From Chloroflexota bacterium (lineage in GTDB: Bacteria; Chloroflexota; UBA5177), in the NCBI GenBank assembly GCA_025966365.1, contig JAICWV010000007.1:1-51098 (forward strand): a stretch of DNA of 51,098 nucleotides, in the 5' to 3' direction. Numbering within the stretch: position 1 is the stretch's first letter; each line of letters opens with the position of its first letter. Of this stretch, positions 1 through 51,098 are shown piece after piece. The position numbers and the translations under genes are program-made. The notes beneath the pieces were generated by a model. The model ran no database searches. It had not been told where the DNA came from and saw nothing but the letters and a program-made list of their open reading frames with translations.

Positions 1-1709
1 GTTGATGAACGCGGCGCGGCCGGTGCTTGTTGTCGAACCACCTGGCGAACGCGCACGTCCGCTCCGCCCGAGCCGCGGCCGGAGAGGGCGCCCAGAAGCT
101 TCTTTGCCTGGCTGGTTGACATCAAGCCCAGATCGACCGCGTAAGCCCCGGTCTTTGGATCAGCCTGAATGCGGTGCTCGCTGGACGCGTGTCCGCGGGA
201 CCGAAGTGTCAGGTCCACCTCTTTCCCCCGTGCTCCCTTGCCCACCAGGATCGCTCTCCCCTGCAATCGTACGATGTACCCCGACCAATTGGTGGAGCGC
301 GCCACGGTGATCCGCCGGTGATGCGTCACAAGCGCGGCCTGTGCCAGGGCCGCCAGTACGTCCGAGCGCGCGCCTTCTTCCACATCCTGACGGGTGATCG
401 AGGCGACGCCGGGGACCGTATAGAGGGTGTCAGGATCGGCTGCCCCATTGACGATGAGGCCGCCGCGCAACAGGTCCACCCGGACAGTCAGGCCCCGGCG
501 CCTCAGGATGCGGGCGGCTGCTTCGGCGGTTGCCCTCAGCTGCGATGAGAACCGGTCGGTCCCGCCGCTGGCGGCAGGCAGCCGGAGCAGCAGGATGCGA
601 GTTCCGTCGCCGACCGGGAGCCGGCCCTCCAGACCGGGCGCGGGGTTATAGACGTCGGGAACTCGCTTCCACAGGAAGACGGAGGTCTGGCCCTGGTAGG
701 AGAGCAGCGGGTCCGGTCCGCTTCCAGTCCATCCATAGGGGTCGGTCGGGGTGCAGTTATGAAACACCGTGAAGTGAAGGTGCGGGCCAGATGAGTGGCC
801 GGTGTTTCCACTGACGGCGATCTTCTGCCCTGCATTCACCTTCTCACCCCTGTGAACCAGGAACTTGCTCAGATGTCCATACAGGGTCACGTATCCGCCG
901 TGGTGCTGGATCATGATCATATTGCCGTAACCATGGTCCGGGGCGTAGGCGTATTCCAGCCGTGCGAAGATAACCTTTCCCGCCGCCGCTGCATAGACGG
1001 GCTGGTACCAGAGGTTGTAGTCGTACCCGTTGTGCCCGTCGTAGTACAGGTACTGCCGCAGGGAACCGTCCCAGTAGGCAGGGAAATCCGCAGCGTGGTG
1101 GGTTGTGTCGACGGAAGCGGAGGCGCCAGTGGCAATGGTTATGGCACCGTCCTGGACAAAGTCGGGAAGGTCGTGGTCAAAGTACGACACGATAGATGTC
1201 CACCCGTGATAGGGCGCCAGGAGGAAAGGAGAGGCAGCATTCGGCTTCCCCGGGCCATTGCAGGTGACAGGCGCCACCGAGTCCTCGGCATTGAGGTTGA
1301 GGATCGGTGTGGCCGACGGCGTCGGGGTGGGCGTGTGCCTGTGCTTGTGATGCCGGCGGTGGCGCTTTGGCACCTTCCCGGGCGCGGGAGTCGATGTCGC
1401 GGACGCCGCGCGCTTGTGGTGATGGTGGTGCCGGCGGTGGATCGCTTGCTCCGGGGTCGGAGCGATGGGCTTGATCGTGGGCACGACCGTTCGGGACGGC
1501 TCCGGAATGCCGGTGGGACGAGCGGTCGGCCGCACGGTTGGCCGGGCGATGAGCGTCGGCGTCGGCTCCGGACTCGGAGTCGGCGTGGCGGTTGACGTAT
1601 CGGGAACGGCTGTGTCGGCCCCGGCGGGCACCAGGGATGCCATCAACAGGGCAGCGGAAAGAGCCGTGGCTGCGAGCACCGGAAGGCGGCCTGCCGCGCG
1701 GGCGGACAT
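1..1709 (-). CDS. Secreted M23 (LytM-type) metallopeptidase, 3' end cut by window edge
   Basis: A zinc endopeptidase that should cut peptidoglycan peptide cross-links outside the membrane. The frame is open from ATG at 1709 to the left edge (569 codons), so the C-terminus is missing. Residues 1-34 form a signal peptide (basic start, Ala/Leu core, Ala-Gly-Ala region). Residues 35-135 are a Pro/Thr-rich linker with two His/Arg/Lys clusters (five His in a row at 94-98; a second cluster near 115-125). The M23 domain spans about 205-320, with metal ligands H226 and D230 (HxxxD) and the HLH motif at H310/H312 inside GPHLHF. The remaining about 240 residues contain an alpha/beta region I do not recognise. 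It starts 5 nt after the ispH stop, so it is probably co-transcribed with it, although the functions are unrelated. No good ribosome site is visible, which fits translational coupling. Confidence 0.88.
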   Translation of the reverse strand, partial: MSARAAGRLPVLAATALSAALLMASLVPAGADTAVPDTSTATPTPSPEPTPTLIARPTVRPTARPTGIPEPSRTVVPTIKPIAPTPEQAIHRRHHHHHKRAASATSTPAPGKVPKRHRRHHKHRHTPTPTPSATPILNLNAEDSVAPVTCNGPGKPNAASPFLLAPYHGWTSIVSYFDHDLPDFVQDGAITIATGASASVDTTHHAADFPAYWDGSLRQYLYYDGHNGYDYNLWYQPVYAAAAGKVIFARLEYAYAPDHGYGNMIMIQHHGGYVTLYGHLSKFLVHRGEKVNAGQKIAVSGNTGHSSGPHLHFTVFHNCTPTDPYGWTGSGPDPLLSYQGQTSVFLWKRVPDVYNPAPGLEGRLPVGDGTRILLLRLPAASGGTDRFSSQLRATAEAAARILRRRGLTVRVDLLRGGLIVNGAADPDTLYTVPGVASITRQDVEEGARSDVLAALAQAALVTHHRRITVARSTNWSGYIVRLQGRAILVGKGARGKEVDLTLRSRGHASSEHRIQADPKTGAYAVDLGLMSTSQAKKLLGALSGRGSGGADVRVRQVVRQQAPAAPRSS

Positions 1710-1714
1710 CCGGC

Positions 1715-2584
1715 CTACGCCATAACCGGCTGCCCGACCTCGAACGACCGGATCCGCTCTTCCACCTGACCGATGACGCTATCGGGTGTGGAGGCACCGG
1801 CCGTTATACCCACGCGTCCGGCCCCGGCAAACCACGACGCTTGCAGATCGCCCAGCCGTTCCACCTGATACGCCGGAACGCCTTCCTCTTGCGCCGCTTG
1901 CACCAGTTTCCGGGTATTGGCGCTGGCCCTTCCGCCGACCGCGACCACGACATCCACCTCGCGCGCAAGCTCACGAACCGCTCGCTGCCGCTCCTTGGTG
2001 GGCTTGCAGATGGTGTTGATGACCCGAACTTCTACCCCGCGTGTCACCATGGCGGCGACCAGGTCGCGAGCGAGAGACACGAACTTCTCAATATTGGACG
2101 TGCTCTGGGAGATGAGCGCCACGCGCCGGGTGGGCTCCCAGTTTTCCAGGTCGCCCATCGAGGAGATAACCTTCGCTTTCCCGCCGCTCCAGGCCACGAT
2201 GCCTTGCACTTCTTTGTGCTCCGGGTCACCGTAGACGAGGACAGAGTAGCGCTGCGCCACCAGGTCTGCCGCGGTCTTCTGGATACGGGTGACGAGCGGA
2301 CATGTGGTATCGATAACCTTCAGGCCGCGCGCCAACGCTCGCCCCTCCAGGTCGGGTGGGGCGCCATGCGCGGTAATAGCCACCAGCGACCCGGGCGGTA
2401 CGTCGTCCAGGCCTTCCACGACGTGGACGTGGACCTTTTCTAGCTGCTCGGCGATCTGGGGGTTGTGCACGATGGCGCCAAGTGTGAAAACTGGCGTACC
2501 CGATTCGCCCAGCTCGCGGACGATCTCGATTGCATCGCGCACGCCAAAACAAAAGCCCATGGAATGGGCACGGACAATTTCCAT
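1715..2584 (-). CDS. ispH: 4-hydroxy-3-methylbut-2-enyl diphosphate reductase (IspH/LytB)
   Basis: Last enzyme of the MEP isoprenoid pathway; it reduces HMBPP to IPP and DMAPP with a [4Fe-4S] cluster. With the ATG at 2584 the protein has 289 residues and the three cluster cysteines fall at C12 (GFCFG), C95 (DTTCP) and C193 (NTICKPT), matching the family layout (C12 in E. coli). The SQSTSN motif and the His in GDPEHKEV are also present. The frame is open up to a GTG at 2668, but GAGGA lies 8 nt before 2584 and a TACAAT -10 box at 2620-2625 would place the transcript start inside the longer version, so the shorter start is preferred. Divergent from the gene at 2721; the M23 peptidase follows after 5 nt. 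Confidence 0.97.
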   Translation of the reverse strand: MEIVRAHSMGFCFGVRDAIEIVRELGESGTPVFTLGAIVHNPQIAEQLEKVHVHVVEGLDDVPPGSLVAITAHGAPPDLEGRALARGLKVIDTTCPLVTRIQKTAADLVAQRYSVLVYGDPEHKEVQGIVAWSGGKAKVISSMGDLENWEPTRRVALISQSTSNIEKFVSLARDLVAAMVTRGVEVRVINTICKPTKERQRAVRELAREVDVVVAVGGRASANTRKLVQAAQEEGVPAYQVERLGDLQASWFAGAGRVGITAGASTPDSVIGQVEERIRSFEVGQPVMA

Positions 2585-2619
2585 ACTCGGGGTCCTCTGC
2601 AATTGACGCGGATCGCCAT

Positions 2620-2625
2620 ATTGTA
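2620..2625 (-). promoter_or_regulatory. -10 box of ispH
   Basis: TACAAT on the minus strand, about 35 nt before the chosen ATG. The -35 region is poor. It supports the short ispH start. Confidence 0.5.
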
Positions 2626-2720
2626 CACGGGATTCCCTTGACATTTCCGCGACCGTCGTTTCCTTCACCTCCCATCAGGGGTCTATCATCGGGTGCGGCC
2701 ACGACGCGGCCGCCAATTTT

Positions 2721-3704
2721 TTGCCCGGAGTTCGAGCCCTGGCACTCTTGCTTCGCGAAGACGATATCCAAGTCCTCCTGCCCATGACCGAGGCCCTGCG
2801 GCTCGTCGAAGACGCGCTGCGTCTTCAGGGCGAAGGCGAGGCGGAAAACCGGCCCAGGACCCGGATTCCCTATCCGGGCGGCCTGTTTCACTACATGGCC
2901 GGAGCCGTGCCCGCGCAGCACGCCGTGGGTCTCAAGGCCTACGCGTCCTCGTCCTCCGGAGCCCAATTTGTGGTTCTGCTCTTTGACACCGACTCCAACG
3001 TCCTGCTCTCTGTTCTCGAAGCCGACTGGCTGGGCCGGATCCGCACGGGTGCCGCCAGCGGCGTGGCGACGAAAGCGCTGGCGGCGCACGGCGCATCGGT
3101 CGGCGGAGTCATCGGAGCTGGCGGCCAGGCGGAAACCCAAATCGAGGCAGTGACCGCGGCTGTACCTCTCAAGACGGTCAAGGTCTTCAGCCGGACTCCC
3201 GAGCGGCGGGAAGCTCTGGTCAAGCGCCTGCAGCCGCGGGTGCAGGCCGACCTGGTACCGGTAGCATCGGCGGAAGAGGCGGTACGGGATAGCGACGTGG
3301 TCACCACCGTAACGACTGCGGCGGAGCCTGTCTTCAACGGCGACTGGCTCAAGCCGGGAGCGCACGTAAACGCTGCAGGTGGAAACCGATCAAACCGCCG
3401 CGAGCTGGACAACGCGACCGTCTTTCGCGCCGACTTTATCGCCGTCGACTCCCTGGAGCAGGCCAAGCTCGAGTGTGGCGACCTGATTATTCCTGCACGG
3501 GAGCACCCGGGGATCTGGTCACGGGTCGTCGAGCTGGGAAGTATGCTGGCGGGCAAGAACCGGGGTCGTACCAGCCCGACCGAGATCAGCCTCTTCGAGT
3601 CGCAGGGCATCGCGATCGAAGACGTCGCGGTCGCGCGATATGTGTACGACCGAGCAAGGCAACGAGGCATGGGCCAGAGCGCGGAGTTCGGGGGTACTGA
3701 TTGA
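2721..3704 (+). CDS. Ornithine cyclodeaminase / mu-crystallin family protein
   Basis: NAD(P)-dependent family whose members include ornithine cyclodeaminase, alanine dehydrogenase, ketimine reductase and opine-type enzymes; the substrate cannot be read from sequence. About 327 residues, the usual length. The N-terminal part holds the substrate domain (PYPGGLFHYMAG, GLKAYAS) and residues about 125-260 the Rossmann fold, with the dinucleotide loop GVIGAGGQAETQ and the VFSRTPERREAL strand. The annotated start is a TTG with no clear ribosome site; a start within the first ten codons is equally possible. The last codons overlap the next gene (ATTGA), so the two are translationally coupled. It opens a plus-strand run that continues through an FAD oxidoreductase, a small membrane peptide and the molybdenum hydroxylase genes, suggesting amino acid or amine metabolism. 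Confidence 0.85.
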   Translation: MPGVRALALLLREDDIQVLLPMTEALRLVEDALRLQGEGEAENRPRTRIPYPGGLFHYMAGAVPAQHAVGLKAYASSSSGAQFVVLLFDTDSNVLLSVLEADWLGRIRTGAASGVATKALAAHGASVGGVIGAGGQAETQIEAVTAAVPLKTVKVFSRTPERREALVKRLQPRVQADLVPVASAEEAVRDSDVVTTVTTAAEPVFNGDWLKPGAHVNAAGGNRSNRRELDNATVFRADFIAVDSLEQAKLECGDLIIPAREHPGIWSRVVELGSMLAGKNRGRTSPTEISLFESQGIAIEDVAVARYVYDRARQRGMGQSAEFGGTD

Positions 3705-4948
3705 CCGCGGAGCCCCGACGGTTTGTCATCGTAGGGAATGGGGCTGCGGGCACGACCGCCGCCGAGCATATCCGCAAAAACGACCCCGAATCCGACGTCA
3801 CCCTCGTCGCCGGAGAACCCTATCCCCTCTACAACCGCGTCGCGCTTCCCATTTTTCTCCGCGGGCGAGTCCAGGAACGGAATGTGATGATGCGTACGGC
3901 CGAGGTGGAGGAGAAGCGGGGCGTTCGCCTGCTTCTGGACACCTGGATTGAGGCGGTAGACGCGAAAGAGAAAACGGTTGTCACCCGAGAGGGACGGGAG
4001 CTGCCGTACGACCGCCTCTTGATCGCGACCGGCGGCACTCCCAAACCCCTGGCCTTGCCGGGCGCGGATCTCCACGGCGTCTATCAATTTCAGACGTTGG
4101 ACGACACCAAGGACCTGATTGCGCGCATCCAGGAGTCCCGGTCTGCCGTGGCCCTGGGAGGTAGCTACATCGGATATGAGCTGGCCGAGGCCTTTTCCCA
4201 TCGCGGGCTGCATACCACCTGGATCATGCGTGGCGACAGGTTTTTGCGGCGATTGCTGGATCCGGACGGCGGGCGCGTCGTCGATCTGCTCGCCCGTGAC
4301 CGCGGCGTGTGCGTCGTCTACAACGACTGGTCCGAGGAAATTCGCGGCAGGAACGGCGTACCGGGCTGCGTGACGACGGTCAACGGCGGTGATTACGCGG
4401 CCGACGTGGTCGGCTACGGCATCGGGTTGGACTATTACACGGAGCTGGCCCAACAACTCGGCCTGGAGGTGGACAAAGCAATCATCACCGACGAGCATCT
4501 GCGTACCTCGAACCCGGATGTCTACGCCGCCGGCGACGTCGCGCAGTTTTACGATGTCATCATCAATCAGCACAACCAGATGGGAACCTGGGACAACGCG
4601 GTGTCGCACGGCCGCCTCGTCGCCCAGAATATGCTGGGCCAGAACTTGATCTACACCGAGGTGCCCACCTACGTCACGACCATGTTCGGCTCGCGCTTGA
4701 GCGTCCTGGGCCTGACCCCGGAGCAGCACCCAGAGCTTGAACGGGAGGTGCAGGTGAACTTCGACACCCGTAAATATCGGGCCCTGTTCTTTTACCAGGG
4801 CCGCCTGGTGGGTGCCGTCATCATTGGCGTTCTGAAAGGGCGCCGCAAGATCGAAGAGGTCATCAAGAGCCGCGAGCCGGTTGAGAATCGCCGCGCCCTG
4901 TTCGACCTGCTGGGGCCGATCGAAGAGCCGGAAGTGCTCGAAGATTAG
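3701..4948 (+). CDS. FAD/NAD(P)-dependent oxidoreductase, NirB/rubredoxin-reductase-like
   Basis: A 415-residue pyridine-nucleotide-disulphide-type flavoprotein without a redox-active cysteine pair. It carries an N-terminal FAD dinucleotide fold (VIVGNGAAGTTAAEHIR), an NAD fold near 145-175 (ALGGSYIGYELAEAF) and the second FAD motif near 270 (NPDVYAAGDVAQF). Similar to the flavin domain of NADH-dependent nitrite reductases and to rubredoxin or ferredoxin reductases, so its likely role is to pass electrons between NAD(P)H and a small iron-sulphur partner. TTG start overlaps the stop of the preceding gene by 4 nt. Nearby molybdenum hydroxylase genes make it a candidate electron-transfer partner; this is inference from position only. 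Confidence 0.88.
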   Translation: MTAEPRRFVIVGNGAAGTTAAEHIRKNDPESDVTLVAGEPYPLYNRVALPIFLRGRVQERNVMMRTAEVEEKRGVRLLLDTWIEAVDAKEKTVVTREGRELPYDRLLIATGGTPKPLALPGADLHGVYQFQTLDDTKDLIARIQESRSAVALGGSYIGYELAEAFSHRGLHTTWIMRGDRFLRRLLDPDGGRVVDLLARDRGVCVVYNDWSEEIRGRNGVPGCVTTVNGGDYAADVVGYGIGLDYYTELAQQLGLEVDKAIITDEHLRTSNPDVYAAGDVAQFYDVIINQHNQMGTWDNAVSHGRLVAQNMLGQNLIYTEVPTYVTTMFGSRLSVLGLTPEQHPELEREVQVNFDTRKYRALFFYQGRLVGAVIIGVLKGRRKIEEVIKSREPVENRRALFDLLGPIEEPEVLED

Positions 4949-4977
4949 CACGGCTACCATAGTCACGGAGGACCTAC

Positions 4978-5097
4978 ATGCTTGCCTCGATCGTGGAGCT
5001 CATCCTGGCACTGATCTGTCTCGGGGTGGCCGGGCGGATACTCATCGGGTTGATTGACGCCCAGCGGGCTCCAGGGAAGCGCAAGCGCAGCCGCTGA
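4978..5097 (+). CDS. 39-residue single-span membrane peptide
   Basis: Short gene with a very good ribosome site: GGAGG 6 nt before the ATG. The peptide starts MLASIVELILALICLGVAG, a hydrophobic stretch of about 25 residues, and ends in a basic tail (GKRKRSR), the pattern of a single membrane span with the C-terminus inside. It lies 29 nt after the FAD oxidoreductase stop, so it is probably in the same transcript. I recognise no family. Its role may be to anchor or regulate the neighbouring redox enzymes, but that is a guess. Confidence 0.75.
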   Translation: MLASIVELILALICLGVAGRILIGLIDAQRAPGKRKRSR

Positions 5098-5142
5098 CGG
5101 TCCGATCTGCCGGCACCGCTTGATCCCGCTGCCCGCGCGGGC

Positions 5143-5148
5143 GATAAT
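5143..5148 (+). promoter_or_regulatory. Leaderless-type -10 box of the IclR gene
   Basis: GATAAT ending 7 nt before the ATG at 5156, preceded by the short palindrome GCCCGCGCGGGC. No ribosome site lies between, so the transcript would start at or next to the start codon. Confidence 0.5.
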
Positions 5149-5155
5149 GTTCTGT

Positions 5156-5956
5156 ATGGCGAACCCTGCGTTCAGCACCGAGAACACAGCGCGGGCTCAG
5201 GCGCCCGCCGTGGGCAAAGCGGTGCGGGTGCTGGAAGCGATTGCCGCTCAGGAGCAGCCGCTCGGCGTCTCCGAGATCGGGCGACGCACCGGCCTGAGCA
5301 AGAGCACGGTGCATGCTCTGGTCGCGTCGCTGATGCGAGAAGGACTTCTGGAAGGGGGCGTGGACGGCGGCTACCGGCTCGGGTACCGACTCATCAGTCT
5401 TTCCCAGCAGGCCAGGGACTCCGCGGTCGTGGAGCGAGCGCAAGCGGGCCTGTATGCGCTGGCTGCCAGAACGGATGAGACTGTATTCCTGGGTAAGCTG
5501 GTGGGAGACAGCGTTTCGGTGCTGGATAGGGAGGAAAGCGCGCGCTCCCTCAATCTGTCGGCTCCGGTGGGATCCAGCATTCCAGTGCTGGCCGGCGCCC
5601 TGGGGAAGGCATACCTGGGAGAGATTGGACCGGAGGCCGCTCGCAGGTACATCGCGCACCACGATCTGCCCGCCTTCACGGAGGCGTCCACCGTTTCCCC
5701 GGAGCGCCTTTTGTCGGATGCGCGCCAGGCCGAGTCGCGCGGCTACGCTCTCGACCGAGGCGAGTACCTTCCCGGAGTGGCGGCGGCCGCCTGTTGTTTC
5801 AGCTGGGAAGGCTCGATCTATTTCCTGTGGATCGTCCGCATCGAACGTTCGGCCGGACCTGATCTGGACACCATGGGACGGCTGGTTCAGGAGGCGGCGC
5901 GGACTCTCCAGCGCTCGTTGCGGGACGCCGGCACCGCCCGGGAGATGTCACGGTGA
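5156..5956 (+). CDS. IclR-family transcriptional regulator
   Basis: 266 residues. The N-terminal winged helix-turn-helix covers about residues 18-80 (LGVSEIGRRTGLSKSTVHALVASL, quoted here in part: GVSEIGRRTGLSKSTV). The C-terminal IclR effector domain follows (about 85-260), which in this family binds small aromatic or carboxylic acids. Two cysteines in AAACCFSWEG sit where family members have their ligand pocket. The frame is open upstream to 5054, but that part overlaps the membrane peptide and is read as non-coding; ATG 5156 follows a leaderless-type -10. The stop overlaps the next start (GTGA), so it is co-translated with the molybdenum hydroxylase operon and probably controls it in response to the substrate. 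Confidence 0.92.
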   Translation: MANPAFSTENTARAQAPAVGKAVRVLEAIAAQEQPLGVSEIGRRTGLSKSTVHALVASLMREGLLEGGVDGGYRLGYRLISLSQQARDSAVVERAQAGLYALAARTDETVFLGKLVGDSVSVLDREESARSLNLSAPVGSSIPVLAGALGKAYLGEIGPEAARRYIAHHDLPAFTEASTVSPERLLSDARQAESRGYALDRGEYLPGVAAAACCFSWEGSIYFLWIVRIERSAGPDLDTMGRLVQEAARTLQRSLRDAGTAREMSR

Positions 5957-6432
5957 AAGAGTTATTTCGCTTGAATGTAAACGGAGAGGATACGGACGTC
6001 GCCTTCGAGCCGTACAAGACCCTACTTGAAGTCCTCCGCGAAGACCTCGATCTGACCGGTACCAAACATGGGTGCGAGCTGGGCGAATGCGGGGCATGCA
6101 CTGTGCTCCTGGACGGCCGGCCGGTCATGTCCTGCCTCTATCTGGCGGTGGAGGCGCAGAACAAGCGCATCGAGACGGTCGAAGGTCTGGCAGACCGGGG
6201 GGTGCCGAGCGCGCTCCAGACTGCCTTTGCGCGCACCGGCGGGGCCCAGTGCGGATACTGCACGCCCGGCGTGCTCATGAGCGCGACGGCACTCCTTCGC
6301 GAGAATACGCATCCGAGTCGGGACGAGATCAAGGAGGCGCTCGCCGGTAACCTGTGCCGCTGCACGGGCTACATCAAGATCTTTGACGCCGTCGAACTGG
6401 CGGCCGTTGAGATCACGGGTCCTGAGTCATGA
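5953..6432 (+). CDS. Molybdenum hydroxylase small subunit, two [2Fe-2S] clusters (HcrC/CoxS type)
   Basis: 159 residues. The N-terminal plant-type ferredoxin domain has C41, C46, C49 and C61, and the C-terminal alpha-helical domain has C100, C103, C135 and C137 (GYCTPG and LCRCTGY motifs). These hold the two [2Fe-2S] clusters that carry electrons between the molybdenum site and the flavin subunit. GTG start overlapping the IclR stop by 4 nt; the large subunit follows with an ATGA overlap. Gene order small-large-FAD. The partner subunits show it belongs to the 4-hydroxybenzoyl-CoA-reductase-like branch rather than CO dehydrogenase. Confidence 0.95.
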   Translation: MKELFRLNVNGEDTDVAFEPYKTLLEVLREDLDLTGTKHGCELGECGACTVLLDGRPVMSCLYLAVEAQNKRIETVEGLADRGVPSALQTAFARTGGAQCGYCTPGVLMSATALLRENTHPSRDEIKEALAGNLCRCTGYIKIFDAVELAAVEITGPES

Positions 6433-8819
6433 GTTCTGAGAAGGGCACTCCGCTGCAGTCGGAAACATCGACCTTCCACGCACCATCAGAACCCCTGGCC
6501 GCGCACAGCTCAGAACGCACAACTCAAAACTTTTCCGTCATCGGCAAGCGAAACCTCAAGTATGACTGGCATGCCAAGCTCACGGGCGCGGCCAAATACA
6601 CCGACGATCTGCGCCTGCCGCGCATGATTTACGGACGGCTCCTGCGCAGCCCGCATCCTCACGCCCGAATCCTGCGGATCGATGTCTCCCGGGCACGGGC
6701 GATGTCGGGCGTGTTCGCCGTTCTGACCGGAAAGGACCTTCCGATCCGCTACGGTATCCTCCCGTCCAGCCAGGATGAAACCGCGATGGCCCTGGAGAAG
6801 GTCAGATATGTGGGCGAAGCGGTGGCCGCGGTGGCTGCCGTAGACGAGTGGACGGCCGAGGAGGCATGCAACGCCATCGAGGTCGTGTACGAGCCGCTTC
6901 AGCCGGTTATGTCTATTGACGAAGCGCTGGACCCGGACTCGGAGAAAATTCACGACTGGACCAAACACGCCAACATTCAGAAGAACGTGTTACTGGAGTT
7001 CGGCGATCTCGACGAGGGCTTTGCCGAGGCCGACCGCGTATTCGAGGATGAATACTTTTTCGAGGGCAACACTCATGTGCCCATGGAGAACCACGCAGCT
7101 CTGGCGAACTGGGAGCCGACGGGCAAGGTCACGGTCTGGTCGTCCACGCAGACCCCGCATTACCTACACCGGGAGTTGGCCAGGGTCCTGGACCTGCCAC
7201 CCAGCAGGATACGGGTGATCGCGCCGCCCGTGGGTGGTGGTTTTGGAGGCAAGAGCGAGGCCTTTTCTCATGAGCTCGTGGCGCCGGTCCTCTCGCGGCT
7301 ATCCGGTCGCCCGGTTTTGATCTCGTTGAGTCGCGAGGAGGTCTTCTATTGCCACCGCGGCAGACACCCGGTCAGGATGTGGATCCGAACCGGAGTCAAG
7401 TCAGACGGCACCATCACCGCGCTCGACTTCAAGTCCACACTGGACGGGGGCGCGTACGGCTCGTACGGCATCGCCACCACCTACTACACCGGTGCCCTGA
7501 ACACCCTTCCCTACCGTGTCCCCCGCTATCGATTCGAGGGCCGGCGCGTCTTTACGAACAAACCTCCCTGCGGCCCTAAACGCGGACACGGGACGGTGCA
7601 GCCGCGTTTCGCCATCGAGGCGCACCTGGACCGAATCGCGGGCGAGCTGGGACATGACCCGGCCGAGATGCGCAAGGGAATGCTGGTCTCGCCCTTTTCC
7701 TGGACGGTCAATCATCTGCGCGTGACCAGCTGTGGGTTGCCGGAGGCCATTGACGCGGTGCTGGAGCGCTCGGGATGGCGCGAGAAGCACGGACATCTCC
7801 CTCAGGGGAAGGGGATCGGGCTTGCCTGCAGCGTCTATTTGAGCGGTGCCGGGCTGCCCATCTACTGGAATCCGATGCCACACTCCGGTGCTCAGATCAA
7901 GATCGATCGGGGCGGCGGGGTCACGGTATATTGCGGCACATCGGACATCGGCCAGGACTCGGACTCGATGCTGGCCTATGTCGTGGCCGAGGAACTGGGA
8001 GTGGATATCGGAGATATTCACCTGGTGACCGGTGACACATCGCTGGCGCCGGTGGATCTGGGCTCGTATTCGAGTCGGGTAACGTTCATGGCCGGCAATG
8101 CCGCCAGGCAGGCGGCGAGCAAGTTAAGAGCGCAGCTCTTCCAGGTTGCCGCGGCCAGGCTGGATGTGCCGGAGGCGCGTCTGGGCGCCGCCGGGGGCAT
8201 GATCTATGACCTGGAAGATACAGAGCGGCAGATCCCGTTCGCTCAGGCGGCTCAGCTGGCTGAGGCTGAATTTGGAACGCTTGGGGAAACCGGATCCTAC
8301 ACGCCGCCGAAGCTGGCGGGTCCCTACAAGGGATCTGGAGTGGGGCCCTCACCCGCGTACAGCTTCACCTGTGCCGTGGCCGAGGTAGATGTCGATCTGG
8401 AGACCGGCATTCTCAGCATTCAGAAAATCTGGGTCGCTCACGACCTGGGCCGCGCCCTGAATCCGGTGGTGTGTGAGGGACAGATCGAAGGGGGCGTGTA
8501 CATGGGTTGGGCAGAAGCCGTGATCGAGGAGCAGGTGTTCCGCAAGGGCCTCCACAAGCAGCCATCGCTCCTCGAGTACAAAATACCGACCAGTCTCGAC
8601 ATGCCGGACGTGGATACCACGATTATCGAGAGCATCGATCCCGAGGGGCCTTTCGGCGCCAAAGAGGTGGGACAGGGACCGCTGGCCCCGGTCATACCCG
8701 CCATCGCCAACGCCGTCTATGACGCCACCGGGATTCGGATCGACTCGACTCCGATCATGGCAGACAAGGTCCTTCGCGCCATCGAGATGCGAAGGAAGCA
8801 GCACGCGGCTGCGGTCTGA
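6429..8819 (+). CDS. Molybdenum hydroxylase large (molybdopterin) subunit, 4-hydroxybenzoyl-CoA-reductase-like
   Basis: 796 residues, normal for the xanthine-oxidase family. An N-terminal a/b hammerhead domain (about 40-170) is followed by two molybdopterin-binding domains. Visible motifs are PPVGGGFGGKSE (near 265) and PCGPKRGHGTVQPR (near 380). The latter resembles the GAMRGHG loop of 4-hydroxybenzoyl-CoA reductase and lacks the AYxCSFR loop of form I CO dehydrogenase. The catalytic-base motif near the C-terminus reads AKEVGQGP, with Gln749 where most family members have Glu (verified as codon CAG at 8673-8675). It overlaps the small subunit by 4 nt and is followed after 3 nt by the FAD subunit. 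Catalyses hydroxylation or reductive dehydroxylation next to a ring nitrogen or thioester-activated ring; substrate unknown. Confidence 0.93.
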   Translation: MSSEKGTPLQSETSTFHAPSEPLAAHSSERTTQNFSVIGKRNLKYDWHAKLTGAAKYTDDLRLPRMIYGRLLRSPHPHARILRIDVSRARAMSGVFAVLTGKDLPIRYGILPSSQDETAMALEKVRYVGEAVAAVAAVDEWTAEEACNAIEVVYEPLQPVMSIDEALDPDSEKIHDWTKHANIQKNVLLEFGDLDEGFAEADRVFEDEYFFEGNTHVPMENHAALANWEPTGKVTVWSSTQTPHYLHRELARVLDLPPSRIRVIAPPVGGGFGGKSEAFSHELVAPVLSRLSGRPVLISLSREEVFYCHRGRHPVRMWIRTGVKSDGTITALDFKSTLDGGAYGSYGIATTYYTGALNTLPYRVPRYRFEGRRVFTNKPPCGPKRGHGTVQPRFAIEAHLDRIAGELGHDPAEMRKGMLVSPFSWTVNHLRVTSCGLPEAIDAVLERSGWREKHGHLPQGKGIGLACSVYLSGAGLPIYWNPMPHSGAQIKIDRGGGVTVYCGTSDIGQDSDSMLAYVVAEELGVDIGDIHLVTGDTSLAPVDLGSYSSRVTFMAGNAARQAASKLRAQLFQVAAARLDVPEARLGAAGGMIYDLEDTERQIPFAQAAQLAEAEFGTLGETGSYTPPKLAGPYKGSGVGPSPAYSFTCAVAEVDVDLETGILSIQKIWVAHDLGRALNPVVCEGQIEGGVYMGWAEAVIEEQVFRKGLHKQPSLLEYKIPTSLDMPDVDTTIIESIDPEGPFGAKEVGQGPLAPVIPAIANAVYDATGIRIDSTPIMADKVLRAIEMRRKQHAAAV

Positions 8820-8822
8820 TCC

Positions 8823-9830
8823 ATGCTCCGGCTCAATCGCTTTTCGTACGTCGCTCCCGGCGACCTTGACGGCGCCCTGGCCCTGATGGAGAAACACGGG
8901 CAGGATGCGATGTTGATGGCGGGCGGCACCGACCTTCTCGTCAACATTAAACAGCGGCTGGCCACTCCGGCTCTGGTCGTCGGCATTCGCGAGCTGCCGG
9001 AGCTGCAGGGTTACTCCCTCGACCGCGGCTGGCTGACTCTGGGCGCATCCACCCGCCTGTGCGACATCGAGCACGATCCGCGGATCCGGATGATGTATCC
9101 CGCTCTATCCGATGCTGCCGGCCTGATCTCTGCTCCCCAGGTTCGCACGGTCGCCACGCTCGGCGGAAATATCTGCCTCGACACGCGCTGCAACTATTAC
9201 AACCAGTCTCAGGAGTGGAGACGGGCAATCGGATTCTGCATGAAGAAAGACAGCCCAATCTGCCGCGTGGCTCCGGGTGGCGACAGGTGCTGGGCGGTGG
9301 CGTCGGCGGACACAGTACCGGTTCTAATTTCCCTGCGCGCCGAAACCACGGTGGTGGGACCATCCGGAATACGGCGCGTTCCCGTCGAATCTCTCTACCA
9401 GGACGACGGTCTCGTCCCTCTCACCCTTCGCTTCGGTGAAATCGTCTCCAGCGTGCATATACCGCCGCCCGACACCTGGACGACTGAGTACGCCAAGTTC
9501 AGATTGCGTCAGTCCTTCGATTTCCCGCTGGTTGGCATCGCTGCCTCGGTGAGGCGAGATCCCGATGGGAACATCGCCGACGCTCGAGTGGTGATGACGG
9601 CGGTTGCCTCGTATCCCGAGCGAGCAAGCGGCGCCGAGTCTGTACTCCGCGGGAAACCACTGTCCGAGGAGTCGATCACGACCGCCGGTCACGCGGTATT
9701 CCGTCAGGCGAAGCCCATGGACAATACCGCCGGCTCGATTTTTCACCGCAAGCGCATGGCGCGCGTGCTCGTGGAGCGGTCGCTGCGCCATATCGCGGGG
9801 CTTCCAGAGAGAGACGCCAGAACCGCCTAA
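8823..9830 (+). CDS. Molybdenum hydroxylase FAD subunit with extra [4Fe-4S] insert (HcrB-like)
   Basis: 335 residues of the CoxM/XDH FAD-binding type. FAD contacts are seen in LMAGGTDLLVNIKQR (about 31-45) and TVATLGGNICLDTR (about 109-122). After this comes an insert with C123, C139, C147 and C156. These spacings of 16, 8 and 9 are identical to those of the [4Fe-4S] ligands C122/C138/C146/C155 that I recall for 4-hydroxybenzoyl-CoA reductase from Thauera. In that enzyme the cluster lets low-potential electrons from ferredoxin enter. Ordinary CO, nicotinate or xanthine enzymes lack it. It ends tail-to-tail with a 4-nt overlap against the minus-strand oxidase, so there is no room for a terminator between them. 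Confidence 0.93.
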   Translation: MLRLNRFSYVAPGDLDGALALMEKHGQDAMLMAGGTDLLVNIKQRLATPALVVGIRELPELQGYSLDRGWLTLGASTRLCDIEHDPRIRMMYPALSDAAGLISAPQVRTVATLGGNICLDTRCNYYNQSQEWRRAIGFCMKKDSPICRVAPGGDRCWAVASADTVPVLISLRAETTVVGPSGIRRVPVESLYQDDGLVPLTLRFGEIVSSVHIPPPDTWTTEYAKFRLRQSFDFPLVGIAASVRRDPDGNIADARVVMTAVASYPERASGAESVLRGKPLSEESITTAGHAVFRQAKPMDNTAGSIFHRKRMARVLVERSLRHIAGLPERDARTA

Positions 9831-11002
9831 ACCGGGATGAGCCTCTCGGGACGGAAGGCACCGGGAATGATGGCGCCCTCGCCCAGGCTTTCGCGTGCCG
9901 CACGGGCCCCGCAGATGAACGCCATAGCTACTCCGTGCCCCGAATATCCCGCCGCCATGAATATCCCGGCGTGCCCTGGAACCGGACCGACGAGCGGATA
10001 ATGGTCGGGGGTGAAGCCCATGATGCCTGCCCACCGCCGCTCGATGCCGGCGCCCGGCGCTACCTGTTCGACGAAATGGCGCAACGCGGCCTGGATACGT
10101 TCATGCAGTAGCTCGTCGCGCCCAACTTCAGCCTCCAGGTCCAGATTGCGCCAGCCGCCCACTACCAGGCGGCCGTCCGCTGTCTGTCGCCAGTACTGAA
10201 ACCCCCTGTCGGCATACATCGGAAACGGCGCGATGACCCGGCTGAGCGGCCGTGTCGACGCGACCTGGCCCCGGGTCGGGGCAATCGGCACCGCGCGCAG
10301 GAGGGTGTCGGTGTAGGCGTTGGTTGCCACCACAACCCGACGTGCGGTGACGGTGCCCTCGAGCGAAAGGAGCAGCAGTTGCTCGCCGTTCTCGATCACC
10401 TCAACCGGGGATTCCTCGAAGATGGTCACCCGCGTCGCGAGGTGCCTGGCCATCCCCCGCAGAAACGCTCCCGGATCCAATTCCGCATTTCCCGGGTGAT
10501 ACACGCCTCCCTGGTAGAGGCTGTCGAATGGTCGGGGCAGGGATGAAGAAGGCATCAGACAGACATTCAGCCCTGCATTCAGCATGCGGCCGCACTCCTC
10601 CTGCATAACGTCCCATTCGGTGTCGGATGCCGCCAGGGACAGGCTACCGCGCCGCAGATAGCCGCAGTCGGTACTCAGCTCTTCCAGAAGAGAGAGCAGC
10701 AGGGAATGGTTCTCTTCCGTCAGGCGCCATATCTCCAGTGTCTCCTCCAGCCCGATTGCCGCAACCGAGGCACCGAAACCCATGGCAGGTCCGGACAGAA
10801 TGAAGCCGGCGTTGCGCCCGCTGGCGCCGGCGGCAATCGTACGCGCCTCCAACACCACGACCGACGCACCGCTCTGCATGGCGGCCCAGGCGGCGCCAAG
10901 GCCGGAGAAGCCCCCGCCGACCACCGCCACATCAGCCTCTGTCTGTCCCTGGAGCCGCGGGAACGTCCGCTCCCCGGGGACGACCCAGAGCGGGTCGCTC
11001 AC
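9827..11002 (-). CDS. DadA/PuuB-like FAD-dependent amine or amino acid oxidoreductase
   Basis: 391 residues of the DAO family. The N-terminal Rossmann motif ADVAVVGGGFSGLGAAWAA (about 24-42) binds FAD, followed by the LEARTIAAGASGRNAGF segment characteristic of glycine/D-amino-acid and gamma-glutamylputrescine oxidases. The C-terminal GYSGHGVAMAF motif completes the FAD site. Reaction: oxidation of a primary or secondary amine to an imine, with electrons going to oxygen or a membrane carrier. The start overlaps the NADPH:F420 reductase stop by 4 nt (ATGA), making it the third gene of the F420 operon. Substrate not deducible. Confidence 0.9.
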   Translation of the reverse strand: MSDPLWVVPGERTFPRLQGQTEADVAVVGGGFSGLGAAWAAMQSGASVVVLEARTIAAGASGRNAGFILSGPAMGFGASVAAIGLEETLEIWRLTEENHSLLLSLLEELSTDCGYLRRGSLSLAASDTEWDVMQEECGRMLNAGLNVCLMPSSSLPRPFDSLYQGGVYHPGNAELDPGAFLRGMARHLATRVTIFEESPVEVIENGEQLLLLSLEGTVTARRVVVATNAYTDTLLRAVPIAPTRGQVASTRPLSRVIAPFPMYADRGFQYWRQTADGRLVVGGWRNLDLEAEVGRDELLHERIQAALRHFVEQVAPGAGIERRWAGIMGFTPDHYPLVGPVPGHAGIFMAAGYSGHGVAMAFICGARAARESLGEGAIIPGAFRPERLIPV

Positions 11003-11661
11003 CGCCGAATTCCGGTTATCCGGATCCCGGAGTGCGCTTTGTAGATGCGATTCAGGATGACCAGCAGAGTCGTGGTCTCCTCCACGTAGTGGGAGGCGGC
11101 GAGCCGGCCCCCGCTGAGGGACCTGGCGCCGGGAAAGGCAGAGACGAGATCCATCACCGCGTGACGCGCATCGGCGTCATCCGATGTGACAATGACATCC
11201 GTATCCAGGTCCTCCTCGGAGGCGAGAAGGTGCGCGTCGACATTCTGGAACGCGCTTGCCACGCGGGCACCGGGAAGGCGTAGGGCTACCTCCTGCGCCG
11301 CTGACCCCGCCTGGGGCTGGATGCCCACGGGACGCCCGTCCCGGAACTCGACCGGGGCAATCGCGCTGACCACGATTTTTCCCTGCACCGCGCGCTCGAT
11401 GCCGGCCAGGGTTTCCCCGAGCGCTGCGTAGGGGATGGTGAGGAGGATAATGTCCGCCTCCAGCGCAGCATCAGTGTTCGACATCCCCTTCAGGTCCCGC
11501 CCCGGCGCGCCCAGACGTTCCACTGTTTCCTGGGCGCGTCCCGCCGAGCGCGAGCCGATGATGACACTGTATCCCGCCTCAGCAAACCGCGCTGCCAGCC
11601 CAGTGCCTTCAGGTCCGGTGCCGCCGATGATTGCAAGAACTGGTTTACTGTGCGAACGCAT
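10999..11661 (-). CDS. npdG: NADPH-dependent F420 reductase
   Basis: 220 residues from ATG 11661; a TTG one codon earlier is possible. It transfers hydride between NADPH and coenzyme F420. The N-terminal Rossmann loop ([17 protein letters not shown]) is followed by [11 protein letters not shown], whose Ser-Arg pair fits NADPH phosphate binding, and by TIPYAAL and the [13 protein letters not shown] segment typical of the family (compare AFQNV near the F420 site). It overlaps the end of the LLM-class oxidoreductase by about 17 nt and the start of the oxidase by 4 nt. The pairing with an F420-dependent enzyme in the same operon supports its role in supplying F420H2 or reoxidising it. Confidence 0.92.
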
Positions 11662-12640
11662 CAATCATCAGCTTCACGTCGTCGCCGAGAGGGTAGAGGA
11701 CGGGACACGTCGTACCAGTATCGATATACTCCTGAACCTTGGCGCGGCACTCGTCGGGAGTTCCGGATGCGGTAATGAGCTGGACGACCTCGTCCGGAAC
11801 CAGTTTCATCGCCTGCCGGATCTGCTCTTCCGTCGCCGGCCAGGTCAGAACCTCGTGAATCTTGTCGAGCACCTGGTCGCTCACTCCGCTTGCCTTCATA
11901 ATGTGCGGCTGCTGGCCAAGGTATTGCGTCACCAGCTCGCGCGCATTGTCGAGCGCCCGGTCCCGGTCTTCATCCATCGATACCACGATCAGTTGCGGAC
12001 GGTCGATGCTGTCCAGCGACCTTCCGGCTTTCCGCGCGCCATTCTCGATCTGGGCCAGGGCACGCCGATTGTATTGCGGCGAGACGAGGTAGTTCAGGAG
12101 GACACCGTCCGCAATCTCTCCACCGAGCTCGAGCATCTGATTCCCGGTGGCGCCGATATAGATGGGCACCTCCTTCGGGCTTCGATCTCCGTGGACGATG
12201 TCGATCTCCACGCCGTTCATCTGGACAAACTCGCCGTCGAAGCTGACCTGTTCCATGGCCAGGAGCCTGCGGACCACCTCCACGACTTCCCGCATCGCCT
12301 TGAGCGGCTTCCGCCGTTCGATGCCCACGTTTTGCGCCAGCGGGTCCCACCAGGCGCCGATGCCGCAGAGAATGCGGCCGGGTGCGAGATCGTCCAGCGT
12401 GGAGAAGGTGGCTGCGATGATGGCCGCGTTTCTGGTCCAGTTGTTGATGACGCCGCTCCCGACTTTGATCCGGTCGGTCACTGCGGCAAATGCCGCCATG
12501 GGAACGACCGCATCCCGGACCAGACGGGACTCGGCCTGCCACACCGCGTAGAACCCCTTGTCTTCGGCATAGCGGACATACTCCATACCCTCGCGGATCG
12601 GATGCTTGTCCTGGAGATACAGGGCGTATCTCTGGCTCAT
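11645..12640 (-). CDS. LLM-class F420-dependent oxidoreductase
   Basis: 331 residues with the bacterial-luciferase-like TIM barrel that binds F420. Family features are [21 protein letters not shown] near the N-terminus (short excerpt: [12 protein letters not shown]), [27 protein letters not shown], and [18 protein letters not shown], close to methylene-tetrahydromethanopterin-reductase-like (Mer-like) members. It has a strong ribosome site, GGGAGGA 4 nt before the ATG, and a TATACT -10 at 12674-12679, so it heads the three-gene operon with npdG and the oxidase. Which substrate receives hydride from F420H2 is unknown; the neighbouring amine oxidase and molybdenum hydroxylase suggest a heterocycle or aromatic amine. 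Confidence 0.92.
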
Positions 12641-12673
12641 GACGTCCTCCCTGTCGCACCCAGAGTCTGCCGA

Positions 12674-12701
12674 AGTATAGTCACCGCCCGAGTATGGGCG
12701 G
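12674..12701 (-). promoter_or_regulatory. Promoter of the F420 operon with overlapping inverted repeat
   Basis: Minus-strand -10 TATACT at 12674-12679. Four bases upstream is a perfect dyad, CCGCCC-6 nt-GGGCGG (12684-12701), covering the place of the -35 box. It may be an operator, or the weak terminator of the upstream GNAT gene whose stop is at 12710; there is no T-run, which favours an operator. Confidence 0.45.
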
Positions 12702-12709
12702 CCGGAGCC

Positions 12710-13306
12710 CTAGCGAGCCGGACCGACGGCGCGGTGTTCGAGGCTCTGAACCAGGGTGAAGCGCTCTCGGGTCAGATCCATGCGAAGCTCGTCGTGGTAT
12801 CCGACGCGCGGCGCATACCGGCGCTTGACTTCGGCATTCTCGAATCCGACCCGCACATAGCTCCGCTGAGCCCGCACATTGGATTGATACGTGTGGAGGT
12901 AGACCGAATTGAAGGAGAGGTCGTTGAAGAGGTGGCCCGCAAAGGTGGTGAGAGCGTCGGTCCCCAGGCCGTGCCCCCAGGTGTCCTTCTCCCCGAGATA
13001 GATGCCGATTTCGCCAATGCGCCGCTCGCGGTCGATGTTGTAGCAGCTCACCATACCGACCAGCTCCCCGTCGCGTTTGAGAATCGCATAGCTGATGCGC
13101 CGTCCGTCGTCGGGCCAGTCACGTTGCGCGACTGTATCCAGGAAGTGCCGGAACGTCCGGCCGCCAGGGATGCTCCCGCTCCAGTATTGGAGGACGTCGT
13201 CGTGGCTCCAGCGATAGCGCCGCCGGAGCTCATCTTCTGAGAAGCCCCAGAATGCCGGGCGCAGGATCGTTTCTTCGCCCTCGACTAACCTGTAATTGGA
13301 CTCCAT
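12710..13306 (-). CDS. GNAT-family N-acetyltransferase (RimJ/RimL type)
   Basis: 198 residues from ATG 13306. N-terminal strand NYRLVEGEETILRP, the RISYAILKRDGELVGMVS beta hairpin (excerpt: YAILKRDGELVGMVS), IGEIGIYLGEKDTWGHGLGTDA with the acetyl-CoA pyrophosphate loop (xxGxGx/A near WGHGLGTDA), and the C-terminal NVRAQRSYVRVGFENAEVKRR motif (excerpt: AQRSYVRVGFENA) place it with RimJ/RimL-type protein or metabolite acetyltransferases. The frame is open to 13378. A TAGAAT -10 at 13326-13331 lies 7 nt before an in-frame GTG at 13318, so a leaderless start four codons earlier is a real alternative. Monocistronic; target unknown. Confidence 0.85.
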   Translation of the reverse strand: MESNYRLVEGEETILRPAFWGFSEDELRRRYRWSHDDVLQYWSGSIPGGRTFRHFLDTVAQRDWPDDGRRISYAILKRDGELVGMVSCYNIDRERRIGEIGIYLGEKDTWGHGLGTDALTTFAGHLFNDLSFNSVYLHTYQSNVRAQRSYVRVGFENAEVKRRYAPRVGYHDELRMDLTRERFTLVQSLEHRAVGPAR

Positions 13307-13325
13307 TCGCGATATCACTGAAGTC

Positions 13326-13331
13326 ATTCTA
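13326..13331 (-). promoter_or_regulatory. -10 box of the GNAT gene
   Basis: TAGAAT on the minus strand, 7 nt before the in-frame GTG at 13318 and 19 nt before the ATG at 13306. Confidence 0.45.
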
Positions 13332-13383
13332 GTCCAGTGGCTGCACTGCGCGTGCCAGCCATGCACTATGGGGAGCAAGGTTG

Positions 13384-13602
13384 ATGATCACCTGCCAGGC
13401 ATGCGGCACCGAAAACCCGCCCGGAGCGGACTTCTGCTCGCAGTGTGCCCGAAAGCTTGACGCCCAAACGCAAGAGGAGATTCTGCGCACCCGCACCGCC
13501 CACACGACAACCGGACTGGCGTGGGCGCGCGTTGCATATGCGGTGATAGCGGCCGTCGTGATCATCCTCGTCATCGTGTTTGTGGTCGCCCATGTGCTGT
13601 AG
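13384..13602 (+). CDS. Small zinc-ribbon membrane protein
   Basis: 72 residues. The N-terminal double CxxC (CQACGTENPPGADFCSQCAR) is a zinc-ribbon knuckle of the zinc_ribbon_2 type, followed by a short polar linker and one strongly hydrophobic span (about 48-70, WARVAYAVIAAVVIILVIVF). The zinc knuckle is expected on the cytoplasmic side. A GGGGAG sequence 9 nt upstream supports the ATG; an upstream TTG codon is adjacent. It is read convergently with another zinc-finger membrane protein (13632-14141). Function unknown. Confidence 0.8.
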   Translation: MITCQACGTENPPGADFCSQCARKLDAQTQEEILRTRTAHTTTGLAWARVAYAVIAAVVIILVIVFVVAHVL

Positions 13603-13631
13603 GACTACCCGTATCCGCGGCAATGAACGGC

Positions 13632-14141
13632 TTATCGAAGCTTGATGACGGCCACGAAGCAGGCGATGACCAACGGAAGGAGCATCGACATGAGGAACGA
13701 CGGCTGTGAAGCAATGGCGCCGAGAAGCGCGCGGCTCACGCGTCCATAGACGGCCTCGGCAATGACCCATCCCGCGACAACCGCGACCACCGCCAGTGCC
13801 TCCAGAACGTGGTTGCCGCGCCGACGTGCCGCCCGGCTCATGACCTCGCCCACCGCGAGGCCAACAAAGATGGCAAGAAAGAACCTGAGGTAGGGAATGA
13901 CGTCTACGACCAACCAGGTCGCGGTGGCAGCCAGCAGGCCGGCGGCGCCCGATCGAAGCAATAGGCCCGGCCCGATCTGGTACTGAGGAAGCTTGCGGAG
14001 CCCGGCACACTCGCGGCAGCGCATTCCCACCGGCGTCTGGATCATGCACGCTGTGCAGATGGGACGCCCGCACTTATTGCACCGTACAGCCGTCTCGCGC
14101 TTGGGGTGATTGACGCAGACGAACTCTGCTTCGGCAGTCAC
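13632..14141 (-). CDS. Zinc-finger multi-span membrane protein
   Basis: 169 residues. The N-terminal 50 residues hold a B-box-like zinc finger (CVNHPKRETAVRCNKCGRPI, then CTACM and CRECAG), the type often found before rhomboid-family membrane domains. About three or four hydrophobic spans follow (near 58-80, 85-100, 112-130 and 145-167). The Ser/His catalytic residues of rhomboid proteases are not apparent, so it is not called a protease. GTG start overlaps the dcd stop by 4 nt (GTGA), so the two genes are translated together. Confidence 0.82.
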   Translation of the reverse strand: MTAEAEFVCVNHPKRETAVRCNKCGRPICTACMIQTPVGMRCRECAGLRKLPQYQIGPGLLLRSGAAGLLAATATWLVVDVIPYLRFFLAIFVGLAVGEVMSRAARRRGNHVLEALAVVAVVAGWVIAEAVYGRVSRALLGAIASQPSFLMSMLLPLVIACFVAVIKLR

Positions 14142-14737
14142 GGTCCAGCTAGTGGCGGCGTCTCAACCCGTATCCAGTCCAGATCCCAGTCGCGATACAG
14201 GCGCGGAAGCATGTCGTACGGAGTCCATTCGCCGTCCTGGCCGTATTTTCCGGTGTACTCGCGAAGGGTCTCCCCGACGTAATCGAACTTGATCTGACAC
14301 ACGCGCAAACCGACCGGCACCGCGATCGTGCAAGTCGTATGGTTGCTGATCTCCATCGTCCACCGTGCGATATAGCCGACGTCACCCACTCCAGCGCACT
14401 TACACACTGAGAGGCCCGAGCGCCCGATGCTGCTGCGCGCGTGCATCTGGGTGGTAATGCCGTTCCTGGCACCGATCACTTCCTGCGTATGGGCCAGAAT
14501 GGTCGTGCCCGGCTTGATCCGGATGACATCTCGGGTCCGCACGGGCTCGCCCCAGAAGGCGAGCGCCTGCTGTTCGTTCGTGAAGTCCACGAGGTCGGCG
14601 TACAACTGCGGCTCGAAGTACCAGGCTCCCAGCCGACAATCATACGAATTCGTGCCCAGCTGTCGAGCGTCAAATGGCTCGATGACGATGTTCCCGGTCC
14701 CGCGCTCTTCAAGAATCCGCTTGTCGGAAAGGAGCAC
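14138..14737 (-). CDS. dcd: dCTP deaminase family protein
   Basis: 199 residues. Deaminates dCTP to dUTP (or directly to dUMP in bifunctional members), feeding thymidylate synthesis. The core motifs of the dUTPase-like trimeric fold are present: HARSSIGRSGLSV (phosphate binding), then GVGDVGYIARWTMEI, whose Glu is the expected catalytic base. N-terminal MLLSDKRILEERG is typical. GTG start with a GGGGG run about 8 nt upstream. A TAGAAT -10 at 14764-14769 drives it away from argS; the zinc-finger membrane protein follows in the same operon. Confidence 0.93.
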   Translation of the reverse strand: MLLSDKRILEERGTGNIVIEPFDARQLGTNSYDCRLGAWYFEPQLYADLVDFTNEQQALAFWGEPVRTRDVIRIKPGTTILAHTQEVIGARNGITTQMHARSSIGRSGLSVCKCAGVGDVGYIARWTMEISNHTTCTIAVPVGLRVCQIKFDYVGETLREYTGKYGQDGEWTPYDMLPRLYRDWDLDWIRVETPPLAGP

Positions 14738-14763
14738 ACCGATCCCCCTTGCTAATGTGGAGG

Positions 14764-14799
14764 ATTCTAGCAGGTGCGATCCGGTGCGTTGCCTATACT
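14764..14799. promoter_or_regulatory. Divergent dcd / argS promoter pair
   Basis: Minus-strand TAGAAT (14764-14769) serves dcd with a leader of about 20 nt and a ribosome site. Plus-strand TATACT (14794-14799) ends 6 nt before the argS GTG at 14806, a leaderless arrangement. The two -10 boxes are 24 bp apart, so the polymerases would compete for overlapping DNA. Confidence 0.55.
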
Positions 14800-14805
14800 C
14801 AGGTC

Positions 14806-16761
14806 GTGACCTCAGACCCGCTAGCCGACTTCGATGCTGAGATTGTTCGCTTCCTGGCGTCGACAGGCGTCCCGGCGGAAATCGTTCAGCTGTCCACGCC
14901 CCCCGAGCCGGAGTTCGGCGAGCGCGCGACCAATGTCGCCTTCCGGTTGGCGAAGGAGAGGCGCAAAGCTCCGAAACAGATTGCAGAGGAAATCGCAGCC
15001 GGGTTCGACGCTGAAGGGTACCGATTCATCGAGCGCGCGGAGCCCGCGGGCGCAGGCTTCGTCAATTTCTACCTCAAGTACACGGCATTCATTCCCCACG
15101 CGGTCGAGGCGGTGGAGTCGGCCGGTACAGCGTTCGGGCGGCGAGACGATGTTGCTGTGCGCGATGTGGTGGTGGAGCATACCTCGGTCAACCCCAATAA
15201 GGAGTGGCACATCGGCCACGCCCGCAACGCGGTGCTTGGCGACGTGGTTGCCCGCGTGCTGCGCCAGGCGGGACACCGGGTCGAGATCCAGAACTACGTC
15301 GACGACACCGGACCTCAAGCCGCGACGTCAATCGTTGGATTTGAGGATTTTCGCGAGCCGGAGCGCCCGGGAGAGAAGTTCGATCACTGGGTGGGCCGAT
15401 CGTATGTGAAGGTGTCGGAGGAGTTGCGCGCCGAGCCGGCGCTGCGCAAGCGTCTCGAGGAGATTGAAGCGGCGCCTTCGCAAGTAGGTGCCGGCCCGGT
15501 GGATGAGCGGCAGAGTGTGTGGGCACGGCTGGAAAACGTCGAGAGACTCAAGGCCAGGGTGGTGGCGACCATGCGCGCGCTCGAATCGGGCGAGTACGGA
15601 CCGCTCGTGCAGCGAATCCTGAAGGCCCAGCTTCAAACTGCATACCGGCTCGGCGTGTTCTACGACCTGCTCACCTGGGAAAGCAACCTCATCGAGTCCC
15701 ACCTGTTTCAAGGCGCCATGGATCGGGTGCGCCAGTCGCCCAAGGTCAAACAGCCGTCCGAAGGGCGGTATGCGGGCGCGCTTGTCATTGAGACCGGGCA
15801 GCCGGTGGAGGGGGAGGAGACCAAGGCAGAGGTGCTTATCCGGTCCAACGGGCTGCCGACCTACATCGGCAAGGACATCGCTTACCACATGTGGAAGTTT
15901 CACCTCGTCCCCAACCAGCTATGCTCTATGCCCTTTATCACCCAGCCGAACGGGGCGGTTCTCCGGTCCACATCGCTGCATGGGCAGGAGCGGGAAGAAC
16001 GTGTCCCGTCACAGAACATCAACATCATCGCCGTGGATCAATCGGCGGCGCAGGACGCCGTCCGGGAGGGCCTCCGGGCGGCAGGATTCGGCGCGGCAGC
16101 GGACGAGCTCTTCCATCTTGCCTACGGTCTGGTGATGACTTCCGAAGGGAAGCTGACCGGCCGGCGCGGCGCGATCGCGGCCGACGACGTAATTGACGAG
16201 GCCGTACGAGTCGCCTACGAACGCGTGAAGGAGAAGCGGAGCCAGGACTTATCGGACGACGACATGCGCCGGATCGCCGAGGCCGTGGCAGTGGGCGCGG
16301 TGCGGTACTTCATGGTCCAGTACAATCCTCTCCGCGACATCGTCTTCGACGTGTCCGACGTGGTGAGCTACGACGGGAACACGGCCCTGTACGTGCAATA
16401 CGCCCTGGTGCGCATGTTTGCCATTCTGCGACGTGCCGCGGCCGACGCCGGGGTGACCGACTCCGAAATTGACGATGCAGACCTCTCACTGCTCTCACAT
16501 AATCAGGAGCGTCGCCTCATCTTCCAGCTGTCCCTCCTCCCCGGCGTGGTCGCCGACACCTCACGCACGCTGGGAGTGAATCTGGTGGCCGAATACGCCT
16601 TCAATCTGGCGACTGTCTTCAGCCAGTTCTATCGGGACTGCACCGTCCTGAGCGCCGACGCGGACCTGCGTGCCGCCCGACTTCGCCTGGTCAGGTCGGT
16701 CCGCGACGTCCTGGCCGTGGCCTGCGACCTGCTCGGCGTTCCGGTCATCGAACGCCTCTGA
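14806..16761 (+). CDS. argS: Arginyl-tRNA synthetase
   Basis: 651 residues, class Ia synthetase that charges tRNA-Arg. The N-terminal Add-1 domain covers about 1-105. The ATP motif follows as TSVNPNKEWHIGHARNAVLG (HIGH), and the usual KMSKS-like loop appears degenerate as MTSEGKLTGRRG, as is common in ArgRS. The C-terminal DALR anticodon-binding domain covers about 525-651. The GTG at 14806 is chosen because it lies 6 nt after TATACT and gives a normal N-terminus; the open frame extends further to 14749, but that part overlaps the promoter. Stop lies 8 bp before a convergent small gene. Confidence 0.96.
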   Translation: MTSDPLADFDAEIVRFLASTGVPAEIVQLSTPPEPEFGERATNVAFRLAKERRKAPKQIAEEIAAGFDAEGYRFIERAEPAGAGFVNFYLKYTAFIPHAVEAVESAGTAFGRRDDVAVRDVVVEHTSVNPNKEWHIGHARNAVLGDVVARVLRQAGHRVEIQNYVDDTGPQAATSIVGFEDFREPERPGEKFDHWVGRSYVKVSEELRAEPALRKRLEEIEAAPSQVGAGPVDERQSVWARLENVERLKARVVATMRALESGEYGPLVQRILKAQLQTAYRLGVFYDLLTWESNLIESHLFQGAMDRVRQSPKVKQPSEGRYAGALVIETGQPVEGEETKAEVLIRSNGLPTYIGKDIAYHMWKFHLVPNQLCSMPFITQPNGAVLRSTSLHGQEREERVPSQNINIIAVDQSAAQDAVREGLRAAGFGAAADELFHLAYGLVMTSEGKLTGRRGAIAADDVIDEAVRVAYERVKEKRSQDLSDDDMRRIAEAVAVGAVRYFMVQYNPLRDIVFDVSDVVSYDGNTALYVQYALVRMFAILRRAAADAGVTDSEIDDADLSLLSHNQERRLIFQLSLLPGVVADTSRTLGVNLVAEYAFNLATVFSQFYRDCTVLSADADLRAARLRLVRSVRDVLAVACDLLGVPVIERL

Positions 16762-16768
16762 CCCGCTG

Positions 16769-17017
16769 CTACCGCCAGCCAAACACGGCGGCAGCTATTG
16801 CCGCCAGACCGAGCACAAGAAGGATGCCCGCGATGCGAGCAACCCGGCTTTCGTTGACGCTGCTCGCGTGAATCAGCAGGGCAACGCCTCCCGCCAGGCT
16901 CAACAGGCCGAGGAGACCGGTCCCGAGTCGCACCGTCGGATTGGAGCTCTCGCGATGAACGGGGTGTCGGCGCCGCCGGCGCTCCAGTGTACGCCGCGCC
17001 TTTCGACTCCGGCTCAT
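16769..17017 (-). CDS. Small basic two-span membrane protein
   Basis: 82 residues. The first 25 are very rich in Arg/Lys (MSRSRKARRTLERRRRRH) and are probably cytoplasmic. Two hydrophobic spans follow (about 33-49 and 59-80), ending in FGWR. It begins 3 nt after the polysaccharide deacetylase stop and is the third gene of a cell-envelope operon. No family recognised. Confidence 0.7.
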   Translation of the reverse strand: MSRSRKARRTLERRRRRHPVHRESSNPTVRLGTGLLGLLSLAGGVALLIHASSVNESRVARIAGILLVLGLAAIAAAVFGWR

Positions 17018-17020
17018 GGG

Positions 17021-17836
17021 TCAGGTTGGGTCCTGCTCGACTACCTGCAAGTTACCGGACAGTCGGGCAGCGAACTGGGTCAGCGAGTCGTCGCGATCGA
17101 TGTAGACGCGCGGCAGCGCGTATCTCGACGCTCGGCTCAGCCGCCAGCCCTGCTGGGTGGTGAACGCGGCCAGGTAGCCGGCACGGCGCACGTCACCGAG
17201 AATGGCGGCGTTGAAGGCCCCGTAGGGATAGGCAAAGACGGTGACGGGAACGTGGAGCCTGCGTCGGAGGGCGGCGCGTGATCCCGCGATCTCGTTGCGC
17301 GCCTGCGCGGGGGTGACCGCGGTGAGGTCCGGGTGGGTCAGAGTATGCGCCTCGATGTCCATGCCGTGCCGCGCCATCGTCCGAACCTGCCCCCAGTTCA
17401 TGTACCGGGGCTTCCCGAGGAGCCCGGGACAGATAAAAAAGGTCGCTGTCATATGCCTTGCGCGCAGGGCCGGGTACACCGTTCGGTACATATCCGCGTA
17501 GCCATCGTCAAAGCTCAGAACCACCGGCCGCCCCGGGAGACGGCCGCCATGTGCGAGGACCCGAATAACCCTGGCAGCGGACACGGTGTGGTAGCGGTGG
17601 GAGGACAGGAATGTAAGCTCTTGCCGAAACTGCGTGGGGTGAATGGTCAGACCTCTTTCCGTGACGTCGTCTCCGGGCTTGTCCCACTTGACGTGATGCA
17701 TGACGAGTACCGGAAGCCGAAGCGTGTAGATACGGGCGCCCTGCGCGCTGGCTGGCAGCCAGGCGCCGACGAGGACTGTTACCAGGCCCGAAATCAGGAG
17801 GGCTCGCGACGATGGCCGCGACGGTTTGCTGCTCAC
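17021..17836 (-). CDS. Secreted polysaccharide deacetylase (CE4)
   Basis: 271 residues. An N-terminal signal or anchor (about 10-35, RALLISGLVTVLVGAWLPAS) is followed by a NodB-type domain. Motif 1 is SFDDGYADMY (catalytic base and metal Asp), motif 2 HTLTHPDL (metal His pair) and motif 3 FAYPYGAFN. It would remove acetyl groups from peptidoglycan or another surface glycan outside the cell. The frame is open to 17995, but that overlaps the DUF3048 gene; GTG 17836, 26 nt after its stop, gives a good signal sequence. Operon: DUF3048 lipoprotein, this gene, small membrane protein. Confidence 0.9.
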   Translation of the reverse strand: MSSKPSRPSSRALLISGLVTVLVGAWLPASAQGARIYTLRLPVLVMHHVKWDKPGDDVTERGLTIHPTQFRQELTFLSSHRYHTVSAARVIRVLAHGGRLPGRPVVLSFDDGYADMYRTVYPALRARHMTATFFICPGLLGKPRYMNWGQVRTMARHGMDIEAHTLTHPDLTAVTPAQARNEIAGSRAALRRRLHVPVTVFAYPYGAFNAAILGDVRRAGYLAAFTTQQGWRLSRASRYALPRVYIDRDDSLTQFAARLSGNLQVVEQDPT

Positions 17837-17862
17837 TGCGTGCCGTTGTGCCGCGAATCCGT

Positions 17863-18951
17863 TTACCGCGACGTCCAGTGCAGCGGTGAGGACGGCGGCA
17901 CGACCTCGATCCAGGTCTGACCCGGGTTGAAGGCTGCCTTCCGGCCTCCCTTGACGTAGAAGGCAAGTGGGGCGTTCAGCCTGGGAAGGCTCCATGTACC
18001 TTGCTGGACTTTTCCGTCACGGAAATAAATGGCGGGCCCCCGTCCGATCACCGGTATTCGGATGCTGTCCGGGGTAATGCCTGCGGCCGGATCAGGCACG
18101 GCGTTTCCCGTGCGCATCACGATCACATTGGCCGGCCGCAGCGTCTTGCCGGTGTCCGCGTCGATGTGGCGCGCCCCGCCCATATAGCGGGTGTAGGTGT
18201 TTGTGGAGCGGTCATAGACGTAGCGCACATCGTAGTCGGGCTGGGGCTGAGGATTCAGCGGGTCCTCGAAATTGATGGTGATGGCCGTGGCGCGCCCGCG
18301 ATGGGAGAGTGGAGCCGGCGCCTTGTGGAGCAGGTACGCGTTGGTATAGGCCCAGTTCTGATGGTGTTGCTGGGCGTACTGCCGGAGTTTGAGCGTGCTC
18401 GTGTACATATTGTGGGGAGGGAGACGGTCCGAGGACCTCCAGAACAGCCGCGTGCCCGTGTCGCTCAGACTGACCTCCCACCGATTCTCGTCGATGTTGA
18501 AAACCTTGGGCATGGTCCAGAGCTCGGCCTGCGCGTCGTCATTTCCGCCAACATGCGTGAGCACGACGTGGAAGGCGGCTGCCCACCGGTCGAAGTAGAC
18601 GCGGGTACTGCGCACCGGCCCTACCTTCGCGCTATCGCGCTCCAGGTAGATGGCCATGAATCGAGTGATGCCACCCTCCGCCAGGGTCTCGATTACTGTG
18701 CTGGCCGCGCCCAGGCCGGACTGCGGCCGTGACTCTGGAGAATAATTCTCCACGATGACGGCAACCGGTCGGCGCTCGACGCGAGACCGTGGAGTGGACT
18801 GCCCGTCGAGCGGACCCGGAAGGAAAGCCGGTGGCTTGATGGCGGCAAGAGACTTCGCGCCGAGGGAGGTGGTGGACTGCGTGGTGGTTTGACCGCAACC
18901 GGCAAGTAGGAGCACCGCGGTGCAGCAGAGAACAAGCGGACGACGAATCAC
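17863..18951 (-). CDS. DUF3048 (YerB-like) lipoprotein
   Basis: 362 residues. GTG start at 18951 is fixed by AAGGAG 6 nt upstream and gives a lipoprotein signal with lipobox LLAGC (Cys19). A Thr/Ser-rich linker follows, then two DUF3048 domains. Family landmarks are RPVAVIVENYSPESRPQSGL, the GGITRFMAIYLE segment, and GPVRSTRVYFD in the first domain, and TWIEVVP near the end. The family is extracellular and of unknown function. First gene of the envelope operon with the deacetylase, suggesting a role at the cell wall. Confidence 0.9.
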   Translation of the reverse strand: MIRRPLVLCCTAVLLLAGCGQTTTQSTTSLGAKSLAAIKPPAFLPGPLDGQSTPRSRVERRPVAVIVENYSPESRPQSGLGAASTVIETLAEGGITRFMAIYLERDSAKVGPVRSTRVYFDRWAAAFHVVLTHVGGNDDAQAELWTMPKVFNIDENRWEVSLSDTGTRLFWRSSDRLPPHNMYTSTLKLRQYAQQHHQNWAYTNAYLLHKAPAPLSHRGRATAITINFEDPLNPQPQPDYDVRYVYDRSTNTYTRYMGGARHIDADTGKTLRPANVIVMRTGNAVPDPAAGITPDSIRIPVIGRGPAIYFRDGKVQQGTWSLPRLNAPLAFYVKGGRKAAFNPGQTWIEVVPPSSPLHWTSR

Positions 18952-18980
18952 GAAGGACTCCTTGTGGGGAAAGACGGAAA

Positions 18981-18986
18981 AATGTA
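18981..18986 (-). promoter_or_regulatory. Extended -10 box of the envelope operon
   Basis: Minus-strand TACATT preceded by TG-N, an extended -10, about 30 nt before the DUF3048 GTG. Confidence 0.4.
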
Positions 18987-19037
18987 CCACAAGCCGAGCC
19001 TCCCGATGGGCCTTTGTTTGAGGGCGGCGAATCCCCA

Positions 19038-19043
19038 TAGACT
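19038..19043 (+). promoter_or_regulatory. Leaderless-type -10 box of the thioesterase gene
   Basis: TAGACT ending 8 nt before the ATG at 19052; no ribosome site is present. Confidence 0.5.
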
Positions 19044-19051
19044 TGCGCGAT

Positions 19052-19537
19052 ATGACGATGACTGAGCTTCCCGCGGACCTCCGAGAGCTCGTCCGATCCC
19101 CGCAAAATCACTGTTTTGCCTGTGGCCCCGGCAACGACTGCGGCATGAAACTCCAGTTCGACCGGGCCGCTGATGAGGTAAAGGCAGAGTTCACTCCCGA
19201 CCACCGTCACAGCGGATGGACCGGAGTGGTGCACGGCGGTATCCTGGCGACGGCACTGGATGAGGCCATGGCCTACGTCCTGTACTTTATGGGAGTGAAG
19301 GGATTGACGGCCCGCATGGAGGTGCGCTATAGGCAGCCAGCACTGGAGGGGGACCGCCTCTCCGTGGTCGCGCGCAAGGTATCGGAAACGCGCCGGATCG
19401 TCGATGTAGAGGCACGCCTTCTCAGAGGAGATTCGGTCCTGGCCGAGGCAACTGGAAGGTTTATGAAGATAGGCCCACTCACGGTCGGGGATCTCCTGCC
19501 GCAGGTGGGGTCCTACGTGTCCGCAGAGGAGGAGTGA
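19052..19537 (+). CDS. PaaI-family hotdog-fold thioesterase
   Basis: 161 residues. Hydrolyses an acyl-CoA thioester. The hotdog helix carries the catalytic GVVHGGILATALDEAMAY motif (HGG plus the downstream Asp/Glu). The N-terminal NHCFACGPGNDCGMKL sequence is a common feature of a PaaI-like subgroup. ATG at 19052 is chosen because TAGACT ends 8 nt before it; a TTG three codons upstream overlaps that box. The stop overlaps the next gene's ATG (TGATG). Confidence 0.87.
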   Translation: MTMTELPADLRELVRSPQNHCFACGPGNDCGMKLQFDRAADEVKAEFTPDHRHSGWTGVVHGGILATALDEAMAYVLYFMGVKGLTARMEVRYRQPALEGDRLSVVARKVSETRRIVDVEARLLRGDSVLAEATGRFMKIGPLTVGDLLPQVGSYVSAEEE

Positions 19538-19857
19538 TGACGACACAGGAAGCGACCTGTGACATGTGTGGCGGTCCGCTCGGTCAACAACGCTGGCGCG
19601 GCTTTCCACCTATTTGCAGCCGGTGCGAAATGGAAACCATCCACGACACCCCCGGATTGACCGGCCCCTACATCGACGCCTATAACCGCCTGCGCGACAT
19701 CCGTAACACGCTTGCCGATACCTTCCGCAGCATCGAGTCAGAGTCCATATCAGCGGTCGAGGGCGAGCCGATTGTTGAGGTCATTGACCAGATCGAAGAC
19801 CTGGCGCAAACCTTCCTCGACTCCGTAGTAGTGCCCGCGGACGAGTGGACCGGCTGA
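19537..19857 (+). CDS. Hypothetical small zinc-knuckle protein
   Basis: 106 residues. Two CxxC pairs (CDMCGG at about 8 and CSRCEM at about 28) suggest one zinc site. The rest is acidic and predicted helical (RDIRNTLADTFRSIESES). The ATG shares one base with the stop of the thioesterase gene and follows a GAGGAGGAG ribosome site, so it is translationally coupled. No family recognised. Confidence 0.75.
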   Translation: MTTQEATCDMCGGPLGQQRWRGFPPICSRCEMETIHDTPGLTGPYIDAYNRLRDIRNTLADTFRSIESESISAVEGEPIVEVIDQIEDLAQTFLDSVVVPADEWTG

Positions 19858-19917
19858 GCAGCGGCTGGCGATATTGCCCTGGCCTCATTCATGCCGTCAA
19901 GAGGCAGGAGGGCACGA

Positions 19918-20103
19918 ATGGGTAGGCGGGACGAAGAAAGAGACCATCGAACCGGCGGCGCCGATAGTGCGGCCACGGGGACAACCGGAGTGGGCAGGAC
20001 CGAAAACACAGACGTCAGTCCCCAGGATGCAGCCGAGGATATCAACCCGGGAGGCACAGGAACGGCCGCCCCGGACCCTCGGGACCCGGACGGCAGCGAC
20101 TAA
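19918..20103 (+). CDS. Small hydrophilic low-complexity protein
   Basis: 61 residues beginning MGRRDEERDHRTGG, then rich in Gly, Thr, Asp and Pro, with no hydrophobic core; probably disordered. The main support is GGAGGG 5 nt before the ATG, and the absence of any other gene in the interval. It ends convergently with a 4-nt overlap on the YjbQ stop. No function can be suggested. Confidence 0.45.
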   Translation: MGRRDEERDHRTGGADSAATGTTGVGRTENTDVSPQDAAEDINPGGTGTAAPDPRDPDGSD

Positions 20104-20579
20104 AAGCCGAGGATCTGGAGCGCTACCTGGCGCCGTTTGGGCCGGTCCAGCTCAACCAGGAAAATCCGCTGCCAGCGGCCGAGCTGGAGCCTTCCGGCGA
20201 CGATCGGAATTGTTTCCGAGGTGCTGAGCACGAGGTGCTGGCAATGCGAGTGCGCGTTCGGGCACTCGTCTTCCTCCATGTTCACGGTACGCACATCGAA
20301 GTTGTTGTGACAGTAGTCTCGGTCGAGCGGCGCAATCTCGCAGAGAAAGCGGGCCATGTCCTTGAGAAGCTCCGGCTCGCACTCATTGATCTTGATCGCG
20401 GCGGTCGTATGCGTCGAGAAAGCGACGACCATGCCGTTCCGCACTCCGGATCGGGAGACCGACCCGGCGACGTCTTCGGTTATGTCAATAAATTGCGGCG
20501 CTTCATCGGTCTGATATGTAAGGGTCTCGTTCTCTGCGCGAAACGACGACGCGCTCGCAAATACTTCCTGTTCAATCAT
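20100..20579 (-). CDS. yjbQ: YjbQ family protein (UPF0047)
   Basis: 159 residues, a single-domain beta-rich trimeric protein. Family motifs are VVAFSTHTTAAIKINE, DYCHNNFDVRT, NAHSHCQHLVL and the RLQLGRWQRIFLVELD terminus (excerpt: LGRWQRIFLVELD). Members have a secondary thiamine-phosphate synthase activity when overproduced, but their true role is unsettled. It lies 76 nt after the biotin carboxylase stop on the same strand and could be read from that operon or its own promoter. The GGAGGA sequence is about 13 nt from the ATG, a little far. Confidence 0.9.
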   Translation of the reverse strand: MIEQEVFASASSFRAENETLTYQTDEAPQFIDITEDVAGSVSRSGVRNGMVVAFSTHTTAAIKINECEPELLKDMARFLCEIAPLDRDYCHNNFDVRTVNMEEDECPNAHSHCQHLVLSTSETIPIVAGRLQLGRWQRIFLVELDRPKRRQVALQILGF

Positions 20580-20655
20580 GGGGCGAGGCTGCTTCCTCCG
20601 ATCTTCCTACAAGTACTGTACGACACTTTGCCATTATCGGTCGAGGGCTAAACCG

Positions 20656-22404
20656 TCATCGGAGAGTGGCGAGGACCTGGCCCGCCTCCACCGTTTCTCC
20701 CTGCCCCACGTTGACCCGGGCGACCACTCCGGCCCGCTGCGTGCTAATCTCGTTCTCCATTTTCATAGCCTCGATAACAAACGCCACCTGTCCCTGGTCG
20801 ACCTCCGCGCCCTCTTCGACCTTGACCGCTATCACGGTGCCGTGCATGGGACTGACAATTTCGTTTGCACTGCCCGACCCGCCACCGGCCCGCGGTCGCG
20901 AACGCATGGAGGCTCGCTGCTCGACGGTTTTCGTCTCGGTCACCCGCACCCGGTAAAGTCGCCGGTCGACGTCGACCTCAAACTCCCGAGCCTCTCCGCG
21001 CTGAGGGGCTCTCGGCGGCTCCCCGAGCCCACCCCTGACGTACGGCCGCGTCATCTCCTCCAGTTCGCGCAAATGCTCGCCCACGAACACGGTTCCCAGG
21101 TCTCCATTAACGAAGGCGGGGTGCTCCAGCACGGCGCGAGCAAAGGGAACAGTGCTGGCCGGTCCCTCGATGTCGAACTCCCGGAGGGCGCGGAGGGTCC
21201 GCACGCGCGCCCAATCTCTGGCAGGAGCCCAGGCGATCAGCTTTGCCATCAGTGAGTCGTAGTCCGCTGGAATGGTCCAGCCCGCGTACACGCCCGAGTC
21301 GAGCCGTACCCCGGCGCCGCCCGGCACCCGATAGCCGGAGATGGTCGCCGGAGTCGGACTGAAGTCGTGGAGTGGGTCCTCGGCGTTGACCCGAATCTCG
21401 ATGGCGTGCCCGTCTGGGTCCAGCAGGTTTTTCCGCACGGTAACCGGCTCTCCCGCCGCCGCCAGTACCATCTCGCGTATCAGATCCACACCCGTGACCA
21501 TTTCCGTCACCGGGTGCTCGACCTGAATGCGCGTGTTCATCTCCAGAAAGTAAAAGGCCCCCTCTTGCGCCAACAGAAATTCGACGGTCCCCGCGCTCGA
21601 ATACTCGACGCTACGCGCAATCTGGCACGCCATGTCGCCCATCCGCTCCCGCAGGGCTCGATCGACCGCGGGACTGGGCGCTTCCTCGATCAACTTCTGG
21701 TGGCGCCGCTGCACCGAGCAATCGCGTTCGCCCAGATGGACCAGGTGCCCCAGGCGATCGCCCAGCACCTGAATCTCCACATGTCGCGGGTTGGGAAAGT
21801 AGCGCTCCAGATAGACCTCGGGGTTCTTGAAGTAGGCTTCGGCTTCTCGCCGGGCTTGTTTCAGTGCCTGGGGAAGGTCCGCGGCCGACGTGACCACGCG
21901 GATACCCCGGCCTCCTCCGCCGCCTGCTGCCTTCACTGCCACCGGATACCCGGCCTTCGCGGCGAAGTCGAGGGCTTCCTCGACGCTCTGCACCGGTCCC
22001 TCCGTCCCCGGAACCACGGGCGCCCCAACCTCCTGGGCCCGGCGCCGGGCTTCGACCTTGTCACCCATAACCCGGATTGCTTCCGGCGACGGGCCGATAA
22101 ATGTTCGCCCGCTCTCTTCGACAGCCCGCGCGAACTCGGCGTTCTCGGACAGAAATCCGTATCCGGGAGCGATCGCCTGCGCCCTCGACTCCCCGGCTAC
22201 GCTCAAAATTGCATCGATGTTCAGATAGCTCTCCGCTGCAGGAGCAGGGCCCAGTCTGTAGGCCTCGTCGGCCTCCATAACAAAGAGCGCGTCCCTATCG
22301 GCATCTGAGAAAGCTGCGATGGAGGTGATGCCCATCTCCCGCAGTGTCCGGATAATCCGCACCGCCACTTCACCCCGGTTGGCGATCAGGACCCTATCGA
22401 ACAT
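20656..22404 (-). CDS. Acyl-CoA (propionyl/acetyl) carboxylase, biotin carboxylase plus biotin carrier
   Basis: 582 residues. Biotin carboxylase domain at about 1-445 ([19 protein letters not shown] start, ATP-grasp glycine loop KAAGGGGGRGIR, FLEMNTRIQVEHPVTE), a linker, then a biotinyl domain at about 510-582 with the biotin lysine K548 in EAMKMEN. It charges biotin with bicarbonate and ATP for the carboxyltransferase encoded upstream. Its start overlaps the small epsilon-like gene by 11 nt. The operon context with methylmalonyl-CoA mutase and succinyl-CoA ligase points to propionyl-CoA as substrate, though acetyl-CoA cannot be excluded. Confidence 0.95.
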   Translation of the reverse strand: MFDRVLIANRGEVAVRIIRTLREMGITSIAAFSDADRDALFVMEADEAYRLGPAPAAESYLNIDAILSVAGESRAQAIAPGYGFLSENAEFARAVEESGRTFIGPSPEAIRVMGDKVEARRRAQEVGAPVVPGTEGPVQSVEEALDFAAKAGYPVAVKAAGGGGGRGIRVVTSAADLPQALKQARREAEAYFKNPEVYLERYFPNPRHVEIQVLGDRLGHLVHLGERDCSVQRRHQKLIEEAPSPAVDRALRERMGDMACQIARSVEYSSAGTVEFLLAQEGAFYFLEMNTRIQVEHPVTEMVTGVDLIREMVLAAAGEPVTVRKNLLDPDGHAIEIRVNAEDPLHDFSPTPATISGYRVPGGAGVRLDSGVYAGWTIPADYDSLMAKLIAWAPARDWARVRTLRALREFDIEGPASTVPFARAVLEHPAFVNGDLGTVFVGEHLRELEEMTRPYVRGGLGEPPRAPQRGEAREFEVDVDRRLYRVRVTETKTVEQRASMRSRPRAGGGSGSANEIVSPMHGTVIAVKVEEGAEVDQGQVAFVIEAMKMENEISTQRAGVVARVNVGQGETVEAGQVLATLR

Positions 22405-22591
22405 GCGAGCGGCCCCAGCCCGTCGTCAGCCGTGAGCATTCTGGCGACGTACGCTGCGCTTCCAACCGGCCCGCGCGGGCCCAACGGGCAGCGCTCCGCT
22501 GCGGTGGCTGGTAACTCTCGGCCTCCAGGTATGCGGCAATGGCGGCAAGCACCGCCGCCAGGTGCTCCTCTGCCCCACATCGATCCGTCAC
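22394..22591 (-). CDS. Small acyl-CoA carboxylase epsilon-like subunit (65 aa)
   Basis: A gene hidden inside a longer open frame. The GTG at 22591 overlaps the carboxyltransferase stop (GTGA) and the reading ends 11 nt into the biotin carboxylase gene. The peptide has a helical stretch [19 protein letters not shown], then a Pro-rich break and [15 protein letters not shown]. Small proteins of this shape (Ala-rich helix, then W-x-x-A-G-R-x-E) are encoded between the two carboxylase or decarboxylase subunits in other bacteria and act as assembly (epsilon-type) subunits. The family link is by resemblance from memory and position; the overlaps on both sides are direct evidence that it is translated. 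Confidence 0.72.
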
Positions 22592-24156
22592 AGCGGTATG
22601 TTTCCGTGCTTCTTCGGCGGCAGGCTCACCCGTTTCGACCTGGCCATCTCGAGTGATCTGATAAGTGCCTGGCGCGTGTGCTCCGGCTCGATAACGTCGT
22701 CCACGTACCCGCGCTCCGCCGCTGTGAACGGGTTGGCGAACTGCTCGGCGTACTCCAGCACCAACTCCTGCAGCCTCTCTTCGGGGTTGTCCGCCTCTGC
22801 GATAGCCCGCCGGTGGATAATCCTGGCGGCAGCTTCCGGTCCCATGACGGCTATCTCGGCGGTGGGCCAGGCGAGATTGATGTCGGCACCGATGTGCTTG
22901 GAGGACATGACGTCGTAGGCGCCCCCGTACGCCTTTCGGGTAATGAGGGTGATCTTGGGCACGGTCGCCTCGGCGAAGGCATAGAGAAGCTTGGCGCCGT
23001 GCCGGATGATCCCGCCGTACTCCTGCTCCGTCCCCGGCAGAAAGCCCGGGACATCGACGAACGTGATCAACGGGATGTTGAACGCGTCGCAAAACCGAAC
23101 GAAGCGAGCGGCTTTGTCCGACGAATCGATGTCGAGCACGCCGGCCAGATGGGCCGGCTGGTTGGCGACGATGCCGGCCGAATACCCATTGAGGCGCGCG
23201 AACCCAACCACAATATTCTGCGCGTACAACGGTTGCGCCTCGAGAAATTCGCCCTCATCGACCACCTCCAAAATGACGTCTTTCATGTCGTAGGGGCGCG
23301 TCGGCGATTCGGGAATGATATCCCGAAGAGCAGAGCTCACACGCTCCGGATCATCGTCCGACTCGACGTAGGGCGGGTCGTCCAGATTATTGGACGGAAT
23401 GTAGGAGAACAGGGCCCGAACGTCGTCGAATACCTCCTCTTCCGTTGCAGCCGCGAAATGAGCGACACCGCTGCGCGACGAGTGCGTCCCGGTTCCACCC
23501 AGTTGCTCGAAGCTCACGTCCTCGCCGGTCACGGTCTGGACGACATCCGGACCGGTGATAAACATGTACGAGATGTCCCGAACCATGAAGATGAAGTCGG
23601 TGATCGCGGGGGAGTACACGGCTCCCCCGGCGCAGGGCCCGGCGATGACGGAGAGCTGCGGCACGACGCCCGACGCCCAGACGTTGCGGCGGAAAATCTC
23701 GGCATAGCCGCCGAGCGATACCACTCCCTCCTGGATTCGAGCTCCGCCCGAATCGTTGATACCGATGATGGGAGCGCCCATCTTGACCGCCAGGTCCATC
23801 ACTTTCATGATCTTCTCGGCATACACCTCGCCGAGCGAACCACCGAGGACCGTGAAGTCTTGAGAAAATACGAAGACTTTGCGGCCGTCCACCGCGCCGT
23901 AGCCGGTCACCACGCCATCGCCAAGATACTTGCGCTGGTCCATCTCGAACGCCGCCGTGCGGTGGACAGCGAACCGGTCCAGCTCCACGAACGAGCCGGG
24001 GTCGAGAAGGAGATCGAGGCGCTCCCTGGCCGTCTTCTTACCGCGCTCGTGTTGCCTTTCTTCGGCTGCCGGGCCGGCCGGGTGCAGTGCATCTTCCGTC
24101 AACTGGTGCAGGCGCTCGATTGCCTTCTGCTTCCGGCCCACGTCCTCCGCCGTCAC
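22588..24156 (-). CDS. Acyl-CoA carboxylase carboxyltransferase (propionyl-CoA type)
   Basis: 522 residues with the N- and C-terminal crotonase-like carboxyltransferase domains. It transfers CO2 from biotin to an acyl-CoA. Landmarks are [42 protein letters not shown] (first oxyanion loop), [11 protein letters not shown], and [23 protein letters not shown], quoted in part as [15 protein letters not shown] (second loop). GTG 24156 follows GGGAGG by 4 nt; a longer frame to 24219 overlaps the mutase gene. It lies 10 nt after the mutase stop and overlaps the epsilon-like gene by 4 nt. Confidence 0.95.
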
Positions 24157-24166
24157 GACGCCTCCC

Positions 24167-25765
24167 TCACAGACTGGTCCCGGCTTCAACGGTAGGAGCC
24201 GGGTCATCCTGAGTCCCAAACTCCGCTCGGAGAGCGTCGGTAACCTCGCCTATCGTGGCCAGAGCAGCATGCGCCTCGCGCATGGGCGGCAAAAGATTCT
24301 CGGTGCCCCGGGCCGCGTCTGCGAGACGCTTCAGCGCAGAGTCCACAGCCCCGTTGTCCCGATTGACCCGGAGACGACGTAGCCGGGTCTTTTGCTCCTC
24401 CTCAAGCTCGGCTCGGTGCCGCAAAGTCTGCACCTCCTCGATCTCTTCCTGGCGGAAACGATTGACGCCGACGATGACTTCTCTGCCCTCGTCCACGGCT
24501 CGTTGAAACGCGTATGCGGACTCCTCGATACGGTCCTGAATGAACCCATTCTCGATCGCCGCGACGGACCCGCCTCGCTCGTCGACCTCACGAATCAGCG
24601 AGCGCGCTGCTTCTGCCATTCGATCGGTGAGGTATTCCACCACGTAGGAACCACCAAAGGGGTCTGCCACGTCGGAAACTCCGGATTCGTATCCGATGAT
24701 CTGCTGCGTCCTCAGTGCCACGGTGGCCGCCTGTTCCGTCGGCAATGCCAGCGCCTCGTCGAAACCGTTGGTGTGCAGGCTCTGAGTCCCACCCATGACC
24801 GCGCTCATTGCCTGCAGCGCCACTCGAACGATGTTGTTGAGCGGCTGTTGTGCCGTCAAGGTGGACCCGCCGGTCTGAGTGTGAAAGCGCAAGAGCCAGG
24901 ACCGCGGGTTCCGCGCCCCGAAGCGGTCTCGCATGACCTCGGCCCAGACCTGCCGGGCGGCACGGAACTTCGCGACCTCCTCCAGGAAGTCGTTGTGCGC
25001 GTTGAAAAAGAAGCTGAGCCGTGGCGCGAACTCATCCACGTCCAGACCGGCACTGAGCGCGGAGGAGACATAGGCGATCGCATTGGACAGCGTGAAACCG
25101 ATTTCCTGGACTGCCGTGGAGCCCGCTTCGCGGATGTGATACCCGCTGATGCTGATGGTGTTCCAATTGGGAATTCGGTGTTGCGCATACGCCATGAGGT
25201 CGGTCACCAGGCGCATTGACGGCCTGGGTGGGTAGATATAGGTCCCGCGGGCAGCGTACTCCTTCAGAATGTCGTTCTGTACCGTCCCGTTAAGCTGGCC
25301 CGGTGCCACGCCGCGCTGCTCGGCGACCAACTCGTAGAGCAGGAGCAGTGATGAGGCAGTGGCATTGATGGTCATGGACGTGCTCACGGTCTCGAGAGGG
25401 ATGCCGTCGAGCAGTGCCTCCATGTCCTGAAGGCTGTCGATGGCTACACCGACGCGGCCGACCTCTCCCTGCGCACGCGGGTTATCGGAGTCGTACCCCA
25501 TCTGGGTCGGAAGGTCGAACGCGACAGACAAACCTGTTTGACCTTGCGACAGCAGGTATTTGAACCGCTGATTCGTTTCTTCGGCGGTACCGAAACCGGA
25601 GTACTGCCGCATGGTCCAGAGACGCCGGCGGTACATTTCGGGGTAGATACCGCGGGTAAAGGGATATTCTCCGGGTAGCGGCTTGGGGGAGCCCGCTCCT
25701 TCACCGTAGACCGGGGCCAGATCGATTCCGCTGCCGGTACGGCTGGAATCGTCTGTCGTAGTCAT
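24167..25765 (-). CDS. Methylmalonyl-CoA mutase large subunit, lacking the B12-binding domain
   Basis: 532 residues, only the acyl-CoA-binding TIM barrel. Key segments are [64 protein letters not shown] (excerpt: [11 protein letters not shown]), [17 protein letters not shown], and the [17 protein letters not shown] loop. It converts (R)-methylmalonyl-CoA to succinyl-CoA but needs a separate cobalamin subunit of about 130-140 residues (DxHxxG motif). None is present in this window. ATG 25765 is preferred; an in-frame GTG lies three codons upstream. 23 nt after sucD. Confidence 0.95.
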
Positions 25766-25788
25766 GCCCAACACCCGCTGGCCAGGAT

Positions 25789-26673
25789 TCAGGCGCCGGC
25801 CGGAACGCCGACGATCTCGGCAACCTTCTCGCCCACCTCCGGGATCGTGTTCATCACCGGTACCCCGGCCTGCTCGAAGGCCTGAACCTTGTGCTCCGGT
25901 CCCCCCTGGCCACCCGTGATGATGGCGCCCGCATGGCCCATCCGCTTTCCCGGAGGTGCCGTACGGCCCGATATGAACGCCACCACCGGCTTTCCAGATC
26001 TGCTGCTGATGTACTCCGCGGCCAGCTCTTCGTCGGTCCCGCCGATTTCGCCTATCAATACCACGAGGCGGGTATCGGGGTCGGCATCGAAGAGCTTCAA
26101 CACGTCGGTGAAGGTGGTGCCGATGACCGGGTCACCTCCGATACCTACCGTTGTCGACTGTCCTATTCCCCGGCGGGTCAACTCGTTCACCATCTCATAG
26201 GTCAGGGTGCCGCTGCGCGAAACGATGCCGACGTGCCCCTCTTTGAAGAGGTTATTCGGCATGATGCCGACTTTCGACTTCCCCGAGCTGACCAGGCCCG
26301 GGCAGTTGGGGCCGATCAGGCGAGCCCCGTGCTCGGACACGTAGCGATACACAAGGGTCTCATCGTGGACCGGTGTTCGCTCGGTGATGGCCACGAGCAG
26401 CGGGATTCCGGCGGCGGCCGCCTCCATAATCGCGTCTCCACTGGCGGGGCCGGGGACGAACGACACCCAGGCGTTGGCGCCAGTCTCCCTGGTAGCTTCG
26501 GCCACCGTGTTAAAGACCGGAACTCCCAGAACTTCGGCGCCTCCCTTTCCGGGCCGAATACCGCCCACCAGGTTGGTGCCGAAAGCGAGCATCTGCTCGG
26601 TATGAAAGGCGCCCTCACGTCCGGTTATGCCCTGAACGAGCAGTTTGGTGTTCTTGTCGATGAGAATGGACAC
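25789..26673 (-). CDS. sucD: Succinyl-CoA ligase alpha subunit
   Basis: 294 residues. CoA-binding Rossmann domain ([25 protein letters not shown]), then the ligase domain with [22 protein letters not shown] and the phosphorylated histidine in GHAGAIITG. Interconverts succinyl-CoA and succinate with NTP formation. GTG start shares a base with the sucC stop (TAGTG). In this operon it takes succinyl-CoA from the mutase, and it also serves the citric acid cycle. Confidence 0.96.
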
Positions 26674-27827
26674 TAGCGTTGCCCTCCGGCCGCGGCCGGC
26701 TCGCCGATCTTCCGCAGAATCGTCCTGGCCGCGTCCACCAGCGTCGGTTCCGGTGTGAACTGCGTGCCCTCCAGGAGCTTGCGACCTTCTTCTTCTCGGG
26801 TCCCGGCGATCCGGATGGCGATCGGGACTTTGATATCCATGGTCCCGGCGGCTTCTAGCAAACCCCTGGCCACCTCATCCCCGCGGGTGATACCCCCGAA
26901 GATATTCATCACGATGCCCTCGACCTTGGGGTCCATGAGCACGATCTCGATGGCGGTCCGCACGACTTCGGCCCGAGCGCCTCCGCTCACGTCCAGGAAA
27001 TTGGCCGGCTGGCCGCCGACTCGCTTGATGACGTCCATGGTCATCATTGCCAGGCCCGCTCCGTTGGCGATCACTCCGATGTTGCCGTCCAGCTTGACGT
27101 AGGGAACACCGTGTTGAGATGCGTACAGCTCGATCGGGTCTGTCATCGACTCCGCCTCATACGCGGCGAGCTCGGGATGGCGATACAGGGCGCTGTCGTC
27201 GATGTCGACCTTGGCATCGGCCGCGATAGCTTCACCGGCGTCGGTCACACTCAAGGGATTGATCTCGGCCAGCATGGCGTCTTTGTCGTCCAGCACTCGA
27301 TAGAGACCGGCGATGATCTTCTCCAGGCCGGATGAGGCGGACCGGTCGAAGCCGGCCGCGAACATGGCATCCCGAATCTGAAAGGAGCGAAGTCCGTAAG
27401 CGGGATCGATTTCCGCACGGATAATGGCGTCCGGGTGCTCGGCGGCCACCTCCTCGATGTCCACTCCGCCCATAGAGCTCAGCATCAGGAGGAAGCGATG
27501 GTTGGCGCGGTCGAGCGTGATGCCCGCGTAGTACTCCCTGGCGATCTTGACCTGCTGCTCGACCAGCACCTTCTCCACGGTGAGGCCTTTTATATCCATG
27601 CCCAGGATCTGGCCCGCCGCGCTACGCGCCTCTTCTGAAGTGTTGGCCAGCTTGATGCCGCCAGCTTTTCCACGTCCCCCGACCAGGACCTGCGCCTTGA
27701 TCGCAACCGGCCCCAGCCTACGCGCGATATCTTCAGCCTGCTCCGGCGTCTCCGCCACCTCTCCGGCCGGCACAGGCACGCCCGCCTGCCGGAGGAGGTC
27801 CTTCGCGACATACTCCTGCAGTTTCAA
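26673..27827 (-). CDS. sucC: Succinyl-CoA ligase beta subunit
   Basis: 384 residues. N-terminal ATP-grasp domain (MKLQEYVAKDLLRQAGVPVP, KAQVLVGGRGKAGG) and C-terminal CoA-ligase domain (VKLDGNIGVIANGAGLAM, FLDVSGGA, NIFGGITRGDEVA). Forms the heterotetramer with SucD. The TTG start is supported by GGAGG 8 nt upstream. First gene of the minus-strand run sucC-sucD-mutase-carboxyltransferase-epsilon-biotin carboxylase, with a CATAAT -10 at 27872-27877 next to a dyad shared with the divergent radical SAM gene. Confidence 0.96.
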   Translation of the reverse strand: MKLQEYVAKDLLRQAGVPVPAGEVAETPEQAEDIARRLGPVAIKAQVLVGGRGKAGGIKLANTSEEARSAAGQILGMDIKGLTVEKVLVEQQVKIAREYYAGITLDRANHRFLLMLSSMGGVDIEEVAAEHPDAIIRAEIDPAYGLRSFQIRDAMFAAGFDRSASSGLEKIIAGLYRVLDDKDAMLAEINPLSVTDAGEAIAADAKVDIDDSALYRHPELAAYEAESMTDPIELYASQHGVPYVKLDGNIGVIANGAGLAMMTMDVIKRVGGQPANFLDVSGGARAEVVRTAIEIVLMDPKVEGIVMNIFGGITRGDEVARGLLEAAGTMDIKVPIAIRIAGTREEEGRKLLEGTQFTPEPTLVDAARTILRKIGEPAAAGGQR

Positions 27828-27871
27828 GCAGTCACCCTCCTTCGCTTCGCGCGTGGCCGCGCATCGACCTC

Positions 27872-27896
27872 ATTATGCAGTAGCCGTTGCTACAAT
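27872..27896. promoter_or_regulatory. Divergent sucC / radical-SAM promoter with 14-bp dyad
   Basis: Minus-strand -10 CATAAT (27872-27877) for sucC and plus-strand -10 TACAAT (27891-27896) for the radical SAM gene. Between and partly over them is the perfect inverted repeat GTAGC-4 nt-GCTAC (27880-27893), a plausible operator that could affect both directions. Confidence 0.4.
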
Positions 27897-27957
27897 CAGA
27901 CACTTGTGAGGTCTGGAGCAGCGCTTCCAGGCCCACGCGTTTATTTGGGAAGGTCCA

Positions 27958-29844
27958 GTGGCACTCGTAGACCATGCCCAGCTCGAGCGTATCCTCGGTC
28001 GCGTCAAGAAGCCGGCCCGCTACGGCGGCGGTGAATGGAATACGGTCGTCAAAGACTGGGACGGCTGCCGGCTGCGCATCCTTCTGAGCTACCCCGACGC
28101 CTACGAGATCGGCGTGTCCAACCAGGGCGTGCAGATCCTGTACTCGATCCTCAATGCGCGGCCGGAGTGGCTCTGTGAGCGCACGTATGCCCCCTGGCCC
28201 GACATGGAAGCGGAGCTGCGGCAAGCCGGGCTCCCGCTCTTCAGTCTGGAAAGCAGGCGCGCAGCCGCGGACTTTGACGTCATCGGCTTCTCACTGGGCT
28301 ATGAGACGGTGTACACCAACGTCCTTACCATGCTCGACCTCGCCGGCATCCCGGTTCGATCAGCAGCCCGAGGCGATAGTGATCCCCTGGTGGTGGCAGG
28401 GGGACACAGCGCCTTCAACCCGGAGCCGATGTCACCATTCATCGACGCTTTTTGTATCGGGGAGGGCGAAGAGGCAATGCCGGAATTGCTGGAGCTGGTG
28501 CAGACGCACCGCGCCGGGCGGCATAACCGGGAAGAGCTTCTGCAGAAGGTCGCCGCTATTCCGGGGTGGTACGTGCCGTCGCTGTACCGCGTAACCTACC
28601 GGACTGACGGGCGGATAGAAGACATCGCAGGAGAGCCTCCCCGGGTCGACAAGCGCTTCATTAGTCGCCTGAAACCGGAGTGGTATCCATCGGCGCCGGT
28701 GGTCCCGTCGATGCGGCCGGTCCACGGACGGGCCCAGATCGAGATCGTCCGGGGCTGCACGCGTGGTTGCCGCTTCTGCCAGGCGGGAATGGTCACGCGG
28801 CCGGTGCGAGAGCGGGAGGCCGACGAAATTCAGGCCCTGAGCCGTTCCGCGCTGGAGAACACCGGCTACAGCGAGTTATCGCTTCTCTCACTCAGCAGTA
28901 GTGACCACAGTCAGATCGAAGAGATCGTCGCCAACGCCGCACAGGAGTACTGCGCCGATGGCGTGGCAGTTGCACTGCCTTCGCTCCGCATCGAGTCGTT
29001 TTCCGTCGGGCTGGCAGACGCCATCAAAGAGGGTCGAAAGTCGGGATTTACCTTTGCCCCCGAGGCAGCTACCGAGCGACTGCGCAAGGTAATCAACAAA
29101 GTCATTCCGGACGAGCGCCTGATCGCGACTGCCGATGCCGTCTTCTCACGCGGCTGGCGAACGATCAAGCTCTACTTCATGATCGGTCTGCCGACCGAGA
29201 CCGATGAAGACGTGGTTGCGATCTGCGATCTGGCCAGGAAAGTTCTCGAGGTCGGCCGGAGGTACCACGGACGCGGGGCCCAGGTTCATGTCGGCGTCTC
29301 GACCTTCGTGCCCAAGCCACATACGCCATTCCAGTGGGCGGGCCAGGAACAGCGGGACGTCATCGAGCGGCACCAGGCCATTCTGCGGCACGAGGGACGA
29401 ATGCAGGGACTGCGGATCTCGTGGAACGACTACAACAGCAGTCAGGTAGAAGCCATCCTTTCGCGCGGTGACCGGCGCATCGGCGGGGTCATCCAGCGAG
29501 CGTGGGAGCTTGGAGCACGATTTGACGGCTGGCAGGACCAATTCCGATATGACGCCTGGATGCGGGCCATGCAGGAAGCCGGACTGGAGGCGGACTGGTA
29601 CTGCAATCGGGAGCGTGACAAAGACGAGCTTCTTCCCTGGTCGCATATCAATGCCGGAGTAGAGTCCGAGTTCTTGTGGTCCGAGTGGGAGAAGTCGCTG
29701 TCGGCGGGCACCACCGATGACTGCCGCTACGGCAAGTGCATGCGCTGCGGAACGGACCCGCGCGCCTGCGGCGATGCCCACCGGATTCGCCGGACCATCC
29801 GTCTTGAGCTCAAGCGAGAGCGAGACGTGGCGGCCAGTTCGTAG
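27958..29844 (+). CDS. B12-binding-domain radical SAM protein (TIGR03960 type)
   Basis: 628 residues. N-terminal B12-binding-like domain (about 35-220; LLSYPDAYEIGVSNQGVQ, GFSLGYETVYTN), a radical SAM core with the cluster motif CTRGCRFCQAG near 255, GLPTETDEDVVAICDLA, and a C-terminal segment with cysteines (CRYGKCMRCGTDPRACG). Members are widespread in bacteria, usually next to a DUF2344 partner and ribosome or RNase E/G genes, and the reaction is not established. Here neither partner is adjacent. GTG start with GGGAAGG 4 nt upstream. Confidence 0.93.
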   Translation: MALVDHAQLERILGRVKKPARYGGGEWNTVVKDWDGCRLRILLSYPDAYEIGVSNQGVQILYSILNARPEWLCERTYAPWPDMEAELRQAGLPLFSLESRRAAADFDVIGFSLGYETVYTNVLTMLDLAGIPVRSAARGDSDPLVVAGGHSAFNPEPMSPFIDAFCIGEGEEAMPELLELVQTHRAGRHNREELLQKVAAIPGWYVPSLYRVTYRTDGRIEDIAGEPPRVDKRFISRLKPEWYPSAPVVPSMRPVHGRAQIEIVRGCTRGCRFCQAGMVTRPVREREADEIQALSRSALENTGYSELSLLSLSSSDHSQIEEIVANAAQEYCADGVAVALPSLRIESFSVGLADAIKEGRKSGFTFAPEAATERLRKVINKVIPDERLIATADAVFSRGWRTIKLYFMIGLPTETDEDVVAICDLARKVLEVGRRYHGRGAQVHVGVSTFVPKPHTPFQWAGQEQRDVIERHQAILRHEGRMQGLRISWNDYNSSQVEAILSRGDRRIGGVIQRAWELGARFDGWQDQFRYDAWMRAMQEAGLEADWYCNRERDKDELLPWSHINAGVESEFLWSEWEKSLSAGTTDDCRYGKCMRCGTDPRACGDAHRIRRTIRLELKRERDVAASS

Positions 29845-30309
29845 CTACATGCTGCGGCGAAGGGCTGCCGCTTCGAGCGCGAGGACAAGCAGTACGGTCA
29901 CAAAGGCGACCACGGGCGACCACCGGTGTCCGGCCATAAACGCAAGATTGGCTACGGCGAGCAAGGCAAACAGGGCTCCGCGCCGCCCGGACAACCGAAG
30001 GGAGGGAAGTCCCCCTTGTTTCAATTCCAACCAGTACGCCGCCAGCGTCGCGGACGATGCCAGCGCGACAAATAGCGGCGCAAAGAAAGCCAGGTAGGTC
30101 AGCAAACGTTCCGGCGCGAGCGAAAACAGAACGGTGATCCACACGGACCATGCCGACAGTGCGACCAGTGCGACCGAGCCCAGGTACTGTCGATCAGGCG
30201 CCTGGCGAGTCCTTCCCCGCCTCCGGCGCACATCTCCCATGTAAATGATCTGCGCTGATTCTCGTCCGGACCGGTTGTCCGTCCCCTGCCGCATTCCTGA
30301 CTCGCTCAT
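29845..30309 (-). CDS. Hypothetical four-span membrane protein
   Basis: 154 residues. A charged N-terminus of about 38 residues (MGDVRRRRGRTRQ segment) is followed by about four hydrophobic spans (near 45-65, 70-92, 105-122, 128-148). It occupies the end of a much longer open frame that runs antisense through cysS; only this part has membrane-protein composition. The ATG at 30309 follows TATAGT (30319-30324) by 9 nt, a leaderless-type start. The stop abuts the radical SAM gene tail-to-tail. No family recognised. Confidence 0.75.
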   Translation of the reverse strand: MSESGMRQGTDNRSGRESAQIIYMGDVRRRRGRTRQAPDRQYLGSVALVALSAWSVWITVLFSLAPERLLTYLAFFAPLFVALASSATLAAYWLELKQGGLPSLRLSGRRGALFALLAVANLAFMAGHRWSPVVAFVTVLLVLALEAAALRRSM

Positions 30310-30318
30310 GTACTGCTC

Positions 30319-30324
30319 ACTATA
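30319..30324 (-). promoter_or_regulatory. -10 box of the four-span membrane protein
   Basis: Minus-strand TATAGT ending 9 nt before the ATG at 30309. Confidence 0.45.
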
Positions 30325-30376
30325 GCGAGGCTGACGCTTGCGCTCAAGGTCTCCCGGTACGCCCGGTGCCCGTTGG

Positions 30377-30382
30377 TAGAAT
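30377..30382 (+). promoter_or_regulatory. -10 box of cysS
   Basis: TAGAAT, 29 nt before the TTG start; the -35 region is weak. It lies inside the longest cysS reading frame and therefore argues for the internal start. Confidence 0.45.
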
Positions 30383-30411
30383 GGCAAGATTCCCGCCGGA
30401 GATATCCCGCC

Positions 30412-31869
30412 TTGCCTTCGAGTCCGCCTATTTTGCTGCAGAACACCATGGGGCACGCACTTCAGGAGTTCACGTCGATAACTCCCGGTGTGGCGCTTGT
30501 CTATACCTGCGGTCCCACCGTTTACAACTACCAGCACATCGGTAATTTCAGAGCGTTCATCTTCGCCGACACCCTCCGCCGCGTGCTCGAGTACAACGGG
30601 TATCGGGTTCGGCACGTCCGCAACATCACCGATGTTGGCCACCTTACGGAAGACACCCTCGGAACCGGCGTGGACAAGATGGAGGCGGCCGCCCGTCGCG
30701 AGAACATGACGCCGGAAGATATCGCGCGCCACTTCACCGAAATCTTCCATGAAGATGCCCGGCTGCTCAACCTCCTGACGCCGGAAGTCGAGCCGCGCGC
30801 CACACAGTTCATACCGGAGATGGTGTCTCTGGTAGAGCGCCTGATCGATACCGGTCACGCATACATCGGTGCAAACGGCGACGTCTATTTCGAAGTTGCA
30901 ACCTTCCCCCCGTATGGCGCGCTTTCCAACAACTCTATCGAGGACCTGATCGCCGGCGCGAGGGTGGAGGAATACAGCTCCGACAAGCGCTCTCCCGCCG
31001 ACTTCGCCATCTGGAAGAGTGCCGCCGCGGACAAGCTGATGCGCTATGAGAGCCCGTGGGGAGAAGGCGTGCCCGGGTGGCACCTGGAGTGCTCGGCCAT
31101 GGCCATGGACATCCTGGCTGAGACGATCGATATTCACACCGGGGGTGAGGATCACGTTTTTCCGCACCACGAGGATGAGATTGCTCAGAGCGAAGGAGCG
31201 TCGGGCAAGACCTTTGCCAACTACTGGCTTCACAACGCCTTTCTCCAGGGCGCAGGCGGGGTCAAGATGTCGAAGTCGCTGGGCAATATCTTCACGCTCG
31301 CCGACTTGGCCGAGCGGGGGATCCATCCTCTGACCTTTCGATACTTCACCTATCAGGCCCACTATCGGACACCCCAATGGTTCAGCTGGGAAGCGCTGGA
31401 GGCCGCGCAAACGGGTCTGTACCGCCTGTGGGAAGCGGCGGCCGATCTTCTGCAGACATCCCAGCCAGCCGTTACCATCGGCGACGAGGCTGAGGAGTGG
31501 CGGGACAGCTTCCAGCAGACGGTCAACCGAGACCTCGACATGCCGGGGGCGGTTGCCGCCATCCACACCATGCTCTCGTCGAAGCTTGCTGCCGATCAGA
31601 AACTGGCGCTGCTTGCCGACGCCGATCGTGTCCTGGCTCTCGACATTCTGGTGGCGGCGGCCCGGCTCCTGGATCTCCGGGATGGAGAACAGAGCCTGCT
31701 GGACCAGCGAGCGGCGGCTCGCGCGGCGAAAGACTGGTCTCGGTCGGACGAACTGCGAGCGTCGCTTGCCGCTGGCGGGCTAGACGTGAAGGACACGCCG
31801 ACCGGTCAGCACTGGGTTCGGAACGACGTTCTACCGAGCAGTCGGGGCGAGGATGCGCAGGACTCCTGA
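30412..31869 (+). CDS. cysS: Cysteinyl-tRNA synthetase
   Basis: 485 residues, class I synthetase. Motifs are YTCGPTVYNYQHIGNFR (zinc Cys plus HIGH-type signature), GWHLECSAMA and HTGGEDHVFPHHEDE (remaining zinc ligands), and KMSKSLGN. The C-terminal DALR-type domain contains the usual ARAAKDWSRSDELRASLA motif (excerpt: DWSRSDELR). TTG 30412 is chosen: CGGAG lies upstream and the TAGAAT box at 30377 is inside the longer frame (to 30373), giving MPSSPPILLQNTMG. The last 39 nt overlap a convergent membrane-protein gene. Confidence 0.95.
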   Translation: MPSSPPILLQNTMGHALQEFTSITPGVALVYTCGPTVYNYQHIGNFRAFIFADTLRRVLEYNGYRVRHVRNITDVGHLTEDTLGTGVDKMEAAARRENMTPEDIARHFTEIFHEDARLLNLLTPEVEPRATQFIPEMVSLVERLIDTGHAYIGANGDVYFEVATFPPYGALSNNSIEDLIAGARVEEYSSDKRSPADFAIWKSAAADKLMRYESPWGEGVPGWHLECSAMAMDILAETIDIHTGGEDHVFPHHEDEIAQSEGASGKTFANYWLHNAFLQGAGGVKMSKSLGNIFTLADLAERGIHPLTFRYFTYQAHYRTPQWFSWEALEAAQTGLYRLWEAAADLLQTSQPAVTIGDEAEEWRDSFQQTVNRDLDMPGAVAAIHTMLSSKLAADQKLALLADADRVLALDILVAAARLLDLRDGEQSLLDQRAAARAAKDWSRSDELRASLAAGGLDVKDTPTGQHWVRNDVLPSSRGEDAQDS

Positions 31870-32274
31870 GGTGCCCAACCCGACCATCCAGCCACACGCC
31901 GCTCCCACGCAAGTGCCAAAGACGCCAAGCACCGGATAGGCGAGTATCGTGAGAAGTCCGTCCGCGCCGCCGGCGGTCGACGGTCCGTACGCGGCCGTGT
32001 AGATGGCGACGAGAATGATGGCGAAGACGCCACCCACCAGGGCGAATGAGAAAGAAAAGGCCAGGGCGCTGAAGAGGCCAAGGCTCTGATGAGAGCGCCT
32101 CGCCCGTCGAAATGCCGACGACCCGGCGAGGAAGCCTGCGAGGGCCGCGGCCGCGACCAGCACCGCACACGCGGTACGGCCGCCCGTCCCCGCGTTTCCG
32201 AAGGCGACTATAGCAATCTGGAAGGTGACAAAGGCGCTAACAGCAGATGTCAGCAGACCGAACAGGAGGCTCAC
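31831..32274 (-). CDS. Hypothetical four-span membrane protein
   Basis: 147 residues with four hydrophobic segments (about 5-25, 35-52, 65-92, 105-135), rich in Ala and Gly. The Gly-rich final span (FGTCVGAACGWMVGLG) may pack tightly. GTG start 7 nt after TAGACT, with no ribosome site: a leaderless-type start. The 3' end overlaps cysS by 39 nt in opposite orientation. No family recognised. Confidence 0.75.
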   Translation of the reverse strand: MSLLFGLLTSAVSAFVTFQIAIVAFGNAGTGGRTACAVLVAAAALAGFLAGSSAFRRARRSHQSLGLFSALAFSFSFALVGGVFAIILVAIYTAAYGPSTAGGADGLLTILAYPVLGVFGTCVGAACGWMVGLGTSGVLRILAPTAR

Positions 32275-32281
32275 GGTCCGT

Positions 32282-32287
32282 AGTCTA
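32282..32287 (-). promoter_or_regulatory. Leaderless-type -10 box, minus strand
   Basis: TAGACT ending 7 nt before the GTG at 32274. Confidence 0.5.
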
Positions 32288-32351
32288 CCGCGTGGGGGCC
32301 CGTCGGCTCCACGTCCTGATGCTCTGCTCGACGAAATCTCGAGATAGAGGG

Positions 32352-32357
32352 TAGACT
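32352..32357 (+). promoter_or_regulatory. -10 box of the 32-aa basic peptide gene
   Basis: TAGACT. Nine nt later an ATG at 32367 opens a 15-codon frame that ends at 32414, overlapping the start of the basic peptide gene at 32407, so a leaderless leader peptide is possible. Confidence 0.4.
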
Positions 32358-32406
32358 AGCCACGGTATGACGGGCCGTGTCGTGGCCCCCGGGAAAAGGG
32401 AAGAAT

Positions 32407-32505
32407 ATGAATAAGCGCAAGAAAGTCGCCTGGCATAAGCACCTGAAGGCGCAAAAGAAGAGAGAAGAGCAGCGCAGGACGGAAGCGTCCGCCACGCGGC
32501 GCTGA
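32407..32505 (+). CDS. 32-residue highly basic peptide
   Basis: MNKRKKVAWHKHLKAQKKRE and a short tail; 12 or more of 32 residues are Lys or Arg, with three His or Trp in the middle. An AGGGAAG ribosome site 3-4 nt before the ATG and a TAGACT promoter 50 nt upstream support it. Composition resembles small auxiliary ribosomal proteins of high-GC bacteria (bS22/bL37-like or the COX24/AURKAIP1 motif), which would bind rRNA. This is a resemblance in composition only, not an alignment. Confidence 0.62.
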   Translation: MNKRKKVAWHKHLKAQKKREEQRRTEASATRR

Positions 32506-32508
32506 CGG

Positions 32509-33567
32509 TCAGCGGCAGGGCTTCAGGGCCTTGAGGAACTGAAGTGCCTGCCGCAGTGACTTAACTGGGACGACGCGTATTGAGTGTGCTCCGGCACGGG
32601 CAGGCCCGACGTTGTCCGGTGTATCAGGGACCAGAAAGTACCGAGCACCGGCGTTTTCCGCCGCCACCACCTTCTGTCTGGCGCCGCCGATGGGCAGGAC
32701 GTTCCCGTTCCAGGTGATCTCGCCGGTACCGGCCACTTGACATCCCTTGGCCAGATCTCGCTGCTTCAGCCGCTGCACGATGGCGAGCGCAAACACCAGT
32801 CCGGCCGACGGTCCGCCGATATAGCCTGGATTGATCGAGATCTTTATCGGAAGCGCGATCTGGTTCTCACTGGCCACGCCGATGATCGCGGTCTTGCCGT
32901 TCTTCTTCGGAACGCCTTTGGTGGACCCGGTGGTCGGGATTCGAAAGGTACGTGTCCGTCCCTTCCGCCGGACTGTGACCTGCACCGTCTGACCAGGTCG
33001 GTGCTTCTTGATCAGGCGAGACACGTCCTCGGCTGAATTAACCGGATGACCGTCTACCGCGGAAATGATGTCGCCCGCCTTCAGAAACCGGCCGGCAGGA
33101 AGTGACGGGTCGACGAATATCACGCGCGGCCCTCCGGGTTTGAAGTGGAGTTTGTACCCGCGGGCCACTTCGAGAGCTGCCACTTCCGCTTTGGGAATGC
33201 TGTCGCTCATCATTTCGGCATTGAGCTGTATGTATTGCTCATTGGAGAGATTTCCGGCCACCGCCTGGGCGGGATAGAGATCAACATTGGGCTGCAGCTT
33301 CCAATAGAGCTCTTCGAGAAGGTGGTCCACGGGCGCCACGGTCACGTCCACCATGTACAGAGTGCCCGCCCCACGAACCGGTGGATGGCCCTGTACCTTC
33401 ACTTTTGGCCCGACCGGAATGGCGCTTCCGGGCGCGAGCGCATACTGGTGCGCGGGCAGGATCTCCAGGATCACCGCGGCCAGTGCAATAACAACGAGCA
33501 CCCCTGTTCCGATCTGGCTCCAGGGAACCCGGCGTCTCACAGGGTTCTCGTCAGCTTGCCGGGACAT
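32509..33567 (-). CDS. Membrane-anchored PDZ/Lon-like (S16) serine protease, YlbL family
   Basis: 352 residues. N-terminal membrane span (about 20-42), an extracytoplasmic region, a PDZ domain (about 150-220; DPSLPAGRFLKAGDIISAVDG) and a C-terminal Lon protease domain with Ser254 in GGPSAGL and Lys299 in ARQKVVAAENAGA, 45 apart as expected for the Ser-Lys dyad. YlbL-type proteases degrade cell-division inhibitors after DNA damage in Bacillus and Caulobacter relatives. ATG 33567 follows a GGGGG-containing site and overlaps the uvrD stop by 17 nt. Coupling to a DNA-repair helicase fits a DNA-damage role. Confidence 0.92.
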   Translation of the reverse strand: MSRQADENPVRRRVPWSQIGTGVLVVIALAAVILEILPAHQYALAPGSAIPVGPKVKVQGHPPVRGAGTLYMVDVTVAPVDHLLEELYWKLQPNVDLYPAQAVAGNLSNEQYIQLNAEMMSDSIPKAEVAALEVARGYKLHFKPGGPRVIFVDPSLPAGRFLKAGDIISAVDGHPVNSAEDVSRLIKKHRPGQTVQVTVRRKGRTRTFRIPTTGSTKGVPKKNGKTAIIGVASENQIALPIKISINPGYIGGPSAGLVFALAIVQRLKQRDLAKGCQVAGTGEITWNGNVLPIGGARQKVVAAENAGARYFLVPDTPDNVGPARAGAHSIRVVPVKSLRQALQFLKALKPCR

Positions 33568-35626
33568 CTGCACCCCCGCCTTGCCGCCGGATGAGGGGCG
33601 CGTGGCAGAGCTGAAGCCGCCGCGTGCCTGTCTCGAATTCAACCGTGACCAGAGTGTCTCGGCCGCTCCCTTCCACGTTCCTGACCACCCCGTTTCGCCA
33701 CCGCGGGTGCGTCACCGCGTCGCCCACGGCCGCGGAAGTCAGCCGCGGCCGTGCTTGACGTTTCGGTGACGCTCTCATGGTCATCAGCTCCGCCGTTACC
33801 TCCCCGATAAATCGGCTCGGATGCCCGATCGAGTTGTTGCCCGAGAGCAAACGTGCATGGGCGTACGAGAGGAAGAGTCGTCGCATGGCGCGAGTCATGC
33901 CCACATAGCACAATCTCCGCTCTTCTTCGACGTCGGCGTCCCGGTCGATCGATCGCCGGTGAGGCAGCAGGCCCTCTTCCACGCCCGTGATAAAGACGGC
34001 CGGAAATTCGAGGCCTTTGGCCGCGTGCAGCGTCATCAACGACACACCGTTCCTCGACACCTCGTGCGTCCCCAGAGAGACGCGATCCAGTAAATCGGGA
34101 AGCGTTGCCCGCGGACCCATTTCCACCACCAGCGACCGCAATTCGCCCAGATCCTCTACCGCTGCCTCCTGCTCAATCTCCGCATTCGATTCCAGCTCTG
34201 AGACGACGCGGGCGATAGATGCATTGACCAGGTCCATTAGTGGCCTCGAGCGGAGGCCTCTGAGCACATATACGGCGGCAGATACGTCGGCCAGACCTCT
34301 GGCCGCCGTACGGGATATGCCGGGAACCGGGGAGGCCATCACATCGATCAGCGATGCCCCGCAAGTCGACGCCTGCTCCCTTATGCGCTCCATGCTTCGC
34401 GGTCCGATGCCGCGCACGGCCGACGCGATCAGGGCTGCCGAAGCTTCGTCGTCTCCCCGCGACAGATGCAGATAGGCGATGGCCCGCCGGACCACCGGCC
34501 GCTCATAGAAGCGCCGGGCTCCCACCACGTGGTAGGGGATGCGGTGACGCAGCATAGCCTCTTCGATTGAACGGGATTGCACGTTCAATCGATACAGCAC
34601 CGCAATTCCGCCCGGCTCAATTCCCTGGCCCACCAGCGATTCCACCTCGCATGCTACCCACTCCGCCTCGTCGCGCTCGTCATCCGCGGCGTAACAGATG
34701 GGTCGCTCGCCGGCCGGGTTGGTGGTCCGCAGATCGCCCGCTATGTGCTCGCCGTTGTGGGAAATGAGCGACGACGCAACGCGCAAGATCCGCTTGCTCG
34801 ATCGATAGGACCGATCGAGACGAATGACGGTTGCGTCCGGAAACACATCGAGAAAACGCTTGACACTCCGACTGTCGGCCTGCCGCCACCCGTATATCGC
34901 CTGGTTGGCATCACCCACTGCCACCACGGTCCGCAGCGGGGGGGTCAGGAGCTCGATCAAGGTCTGCTGGATCGGATTCGTGTCCTGGAATTCGTCAATC
35001 AGTACTTCATCGTGGGCGCTGCGGCAGCGTTCGCGGATCGCCTCATCGCGAGCCAGAAGCCCCGCCGTCTGCACGACGAGATCGTCGAGGTCCAGAGCAT
35101 TGAGCGTCCGCAGTTTGCCATCGTAGGCGGCCCGGACAGCGCTGAGAATATCGGGATCCAGCCGGTAGCGCCGAGTGGCGTCCGCCAGCGTAGCTCCGTT
35201 CTTGAGCGCGCTCACGGCGGCCGGCAGGCGGCCGCGCTCTCCTGCCGGATAGTGCGCCGTGATGTCACGGAGAACGACCCGGGCCTCCGACGGGCTCAGG
35301 AGGCGAAAGGAGCGAGATATGTGCTCTGTCCCATACCGGCGCAAGATCGCGTTACAGGCCCAGTGGAAAGTGCCAATGTGAAGCACAGAGTCACCGCCGA
35401 TCAGGCCCTGCACCCGCGATTTCATCTCGGTCGCGGCCCGATTGGTGAACGTGATCGCGAGAAGTCGGTCCGGCGCAACCTCGCCGCCGGCAAGGCGCAG
35501 CGCGATGCGATGCGCAATCACACGGGTCTTGCCACTCCCCGGTCCCGCGGAGATAAGCAGAGGGCCATCCCCGTGCTCCACCGCGCGGCGTTGTTCTTCG
35601 TTGAGGTTCCCACGCGGATCCGTCAT
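33551..35626 (-). CDS. UvrD/PcrA-type superfamily 1 DNA helicase
   Basis: 691 residues, 3'-5' ATP-dependent helicase. Walker A GPGSGKT at 28-34, motif Ia ITFTNRAATEM, Walker B DEFQDTN, motif III VGDANQAIYGWR, motif IV LDRSYRSS, motif V VSLMTLHAAKGLEFPAVF, and VI RRLCYVGMTRA. The C-terminus has a short beta domain (GDAVTHPRWRNGVV) that in PcrA and UvrD contacts RNA polymerase. Works in nucleotide-excision and replication repair. First helicase gene of an operon with the Lon-like protease; a 121-aa hypothetical gene lies 49 nt upstream. Confidence 0.94.
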   Translation of the reverse strand: MTDPRGNLNEEQRRAVEHGDGPLLISAGPGSGKTRVIAHRIALRLAGGEVAPDRLLAITFTNRAATEMKSRVQGLIGGDSVLHIGTFHWACNAILRRYGTEHISRSFRLLSPSEARVVLRDITAHYPAGERGRLPAAVSALKNGATLADATRRYRLDPDILSAVRAAYDGKLRTLNALDLDDLVVQTAGLLARDEAIRERCRSAHDEVLIDEFQDTNPIQQTLIELLTPPLRTVVAVGDANQAIYGWRQADSRSVKRFLDVFPDATVIRLDRSYRSSKRILRVASSLISHNGEHIAGDLRTTNPAGERPICYAADDERDEAEWVACEVESLVGQGIEPGGIAVLYRLNVQSRSIEEAMLRHRIPYHVVGARRFYERPVVRRAIAYLHLSRGDDEASAALIASAVRGIGPRSMERIREQASTCGASLIDVMASPVPGISRTAARGLADVSAAVYVLRGLRSRPLMDLVNASIARVVSELESNAEIEQEAAVEDLGELRSLVVEMGPRATLPDLLDRVSLGTHEVSRNGVSLMTLHAAKGLEFPAVFITGVEEGLLPHRRSIDRDADVEEERRLCYVGMTRAMRRLFLSYAHARLLSGNNSIGHPSRFIGEVTAELMTMRASPKRQARPRLTSAAVGDAVTHPRWRNGVVRNVEGSGRDTLVTVEFETGTRRLQLCHAPLIRRQGGGADVPAS

Positions 35627-35675
35627 GGACGGAGGAGCAGCCTAGACAGCCGCGCCGGCACGTCTTCGCCGTGGC

Positions 35676-36041
35676 TCATCCGACGATGTGAACGTCCGCC
35701 TCGCGCCCGCGCGGCGCGACCAAGCTATCGAGAGTTTCAATGGCTGCGCGCAAGTCTTCGGCAAGCTCCCGCCAGAAACCGGGATCATCGGAGTCGAATC
35801 CGGTTTCCATTCCAATGGTGGCACGCTGCAAACCGCGCCACACTCCCTCACCCGGATACCCGGCGTCCGACAGGAGCCCCCGGGCATCCGTCACCATCTG
35901 TCGCAGCGTGCCGCGCTCCCGTACGGAGACAGTGCCGGGGCCGGCCAGAGCGTCGACAATCCTCAGTGCTTCCAGTCCTATATCGCGTATGCGGGTCCGC
36001 GCTTCATTGGTATCCATATGCTCATCACTTGCACTATTCAT
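35676..36041 (-). CDS. Hypothetical helical protein
   Basis: 121 residues, mostly predicted amphipathic helix and acidic (ARTRIRDIGLEALRIVDALA; FWRELAEDLRAAIETLDSLV). ATG 36041 is chosen, with ATG 36017 possible. The open frame upstream to 36314 is antisense to the VIT1-type gene and not used. A TACACT -10 at 36059-36064 lies upstream. Encoded 49 nt before uvrD on the same strand and probably in its operon. No family recognised. Confidence 0.65.
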   Translation of the reverse strand: MNSASDEHMDTNEARTRIRDIGLEALRIVDALAGPGTVSVRERGTLRQMVTDARGLLSDAGYPGEGVWRGLQRATIGMETGFDSDDPGFWRELAEDLRAAIETLDSLVAPRGREADVHIVG

Positions 36042-36058
36042 GCCTGGCTCTTGTACGA

Positions 36059-36093
36059 AGTGTACCCCAACAGGCGGGATCGCGGCGGATAAT
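36059..36093. promoter_or_regulatory. Divergent promoter pair (hypothetical/uvrD versus VIT1-type gene)
   Basis: Minus-strand TACACT (36059-36064) and plus-strand GATAAT (36088-36093), the latter only 5 nt before the ATG at 36099, so that transcript would be leaderless or nearly so. Confidence 0.45.
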
Positions 36094-36098
36094 AGTGC

Positions 36099-36797
36099 AT
36101 GTCCTGGCACACCACCGAAGAACAGCACCAGCATCCCCACGCCTACATAGGCGATGCAATCCTGGGTCTTAACGACGGGATCACGACCACGCTTGTCTTC
36201 GCACTGAGCGTATCCGGGGCATCGGGAATCCCTGGAACGGTGGTCTTGGCGGGCCTGGCTGAGATGTTCGCCGGCGGCGTCGCCATGTTTCTGGGCGGAT
36301 TCATGTCCGCCCAATCAGAGAAGGAGGCGGTCCAGCATCAGATCGCCGTGGAGCAGCACGAAATCGAGGTCGAGCCCGAGGAAGAACGCGAAGAGCTACG
36401 GCAAATTTATCGAGAGAAAGGGTTCTCCGGAGGGCAGCTGTCCAGCATCGTGGAACACCTGACCGGTGACAAGGAGCGGTGGCTCAACTCGTTGATCCGC
36501 GACGAGCTCCTGATACGCCCGGGTGAGCTGCGTAGCCCATGGCGAGTGGCGGCGGTAGTAGGCTTCTCGTTCGTCGTCGGCGCTTTGATTCCGCTCCTGC
36601 CCTTTATTGCGACTCTTCCCGACAGCTCGGTGATCGCTGCCGTTCTGTCGATCGGCGCGCTCTTCTTGACCGGCGCGCTCAAGTCTCGCTACAGCCACCG
36701 CACCTGGATTCGCAGCGGAGCCGAGATGGTTCTGGTCGGCATCCTTGGAACGGCCGCTGGACTGGTGATCGGAAAGATCCTTGCCTCCCGGTCTTAG
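36099..36797 (+). CDS. VIT1/CCC1-family iron/manganese transporter
   Basis: 232 residues with about five membrane spans. Span 1 has the family signature DAILGLNDGITTTLVFALSV, then EMFAGGVAMFLGGFMSAQSE, a cytoplasmic acidic helical domain (about 90-145, rich in Glu; metal binding in this family) and three C-terminal spans. Moves Fe2+ or Mn2+ out of the cytosol. An N-terminal His-rich start (EEQHQHPHAY) may bind metal. Nearly leaderless start after GATAAT. Monocistronic; convergent with a 61-aa gene. Confidence 0.9.
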   Translation: MSWHTTEEQHQHPHAYIGDAILGLNDGITTTLVFALSVSGASGIPGTVVLAGLAEMFAGGVAMFLGGFMSAQSEKEAVQHQIAVEQHEIEVEPEEEREELRQIYREKGFSGGQLSSIVEHLTGDKERWLNSLIRDELLIRPGELRSPWRVAAVVGFSFVVGALIPLLPFIATLPDSSVIAAVLSIGALFLTGALKSRYSHRTWIRSGAEMVLVGILGTAAGLVIGKILASRS

Positions 36798-36809
36798 CCG
36801 GTCTCGTAC

Positions 36810-36995
36810 TCAGGCGGCGTACAGCGATTCGTACTGAGTCAGGAGTTCGACGTATCCAACCAACCAGCGCTGGTAATCGGCACCCGTATCGCCCCGCTGC
36901 TCCATCTCGTAGAGCAACTGGGCGCCACGCTGCAACCTCTGCTCCAGCGTCTCAACGTCCGTCTCCAGAACCTCTGTTTCCCGAACCTGGATCAT
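36810..36995 (-). CDS. Hypothetical 61-residue helical protein
   Basis: Begins MIQVRETEVLETDVETLEQR and continues as an acidic, probably coiled-coil helix ending YVELLTQYESLYAA. The ATG at 36995 has GGAGG 5 nt upstream. A near-consensus sigma-70 promoter (37038-37066) precedes it by about 45 nt, so it is probably well transcribed. An upstream frame to 37037 overlaps the promoter and is not used. No family recognised. Confidence 0.72.
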   Translation of the reverse strand: MIQVRETEVLETDVETLEQRLQRGAQLLYEMEQRGDTGADYQRWLVGYVELLTQYESLYAA

Positions 36996-37037
36996 CTGTC
37001 CCTCCACGGAGCACCGCCATAGCGCGGCTCTAGCCAT

Positions 37038-37066
37038 ATTTTAGTACGGCCGTTCTAACTTGTCAA
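37038..37066 (-). promoter_or_regulatory. Near-consensus sigma-70 promoter, minus strand
   Basis: -35 TTGACA (37061-37066), exactly 17 bp, -10 TAAAAT (37038-37043). Drives the 61-aa gene. Best promoter match in the window. Confidence 0.75.
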
Positions 37067-37071
37067 TATCC

Positions 37072-37100
37072 TTGACGGTTTCCCTGCCTGGGTGTACCAT
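37072..37100 (+). promoter_or_regulatory. Sigma-70 promoter of the cupin gene
   Basis: -35 TTGACG (37072-37077), 17 bp, -10 TACCAT (37095-37100). Its -35 is only 5 bp from the -35 of the divergent promoter, so the two polymerases exclude one another. Confidence 0.65.
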
Positions 37101-37141
37101 AGCTCGACATCGGTGGTTCCGGTGCGAAAGGCGGACGGAGC

Positions 37142-37615
37142 GTGGAAATTTCAGGGATAGCGTCCTGTCTCCGCGAAGATGTGCGCTCTGACCTGGGGTA
37201 CGCTCGCGACTGCCCGTTCGGCTGTGTCGATGCCGGTCTGTACAGCGTCATTTACTTCCAGCCGGGACAGGCAATGCGTCCGCACCGTCATCTGGATTCT
37301 GACGAGTACTTCACCGCACTTCGCGGCAATGCCGAGATGTACGTCAACGGTCGAATGGTTCCACTTCCAGAGGGACAAACCTTCCTGCGTCGTCGCGGCG
37401 TGCTGCATGCCATTCGCAACCCTGGCTCCGAGGTGCTGGTCGTACAAAGCTTCCAATCACCTATACCTGCTGAAAAGATGACACGGTGGGAGTCGGTGCC
37501 CGACTGGGGCGAGGAGCCAGCCGGTGGGTGCCCCCGGTGCTGGTGCGGCCAGATCGAGGGCGGGCGCTGCGACAATTGCAACGCGCGCACCTGCCGGAGT
37601 CGAAGAGCGGTCTGA
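37142..37615 (+). CDS. Cupin protein with C-terminal zinc-ribbon-like tail
   Basis: 157 residues. Cupin_2 barrel at about 35-110, with the metal-binding motif MRPHRHLDSDEYFTALRG (His pair and Glu) and a second-motif His in GVLHAIRNPG. The last 30 residues contain CPRCWCG and CDNCNARTC, a possible zinc knuckle unusual for a cupin. GTG start; GGCGGACGGAG upstream is a weak ribosome site. The cupin fold fits a sugar-phosphate, oxidase or sensor role. 94 nt upstream of the GH63 gene and possibly co-transcribed, which hints at sugar-related function. Confidence 0.82.
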   Translation: MEISGIASCLREDVRSDLGYARDCPFGCVDAGLYSVIYFQPGQAMRPHRHLDSDEYFTALRGNAEMYVNGRMVPLPEGQTFLRRRGVLHAIRNPGSEVLVVQSFQSPIPAEKMTRWESVPDWGEEPAGGCPRCWCGQIEGGRCDNCNARTCRSRRAV

Positions 37616-37709
37616 GCTGTCTCCTGCCTTCCCCCCGGCATGGCCCCTCGGGCAATAATCAGTCAGGGAGACGTTCGTTCCGATCCTGAATGCTCTCGGG
37701 AGGCTGAAG

Positions 37710-39035
37710 ATGATCGCGCACGAGCTAGAAGCGCTGGCCGAGAGCGGCAAGAAAGTGCTTGCGACAAACGACCTGGGCGGCTGGACCAAGCCTGCTCCGA
37801 GTCTGTACCCGCACCAGTGGAACTGGGATTCGTGCTTTATCGCGATTGGCCTGTCCCGGTACGACTTCGATCGAGCGTGCCGCGAGCTCGAGTCGCTCCT
37901 TCGCGGCCAGTGGGCAAACGGACTGGTTCCGCAGATCATCTTCAATCCGGCGGGCAAGGGTTACTTTCCCGGTCCCGATGTCTGGCAATCGGAGCGCTCG
38001 CCGGACGCACCCCGCGGGATTGAGACCTCCGGTATCACCCAGCCTCCCGTCCTGGCTACCGCGGCCCTGGCGATCTGGAGAAATGCGCCCCAGGGACGCA
38101 AGCAGGATGCCCTCAACTTCCTGAAGAGGATGTATCCGCACCTATTCCGCTACCACCAGTTTTTCTATGACCTGCGCAACCCGGACGGCGACGGACTGAT
38201 CGTGGTCGTGCATCCGTGGGAGTCGGGCACGGACAACTCGCCCCGCTACCTGGAAGCAGGTAATCGGGTCCACCTCGCCTACACGCCGCACTACAACCGC
38301 CTGGACACGCAGCACGTCTCGGCCGCGAACCGGCCGACCGACAAGGACTACGACCTATTCGTATACCTGCTGGAATTGATGCGAGAAGACAACTGGGATC
38401 AGAAGGCCTACCTGAAGCATGCGCCGCTGCAAGTCCAGGACGTCCTCTTCAACTCCGTGCTCTGCCGTGCCAACCTCGATCTCGCCGCCATCGCTGAACA
38501 GGTCGGCGAGGACCCGGCGCAGCCGCGCGCGTGGTACCAGGCCACGAAATCTGCCGTCAATGCCCGATGCTGGGACCAGAGCGACGGCATGTACTTCGAC
38601 TACGACCGGGTAGCGGGTGAGCTCATCAAGATCGACACCGTGTCCGGCCTCAACACCCTCTACGGCGGGGTGGCGACAGAGGAGCGAGCCCGGCGCTTGA
38701 CCGAGATTCACCTGCTCAACCCAAGACTCTTCTGGCCCGCCGCCGGGTACCCCGTACCGACCACCGCTCTCAGCTCCTCGTGGTTTAACCCCGAGAATTA
38801 CTGGCTGGGGCCGGTGTGGGTCGGCATCAATTGGATGCTGGCTCGAGGGCTAACGTCGTACAGCCGACTTGACCTCGCCGCTATCCTCTCCACCCGCACC
38901 CTGGACCTCGTTTCTCGCGGCGGCTTTCGAGAGTACTTCAACCCCTATACGGGCGCCGGATACGGAACCGACAATTTCAGCTGGGCAGCGGCGCTGACGA
39001 TCGACCTCGTGGCCGAGATAGGTGATTCTGTCTAA
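37710..39035 (+). CDS. GH63-family glycosidase, mannosylglycerate/glucosylglycerate-hydrolase-like
   Basis: 441 residues, an (alpha/alpha)6-barrel. The PHQWNWDSCFIAIGL segment (D40), HPWESGTDNSPRY (D175) and GGFREYFNPYTG (E408) correspond in order and spacing to the substrate-binding and catalytic Asp/Glu of bacterial mannosylglycerate and glucosylglycerate hydrolases, which release the sugar from these compatible solutes. Length fits that subgroup, not the larger processing glucosidase. GGGAGG 6 nt before the ATG. Exact substrate unproven. Confidence 0.85.
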   Translation: MIAHELEALAESGKKVLATNDLGGWTKPAPSLYPHQWNWDSCFIAIGLSRYDFDRACRELESLLRGQWANGLVPQIIFNPAGKGYFPGPDVWQSERSPDAPRGIETSGITQPPVLATAALAIWRNAPQGRKQDALNFLKRMYPHLFRYHQFFYDLRNPDGDGLIVVVHPWESGTDNSPRYLEAGNRVHLAYTPHYNRLDTQHVSAANRPTDKDYDLFVYLLELMREDNWDQKAYLKHAPLQVQDVLFNSVLCRANLDLAAIAEQVGEDPAQPRAWYQATKSAVNARCWDQSDGMYFDYDRVAGELIKIDTVSGLNTLYGGVATEERARRLTEIHLLNPRLFWPAAGYPVPTTALSSSWFNPENYWLGPVWVGINWMLARGLTSYSRLDLAAILSTRTLDLVSRGGFREYFNPYTGAGYGTDNFSWAAALTIDLVAEIGDSV

Positions 39036-39038
39036 TTC

Positions 39039-40034
39039 CTAACCGTGGGTCACAATCTTCCAGGCGATGTACGCGACGTATACAAGCGCGATTGCCGCTC
39101 CTCCCCAGCGTCCGATGACCTTGTTCCGCCCGAAGAAACGAATATCGCCCAACAGGAGAAAGGTCACGACCACTCCATAGATGTTGAGGAAGTAGAGGTC
39201 ATGCAAGCCAGGGGTGGGTAGCCGCACTCCGCGGATGAGAGCAGGCAGACCCAGGGCCAGGCAGATGTTGAAGACGTTGCTCCCGAAGACGTTGCCAAGC
39301 ACCAGGTCCACCTCGCCGCGGCGCGCTGCCTGGACCGAGGTGGCGATTTCCGGGATAGACGTTCCGATGCCGATGACGGTAGCGCTGATGATGTACTCGT
39401 CTACGCCGGCACCCCGGGCGATGGCACTCACGGATTGGACTAGCGCCTCTGCCGCGATCACGAGGACGATCACGGCACCCCCGGCCTGGAGTGCGTTCCG
39501 GGAGGCACGGGAGGCGCTGTGGCCTGTCCCGTCGTTTTGCCGCCCGGCCGCACGCTCTCGCGAAGCGTACTGGTACACGAGAACCATGACGAGAACGAAG
39601 CACGCGGTGAGGACGCCGCCTTCCTGTCTGGTGATGACACGGTCCAGGGCGAAGCCCATGAGCATGGTGGTGATAGCGAAGTACAGAAGAATCTCGCGCT
39701 CGATGACGAGCGTCCTGGTCCGGATGGCAGTGATAAAGGCAGCAATGCCAAGCCCGAAGCCGATATTCACCAGGTTAGAGCCCAGTACATTGCCGACAAC
39801 GACCGCGTTGTCACCTCCGGAAAGCGTGACCGCCATATTGACGGCAAGCTCGGCCAGCGACGTGCTCATCGCGACCAACGTGGTCCCGATGATCAGCGGA
39901 CTCACCCCATAAGCATGCGCCGTGTCCACGGCCCGTGAGATGGCAAAGTCCGCAGACACAACCAGGACGGTCAGACTCGCAAGAGTTATGAGAATGTCAA
40001 GGGCTACCGGCAAGCCGTCGAAGAACGACTCCAT
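39039..40034 (-). CDS. Calcium/sodium antiporter family protein (YrbG-like)
   Basis: 331 residues, about ten membrane spans in two inverted halves. The alpha repeats are visible as STSLAELAVNMAV with GNVLGSNLVNIGFGL in the first half and GTSIPEIATSV with GNVFGSNVFNICLAL in the second; the Glu in each is the cation ligand. A polar loop (about 160-185) separates the halves. Exchanges Ca2+ for Na+ or H+. Lies 3 nt after the stop of a 64-aa KOW-like gene, so the two form an operon; stops 3 bp from the convergent GH63 gene. Confidence 0.93.
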   Translation of the reverse strand: MESFFDGLPVALDILITLASLTVLVVSADFAISRAVDTAHAYGVSPLIIGTTLVAMSTSLAELAVNMAVTLSGGDNAVVVGNVLGSNLVNIGFGLGIAAFITAIRTRTLVIEREILLYFAITTMLMGFALDRVITRQEGGVLTACFVLVMVLVYQYASRERAAGRQNDGTGHSASRASRNALQAGGAVIVLVIAAEALVQSVSAIARGAGVDEYIISATVIGIGTSIPEIATSVQAARRGEVDLVLGNVFGSNVFNICLALGLPALIRGVRLPTPGLHDLYFLNIYGVVVTFLLLGDIRFFGRNKVIGRWGGAAIALVYVAYIAWKIVTHG

Positions 40035-40037
40035 CCG

Positions 40038-40232
40038 TTAACCGGGCGGCCGGCTCGGAGGCGCCTCGGGGTGAAGCAGATCCAGAGGGTAGGTGGTCAT
40101 CCAGCCGGTATCCAGCCGCACCACCGCGGCCGGACGTCCGCCGGGCAACGTGGTGATCTCGGTCACGCGCCCGCGAAACTCGCGGCGATCTGGTGTGTGC
40201 ACGACAACTCGTTCCCCGACCTGAGGTGTCAC
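40038..40232 (-). CDS. Small SH3/KOW-like beta-barrel protein
   Basis: 64 residues, predicted mostly beta: VGERVVVHTPDRREFRGRVT is typical of a small barrel that binds nucleic acid or a peptide, and the C-terminal part is Pro-rich. GTG start with a GGGGAGGAAGGGG run just upstream. Leads the antiporter operon. Function unknown. Confidence 0.72.
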   Translation of the reverse strand: MTPQVGERVVVHTPDRREFRGRVTEITTLPGGRPAAVVRLDTGWMTTYPLDLLHPEAPPSRPPG

Positions 40233-40253
40233 CGCCCCTTCCTCCCCGCCATC

Positions 40254-40263
40254 CTAATACACT
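40254..40263. promoter_or_regulatory. Overlapping bidirectional -10 element
   Basis: CTAATACACT contains TATTAG on the minus strand (40254-40259) and TACACT on the plus strand (40258-40263). It serves the KOW/antiporter operon on one side and the CDF gene on the other, each about 20 nt away. Confidence 0.45.
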
Positions 40264-40283
40264 GGGTAGGAGCATTCGACACC

Positions 40284-41219
40284 ATGGTCAGCCACCAGCA
40301 CGGGCACCATCATCCTCTTGCCGGTCGAGCACTGGGAACTGCCTTTGTCCTCACCGGTGTAATCCTGCTGGTCGAGGCAATCGCGGGCTATATTTCGGGT
40401 TCGCTGGCACTTCTGTCCGACGCCGGGCATATTCTGACCGACATGGCGGCACTGGGCCTGGCCTGGTTCGTCACCCACCTGTCGCAGCGGCCGGCGACAG
40501 AGCAACACACCTTCGGATACCAGCGAAGCCGGATCCTGGCAGCGCTGGCCAATGCGACCGTCCTTCTCCTGGTGGCAGCAGCCGTCGCCGTTGAGGCGGT
40601 GGCCAGGCTCGGCCACCCACACCCGGTCCAGGGTGGTCTGGTGATTCTGGCAGCGCTGCTCGCGATCGGCGTTAACAGTTACGTCGCCTTCGCCCTGCAC
40701 GGCCACGAAGAAGGGGATCTCAATGTCCGGTCCGCCCTCTTGCATGTCGTCAGTGACATCGGAGCGTCGGCGGGGGTCGTGGTAGCGGGCGTCTTCGCCC
40801 TCACCCTGCACCTCTATATCGTCGATCCAATCGTATCCCTGCTGATCGCGGCGCTCATTGCCTATGGCGCCTGGCAGATCATCCGGGACACGGTGGTCAT
40901 CTTGATGGAGGGAGCCCCCCGCGGCCTCGACCTGGCCTCCGTGCGGCAGGCGATGCTGGAGGTGCCAGGGGTGGAAGACGTGCACGATCTACACGTCTGG
41001 GCGCTCTCAGACGGCTACCGACTCCTGTCAGCCCACGTTACCGTCCCCGACCAGGCCCTCGCCGATACGTCGACGCTTCTTGCTGACCTCAAGTTCCTCC
41101 TCCATCAGCGATTTCACATCGAGCACGCCACCATCGAGCCGGAGTGCCTGGACTGCCGCGTGCCGCCCAGGCGAATTATCCACCTCGACGCACCCAGACG
41201 CACCCAGAAGACCCTCTGA
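40284..41219 (+). CDS. CDF-family zinc/cobalt/cadmium efflux transporter
   Basis: 311 residues, six spans plus a cytoplasmic domain. His-rich start (SHQHGHHHPL), then metal site A in SDAGHILTDMAAL (span 2) and HVVSDIGASAG (span 5), the HxxxD pairs of zinc-type CDF proteins. The C-terminal ferredoxin-like dimer domain (about 210-300) has VEDVHDLHVWALSDGY. Exports Zn2+ (possibly Cd2+ or Co2+) for protons. The ATG follows GTAGGAG; a longer frame to 40071 overlaps the divergent gene and is not used. Confidence 0.93.
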   Translation: MVSHQHGHHHPLAGRALGTAFVLTGVILLVEAIAGYISGSLALLSDAGHILTDMAALGLAWFVTHLSQRPATEQHTFGYQRSRILAALANATVLLLVAAAVAVEAVARLGHPHPVQGGLVILAALLAIGVNSYVAFALHGHEEGDLNVRSALLHVVSDIGASAGVVVAGVFALTLHLYIVDPIVSLLIAALIAYGAWQIIRDTVVILMEGAPRGLDLASVRQAMLEVPGVEDVHDLHVWALSDGYRLLSAHVTVPDQALADTSTLLADLKFLLHQRFHIEHATIEPECLDCRVPPRRIIHLDAPRRTQKTL

Positions 41220-41223
41220 GAGG

Positions 41224-42462
41224 CTACCGGTCCTCCCCTAGCACCAGAGCCGCATTAACGCCCCCAAAGCCGAATGAGGTTGTGAGCGCTCGGCCCACCG
41301 AGCCCCGCCGGCCGTCGTGTCCGACCGCGTTCACACAGCATCCCGGGTCCTGGCTCGTGAGATTGGCCGTCCCGGGAATATGCCCATGGAGAATGGCGGC
41401 GGCCGTAATCGCGGCCTCGATGGCACCTGACGCTCCCAGGGGGTGACCGTAAAGCGCTTTGGTGCTGCTCACCGGGACCGTGGCGCCGCGGTCGCCCAGG
41501 GCCAGGCGGATTGCAGCACACTCTGCCTCATCCCCGAGCGGGGTCCCGGTCGCATGGGCATTGACGTAATCCACATCGTCGGAGCAGACCCTCGCGTCCG
41601 CCATGGCGCCGCAAATAGCCCGAGCGGCCTCCTCGCCACCCGGGCGGGGTGCGGTCATGTGATAGGCATCGTTTGACTGGCCGTAGCCCAGAACCTCGGC
41701 GTAGATGCGGGCGCCACGTGTGATGGCGGCGTCACGCTCCTCCAGGACAAGGACCGCGGCACCCTCTCCCATGACAAACCCGTCCCGGCAGGAATCGAAC
41801 GGGCGGCAAGCAGAAGCTGGGTCGTCATTCCGGGCGGACATTGCCTTGATGCGCGAAAAGGCGCCGAAGGTGAGCGGAGCTAGCGGCGCCTCGACTCCTC
41901 CAGCCAGCATGACGTCGGCCTCACCCGAGCGGACCGCTCTCAGGGCGTCGCCCACCGCAATAGAGCCCGACGCGCAGGAGGAGGAATTCGACAGGTGCGG
42001 ACCACGAAAGTCATGATCGATGGCGATGTTCGCCCCGCTGGCTCCCCCGTAGACGGCAACCGCGAGCGCCGATCCGATGGCTCCTATGCCCTCACGCAGG
42101 TAGAGCGAGTGCTGCTCCTCTGCGTAAGCCAGGCCGCCGAGCGCGGAACCGATGGCGACCCCGCAGCGCGTCGGATCCAGCCGGCGTCCACACAGACCGG
42201 CGTCCTGCATGGCCAGAGAAGCGGTCGCGATACCGAACTGGGCAAACCTATCCAGCCGGCGCGCACGCCGCGAGTCCATGAAATCCAGTGGATCAAAGTC
42301 GTCGACTTCTGCCGCAACCTGCGAGCGAAACTCGGACGGGTCGAAACGCGTGATTCTCCGCGTCGCGGGCGCGCCGCGCCTGACCCCCTCCCACAGGCGA
42401 TGGACGCCCGTCCCCAGTGCTGTCACAGCGCCGATCCCGGTAATGACGACGCGCCGCCTCAC
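41224..42462 (-). CDS. FabF-type beta-ketoacyl synthase
   Basis: 412 residues. With GTG 42462 as start, catalytic Cys163 (SSSCASGS), His303 (NAHATGT), Lys335 and His340 (STKALYGHPLGASG) match E. coli FabF numbering exactly, and the gating FGFGG motif is near the end. It therefore should condense malonyl-ACP with an acyl primer. No ACP, FabD, FabG or chain-length-factor gene is near. It is the last gene of a five-gene operon with a cyclase-like START protein, flavoenzyme and methyltransferase, suggesting a specialised lipid or polyketide product rather than housekeeping fatty acid synthesis. Start overlaps the START gene stop by 4 nt. Confidence 0.92.
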   Translation of the reverse strand: MRRRVVITGIGAVTALGTGVHRLWEGVRRGAPATRRITRFDPSEFRSQVAAEVDDFDPLDFMDSRRARRLDRFAQFGIATASLAMQDAGLCGRRLDPTRCGVAIGSALGGLAYAEEQHSLYLREGIGAIGSALAVAVYGGASGANIAIDHDFRGPHLSNSSSCASGSIAVGDALRAVRSGEADVMLAGGVEAPLAPLTFGAFSRIKAMSARNDDPASACRPFDSCRDGFVMGEGAAVLVLEERDAAITRGARIYAEVLGYGQSNDAYHMTAPRPGGEEAARAICGAMADARVCSDDVDYVNAHATGTPLGDEAECAAIRLALGDRGATVPVSSTKALYGHPLGASGAIEAAITAAAILHGHIPGTANLTSQDPGCCVNAVGHDGRRGSVGRALTTSFGFGGVNAALVLGEDR

Positions 42463-42923
42463 GGACGGCTCCCGTCTGCTTCTGCCCGCGCCGCGATCCC
42501 GGCAAGCGTCCTGTCGGCGATCGCCATCACGAACACGGTTCCAACCACCCAGCGTGACACTCCGGACTGCAACCACCACCTGTCCGGTTGCAGTCGATGG
42601 GTGATGATCGCGCGCGAGCCGCCGACGGCCCCCTCAATCTGCCACAGGACGTCCATTCCACGGGTAACGCCCGCGACATGCCGGTAGTAAATCTCAAGCC
42701 GATCCGGGCGAATTTCCTGGATCGCGATCCAGCGGACCGGGAAGCCGCCGCGCTGCGCGCCCATCGCCACCGTTCGGCTGGTGTCGCCGCCATCCAGGAC
42801 CCGCACATATCGATAGTGGGAAAGCAGTTCCGGCCAGGCAGTGACGTCCGCCGCCAGGGCGAAGACACGCTCGGGCTCGGCAGCCACGGACTGCGAGTTG
42901 ACTGTGTAAATCTCAGGTATCAC
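42459..42923 (-). CDS. START/SRPBCC-domain protein (polyketide cyclase/dehydrase-like)
   Basis: 154 residues, one helix-grip domain. Typical features are the N-terminal strand and helix AAEPERVFALAADVTAWPEL, the RWIAIQEIRPDRLEIYYRH strands (excerpt: QEIRPDRLEIYYRH) and the long C-terminal helix. Such domains bind hydrophobic ligands; some are aromatase/cyclases of type II polyketide synthesis or CoQ-like chaperones. GTG start overlaps the flavoenzyme stop (GTGA) and its own stop overlaps the ketosynthase start, so stoichiometric production with both is likely. Confidence 0.85.
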   Translation of the reverse strand: MIPEIYTVNSQSVAAEPERVFALAADVTAWPELLSHYRYVRVLDGGDTSRTVAMGAQRGGFPVRWIAIQEIRPDRLEIYYRHVAGVTRGMDVLWQIEGAVGGSRAIITHRLQPDRWWLQSGVSRWVVGTVFVMAIADRTLAGIAARAEADGSRP

Positions 42924-44119
42924 GGCCGCAAGGCCTCCCAGAGCGGTCGGGGCCGCAGAAACGTGGAAGGATCGGCAAGGTCGCCAAGCACGGAGGCGAG
43001 CAGGCTGCCCGCGTCCGGTCTGGCCTCAAGACGGGGAACGGCGTAGTCAAGCAAGTGAGGAAAACGGACAAACGTCTGGACAAGCTTCGTCACTATCTCT
43101 TTGTTCGCAAAGGCGTTACGCCGGGCGTGCCGGTAGTGCCTGACGTCATCCGAGCGATAGCCGTGAGCCAGCATGGTGAGAGCCGAGCTGGCGGCGATTT
43201 CGCCGCCCACCAGAGCTCGGTAGATGCCTTCCCCGGTAAAAGGGTCAAAGAACCCGGCGGCATCCCCGGTGAGCAGATATCCCGGACCGGCCTCCCGGCG
43301 AGATCGCGCGCCCACCGGGAACATGCCCCGGACCTGAGATACGCGCTCGTACCCTTGCAGGGCTGAAGCAAGATACTTGTGGCTCTCGATCCACCCGTCG
43401 AGAGTCCGGGCAGGGGTACTTCGACCGCCTTGGCTTGTCGGCCCGTGAATGACCAGCCCAACATTCACCCCGCCGCCTGGGAGCGGGGCGATTCCGCAGT
43501 ACCCGCCGGACGCGACGTGCATCTGCCCCGATCCACCGGGCAGGTGACCGGTCCCGGCGAAGTGAGCGACAAGGCCCATCCGATGCGGCCAGCGCACCGG
43601 TCGGGACAACCCAAGTCCGCGGCGCATAACGGACTGCGCACCGTCCGCGATCACCACGACCTGGGCCCGCAGCCCAAGAGGGCGCCCGCCGGTCGACGCC
43701 TTCACACCCCGCACCACCCCATCGGATACCACAGGTTCGCGCACGATGACGCCCTCTTCCAGCCGAGCTCCTTCGCGGACCGCCTCACGGGCGAGTGCAT
43801 GATCGAGCTCGAATCGGGGCAGGGTCATGGCGTGAGCCGCCTCGCCATCGCGCCGGTAGCGCAGCCGGAACCGGGCCCCGGAGAAGGACACGATGTCCAT
43901 TCCCGGCACGGACAGCGGCGCTTCGTCCACAACCGCCTGCGCCAGACCGGTGCGCGCGAGCACGTCCATCACCCCCGGGCTCATGTACTCCGCGCACGCC
44001 TTGTGACGTGGAAAGCGCGCACGATCGAGAAGCAGGACGCGCGCTCCGGCGCGTGCAGCCAGGGCCGCGGTCGAGGCGCCGGAAGGCCCGGCACCGACCA
44101 CAATGATGTCAGCGTCCAT
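42920..44119 (-). CDS. Geranylgeranyl-reductase-family FAD-dependent oxidoreductase
   Basis: 399 residues. The FAD motif IIVVGAGPSGASTAALAARAG (excerpt: VVGAGPSGASTA) is near the start, the HKACAEYMSPGVMDVLARTG segment is characteristic of the geranylgeranyl reductase/tryptophan-halogenase-like group, and LLTGDAAGFFDPFTGEGI is the second FAD motif. Substrate could be a prenyl or polyketide chain double bond, or a hydroxylation. ATG 44119 overlaps the methyltransferase stop by 11 nt; the longer frame to 44254 is rejected. Second to last positions of the lipid/polyketide-like operon are occupied by its neighbours. Confidence 0.9.
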   Translation of the reverse strand: MDADIIVVGAGPSGASTAALAARAGARVLLLDRARFPRHKACAEYMSPGVMDVLARTGLAQAVVDEAPLSVPGMDIVSFSGARFRLRYRRDGEAAHAMTLPRFELDHALAREAVREGARLEEGVIVREPVVSDGVVRGVKASTGGRPLGLRAQVVVIADGAQSVMRRGLGLSRPVRWPHRMGLVAHFAGTGHLPGGSGQMHVASGGYCGIAPLPGGGVNVGLVIHGPTSQGGRSTPARTLDGWIESHKYLASALQGYERVSQVRGMFPVGARSRREAGPGYLLTGDAAGFFDPFTGEGIYRALVGGEIAASSALTMLAHGYRSDDVRHYRHARRNAFANKEIVTKLVQTFVRFPHLLDYAVPRLEARPDAGSLLASVLGDLADPSTFLRPRPLWEALRP

Positions 44120-44840
44120 GGCCGTGCTTGCGGGCGACCAGCGTGAGCCGGCCCGGTCCGTGAGCGGTAACGATCGACTCCGGAATCCCGGCCTGCGCCG
44201 CGAGCTCCCGGACTTCGGCCGGCGTGTAGGCTCGCCGGACGGAGAGCGGCCCATCGTGGCGGGTCAATCGATTGCGGGCGATGGTTCGGGTCAGAAGCCA
44301 GACACCCGCAAGCCCCAGAGGGCCGCGGCGCAAGTCGACGACGACGACTCCCCGACACGCGACCCGCCACATCTCTCCGAGGACGGCCGCCGCATCGGGG
44401 GGATCGAAATGATGCAGCGCGAGGCACAGAGAGGCCACGTCGAAGCAGTTGTCTTGGAAGGGAAGCTTCCGGGCGTCTGCCAGGACCAGGTCCACCGACC
44501 CGCCGGTGACCTGGCCGGCCTCGTGCAGAATGTCGCCACTTGAATCGAGTCCCACCGCAGTCAGCTTTATTCCTCGGCGCGCCGCTGCCCGTATCGCAGC
44601 CACCGGAACATCCGCAGATCCGGTGGCAACGTCAAGCAGCGAGCCCTCTGGTGGCTCCAGTAGCTGCACGATGGTGCGAACCGCCAGTGCGGTGCCGCCG
44701 GTCCAGGTGTTCAACCTGCGGATGTCGCGCAGATTGTCCGGCAGGTCGTTCCGGACCGATTCCGGCCGATCGAGCAGCTCCTGACGGCGGTCACGCGAAG
44801 AGGTGGGGAGGATAAGATTCTCCGGTCTATACCTGGGCAC
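44109..44840 (-). CDS. SAM-dependent methyltransferase, class I
   Basis: About 243 residues. SAM motif I LLDVATGSADVPVAAI, acidic loop GLDSSGDILHEAG, motif DLVLADARKLPFQDNCFDVA, and the post motif SLCLALHHFDPPDAAAVLGEM (excerpt: ALHHFDPPDAAAVL), similar to UbiE/type-11 enzymes. The N-terminal LPDNLRDIRRLNTWTGG segment is a recurring family element, so the protein starts well before it. GTG 44840, overlapping the lipoprotein stop by 14 nt, is the best start found; ATG 44882 is an alternative. Probably methylates a hydroxyl or carbon of the operon's product. Confidence 0.87.
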   Translation of the reverse strand: MPRYRPENLILPTSSRDRRQELLDRPESVRNDLPDNLRDIRRLNTWTGGTALAVRTIVQLLEPPEGSLLDVATGSADVPVAAIRAAARRGIKLTAVGLDSSGDILHEAGQVTGGSVDLVLADARKLPFQDNCFDVASLCLALHHFDPPDAAAVLGEMWRVACRGVVVVDLRRGPLGLAGVWLLTRTIARNRLTRHDGPLSVRRAYTPAEVRELAAQAGIPESIVTAHGPGRLTLVARKHGHGR

Positions 44841-45276
44841 CGGGATGTCGCAGCTCTTGCGGCATGTGCTCCAGGCTATCATCGGAGTTCACAAACAGGT
44901 CCGCCTCCGGTCCCAGATTCAGGCTTTCGTCCCAGGAGAGGTGGTGATCCCGCCGCCAACTTGCATATGCGTATTCAATAGCATTGCAAAGATTGTCCAG
45001 CCCCTCGCTGGCCAGAAAGAGATTCACCGACGGACTGATGGTGTCACGTTTGTCGATCTTGTCAACCGTCCCGCACGCCTTCTGCTCCCGATGGAACCCG
45101 GCCGTCATTGCCGGCAAGTCATTGGCCAGATAGGCGGTCTTGAACGACCGATAGGTGGGAGCAAGGACGGCATAGGTCGTGCGTACTTGCTGGAGATCCT
45201 GCCGCGTGAAGGGATTCGACCCGCCACAGGCGGTCAGGAAGACCCCGAGCGCCAGCAGGGTGGGGATGCGAGGCAT
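44827..45276 (-). CDS. Hypothetical lipoprotein
   Basis: 149 residues. MPRIPTLLALGVFLTACGGS is a lipoprotein signal with Cys17. The mature part is helical, with FTRQDLQQVRTTYAVLAPTY and a Cys pair (KACGT ... LDNLCNA) that could form a disulphide. The ATG at 45276 follows TAAAAT by 8 nt without a ribosome site: a leaderless-type start, so the operon promoter is here. First gene of the methyltransferase-flavoenzyme-START-ketosynthase run. No family recognised. Confidence 0.75.
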   Translation of the reverse strand: MPRIPTLLALGVFLTACGGSNPFTRQDLQQVRTTYAVLAPTYRSFKTAYLANDLPAMTAGFHREQKACGTVDKIDKRDTISPSVNLFLASEGLDNLCNAIEYAYASWRRDHHLSWDESLNLGPEADLFVNSDDSLEHMPQELRHPGAQV

Positions 45277-45284
45277 GGCCAGCA

Positions 45285-45290
45285 ATTTTA
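45285..45290 (-). promoter_or_regulatory. Leaderless-type -10 box of the ketosynthase operon
   Basis: Minus-strand TAAAAT ending 8 nt before the lipoprotein ATG at 45276. Confidence 0.5.
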
Positions 45291-45406
45291 CTCGAGCAGC
45301 CGACGAGATGGGCCTGGAAGGCCGGCCGCAGTCGCGCCGCCGGGTAGAACGGTGGCAAACTATCTGTGCCCTCACTGCACCCAGGGCTGCACACCGAGGA
45401 GATCGA

Positions 45407-46438
45407 ATGGTCATTGATGAAACGCGGAGCGGGCCCCGAGTCGTCGCCATCGGCGGCGGCACCGGAATGTTCGCTGTCCTTACCGGCCTCCGCCATTACA
45501 CCAGTAATATCACCGCCGTAGTCACCATGTCGGACAGCGGCGGAAGCTCCGGCCGCGTGCGGGACGAGTTTGGCTACCTGCCGCCCGGTGATGTCCGGCG
45601 CTGTTTGCTGGCCCTGGCATCCTGGGATGAGGACTCACTTCTTCTGCGACAGCTCTTCGATTACCGTTTCGATCGAGGGCTGGGTCTCAATGGACACAGT
45701 TTCGGCAATCTACTCTTAACCGCTCTCACGGACATTCTGGGGGGCGAAGAGCAAGCAATCGACGAGGCAGGCCGCTTGCTGCATATTCGCGGGCGCGTGC
45801 TTCCTGTCACCTTGAGCGATACCACGTTGTGCGCCCGGCTCGACAACGGGCATGTCATTCGCGGCGAGACCGACATCGATATCCGCAAGGATCACCATGA
45901 TGCGGCCGTCACCGAGATCTGGCTCGACCCTCCCGGCGCGCCGAATCCCGAGGTGATCTCCGCACTGGGCCAGGCAGACCTCATCGTGCTCGGCCCGGGT
46001 GATCTGTATACCAGCGTGATTCCCAACCTCCTGGTGGAGAACGTCGCCGAGGCGATTCGCGCGTCAACGGCACGGTGCGCCTATGTTTGCAACGTCATGA
46101 CAAAGCACGGGGAAACGGACAACTTCGCGGCCAGCGACTTCATCCGCGAAGTGATCCGCTATTTGGGACCCGGCGCGCTCGACTACGCGATCCTGAACTA
46201 CCACGAGTCACTCCCGCGTGAGCTTCTCGAGCGGTACAAAGAGCAGCGCTCGGTCCCGGTAGACCTGGACCTGGGCAGTTGCTATGAACTGGTCTCCGGC
46301 TTACGGATTCGGCCGCTGACCAGAACCGGAGCGTTGGTCCGTCACGATCCCGAGTTGCTGGCGTTGACCCTGATGGAGATTGCAACCGGGCAGGAGCCGT
46401 CAGGGCGTCAGAGCGTCCCGGCAACGGTCAGTCCGTAG
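45407..46438 (+). CDS. YvcK/CofD-like gluconeogenesis factor
   Basis: 343 residues. VVAIGGGTGMFAVLTGLRHY, TMSDSGGSSGRVRDEFGYLPPGDVRRCL (excerpt: MSDSGGSSGRVR), GHSFGNLLLTALT and GPGDLYTSVIPNLLV are family hallmarks. YvcK binds UDP-sugars and regulates cell-wall and carbon metabolism in Bacillus. Related to CofD of F420 synthesis, but length and motifs fit YvcK. ATG 45407 has GGAG 8 nt upstream; the longer frame to 45179 overlaps the divergent lipoprotein gene. Convergent with proS (11-nt overlap). Confidence 0.92.
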   Translation: MVIDETRSGPRVVAIGGGTGMFAVLTGLRHYTSNITAVVTMSDSGGSSGRVRDEFGYLPPGDVRRCLLALASWDEDSLLLRQLFDYRFDRGLGLNGHSFGNLLLTALTDILGGEEQAIDEAGRLLHIRGRVLPVTLSDTTLCARLDNGHVIRGETDIDIRKDHHDAAVTEIWLDPPGAPNPEVISALGQADLIVLGPGDLYTSVIPNLLVENVAEAIRASTARCAYVCNVMTKHGETDNFAASDFIREVIRYLGPGALDYAILNYHESLPRELLERYKEQRSVPVDLDLGSCYELVSGLRIRPLTRTGALVRHDPELLALTLMEIATGQEPSGRQSVPATVSP

Positions 46439-48146
46439 CGTCCGGCCCCTCTGCTCCGGCCAGGGCGGCTCGGACCGCCTCCAGGACGGCAGAGCGCGAT
46501 ATCGACCCGCTCGTGGACTCGGTCCGCCACTTTATCTCCACCTCATCTCTGCCGAGTGTTCTCTTGCTGATCGTCAGCCGGAGCGGGATTCCAAGCAGGT
46601 CGGCATCGTTAAACTTCACCCCGGCCCGTTCAGCCCGGTCGTCGTACAACACCTCGATCCTCGCGTCGGTGAGCCGGCGATACAGATCCTCGGCTGCCTC
46701 CCGGACATCCTCCTGTTCCAGATCCAGACCGACGAGATAGATCTGAAAGGGCGCTATTGAGACCGGCCAGATCAGTCCCTTCTCGTCCCGGCTCCCCTCG
46801 GCGACACACCCTATGAGACGGTCGACGCCGATACCGTATGAGGCCATGACGATGTCTCTGGCCACGCCATCCGGGTCCAGGAAGGTAGCGCCGAGCGCCG
46901 CGGTGTACCTGGTTCCCAGCTTGAAGATATTTCCGACTTCGACTCCGCGGGCCAGCCGCAGGGGCTCACCGCAGGAAGAACAGGCCGCGCCCTCGAAGGC
47001 CGAGGCGATATCGGCCACCAGGTCCGCTTGATAATCACGGCCGGCATTGGTGTTGAGGAGGTGATATCCTTCCCGGTTCGCGCCCGCGACCAGATTGGAC
47101 GCGCGGGCGACGAGATCGTCCACGACGACAGTGACCCCGGTTACCCCGATTGGCGATGCATAGCCGGGAACGATGCCGGTTCCCGTCAGCTCCTCAGCGC
47201 GGGCCGGACGCAGCTCGCCGACGCCTACTGCGTTGGATAGCTTGGTCTCGTTGACCTCCATGTCTCCCCGAACCACCGCGAAGATACAACGGTCGCCGGC
47301 CATGAAGAACGTGGCCTTGGCTGTTTGCTCCGGACCGATCTTCAGGAAGGAGGCAAGGTCGGCGATAGTCGCCGCCCCGGGCGTGGCTACTTCCTCCAGC
47401 GGGAGCGGCTCCTCCTCGCGGGTCGCCTTGCGGAAAGTGGCTACCTGTCGATTGGCGGCGTATCCACAGGCGTCGCAGATCACCAGCAGATCCTCACCGA
47501 TCGGCAGAAGATCCATAAATTCGTGGGCCATACTCCCGCCCATCATTCCCACATCGGACTCGACCACGAGTGGATGGATTCCGCAGCGGCGAAAGATGGC
47601 AAGGTACGCGTCGTGGACACGTGGGTAATACCGGTCCAGGTCGGCCGCGGTCGCATGCGCGGAATAGGCGTCCTTCATGGTGAATTCGCGTGCGCGGATC
47701 AGTCCGCCGCGGGCCCGCGGCTCGTCTCGGAACTTGGTCTGAATCTGATAGAGCATGAACGGAAGCTGCCGGTAAGAGCGTACGTTCCGGCGCAGGAGGT
47801 CCGCGACAACTTCCTCGTGGGTCATCGCCAGGACCATCTCCCGGTCACCACGGGCGGTGAAACGTGCCAGTTCCGGCCCTATCTCATACCAACGCCCGGT
47901 CTCCTGCCAGAGCTCGGCCGGGTGGACCACGGGAAGCTGCACTTCCTGACCGTCAATCGCGTTCATCTCCTCGCGCATGATGCGCTCGACCTTTTCCTTC
48001 ACCCTCCAGCCGAGCGGCAGGTAGGAGAAAATGCCGGCTGCCAGTGGTTGCACGAACCCTCCCCGCAGCAGCAGCACGTACCCACCGCTTTCCGCGTCGG
48101 CAGGTGCCTGCCTCAGGGTCTCGCCAAATAGGTCGCTACGCCGCAA
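46428..48146 (-). CDS. proS: Prolyl-tRNA synthetase (bacterial type with editing insert)
   Basis: 572 residues, class II synthetase. Catalytic core with GGYVLLLRGGFVQPLAAGIF, motif 2 TKFRDEPRARGGLIRAREFTMKD (excerpt: FRDEPRARGGL), an inserted editing domain of about 180 residues between motifs 2 and 3, motif 3 near GIGVDRLIG, and a C-terminal anticodon domain. Charges tRNA-Pro. TTG 48146 has a strong GAGGAGG just upstream; the GTG at 48167 lies within that site's leader. Probably the last gene of a minus-strand run with the DapA-family gene (44-nt gap). Confidence 0.95.
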   Translation of the reverse strand: MRRSDLFGETLRQAPADAESGGYVLLLRGGFVQPLAAGIFSYLPLGWRVKEKVERIMREEMNAIDGQEVQLPVVHPAELWQETGRWYEIGPELARFTARGDREMVLAMTHEEVVADLLRRNVRSYRQLPFMLYQIQTKFRDEPRARGGLIRAREFTMKDAYSAHATAADLDRYYPRVHDAYLAIFRRCGIHPLVVESDVGMMGGSMAHEFMDLLPIGEDLLVICDACGYAANRQVATFRKATREEEPLPLEEVATPGAATIADLASFLKIGPEQTAKATFFMAGDRCIFAVVRGDMEVNETKLSNAVGVGELRPARAEELTGTGIVPGYASPIGVTGVTVVVDDLVARASNLVAGANREGYHLLNTNAGRDYQADLVADIASAFEGAACSSCGEPLRLARGVEVGNIFKLGTRYTAALGATFLDPDGVARDIVMASYGIGVDRLIGCVAEGSRDEKGLIWPVSIAPFQIYLVGLDLEQEDVREAAEDLYRRLTDARIEVLYDDRAERAGVKFNDADLLGIPLRLTISKRTLGRDEVEIKWRTESTSGSISRSAVLEAVRAALAGAEGPDATD

Positions 48147-48190
48147 AAAACCTCCTCTTTCCCGCACCCTCCACCGCGTCGGGAGCGGAA

Positions 48191-49111
48191 TTAGCTCACA
48201 GCAACACCTGCGAGGGCGGAGACCCGCTGCCGAATCTCCTCGACTTCCGCGGTGGTCACATCACGGAGCGGCGCCGTGAGTGCGGCCGAGTCGATCACCG
48301 AGTCGCCGGAGAGCACGGCCTTGACCAGTCCGAGTACAGCTGCATTGCGAGACCCCGAGACGACAAGGCTCGCGACGTTCTCGAGCGCCGCCAACCGAAC
48401 GCAGACGGCAGCCGACCCGGAAAAGTCCCCCGACACCGCCCGATCGAATGCCTCCACGCACAGCCGCGGAAAGGCGTTGGCGATACTGGGTATAGCACCG
48501 GAGGCGCCCACCAGAATGGCGGCATCGATCAGGTACCGGGTACCTGCGAACAGGGCAAAGTCGTTACCCATCTCGGCTGCCCGCATTGATACCTGGCGCA
48601 TGTACTCGAGGTCATTTTGGCTATCCTTCATCCCCACGACCGTTCCCTCGCGCATCAACTCGAAAAGAGTCGGAAGCTCGACGCGGACTCGTACGGTCTG
48701 GGGGATGTTGTACACGAACAGCGGGAGGTCGACCGCGTCCCGTAGCGACCGGAAATGACTCAGGACTTCGTCCTGCGAGTGGGGGAAGTAGTACGGAGCC
48801 GTGGCTGCCACCGCCTGGGCTCCCGCCGAGGCCGCAGCCCGCGCGTGCTGAATCGCTAGCCGCGTGGACGCGTCGCTGATGTTGGCGATCACCGGCTGCC
48901 CCGGCGCCGCATCCACGATCGCGGCAGTCATCGCCGCCCGTTCGGAGGCAGTGAAGGCGGCAAATTCGCTGCTGGTCCCCATGGCCCAGAAGCCATGAAT
49001 GCCCGCATGCGTCTGGACCGACACCAGTTGCCGCAGCGAAGCCAGGTCAGGCTCGCCCGATGGTTGAATCGGCGAGACGAGCGGCGTAAAGATGCCGGCA
49101 AATCGTTTCAC
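48191..49111 (-). CDS. DapA/NanA-family aldolase-type lyase
   Basis: 306 residues, TIM barrel. The pyruvate-type Schiff-base Lys162 (GMKDSQND) and catalytic Tyr134 (FVYNIPQTVR) are present. The GTSSEFAAFT loop replaces the usual G-T-T-G-E of 4-hydroxy-tetrahydrodipicolinate synthase, so it is probably not housekeeping DapA but a relative acting on another 2-oxo acid (for example a 2-keto-3-deoxy sugar acid or 5-dehydro-4-deoxyglucarate). GTG start with GGAGAG about 8 nt upstream. Between a small hypothetical gene and proS. Confidence 0.87.
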   Translation of the reverse strand: MKRFAGIFTPLVSPIQPSGEPDLASLRQLVSVQTHAGIHGFWAMGTSSEFAAFTASERAAMTAAIVDAAPGQPVIANISDASTRLAIQHARAAASAGAQAVAATAPYYFPHSQDEVLSHFRSLRDAVDLPLFVYNIPQTVRVRVELPTLFELMREGTVVGMKDSQNDLEYMRQVSMRAAEMGNDFALFAGTRYLIDAAILVGASGAIPSIANAFPRLCVEAFDRAVSGDFSGSAAVCVRLAALENVASLVVSGSRNAAVLGLVKAVLSGDSVIDSAALTAPLRDVTTAEVEEIRQRVSALAGVAVS

Positions 49112-49186
49112 GTGGCTCTCTCCATCGCGCCGGTGGCTACGGCCCTTTCGAGCACCGCGTCATGTCCTGGCGCTCCGTCCGGCAGC

Positions 49187-49408
49187 CTACTCGGACACGC
49201 GGCGCGCCGCCAGAAGTAGTCTGAGTTCCGACACATTCAAGTGCACGTCGTGCTCGACTGCTATCTCGCGAATGATGTCCTGGGGCGTCATTCCTCGGCG
49301 GACTCCAGCATGCGCCGCCAGCTTTACTTCCTCACCTACGCGCTCATACACGTAGTTTGAGGGTTTGCCGCGCGACTTATCGTCCGTAACGCCATTCACT
49401 CCGCTCAT
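49187..49408 (-). CDS. Hypothetical 73-residue protein coupled to infA
   Basis: [20 protein letters not shown] followed by a helix pair ([31 protein letters not shown]) that may form a small helix-turn-helix. ATG overlaps the infA stop by 4 nt (ATGA), direct evidence for coupled translation. No family recognised; it could bind nucleic acid. Confidence 0.65.
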
Positions 49409-49695
49409 CGGTGCCGGAAGGTAATTCTGCCCCGGCTCAGGTCGTACGGCGAAAGTTCTACCGTTACCCGGTCACCCTGGGTGATACGAATGTAGTTCTT
49501 CCGCATCTTGCCCGAGATATGGGCAAGCAGAATATGGCCGTTTTCAAGCTGAACTCGAAATTGAGTATTGGGAAGGGTTTCCGTCACTACACCGTCCACG
49601 GAGAGTCCGCTGTCTTCGCGCGGCTCCACGGTGCGACGGGTCTTCCCCATGTCACTTTTCTTGGGACCTGGTCTGTACGGTCGCTTTTTCGGCAT
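49405..49695 (-). CDS. infA: Translation initiation factor IF-1 with basic N-terminal extension
   Basis: 96 residues; typical IF-1 has 72. The S1/OB-fold part is classic: [40 protein letters not shown] and [18 protein letters not shown]. The first about 25 residues ([20 protein letters not shown]...) are an unusual basic tail. The ATG at 49695 has AGAGGAGG 4 nt upstream, a near-perfect ribosome site, so the extension is very probably translated; an internal ATG at codon 16 lacks such a site. IF-1 binds the 30S A site. A TACAGT -10 at 49744-49749 lies upstream. Confidence 0.95.
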
Positions 49696-49743
49696 CCTGC
49701 CTCCTCTCGTGTCGTGCTGGAGATTCCTTTTCCAGCCACCCCA

Positions 49744-49749
49744 ACTGTA
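49744..49749 (-). promoter_or_regulatory. -10 box of infA
   Basis: Minus-strand TACAGT, about 48 nt before the ATG; -35 region weak. Confidence 0.4.
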
Positions 49750-49787
49750 CACTGTTGACGCCCATTCTGTCGCGGGATAGCGCCGAA

Positions 49788-51098
49788 TCAGCGTGCAGCG
49801 AGGCCCCTCTGCCCTCGGACGAAATTTTGGTACCACAGCCCGCTGCCTTTGGTAACGCGCTCGAGCGTCGGATAGTCCACGTAGACGATTCCGAATCGCT
49901 TTGAGTAGCCATGAGCCCACTCGAAGTTGTCGAGCAGTGACCAGACAAAGTAGCCCCGTACGTCCGCTCCGTCCGATATCGCCCGGCCGATCGCCTCGAT
50001 ATGCTCCTTGATGTACTCCCGCCGCTCGGGGTCGCGCACCGCCCCATCGTGCAGGCTCACGTCCGAAAAGGCGGCTCCGTTCTCGGTGACGTACATCCGT
50101 GGAGGTGCGTAATCCGTCTGCAGGCGAACCAGCAGCTCGCGTAAGCCATCGGGATAGACTTCCCAGCCCATCTCGGTGTATCGGCTGGAGTCTGGCCGGA
50201 TTCGCTCGGTCTCGCCCTCCGGGCCCGCCCGCACGACCGAGCGGCTGTAATAATTCACCCCAAGAAAGTCGAGCGGGCGCGAGATCGCGGCAAGGTCACC
50301 CGCTTCGATCGGCGGCTCGACGCCCCCAAACGCCTGGATCGTCTCCTGCGTATACCGACCCCGAAACAGTGGATCGAGAAACAGCCGGTTCTGCCGCGCA
50401 TCCTGACGGCGGGCCGCGGCCCTGTCCGGCTCCGATCCTGACGCGGGATGAACGGGGACGAGATTCAGGGTAATGCCGACGTCGACGTCGGGTCGGACGC
50501 TCCTGATAGCGTCGGTGGCCAGACCGTGCCCGAGGAGGAGATGGTGCGCGGCGTTGACGCCACCCCTCTCCCCTTCACGGCGACCCGGCGCGTGCTCGCC
50601 GGATGCGTAGCCGGCAAAGGCTGCGACCTGGGGCTCATTGAGGGTGATCCAGTGGCGAACGCGGTCTCCCAGCCGTCGGGCCACGATCTCGGCATAGGCC
50701 GCGAAGCATTCGGCCGTCTTACGGTTGAGCCAGCCGCCGCGATCCTCGAGAGGCTGCGGGAGATCCCAGTGATACAGAGTGACAAACGGCTCGATTCCGG
50801 CCTCGAGCAGGACATCGACGAGTGCGTCATAGAAGGACGCTCCGGCCTCGTTGGCGGACCCCGTGCCCTGGGGAAGCACTCTGGGCCAGGCGATGGAGAA
50901 GCGATAGCCGTTGAGGCCGAGTTGGCTCATGAGCGCAACATCCTGGCGGAAGCGGTGGTAGTGATCATCGGCCACGGCCCCCGTTTCGCCGTTACGCACA
51001 TTGCCCGGCTCAGCGCAGAAGGTGTCCCAGATGCTCCGGCCCCGGCCATCCTCGTCCACCGCTCCCTCGATCTGATACGCAGCAGTGGCGCTGCCCCA
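49788..51098 (-). CDS. GH1 beta-glucosidase, 5' end cut by window edge
   Basis: 436 residues in the window; the N-terminus is missing, because the frame is open to the last base and the sequence upstream of the first in-window start codon reads [13 protein letters not shown], a standard GH1 segment. (beta/alpha)8 barrel with acid/base Glu in [13 protein letters not shown] and nucleophile Glu in [10 protein letters not shown]. Also present are [34 protein letters not shown] and [14 protein letters not shown]. It hydrolyses beta-glucosides or related beta-glycosides in the cytoplasm. No signal can be judged. Confidence 0.95.

Follow-up and report, generated by a model that had tools for sequence, protein, structure and literature searches.

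A FabF-like ketosynthase and a START cyclase in a candidate operon for aromatic alkyl lipids of Chloroflexota and other bacteria

A short operon of a Chloroflexota bacterium (lineage UBA5177; assembly GCA_025966365.1, contig JAICWV010000007.1) appears to encode a self-contained pathway in which a FabF-like ketosynthase (KS) and a START-fold cyclase (SRP) would take the place of a type III polyketide synthase (PKS); the product would be an aromatic alkyl lipid of the alkylresorcinol or alkylquinone kind, methylated and oxidised by a flavoenzyme. The probability of this reading is put at roughly 0.55; both the product and the chemistry of the cassette are what we infer. The operon lies in the window, i.e., the whole stretch of 51,098 nt analysed here, and its core comprises the genes of KS, SRP, an S-adenosylmethionine (SAM)-dependent methyltransferase (MT), and an FAD enzyme of the geranylgeranyl-reductase superfamily (GGR). 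Overall, the cassette is one that would work like a hid-type alkylresorcinol operon, yet the synthase defining such operons is not what it carries.

Operon layout and genome context

Five genes run on the minus strand from position 45276 to position 41224, with consecutive overlaps of 14, 11, 4, and 4 nt; the coordinate check and the family scans bear out both the overlaps and the gene labels given in an earlier note on this DNA. The leading gene (44827..45276, minus strand) codes for a small lipoprotein with the lipobox LTAC, which matched no family in the family scans and has homologues at the same position in three relatives. It is followed by MT (44109..44840, minus strand), whose GTG start at 44840 gives the 14-nt overlap, an upstream ATG at 44882 being a possible alternative, and by GGR (42920..44119, minus strand), which starts with ATG at 44119 and overlaps MT by 11 nt. 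The single-domain START/SRPBCC cyclase SRP (42459..42923, minus strand) and KS (41224..42462, minus strand) both start with GTG, at 42923 and 42462, respectively, each 4 nt inside the gene before it. The lipoprotein, placed in the operon by the earlier note, does belong there in the window's family, where alone it is kept; the survey of cassette loci found it absent from the cassettes elsewhere, and it was rejected as a general member of the pathway.

A −10-like hexamer, TAAAAT (45285..45290, minus strand), lies 8 nt 5' of the lipoprotein ATG, and the same motif recurs at the same spacing in three relatives (L036, L037, and L038), the four hexamers reading TAAAAT, TAGAAT, TACAAT, and TAAAAT; within the window, TANAAT has nine occurrences, both strands counted. 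Since the spacing to the first ATG is exactly 8 nt at all four loci, a leaderless start of the operon mRNA, with the hexamer as its promoter, is likely. The single leaderless promoter had been proposed earlier as an unsupported guess, and it is this constant spacing that now speaks for it.

Beside the operon, at 37710-41219 of the window, there are a glycosidase-like gene, a Na/Ca exchanger, and a cation-efflux gene, with equivalents in the same-family relatives L036 and L037. Some members of the window's family also keep YvcK, ProS, and cation transporters around the cassette, so there it is inherited in place.

The genome of the window (3.59 Mb, 97% complete) contains two full ketosynthases, the cassette KS and a FabF adjoining a biotin-carboxyl-carrier gene; they reside on different contigs, and no pair of KS and chain-length factor exists. 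Neither the operon nor the whole genome possesses a type III PKS, and the cassette includes no dedicated acyl carrier protein (ACP), the sole recognisable ACP of the genome being encoded on another contig, C63. These genome-wide counts agree with the earlier remark that ACP, chain-length factor, and type III PKS are missing nearby. A ketoreductase was sought by eye only, on the list of open reading frames.

Spread of the cassette and its ketosynthase–cyclase pair

In a survey with tblastn and HMM searches, MT-GGR-SRP-KS kept one gene order throughout the window's family (all five members); it recurred in that arrangement elsewhere in the same taxonomic order and class and in remoter Chloroflexota, and likewise in one Vulcanimicrobiota bin (a single locus) and in Paenibacillus humicus. 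In Gemmatimonadota, the order is mostly GGR, flavin reductase, and then MT-SRP-KS. The flanks of the cassette vary between the loci, hence MT, GGR, SRP, and KS form the conserved unit, and a chance grouping of these genes is ruled out by its conservation across phyla.

SRP was detected in 29 of the 301 Chloroflexota genomes: KS adjoins it at 23 of the 29 loci, one locus runs into a contig end, and the remaining five have the cassette KS elsewhere or lack it, which counts against a strict pairing of the two enzymes. Among 150 sampled Gemmatimonadota genomes, 84 encode SRP, with KS next to it at 25 of the 26 loci read, and one Paenibacillus genus has SRP in seven of eight genomes (KS-SRP-GGR at 6/6 loci read). 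The scattering of homologous genes in relatives, named beforehand as an outcome that would speak against the operon, is not what these loci display. Several variants were observed as well. Some Chloroflexota (L202, L206, L207, L215) have a lone START cyclase, e.g., near ilvD-like and tRNA-synthetase-like genes, and an Acidobacteria locus (L126:5850-9179) comprises KS-MT-GGR without a cyclase, its KS falling outside the cassette clade. Tandem ketosynthase genes, possibly pairs of KS and chain-length factor, are found in G025 (contig C4, 125650-127684) and G065 (contig C17, 29789-31736), genomes which also harbor the cassette or a related KS-MT-GGR operon.

The family scan assigned the N- and C-terminal ketoacyl-synt domains to KS. 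The catalytically intact FabF-type ketosynthase of the earlier note stands as a predicted activity: Cys163, His303, His340, and Lys335 are invariant in all 31 cassette KSs, preserving the Cys-His-His set of the active site. In the tree, these 31 proteins fall into a single clade (SH-aLRT 100), with the FabFs encoded by those genomes placed outside it, so the clustering with the housekeeping FabF, which the earlier note had weighed, was not recovered. KS scores above the cut-off of the FabF-like subfamily model PRK07314 and below that of the FabF equivalog TIGR03150 (476 vs. 494), and it is nearer to FabF than to the actinorhodin KS; a housekeeping FabF duplicate was rejected on the separate clade and the NCBIfam cut-off. 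Eleven positions distinguish the cassette KSs from the FabFs, including I108L, V/I134A, and A162S, the last one beside the nucleophile. Going by what is known of FabF, these sites lie in or near the acyl pocket; the numbering happens to match that of E. coli FabF.

SRP belongs to Polyketide_cyc according to the family scan. Its best solved-structure matches by sequence profile are aromatase/cyclases (BexL, 1.6e-15; WhiE, 9e-12), and its predicted helix-grip fold (pLDDT 94) is closest to the aromatase/cyclases ZhuI, WhiE, and TcmN, the top match being ZhuI with a TM-score of 0.84. The classical active-site arginine, R69 of TcmN, is replaced by Gln in the window SRP and in most aligned rows, and the position is not conserved across a further SRP alignment; due to this, the cyclisation chemistry of SRP may differ from that of the classical aromatase/cyclases.

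With the actinobacterial type II aromatic PKSs, the cassette shares a thiolase-fold KS with Cys-His-His and the START aromatase/cyclase fold. It differs from them in having a KS nearer to FabF and no TcmN arginine, and by ordinary usage it is no type II PKS, because both a chain-length factor and an ACP of its own are missing. Another parallel is the synthesis of dialkylresorcinols by DarA/DarB, where a stand-alone ketosynthase yields resorcinols without a type III PKS; DarB and DarA are annotated as a 3-oxoacyl-ACP synthase (DAR-cyclase) and a condensing protein/aromatase, respectively (PMC3949708, PMC3992019). This likeness is one of published description rather than of sequence, and the tailoring genes of that system differ from those of the cassette. 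No description of a KS-plus-cyclase cassette was found in the open literature searched, subscription papers not being excluded.

Tailoring enzymes and their kinship with type III polyketide synthase operons

GGR matches TIGR02032, just over the cut-off, so the geranylgeranyl-reductase-type label of the earlier note holds at the level of the superfamily. It does not hold further: the reductase motif YxWxFP is missing (YCGIAPLP aligns to YIWVFP of the geranylgeranyl-reductase-like structure 3oz2), and the fold is nearer to FADH2-dependent halogenases and monooxygenases, which disfavours a true geranylgeranyl reductase. In the structure model (pLDDT 95), the closest folds are those of the halogenases FasV, Bmp2, and PltA, with 3oz2 at rank 25, and the top fold and sequence matches together comprise FasV, Bmp2, PltA, and CmlS. 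GGR thus resembles these FADH2-dependent halogenases and phenol monooxygenases in fold and overall sequence, but unlike FasV, PltA, and CmlS it does not have the halogenase motif WxWxIP (YCGIAP aligns to WLWYIP of FasV), and a halogenase assignment was set aside. Judging from motifs and the modelled fold, GGR is probably a two-component (FADH2) phenol oxygenase. An enzyme of this type would need a flavin reductase, and the neighbour of GGR in Gemmatimonadota fits: a PF01613 flavin reductase gene lies between GGR and MT there, confirmed with Pfam in two cases and by eye in the others. Flavin-reductase-like genes occupy the GGR–MT gap in most Gemmatimonadota cassettes (L060, L063, L064, L065, L068, L312-L328).

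MT is a Methyltransf_25/11 protein with PRK06202 as the closest NCBIfam model, below its cut-off, and the same model comes top for the MTs of type III PKS operons. By sequence, the cassette MT and GGR belong to the same families as those in type III PKS operons of Bacteroidota, Methylomirabilota, and other Chloroflexota. Thus, where the cassette MT profile hits in Bacteroidota, a type III PKS adjoins MT at 23 of the 25 loci read, and in Methylomirabilota at all 25, usually along with GGR; in other Chloroflexota families, a type III PKS is found beside the same GGR or MT families. This is the key parallel which the earlier note missed.

Operons of this kind have been described. In cyanobacteria, hidABC makes hierridin, an O-methylated alkylresorcinol (PMC8086630). 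In planctomycetes, the same layout surrounds 58 of 96 type III PKS genes; alkylresorcinols were the products of these synthases, and when the methyltransferase and the oxidoreductase were co-expressed, a methylated product, probably C-methylated, was obtained (PMC10896814). The cassette resembles these systems in being one short operon, their published order being methyltransferase, FAD oxidoreductase, and synthase; the resemblance is by layout and published description, not by protein sequence. The difference is that the FabF-like ketosynthase and the START cyclase replace the type III PKS.

In the MT tree, the cassette rows group with the type III PKS rows of Methylomirabilota, those of Bacteroidota standing apart (support 98). 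In the GGR tree, the KS-plus-SRP label takes five changes, of which at least three are forced by supported branches. Because the two operon types interleave in the MT and GGR trees, which carry no inferred root, the synthases seem to have been swapped, in one direction or the other, with the tailoring enzymes staying the same. Within Chloroflexota, a type III PKS was recorded in 59 of the 301 genomes (45 over the cut-off), in no family shared with the SRP genomes, and not one of the 301 (0 of the 29 with SRP) has both. Ignoring relatedness, the exclusion has P = 0.001 with the 59 genomes and P = 0.007 with the 45; this alternation of the synthases is confounded by relatedness. Some Chloroflexota MT–GGR pairs have no adjacent synthase (L044:6078-8101, L046:4391-5811), and one of the genomes concerned, G043, has its type III PKS on a different contig.

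Proposed route, competing readings, and implications

In the route that we favour, KS, having no chain-length factor, would accept a long-chain fatty acyl group delivered by the housekeeping ACP and extend it by two or three malonyl units, with no reduction. SRP, as its fold suggests, would bind the reactive poly-keto chain and fold it into a ring, so KS and the cyclase together would do the job performed by a single type III PKS in the related operons. By analogy with hidABC and the planctomycetal operons, the FADH2-using GGR would then oxidise the ring and MT would methylate it. A point against this route is that a housekeeping ACP would expose the β-keto chains to the fatty-acid ketoreductase, the cassette having no dedicated carrier. 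The earlier note pointed to a membrane lipid or a small specialised metabolite that might be undescribed; this is supported and can be narrowed.

Stand-alone ketosynthases can also form non-benzenoid rings, as pyrone synthases do. Along with the loss of the catalytic arginine of the aromatising cyclases in SRP, this leaves some room, though not much, for KS and SRP making an α-pyrone or an acyl-diketide/tetronate-type lipid instead of a benzene ring, with MT acting as an O-methyltransferase and GGR as an oxidase; still, SRP matches aromatising cyclases best, both in fold and in sequence, and its tailoring enzymes are those of operons with published resorcinol products (PMC8086630, PMC10896814). 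It is rather improbable that no aromatic ring is made at all, KS supplying a membrane lipid with a modified fatty acyl chain, SRP serving as a lipid carrier, and GGR acting as a true double-bond reductase. The affinity of KS to FabF, the superfamily score of GGR, and the lipoprotein leading the operon in the window's family fit such a scheme, but the motif and the fold of GGR, its flavin reductase partner in Gemmatimonadota, which fits an oxygenase, and the MT and GGR families in common with the type III PKS operons do not.

The nature of the flavoenzyme gives rise to a further reading, a very unlikely one, in which GGR is a halogenase and the product a halogenated alkylphenol: the top matches of GGR and the chlorination of hierridin C by an unknown mechanism (PMC8086630) speak for it, and the sequence YCGIAP in place of WxWxIP speaks against it. 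Finally, the match of KS to PRK07314 would suit a spare fatty-acid cluster, where KS is a second FabF for routine elongation and its neighbours are incidental. This is scarcely tenable given that KS falls short of the FabF equivalog cut-off, clusters apart from the intact housekeeping FabF present alongside it, and keeps the same three gene partners in different phyla.

The aromatic-lipid route, if real, would represent a minimal self-contained aromatic-lipid synthase in phyla from which few members have been cultured and few metabolites are known, as well as a clear case of a type III PKS exchanged for an unlike, two-protein synthase behind the same tailoring enzymes. There is a cultured carrier, Paenibacillus humicus NBRC 102415 (L130), making the hypothesis directly testable. 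Genome-mining rules keyed to type III PKSs or to pairs of KS and chain-length factor may miss the cassette. In its broadest form, the proposal stands at about even odds: a FabF-type KS without a chain-length factor, one START cyclase, and the housekeeping ACP would make aromatic alkyl lipids, this synthase having been swapped several times with type III PKS behind the same pair of MT and oxygenase, and would constitute a principal phenolic-lipid route of Gemmatimonadota and of part of Chloroflexota. Spread over three or more bacterial phyla, the cassette suggests a hitherto undescribed way of making aromatic lipids.
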